Shown here: one piece after another, positions 1 through 12,994 of the stretch
Layout: each line of letters opens with the position of its first letter
Numbering within the stretch: the first letter of the stretch is position 1
Assembly: GCA_913061385.1 (NCBI GenBank)
Contig: CAJXTM010000021.1
Location: 1-12,994 of the forward strand
Length of the DNA: 12,994 bases
Reading direction: 5' to 3'
Source of the DNA: an uncultured Rhodopirellula sp.
Lineage (GTDB): Bacteria; Planctomycetota; Planctomycetia; Pirellulales; Pirellulaceae
The notes under the pieces: generated by a model
Told to the model about the DNA's origin: nothing
The model's input: only the letters and a program-made list of their open reading frames with translations
Databases searched by the model: none
Position numbers and translations under genes: made by a program

Positions 1-48
1 CGAGATCAGCCTCGGTCTCGTGGGCTCGGAGATGTGTATAAGAGACAG
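1..48 (+). other. Nextera library adapter (P7 tail, i7 index, Tn5 mosaic end)
   Basis: This is synthetic sequence. Bases 1-6 (CGAGAT) match the inner end of the Illumina P7 primer. Bases 7-14 (CAGCCTCG) match the reverse complement of Nextera i7 index N710. Bases 15-29 (GTCTCGTGGGCTCGG) are the Nextera read-2 segment, and bases 30-48 are the 19-base Tn5 mosaic end AGATGTGTATAAGAGACAG. Genomic sequence begins at 49. The segment has no stop codon in the gene's frame, so automatic annotation would wrongly add 16 residues to the protein. Confidence 0.98.
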
Positions 49-3000
49 GAGTCCATTCAGACCAGCACGAACCTTGCTCAAGTAGATGCCGGAGCCGTGG
101 TCACTGGTGGTGATTTGACCATTGATGCTAACGGAGAGACGCGACAGATTGTTGTTTCAGGTAGCGTTGTCGCCAGCGATGCTGTCGGAATTGGCTTGAG
201 CGGCGGCATTGTTGATTTGGACCGCAGTACAGGCGCATTCATTGGTGCCGCTCCTGAGGGCTGGACTGAACGCTACACGCTCAAGGTTACGGACGAAGGC
301 AGCCCTTCTGTTGGTGGGAACTTGGGGAGAGTCGAGGTCACTGGTATCGAAGTGACTGCCAACAGCACAGGCGAAGTTTACAACACTTCGATTGTGGGTG
401 TGACGCCAACTTTCCGACTCGCGAGTAATCCTGCCGGGGGAACTTTGAAAGACGGGGAAGGTGGCACTCAGTCCTCTTTCAAATTGGGTGAGGAAGGTGT
501 TGTGAAAGATGTTGAGAATGAATTTCACATCAATCTTGCTGGAGATGCTGCAGTCAATGTGATTCACGATGTGACGGAAAGTCAAATCGATGCTGCGGCA
601 TTCAGCTCAATTGCAGCTGTATCCAACACAGATCCGACGGGTGCGAATGTATCCGTGACGAGCGATAATGACACCATTTTCAGTGCAGCCTCCGGTGCCG
701 GTGCTATCACAAGTGGTAAGCGGGATGGTTCTGCAGCGGCGGTAGCAGGTTCAGCGGCAGTAAATATTGTGAACCAAACAACCCGAGCTTTGGTGACTGA
801 CACGTCCACTCCAGTGGCACTCGGTGAAACACCCAAGTTGTTGCGTGCTGATGGAGATATCACGATTCAGGCACAGGCTGGTGCACCATTCGATGACGGG
901 CTGGACGGGGGTGCTTCTATCTGGGCTGTCTCAGGATCACTGGGATATTCTGCATCGGGAGGCTTTACCAACACCGGGGCGTTGTCAGCGTCTTGGAACC
1001 AGTTGCTGGGTACGACAGTTGCGCAAGTTGACGAAATCGATCTTCACAGTGGTGCTTCGGGGCAAGCAAATACAGGTTCGCTGACAATCAAAGCGGTCAG
1101 TTATCACAAAATCACCGGGGATGGTGGAGCATTCGCCATAGCGCGGGAAAAACGCAGCGAAGAGGGAAGTGGTGCCGAAGCGATGGGCTTCGGTGGATCC
1201 TATGCTTACAACCAGCTTGATTACTCGGTCACTGCCCTGCTCTCCAGCGAAGTTCATGTGCAAGCGAATTCGCTGACGATTTCTGCCTTGGATGATTCTG
1301 AGATCACCAACATGACGATCGCGGGAGGTGTTGAAGAAGGAGCGAGTGAAGTTGCGCTTGCTATTTCTGCAGCCGGATCAACCAATCAAATTACCAGAAA
1401 GGTCAACGCTAAGATTGATCGAATCAATCAACAGTCTGGTCATTCATCCACTCAGGGAGTCATCGAGTTGGAAGGTGATTTGTCGGTCCAAGCGATCGAT
1501 AACGCTGAGATCACTGCCGTTAGTGGCGGGATAGCATTCTCTCTGGATACTAAATTAGAAGGAGCATTCAGCGGGAACTTTGGGGCGTCGTGGAGCACCA
1601 ACGAAATCACTGAGGACAGTGAGTTGCTTGCATCAGTCACAGGCGTCAGGATTGTAGATTCCGTTGGACTCGTGACCGTTGAAGCGCAGGAATCAGGAAG
1701 TATTGATTCGTGGTCCATCCAACTGGGTGTGTTGGGATCCTTAGGTGAAGGGGCCACGGTTAACGTTGCCGGTGCGATTGCATGGAATCGCATTTATGGC
1801 ACCGTAGCTGCTGAGTTGCGAAGTGCAACAGTTGAGCATGCTGCGGGGGTAACCGTTTCAGCAAATAGTACAAGGACGATTCACAGCGAAACCATCGATG
1901 CAACACTTTCACTCTCGCTCGCTGTGGCCAACGTGGGTGTGGGAATCAATGTAACTACGAATGAGATTGGTACACAGATACTGGCCAGTGTTTCCGATTC
2001 CATGTTATCAGCCATGGGGGAAATTAACGTTACAGCGAATTCAGCGGCCGCGATTGATTCGGTATCGGCAAACGCATCGTTGCAGGCGGCGGTTTCCGTC
2101 GATGGTGCGTCGGTGGGGATCAATTATATGGGGATTTGGTCTACCAATATCCTGCGACAGAAAGTGAATGCAGGTATCGATTCCAGCACTATCTCTGAGT
2201 CATCATCCATTAACGTACACGCGACTGACGGCCGTGATGAGTCTGGCGAGCAGCAAGGTATCAGAGCCAAAGGAGTCGGCGTTCAAGTGGTGTTCACCGT
2301 TTCAGAAGGCGCTGCTGTTGATGTTGGAGCTCTGACACAATTTGCCAGTAATGACATCGCAAATTCCGTCACAGCTTCGATTACCGGTTCCGAGGAAATT
2401 AACGCAACGGGAGCGATTTCTGTTGACGCTGAAAAGATGACCTCTGTCGAATCACAGCTCTATACAATCGCTATTGGGTTTGCGGGCAGTGGTGGGGTTA
2501 CGATCGATGTATCTGCAGCCACCACGGTGCTTCGTAATTCGATTTCCGACTCATCTGACGGGGACGCATCTCAAACCCACGCCTTGATTGACAATTCTGT
2601 TTTGAATGCCGGCTCAGTTCAGGTTCACGCGACTTCGACGCCGCTCATCTATGCCAAGATTTGGGATGTAGACATTCAGGTTGCCGCTTCAGGAGGTGTT
2701 AGCCTCGCTGCTGTTTACGGCGAAGCCAAGGTCATCACCGATGTGGCTGACGACGTTCACGCTGGCCTGTCGAATCATTCGCAAGTTCATGCGACAAGCG
2801 AAGCGGTCTCTGTACAGGCCATCATGGATCTTCCTGGGGTTGATGTCATGCCTAATGATGCGCCGGTCAGCAGTGTTTATGTTGACACCCACAGTGTTGG
2901 TGTGACGGCTTCGATTTCGCTCGACCTTGTGGCGGCCGCAGCGACGGTCCTGAGAAGTAAAATTGAGACCAACGCGGCAAGTCAAATTGTCGCCAGCATC

Positions 3001-3978
3001 GTTGAAAGTCAGGTTACAGCGGAACAGGGGGTCTCAGTCAAAAGCGACGATAAAACCACCATCTTCGGTAGCATTCGCGATACGGCGATTGCCGCTTCTG
3101 TTGTCGCCGCTGCTGCGACGGCACCGACTGCGAACCAATCGATCAAGAATGTCGTGGAATCTTCGATTGTCAGTTCAGGGAGTCAGGCAAAAACGATTCA
3201 GACGATGACGGGTGATTCAGACTTTGGTGATGTTCAGATCATTGCCAACGCCACTCCGCATTTGACTACCGAGGCTACCATCTGGTCCGGTACCATCGGG
3301 ATCGGGTCGGCAAGTAGTGATTCGCACACTACAAGCACGCTGGAAGGAACATTGACAGCGTTCATTGACGGGGGAACTGGTCCTGAGCAACTGACCGTTG
3401 ATGCGATGCACGGGAACGTTCAAGTAAAGGCGATATTTGATGGTACGAGTGACACCGTGGTTCATTCCGGTGCGGTTGGTCTGGATGTTGTGTCAGTCGA
3501 TACTGCACGCCCCACCTCGACCAACTCCCCGTATGTGGCAGCCACGGTAAAAGGAAAAGCCGATGTGAGTGCTGACAAATACTTCAATCTGGTTTCAAAC
3601 GCGGGTGGCCACGCCCGAGGAGAGAGTCGACAAACGACCGTTTCGCTTGGGTTCGCGGGCGGTGGGCTGACTTTGAATACCTATGCCAAACCAGTCGTCA
3701 ACGTTGTGGTGGGCGACCAGAATACTGAGGACGAGTTGCAAGTAAGCGACTGGCAGTCCTCGCTGGGAACCGAGGTAACTGGCAGGGAAGGTGTGTTGTT
3801 GTCTGCTACGTCAACCATCGATGCCAGTTCCGAAGCGACCATGAATGGTGGGTCGCTGTTAGCATCGGTGCTGGCACCGTCCAGTCATGCCGAGGTCAGT
3901 CCTGATATCAACGTTGAAGTTGGGCCTGAATCAATGGTGCGTTCTGCGCGAGGGGTTATCGAAATCGAAGCTTTCGGT
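49..3978 (+). repeat. Beta-strand repeat region 1 (LktA-type filamentous adhesin repeats)
   Basis: Degenerate protein repeats built around a strand of the form G-x-h-x-h-x-A, followed by an Ala/Gly/Ser-rich pair of strands and an 'N...V.A.I..S' strand. Core strands start near 109 (GDLTIDA), 343, 640, 853 (GDITIQA), 1075, 1267 (NSLTISA), 1474 (GDLSVQA), 1666, 1846, 2017 (GEINVTA), 2203, 2410, 2611, 2800, 3025, 3226, 3412, 3580, 3787 and 3949. The spacing from 853 to 3949 averages 64.5 codons (16 intervals, 54-75). This composition and pattern match proteins annotated as leukotoxin LktA family filamentous adhesins. In that family the repeats are thought to form an extended stalk; the 'leukotoxin' label does not imply toxicity here. 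Copies are too diverged to give visible DNA repeats. Confidence 0.8.
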
Positions 3979-6900
3979 GGCATTGATCAGGGACCGCGAC
4001 CAACCGAGTTCGATGCCAACAGAGGTGTCGATCCGCTTTTTGACACCATTGAATTTGAGGACTTGCACCGTTTGGAAACCGGAGACCTCGTTCGCTACCA
4101 GAACACCTCGGGAACTCCAAACGCGATTGACGGACTCGAAGACCAACGCGAATATCATGTGATTTGGCTTTCAGATAAAAAAGTCCAATTTGGCGAACAG
4201 ATCGACAGTAACCTGACCAATGTCGTTCTCGAGCAGGATCGTCTTAACTTTGGACGCAGCGCAGCTTTCGAAGGGCCGTTTGCCCTTGATCAGTGGAACC
4301 CGAATGATTGGGACGTGATCACTTATCAGCAGATCGGAGATGAACCGATCGGGGGTTTAAACGATGAGATGCAGTACTGGGTCAATCGGGTTGATGATGA
4401 TGAGGTGATGTTGTTGAGCTATACACCGAGTGATTTGCCAGTCGCACCAAAGGCAGTATCGGGTACCGATGTTGACGAGTCGAGTCAATTGCATCTACCC
4501 GGTCATGGATTTGTGGATGGACAGGCTGTTACTTACCGCTCGCAAGATCCAGTGATTCTTTCTGCAGGTGTCGTCAATGTGCAAGTTGCTGATGCAGATC
4601 CTGCGGTCGTTGACAATTCGGATGCTGTTGACTTGACTCCAGATAGCGCCGGTTCTTTGAGTCATACGATTTATTTGGCCGAGGATGTTGATCGCTTCAG
4701 TGATGCTGATGTTGTTGAGTACTGGGCGGATGCTGCTGATCAGCAGTGGTATTGGACCGAGGGGCCTGAGCCGCAGTCCGCTGATGACGATGACAGTGAC
4801 ACCAGCAGCAGTGACTTACACAGTCTTACGGGAAGCCAGTTCTGGAGCGGAGACAGTGGCGGAACAACGGTGTCCGATGCGTACGCGAGTTGGGATGCCA
4901 GTCAGCCAGATAACGCCAGCGGCAATGAGCATTTTGCGGTCATGCACAAGGATGGAACATGGCATGATGTGTCAGGTGATTCGCTCATTGATGCGTATGT
5001 CATCGAATATCCCCAATTCATCCTCCATGATGAATCCAAAAACTGGCATGATGCACGTTCGTTGGCGAAGGAGCTTGGTGGGTGGCTGCCCTCGATTTCA
5101 GATGATGATGAATTGCAGCGGGCGATCACCGCGGCAGCTGGTAACACGGTCTGGTTGGCAGGCTCTGACGATGATGATGAAGACACATGGATATGGGATG
5201 GAGGTGGAAAAGACCCGAATCATCATCTGCAATTCTGGCAGGGAGGAAAGAACGGATACTCCACGGGTAATTTTGAGATTCCTTGGAGCAGCGGCGAGCC
5301 GAATGACGGGGGCGGTGCCACCGCTGTGCGCAACAAGGAAACTGTTCTTGAAATGTATAGCTCCGGTGCGTGGAATGACGATGATGATGGGCACAAAAAC
5401 AAGAATCGGGTGCTTGTGGAAATGCCGAAGTATGGGGTGAGGACCTTGGCTTCGGGGAAGACATTTGCTGAGGCACGAGACGATGCCCGCGCGCATGGCG
5501 GTTGGATCGCGACGATTGGCTCGGATGCGGATAACGACACCGCAAAACAGCTCATCGCGGAGCACAATTTCAGCTCGGCGTGGATAGGTGCCTCAGACAG
5601 CCAGATTATCAAGGGCTTGGAAAATCATGGTCGATATGTACTGGAAATCAGCGATTCGACCGATCACCGCAACTCAGTGCAATTGTTTGAGTTAACCAGT
5701 TCAGGTGGTCGGGGTGATATCATCAATATCGATGCGACAGGACTGCCTTCATCGGTCAATCACTATCTGCTGCCTGTGAATGAATTGCCCATGGGAGGTT
5801 TGGCATCAGGGGTGACGTATTACGTGACGGATGCTTCAGCAGACCATTTCAGCTTGGCAGCAACCGCTGGAGAGTCTCAGAGTAAGAATGCTCTGGCTAA
5901 TTTGAACGGAAATGATGCCCTCGATCCCAATATGACTATTGGCGATGGCAGCTTCATTGGCACGATGGGAATTGACCTGACTGATGTTGGCGAAGGCTCG
6001 CACAATTTGCGATTTGATATCCAGGCCAAGTCAGTTGGAACGCAAAGTCTCCCCCTCGTCAAACTCGGGCACAGAACCAATCCTGATGGGACAGGAACTG
6101 CATCCAGTCACGTGCACAGTGCCGGTGGATCGTTGGTTGCACAGTCGATACGACCCCAGTCAACTAGCACTACCAATCCAAATGTCACCATCCTGCTCGC
6201 TGCTGGCAGTCATCTGCACGCGGCAGAAGACATTGATATGACGGCCTTGTCCGCGGGTAACGGAAAAGCAAAAGCAGAGGCCTATGGAGGGGCATTGCTT
6301 GCGGGAGGGTCAGGCGCGACGGTGTCATCTGTGGTTGATCACGCTGCACACGTCAACTTGTACGGCGATTTGACCGCAAACGGTAGCGTGACTGTGGAAT
6401 CGAAAATCAGTGATCAGGTTCAGACGCACGCGGATGCCAAGAGTTATGGCGCGATTGACGCCAACGCGCTGTCCAATGCGACGATCAAGGAGTCATTCGA
6501 TTCATGGATCGACATCGGTAACGGTGCAAGAATTCTGGCAGGCGAGGAAATTGAGATCAACGCTTACTCAGATTTAATTGATCAGATGACGGCTACGACC
6601 CATTCAGGTGCGATGTTTGGGAGCTCGAAAGCAAATCAGACGGAGGGCTCTGGGATCCAAATCAAAGCCTCGGGTGATAACCCCAATCGGACCGGGATCA
6701 CTGTCAATGACTCAGACCTTGTGGCTGGCCAAGCGGTCATTCTGCATGCAAAAATGTTGGGTGTAGATACCTCGCCAGCGCATGCAACCGACGAAATCGT
6801 ACAGGCTTTCGGCGGAGGTATGCAAAATGCCAATCAGGCGACCGCGGAGATTAACCTTCAAGATGCTGTCACGGTCGAGTTGTTGGATGATGTAAGAATC

Positions 6901-9900
6901 ACGAGTCGGAACGTCGAGATTCTAGCCTTGCATGAAAACGTGGATCTGTACACCAAGGCACACACACGACGCGGGCGTGCCGCTTCACGCGCTGAAGCAA
7001 AGATTGATTATGACGGGAACTCCAGTGTGACAAGCACCTCGGGGACAACAATTCATGCTGATACACTCACGGTGGAAGCACGACAGGAAATCGTTCGCGG
7101 TGACTTTGATCCTGTTGCGACAACTGATCGAGGTTCATCGAATGAAACTTCTTCCCATTCATTGGTTGCTGATCGACAGATCAATTGGAATGCTACCGTT
7201 TTGGGCCGAGGAAAAGCTGAGCTGGAGGTCGATGCCAGCGGGATCGTGAAGACGGCTGATGGTGTCGTGCTCAATGGTGGCACAGTCCAAGAGGGTGATC
7301 GCTATACAACGGGGCAGTCAATCGTTGTTGACGAGGTTAATTATGATTTCACGGAGCAATTGTCGCAATTTAAGGTCAATGCTTTGGACGAAATCGGAGG
7401 AACCGCCGAGGTCACCGGTGATGCACTCTTTTACGCACAGGTGCACGCGGATTTGAAAAGTCACGCCCCCAATGAATTGCAGTTACCCGATATCGATCTC
7501 GCAGATTTCGATATCGATAATTCACTCACTGAAAAGACCTTCTGGTCGGGCGCCGCGGACGGAAGTGTGGTGGATGGTCACTATTCGAATTGGGCTGCCA
7601 GTGAGCCAAACAACTACAACGGCTCTGAAAATCACGTTGAACTGTATTCGAGTGGCGTCTGGAACGACATCAGCGGCGACGTTAAACGGAGTTATGTATT
7701 GGAGACGGACCGCGGGTTCGAATTGATTGCCGGTGAATTTACGTTTGCCGAAGCGGTGCAGGATGCAACAAACCGCCATGGGCAGGTTGCTTCAATCGCG
7801 ACAGCTGCTGAAAACGATGAAATCTGGAATCTTTCTGGCGGCGATGTCTGGATCAACGCAACCGATGAAGGGCATGAAGGAGACTGGCGACGTCCGGAGC
7901 GTGCAAGTGTTGTGCTGATCGATGCACCTGACGAGGCTCTTAATATTCGTCGTCATCCAGACTCGGATGATTTGGTTCATGGGCGGCTCATCGTTGCCAA
8001 CCTTGGGCAGAACGAAAGTGGAGCCTCGAGCGATGGATTCCCGATCAAGTTGAATGGCAATATTCACAATCCGGGTGGCTTGGTCGAAATCCGAAATTTA
8101 TCAGGTGATATCCAAGCTCGGGTGGCGGGTGAACGCTCGGTGATTGATGCTCACGAATTGATTCTTGACGCACCTTTGGGGTCGATTCACAGCGAGTCAC
8201 AAACCAACCGAATTCTCGCTCGATTGCACCAGGCCGGGCGAATTACACCAAGTATGTCAGCGGTAGCTGAGAATGACTTGGTATTGGATGTGCAGGCACA
8301 GCCCGATGAGTCGGGCCGTGTGCGTGGTGTCGATCGATTGGAAGGAAATACGGTGGACGTCGGGTTGATGGCCTGGGGTGAATCCATTCGCCAGCAGGGC
8401 CCAGCAGGTTATTGGCAATTGAATGAATTGTCTGGGCAATCGGCTGTCGAAGCACTTGGAACCGGCATGCAGGGAAGTTCTTACGGTGTAAGCCCAGGAC
8501 AGTCCGGTGCGATACTGAGTCAACCCGATAACAAAGCAGTCAGGTTCTCTGGTGGTTCAAGCGCAGATCGCATCGTGATTGATGATGATGCACGACTGTA
8601 CGGCGGTACCACGCAAACTGTGACAGGTTGGCTGAAAGTCAATTCCTTTGATAAACCTTGGCAATCCGTTTACTGGAAGGGGGACACCCCCGATTGCACG
8701 GCTGGGTGTGCGAACCGTGAAAATACTTTATGGCTCGCTCAGAACCAATCGCTGTATTTTACCGCTGCACCTCAGGGTAGTGCCGCAGAGGTTGCCCATT
8801 ATGTGACATCCACCATTCAACCGGGAACCTGGTATCACTTCGCTTCGGTCCTTGATGCTGACAATGATGTGATGAAGGTGTTTGTGAATGGAGAGCAGAA
8901 GTTATCCGAAAGTTTCTCCGCCAGTGCGATTCAAGATACTGACGGTGATTGGTACTTGGGGAACAAACCAGGTGGTGGAACGTCGCTTAATGGTTGGTTG
9001 GATGAATTTGCAATTTTCAATCACGTGCTGACCGGTGATCAAATCAAACAACAGTATCTGGCTGGTATTGCCACCACCGCTGTGGAGGTGGATAGCCATT
9101 ACGTGATCAATGGATTTGCCGGAGGAAACCATATGGAATCGCGGCATCGTGAGATTCGTTCCGAAGGTGATTTGACACTTCGCGGATTGGGAGTTGATGG
9201 TCTTGATGCCGACACGAATGGCGCGAAAGTCAACATCGAAGCAAGTGTCGAAATTGGAGATCTGCATGATGGCGTTGTGAACGTGACAACCAATGGAGAT
9301 ATCTGGTTATCTGAAGGAGTTGATCGTCAGATTATCAGATACGACGGTGCTTACACTTTCGCTGAGGCGTTTGCCGATGCCTCGGTAAATGGTCGACGCT
9401 TGATGACCATTCATGACAGCGACGAGCAACGGTTGGCAGAGATTGCGGTTGCTGGAAAATCAGCCTGGTTTGGTGCCACCGATGTGAAGAACTCAGATGA
9501 GTGGAATTGGATCGACGGCCGATTGATTGATACCACATTCTGGGTTGGTAATGACCATCATGGTGTCACTGTAGAAGGCAGGTACGAAAACTGGGCGACT
9601 GAAGCGGGAGCTCCCGGTGACTCAGTGCAGCGGACAGCGCCTAACAATGCTTTTCGAAATGAAAACTACCTGATGATGCAGTCGGATGGGTATTGGGACG
9701 ATGTTGATGATGTTCACGCGTTGCCGTACGTGCTGGAAACCCCGTACACCCACGAACTGATTGATGGAAGCTTCAGCTTCGCCGAGGCTTGGTTGGATGC
9801 TTATCAACGAGGCGGTTGGATTGCCACACTGGATACAGCCGAAGAACAAAGTCGTGTTGTTTCGATGGCTGCGGGCAGGCCCATTTGGTTGGGGGCCTCA

Positions 9901-12900
9901 GATGCAGAGGTCGAATCCGTGTGGAAGTGGATCGAACCTGCGTTCAGGGAAAAACAATTCTGGCAGGGAAACAGCACAGGACAGGCGGTGGATGGATCAT
10001 TCATCAACTGGAATACACCGACTGGTGAGCCCAATGATTATGGTGGTCAGGAGTACTTCGGTGAATTCGAAGCAAGTGGAGGCTGGAACGATCTATCCGA
10101 AGAATCAACTCGTGGTTATCTAGCGAGCAGCGAAATTACCAAACTGAGCTCACAGTCCATGCGAGTCGGGAACATCACATCGCTAACTGGTGATGTGTAT
10201 CTCGACGCACCTGTGAATCTCGAGGTCTCAGGGAAAATCGCAACTGGGCAGGGGAAGAAATTTGTTTGGAATGGGGATGGTCAAATCCTTCATGCTGATC
10301 CAGGCAATACTTCGCCCACCATCGTGACCGAAGAGATTTATCTGGCGTCAATTGGAGGGCTTGGTCGACAAGACTATCCGCTGACGACGACCACAAACAT
10401 GATTCGTGGTGACTTTCCGACCGGTGCAATCAACATCGAAAACACGGCCGACCTATCACTTACTGATCTCATCGTGCATGACGAGAACCTGCTTGTGATC
10501 TCGGAGGGGACCATTGCGGTGGATGGTCCCTTACGAGTCGAAGGTGGTGGGAACTTGAGTTTGATCGCTAACGGTGAGAATACGGCCTATGAGTACGTTC
10601 CGCATTCCATGACTTACCCAGAGGCGGTTGTGGATGCTGAGCACCGTAACGGTGTACTTGCGACTGTAAGAACATCATCCGAACAAGAGCAGGTGCGAAA
10701 TGCCGCCGGGGGTCAGACAGTTTGGTTTGGTGCCTCGGATGAAGCGGTGGAAGGTGATTGGGTATGGAATGCATTGCATGACGGATCGGAATCATTTTGG
10801 GCCGCTCCGGTTAATTTTTGGACCGGCGTTGCCTCGGGTGAATTGGCTCTTGGTGCCTACGCGAATTGGAATGCTGGCGAGCCCAATAATTACGGGAGTG
10901 GCGAGAATCACGCGGAGATGATTGGTAGTGGGAAATGGAATGACCTGCACAAAGATAATCTACGCCAATATGTGCTCGAAAAACGAGATGGCACGCTCGA
11001 GTTTGTCAGTGGTACCTATACATATGACAGTGCTGTTGTTGATGCCAATAATCGAGGTGGGCGAATTGCGAGTATTCGGTCTCAGGCCGATCAAGACCGC
11101 GTTGCATCACTTGCGCAGGGGCGTTCTATCTGGATCAATGCAACCGATGAAAATCACGAGGGGCAGTGGTATTACAACACGCCTAGTCAACAAGTGGGTG
11201 ACCTTTTTCATTATTGGGCAGGTGGTCAACCGGATGACTATTTGGATGCCGAAGATGCAGGTCAGATGCTGTCCGATGGGCGTTGGAACGACCAGCGAGG
11301 TTGGGATTGGGAAAAGACGATTGTTGATCAGAACCCGGCAGGTCATTGGCGATTGAATGAAGCGTCAGGGACCACCGCGTACGAGCAAAGCAGTTCCCTT
11401 GGTAAACAAAGTATCAATGGAGTACTGGAACCGGATGATCATGCGGCAGGGAACTCACTGCTCAGCGTCGGTTCCGGGGTGACAGTGACTGCAGTTGGAA
11501 CGAATGTCCGTAGCGGCTCAGTTGTGTCATTCACCAATAACTTTCAATCAACCGGTGCTAGTGGATTTGGAGTCAATGGTAACTACTATTGGTCATCTAT
11601 TTCACAGTTGGCCTTGCGGGCTGACTTTGATTCTCCGGTGAATGAGGTCAAAATTGATTTCATTGCTGATGACAGTTCTGACTACGGAATCCTGCAGGCC
11701 TACGACTCCAGTAACACTCTGCTCGCTGAGTACACCACAGCGAATCTGGGTACGTATGCTTACGAAACAATGCGGGTGAACCGAACTCAAGGTGATATCG
11801 CTTATGTGCTTGCCTCAGGCCTGAACGGTCAAACCGGAGGCTTGGATAATTTGCGGTATGCAACGGATCCAATAGGTAATGACGGATCGTATCTGGGCGT
11901 CAGTTTGGGGCATGCAGGTGCAATGACGAGCGTTTCTGATCAAGAGAATAAGTCGATCAGCCTTGCGGGTACCCCGATCGCAAGTCATGTGCAGATTCAC
12001 GATGATGCGAGTCTGTATGGTGATATGGCACAGAGCGTCAGTGGTTGGTTCAAAGTGGATTCGTTTGACAAGGCTTGGCAAGCGATTTATTTCAAGGGTG
12101 ATCAGGGCGGCGGAGCAACCGATTACAGCAACGGCGGATTGAATCGCGAAAATGTCCTTTGGGTGAATGACACGGGTTACCTGCACTTCAATGTCGCGTT
12201 AACTGGCGGGGTACAACAGGAAGCTATCAATTCGCCAGTGAATGCGATTCAGGCTGGTCGTTGGTATCACTTTGCAACGACGTTTGACGCGAGCACGACA
12301 AGGGCCAAAATCTATCTCGATGGCAAGCTTGTTTCTGAAGCAGCGACATCGAGTGGTACACCACTGCGTGATACTGATGGGGATTGGCTACTTGGTAACA
12401 GTCCATCTGGGCAATCCAAGTTCAATGGGGCAATCGATGACTTTGCAATCTTCAACCATGCTCTGTCTGCCGAGCAAATACATCGGCAGTATCATGCTGG
12501 ACAGAGTCAGAGATTGCCATATGTCTTAGAATATGATGCCAGCCTGATCGTTCGCGCTCCAGTCAGAACCACGGGAGGTGATGGAAACATTAACTTGGTT
12601 GGTAGTGGAAGCGTGCGGATTGAAAAGGAGTTGCAATACGTTGATGGCGATGTGAATTACACAGAAGCCCGGCAGGATGCTTTGGATCAAGGCGGTTGGT
12701 TGGCCGTCTTGCACAATGATATCACTGCTGAGGATGCGAGACAGACCATTGATTCGAATTCAGCTTTGGTTGGCGGATTTGATGAAGGTGATGATGGGAA
12801 CTGGCGTTGGAGGGATTCACCCGTTGTCAGTGAAGAGATTACTTTCTGGGAAGGAAATCAGACTCGAAACGGTCTTGTGCAGCACTGGCAAACAGGCGAA

Positions 12901-12971
12901 CCCAATGGTGGAACCAGTGAGAATATTGTTGAGGTTGAAAGTAACGGAAACTGGAATGATCTCTCCAGTAG
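49..12971 (+). CDS. Giant multidomain adhesin-like protein (LktA-type strand repeats, C-type lectin and LamG domains), partial at both ends
   Basis: Codon-by-codon reading from 49 gives 4,307 complete codons with no stop. The same domain families are in frame at both ends, so no frameshift is apparent. Order by residue of this fragment: strand repeats 1-1310; IGGL/YYV-type repeats about 1332-1565 and 1889-1945, flanking a C-type-lectin block 1565-1867; second strand-repeat region 1945-2493; split CTLD pair 2493-2618; haemagglutinin-like stretch to 2784; LamG 2784-3007; CTLDs 3092-3363 and 3513-4162, with a LamG inserted at 3762-4152; last CTLD from 4196. Only two Cys codons occur. No catalytic motif, membrane segment or signal peptide is visible. 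Such proteins are normally secreted and are thought to mediate adhesion or polysaccharide binding; that role is inferred from the domains. Start, stop, operon context and regulation lie outside the window. The architecture is most like giant planctomycete proteins. Confidence 0.96.
4042..4740 (+). repeat. Short GDxVxY / IGGL / YYV-type repeats, four degenerate copies
   Basis: Four related units are visible. Unit 1 (about 4042-4197) has TGDLVRYQN, then IDGL and EYHVIWL. Unit 2 (about 4279-4425) has DWDVITYQQ, then IGGLNDEMQYWV. Unit 3 (about 4480-4560) has LPGHGFVDGQAVTYRS but lacks the IGGL/YYV half. Unit 4 (about 4660-4740) has TIYLAEDVDRFSDADVVEY and stops where lectin-like sequence begins. 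A further, better-preserved unit lies at 5713-5880. I recall this motif from giant adhesin-like proteins where it sits between strand-repeat blocks. No function is known to me. Units 3 and 4 look truncated. Confidence 0.6.
4741..5010 (+). other. CTLD a: C-terminal half only, QPD motif
   Basis: It begins at a WYW motif (4747-4755), which aligns with the WxW strand of the complete CTLDs. It then has FWSG, ASWDASQPDN and WHD, and ends in the strand AYVIEY. The QPD tripeptide (4903-4911) stands where other copies have EPN. In animal C-type lectins QPD is associated with galactose-type binding and EPN with mannose-type binding. The later WND motif is WHD here (4960-4968), which may weaken calcium coordination. 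The N-terminal half of the fold is absent. An Asp run (4783-4800) sits in the long-loop region. Confidence 0.75.
5011..5424 (+). other. CTLD b: complete C-type-lectin-like domain, EPN motif
   Basis: Complete by pattern. The N-terminal half has NWHDARSLAKELGGWLPSIS and VWLAGSD, followed by WIW. The long loop has FWQGG and SGEPNDGG (EPN at 5296-5304), and the end has AWNDDDD (WND at 5371-5379) and VLVEM. Both calcium/sugar-binding tripeptides are intact, so ligand binding is plausible. The disulphide cysteines of animal CTLDs are missing, as in every copy here. It is unusually acidic, with Asp-rich runs at 5101-5112, 5167-5184 and 5377-5388. Confidence 0.88.
5425..5646 (+). other. CTLD c: N-terminal half plus last strand, binding loop missing
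   Basis: The N-terminal half is well preserved: KTFAEARDDARAHGGWIATI, then AWIGASD at 5578-5598. The frame then jumps within about 15 residues to RYVLE (5632-5646), which matches the last CTLD strand of other copies. The WxW strand, the long loop with EPN/QPD and the WND motif are all missing, so no canonical sugar site remains. This is probably an internal deletion or recombination remnant; reading frame is kept. Confidence 0.8.
5713..5880 (+). repeat. IGGL/YYV-type repeat, fifth copy
   Basis: The unit runs from DIINIDATGLPSS to HFSLAATAGESQ, with MGGLASGVTYYVTD in the middle. It is the clearest copy of the short repeat also present at 4042-4740, now on the far side of the lectin block 4741-5646. 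This places that block between, or within, members of the short-repeat family. Function unknown. Confidence 0.6.
5881..7524 (+). repeat. Beta-strand repeat region 2 (LktA-type)
   Basis: The strand pattern of region 1 returns. Core strands start near 6226 (EDIDMTA), 6382 (GSVTVES), 6544 (EEIEINA), 6730 (QAVILHA), 6907 (RNVEILA) and 7060 (DTLTVEA), a mean spacing of about 56 codons, shorter than in region 1. Between them are Ala/Gly/Ser-rich stretches such as AYGGALLAGGSGATVSS. The start (5881-6180) and end (7080-7524) are less regular, and the end runs into an Asp/Leu-rich linker (LPDIDLADFDID) before lectin sequence begins. A stalk role like that of region 1 is inferred. Confidence 0.75.
7525..7707 (+). 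other. CTLD d: C-terminal half only, EPN motif
   Basis: It contains TFWSGAADG, YSNWAASEPNNYNGSENH, VWND and RSYVLET. EPN (7603-7611) and WND (7660-7668) are intact, but there is no N-terminal half: the preceding residues belong to the strand-repeat region. From YSNW to YVLE it is about 24 of 41 residues identical to CTLD h, its closest relative in the window. It may pair with the N-terminal half that follows directly (CTLD e). Confidence 0.82.
7708..7899 (+). other. CTLD e: N-terminal half only
   Basis: It contains FTFAEAVQDATNRHGQVASI, AENDE and VWINATDEGHEGDW, ending at the W of the WxW strand (7885-7887). The sequence then passes into haemagglutinin-like strands, with no long loop, EPN or WND. 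Its closest relative is CTLD i, which has WINATDENHEGQW at the same place. With CTLD d it gives the order C-half then N-half, the reverse of a normal domain. Confidence 0.8.
7900..8397 (+). other. Filamentous-haemagglutinin-like beta-strand stretch
   Basis: It includes GFPIKLNGNIHNPGGLVEI, then RNLSGDIQA, then a strand reading LILDAPLGSIHSES. This 'NPGG.V.I.N..G.I.A' and 'L.APLGSI' pattern is typical of beta-helical haemagglutinin-type adhesin sequence. It differs from the roughly 64-residue repeats of region 1. It links the half-CTLD pair to the first LamG domain. No ligand site can be recognised. Confidence 0.55.
8398..9066 (+). other. LamG/concanavalin A-like domain 1
   Basis: It opens with GPAGYWQLNELSG and continues with NKAVRFSGG, QTVTGWLKV, GTWYHFASVLD, MKVFVNGEQ and LDEFAIFNHVLTGDQI, the usual succession of strands in bacterial LamG/laminin-G-3 jelly-roll domains, which commonly bind carbohydrate. 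A DTDGDW segment (8938-8955) could bind calcium. The loop at 8680-8712 holds the only two cysteines in the fragment (8695-8697 and 8707-8709). No nested insert is present, in contrast to LamG domain 2. Confidence 0.88.
9067..9321 (+). other. Beta-strand linker between LamG 1 and CTLD f
   Basis: About 85 residues with strand-like segments (REIRSEGDLTLRGLG, AKVNIEASVEIGD, VVNVTTNGDIWLSEG) resembling short pieces of the beta-helical repeat. It leads directly into CTLD f. I do not recognise a separate domain. Confidence 0.5.
9322..9744 (+). other. CTLD f: complete fold, degenerate binding motifs (APN, WDD)
   Basis: The fold signature is present: YTFAEAFADA, AWFGATD, WNWIDG, FWVGND, ENW, NENYLMM and LPYVLET. 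The EPN position reads APN (9637-9645) and WND reads WDD (9694-9702). The segment between the NW motif and APN is 14 residues (9595-9636) against about three in CTLD h. Loss of the motif's Glu suggests that it no longer binds sugar in the canonical way, or binds something else. Confidence 0.85.
9745..10134 (+). other. CTLD g: complete C-type-lectin-like domain, EPN motif
   Basis: It follows CTLD f without a linker. Motifs in order: FSFAEAWLDAYQRGGWIATL, IWLGASD, WKW, FWQGN, INWNTPTGEPND (EPN 10027-10035), GWND (WND 10084-10092) and a last strand GYLASSE in place of YVLE. Both calcium/sugar tripeptides are intact, so it is one of the best candidates for an active lectin head. No disulphide cysteines. 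Confidence 0.9.
10135..10584 (+). other. Beta-strand (solenoid-like) spacer between CTLD pairs
   Basis: It contains GNITSLTGDVYLDAPVNLEV, then IYLASIGGLGRQDYPL, GAINIENTADLSLTDL and GGNLSLIANGEN. This resembles haemagglutinin-type or LktA-type strands, including the 'IG....PL' turn common in such proteins. CTLD h begins directly after the last strand. The spacer separates the f-g lectin pair from the h-i pair. Confidence 0.55.
10585..10983 (+). other. CTLD h: complete C-type-lectin-like domain, EPN motif
   Basis: Motifs in order: MTYPEAVVDAEHRNGVLATV, VWFGASD, EGDWVW, an extended loop with two FW pairs (10795-10800 and 10816-10821), ANWNAGEPNN (EPN 10879-10887), KWND (10933-10944) and RQYVLEK. 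The binding motifs are canonical. It pairs with CTLD i, and its C-terminal half is the closest match to half-domain d. Confidence 0.9.
11332..12501 (+). other. LamG/concanavalin A-like domain 2, with an internal insert
   Basis: It opens with NPAGHWRLNEASG and resumes after an insert with GSYLGVSLGHAGAM, QSVSGWFKVDSFDKAWQAIY, AGRWYHFATTFD, AKIYLDGKL, RDTDGDWLLGN and IDDFAIFNHALSAEQI. From the DTDGDW segment to the domain end it matches LamG 1 at about 27 of 45 residues. The Cys-containing loop of LamG 1 is replaced here by a Gly/Asn-rich loop without Cys. Carbohydrate binding is the likely role. Confidence 0.86.
11416..11874 (+). other. Beta-rich domain inserted in LamG 2
   Basis: About 150 residues separate the first LamG strand from the rest of that domain. 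They include VSFTNNFQSTGASGFGVNG, then FDSPVNEVKIDFIADDSSDY, LQAYDSSNTLLAEY, GDIAYVLASG and LDNLRYA. LamG 1 has no counterpart. The DSSD/AYD/DIAY/LDNL pattern recalls a beta-sandwich module seen in other large extracellular bacterial proteins, but I cannot name the family with confidence. It ends at the LamG motif GSYLGVSLG. Confidence 0.65.
12532..12633 (+). other. Short beta-strand linker before CTLD j
   Basis: About 34 residues (ASLIVRAPVRTTGGDGNINL and then GSGSVRIEK) of strand-like sequence resembling the haemagglutinin-type spacers. They join the last strand of CTLD i to CTLD j. Confidence 0.5.
12634..12971 (+). other. CTLD j: C-type-lectin-like domain, EPN motif, cut by window end
   Basis: Motifs in order: VNYTEARQDALDQGGWLAVL, LVGGFDEG, NWRW, FWEGN, QHWQTGEPNGG (EPN 12898-12906) and GNWND (WND 12952-12960). 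The sequence ends at the tagmentation point before the last strand. Binding motifs are canonical. Its presence shows that the protein and its lectin array continue beyond the window. Confidence 0.9.
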
Positions 12972-12994
12972 CTGTCTCTTATACACATCTGACG
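12972..12994 (-). other. Nextera library adapter (Tn5 mosaic end, read-1 side)
   Basis: Bases 12972-12990 (CTGTCTCTTATACACATCT) are the reverse complement of the Tn5 mosaic end. The last four bases, GACG, begin the read-1 Nextera adapter. Genomic sequence ends at 12971. With the adapter at 1-48, this shows that both ends of the window are tagmentation points and not biological boundaries. Confidence 0.98.

Follow-up and report, generated by a model that had tools for sequence, protein, structure and literature searches.

A probable two-level nested domain insertion in a giant planctomycete protein: a beta-rich module within a LamG domain within a C-type-lectin-like domain

The window, that is the whole stretch of 12,994 nucleotides analysed here, probably encodes a two-level nested domain insertion of the form A1-B1-C-B2-A2 in a giant planctomycete protein, with a C-type-lectin-like domain (CTLD i) as outer host, a LamG domain (LamG 2) as first insert and a small inner module as second. 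A LamG (concanavalin-A-like) domain would have entered CTLD i in frame, three residues past the WND motif and ahead of the last strand, at a point which we take to be the beta4-beta5 turn; a small beta-rich module would later have entered the N-terminal loop of the inserted LamG. Both host folds would close around their inserts, with the string RLPYVLE returning as the last CTLD strand. The order of the segments in the gene, the three states of the site among relatives, the constant lengths and the purifying selection on the larger segments are direct observations. The segments concerned are the following (all on the + strand).

8407..9066, + strand: LamG 1, an uninterrupted comparison copy
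10993..11301, + strand: N-terminal part of CTLD i, with the first strand, two helices, the long loop and WND, then QRG
11302..11427, + strand: N-terminal part of LamG 2, WDWEKTIVDQNPAGHWRLNEASG...SINGVL, aligned with other LamG N-termini
11425..11859, + strand: inner module, LEPDDH...LDNLRY, beta-rich and nested in LamG 2, with a profile match
11860..12501, + strand: C-terminal part of LamG 2
12511..12531, + strand: RLPYVLE, predicted last strand of CTLD i (from the ortholog P0005, the profile control and model 2)
12532..12960, + strand: downstream flank, a linker YDASLIVRAP..GGDGNINLVGSGSVRIE followed by CTLD j to its WND, which marks the site in relatives

A single reading frame (frame 1) is open over positions 1-12993 and spans the whole window as 4331 amino acids, with both ends open; the genome is a fragmented draft of 5.7 Mb in 1197 contigs. 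Relatives with named records come from Planctomycetaceae, Rhodopirellula and Rubripirellula assemblies. The related proteins P0002 and P0003 (7044 and 7050 amino acids) have LEPRHLL close to the N-terminus, and Lectin_C, dockerin and Laminin_G_3 are among the Pfam domains precomputed for them; judging from these features, the window is a fragment of a giant, probably surface-exposed planctomycete protein. The parent protein is probably secreted and its host a Pirellulaceae-like planctomycete. The contig ends (1-48 and 12970-12993) translate as RDQPRSRGLGDVYKRQ and SCLLYTSD, which we take to resemble adapter-derived assembly artefacts. Since P0002 has WNDLSSSAVRNGYLLQLPSVHSQGLG at the place of the 3' end, the 3'-terminal residues of the window are unlikely to be natural.

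CTLD i is recognised by Pfam Lectin_C at residues 3673-3765, and its N-terminal part alone scores 39.3 bits, above the curated cut-off of 22.6 (PF00059). It carries the motifs QPD (11227-11235), E within DAED (11251-11253) and WND (11284-11292), presumably the calcium ligands, and has no cysteine, and thus none of the disulfides of animal CTLDs. QPD is found at this site in P0002-P0005 and G016 and EPN in P0006, while the motif upstream of the eight listed WND-like places of the window is EPN in five, QPD in two and APN in one. By rule, QPD-type calcium sites are galactose-like. Three residues after WND the domain breaks off and LamG comes next, so that, as claimed in the preliminary description, the motifs are complete up to WND and no last strand follows there; the strand string it had placed immediately behind LamG 2 was located at 12511-12531, with the C-terminal part of LamG 2 ending at 12501. 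A strand motif ([YFW][VLIA][LVIA][EQGS]) was sought after WND-like places of the window and P0002-P0007 and was present at 31 of 46, always 8 or 9 residues past WND; these 31 are not independent, because P0002 and P0003 share sites with the window and the two uninterrupted orthologs are included. CTLD i is among the remaining 15, some of which merely misfit the motif.

The assignment of RLPYVLE to CTLD i was examined against chance. Every 13-mer that the protein contains was joined in turn to the CTLD i sequence ending at WNDQRG, and the product was scored with a profile. This profile was built from 12 CTLDs without an interruption, from which the window and all copies of the CTLD i site were excluded. 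Two rows of this profile came from another protein of G010, a genome with the full nest, and three (L096, L103 and L104) from the neighbouring CTLD in orthologous proteins. CTLD i to WNDQRG scored 92.6 bits. The 13-mer QSQRLPYVLEYDA at residue 4168 was the top of the 555 downstream 13-mers (starts 3765-4319) with 103.0 bits, compared with 98.3 bits for the best of the 534 lying outside 4160-4180. Among all 4319 13-mers it ranked sixth, the five higher ones being frames of three genuine CTLD last strands. With the strand joined, Lectin_C gave 41.0 bits (+1.7 over the N-terminal part), its alignment stopping three residues past the junction and short of RLPYVLE; this is neutral on the last strand, because the Lectin_C matches of four uninterrupted CTLDs likewise stop early, at profile position 96-104 of 107. 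The rise in Pfam score from 34.3 bits (535-residue piece) to 41.0 bits (joined) was dropped as support for the strand, since the N-terminal part alone already reached 39.3 bits and most of the rise is therefore unrelated to it.

Another kind of interrupted CTLD was observed in the same protein family as the window. In L097 (986-1450), L098 (887-1351) and L101 (924-1388), CTLDs are split between the W-rich strand and the NW..GEPN loop, and the splitting piece resembles an inter-domain linker (ESLVVGA...GG.GDILLSG in L097 and L098).

LamG 2 is matched by Laminin_G_3 at residues 3995-4161 with 98.7 bits in the 535-residue piece, far above the cut-off of 27.6 (PF13385). The match begins after the module even with the flanks joined. 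The N-terminal part of LamG 2 aligns with the contiguous N-termini (the YWRL-type segment) of LamG domains in L011, L012, L013, L002 and L016. The inner module is absent from LamG 1 and from the LamG 2 of P0004 and G016. LamG 2 is thus interrupted, as the preliminary description had it, by a piece that LamG 1 lacks, namely a module of approximately 145 residues.

The history of the site is documented by seven sequences in which it was recognised through the downstream flank, which shows 45-94% identity between the window and the six others. In the empty state (P0005 and P0006) the CTLD is uninterrupted and WND and PYVLE are separated by 7 residues; in the LamG-only state (P0004 and G016) the distance is 250 residues, compared with 408 in the LamG-plus-module state (the window, P0002 and P0003), and the orthologs that lack an insert (two empty and two LamG-only, against three full) are contiguous at the site. 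L009 is a further full copy of the nest. P0005 has LPYVLEYD directly after WND, and the strand place reads PYVLEYD, PYVLGYD, PYLLGYD or PFVVEYS in the seven sequences; such strings, noticed beforehand, also served as search strings for the site. In an unrooted tree of the flank, support is 100% both for the full-nest group and for the LamG-only pair, and the two empty sequences come together with 64%. The earlier proposal of two successive in-frame insertions is borne out by these orthologs, which have a common downstream flank and represent three states. Since those CTLDs in which a last strand is recognised carry no interruption, and the other aligned LamG domains have no module, the simplest reading is that an empty site first received LamG and then the module. 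A search for target-site duplications found no exact 7-mer common to the compared border stretches of either insert. The dN/dS of the CTLD part was 0.09 against L009 and 0.13 against L010, the latter value being rough because dS is about 1, and that of the inner module was 0.37 against L009. Purifying selection acts on the larger segments, those in which the changes are numerous enough for a judgement.

Two structure models were made with AlphaFold2. Model 1 was meant as the less biased test: the single-CTLD rows of its alignment ended at WND, and the construct included a potential rival for RLPYVLE, namely the last strand from the CTLD ahead of CTLD i. The alignment used was one of 140 random subsets, selected for rows that MAFFT assigned to their own domain zones, after four earlier alignments with misplaced rows had been discarded. 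RLPYVLE and the N-terminal part of LamG had pLDDT below 50 and RLPYVLE was unplaced; the block of the inner module reached pLDDT 80-93 over residues 161-310. The alignment of model 2 was chosen from 150 random subsets by the placement of the LamG N-terminal part, the module and the CTLD last strands, so that the last strands of the relatives fell on RLPYVLE, and model 2 is therefore a test of consistency and not an independent one. Among the trial alignments, CTLD last strands fell on RLPYVLE in 12 of 12 cases with two compositions and in 0 of 12 with three, the latter either without LamG-only rows or with module rows added.

Model 2 had a mean pLDDT of 64.7 and a pTM of 0.52, with values below 50 in part of the long CTLD loop and in a large share of both the LamG N-terminal part and the first third of the module. 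It contains strands at residues 2-10 and 509-515; PYVLEYD is a strand, with block pLDDT of 66 and 81. The LamG N-terminal part forms a helix (106-113) and a strand (118-120), both of low confidence. Solved sandwiches align from residue 105-115 to residue 505-511, across the module, in all 50 matches listed, these ranges giving the first and last aligned residues only. The LamG of the model has a pentraxin- and CBM40-like fold; the comparisons returned the LamG part and barely covered the inner module and the CTLD. Jelly-roll matches to receptor-binding domains of clostridial toxins were taken as the common sandwich fold, and no functional claim is attached to them. In the structure-prediction check proposed in the preliminary description, neither a closure of CTLD i before position 11332 nor an incorporation of RLPYVLE into the LamG domain or the linker was seen. 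Its suggestion that both host folds are kept is supported by the profile-best strand, purifying selection, the model 2 strand and the spanning sandwiches, but given the mean confidence of model 2, its selected alignment and the outcome of model 1 these observations stop short of proof.

Three other explanations deserve consideration. The insertions could be real with the LamG sandwich left unclosed, its N-terminal part being a linker without structure, along which the module would sit like a bead on a string. The low confidence of that N-terminal part in model 1, and over most of its length in model 2, would fit such an arrangement, as would a Laminin_G_3 match that starts only behind the module in the joined sequence; however, the same part aligns with a contiguous segment of other LamG domains, and the sandwich matches of model 2 run from one side of the module to the other, so that we consider this explanation unlikely. 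It is also improbable, to a somewhat greater degree, that CTLD i is a truncated, non-folding remnant which LamG merely follows, with RLPYVLE a stray fragment or linker. Truncated CTLDs of this type do occur, since the window has half a CTLD at 7717-8406 (residues 2573-2802, FELIAGEFTFAEA...EGDWRRPE) with no C-terminal half before LamG 1, and in P0005 (residues 3612-4010) an independent LamG follows the WDD of another CTLD whose last strand is not restored; the unplaced RLPYVLE of model 1 points in the same direction. Against a remnant, RLPYVLE occupies the last-strand place of the uninterrupted ortholog, a PYVLEYD-like string is kept in all seven sequences (it being also the search string), and the CTLD part has the low dN/dS values given above against both L009 and L010. 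The LamG of P0005 seems to replace the last strand of its CTLD together with the N-terminal half of the next one.

An assembly chimera might be suspected from the fragmentation of the draft and from contig ends that we regard as adapter-like. Yet the frame is unbroken, and the 535-residue arrangement recurs in G005/PKCN01000361 (91%), G010/NZGD01000103 (81%) and P0002 (90%), so a chimera is practically refuted. The two-level nested insertion is retained as the best explanation.

The inner module belongs to a family (A6) of approximately 150 residues. Searches of 22 members against Pfam-A and NCBIfam gave no convincing match (best E 0.0033 and 0.022, one member each), no Pfam family matched more than three of the 22, and no solved structure related by sequence was found (best E 0.76). 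Of 199 genomes sampled from the bacterial family of the window, 159 had the module, as did eight of 294 taken from across the phylum, four of these eight again in that family. We collected 64 distinct copies, from loci found by the searches and from 20 regions chosen for large hosts; many are orthologs of one protein type of approximately 900 residues. With the flanks judged by eye, 59 of the 64 lie within another domain or at its edge: 42 copies occupy one SdrD_B-type position (including a tandem pair within one SdrD_B domain at L021:1525-2400) and seven a second, eight are in or beside PPC and two in LamG, and a further four are standalone and one partial.

Pfam was run on the joined flanks, with the module removed, of 18 hosts and of the LamG of the window. 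For the 14 SdrD_B-type hosts, SdrD_B spanned the junction above the cut-off in 11 and below it in two, and did not span it in one. These hosts, other planctomycete proteins, thus resemble the window in carrying the same module nested within a domain, and differ from it in the host domain, the insertion point and the presence of one nesting level only. In the PPC type, the PPC match lay wholly downstream of the junction in three of the four, and one had no match; PPC is a weak candidate host, with the copies at the domain's edge, and the strands preceding the module presumably belong to the PPC fold. Standalone copies are not rare overall: a search of the protein database, restricted to lengths close to the module's own, lists 106 short proteins with the module (94-276 residues), of which 28 have PF07589 (PEP-CTERM). 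Three standalone copies (L041, L042 and L046) have open frames of 223-247 residues with, by eye, a signal-like N-terminus and a PEP-CTERM-like end. The module might be an undescribed, mobile-like family, which in the family of the window would spread chiefly into loops of extracellular domains (SdrD_B at two points, the N-terminal edge of PPC, LamG, and one tandem pair) and elsewhere stand alone in small PEP-CTERM-like proteins, a tentative reading to which we give slightly less than an even chance.

Nested insertion as a kind is already known: the text of Schaeffer et al. (2026, PMC13114784) describes A1-B1-C-B2-A2 insertions and six-level nesting in cyanobacterial RNA polymerase. In the survey given there, inserts are consistently smaller than their hosts (median 115 against 199 residues). 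The present nest shares the recursive insertion with those, in which, as that text has it, inserts interrupt a host without preventing its folding, whereas the size relation is reversed, a host CTLD of approximately 115 residues holding an insert of approximately 400. The words lectin and concanavalin do not occur in the main text of PMC13114784, and in the text of PMC12237041 the CTLD treated is a different one. CTLD i itself is related to PF00059 by its score, its QPD/E and WND motifs and its uninterrupted ortholog, and departs from it in the interruption between WND and the last strand and in the missing cysteines; LamG 2 is related to PF13385 by its score and modelled fold, and departs from it in lying inside a CTLD and being itself split in its N-terminal loop. 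No prior description of the exact arrangement was found in the open-access literature searched, in agreement with the initial impression. New are this trio of extracellular domain types, the host of about 115 residues around an insert of about 400, the surviving intermediates and the inner module, unnamed in Pfam-A and NCBIfam.

If the hosts close around their inserts, the three domains would form one head on short double tethers, with two short links attaching LamG at a distance of a few residues from WND and with the module carried on a LamG loop. Such a double tether would position the sites relative to one another better than domains strung in a row could, and would keep LamG near the CTLD site for combined binding. 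From the QPD-type motif of the CTLD and the pentraxin/CBM40-like fold of LamG, the head is predicted probably to bind polysaccharides, its candidate target sugars being read from sequence features.

In most cases a nest of domains is known only in its finished form. Related genomes have the present site in empty, one-level and two-level versions, which makes it possible to test directly in what order the domains entered and how well a small fold tolerates an insert more than three times its size; the recurrent inner module offers a natural series on what makes a good insert and a good acceptor loop. If the tentative reading of the module is true, then together with the LamG-in-CTLD event it would mean that planctomycete surface giants make binding heads by recursive insertion and not only by end-to-end addition.
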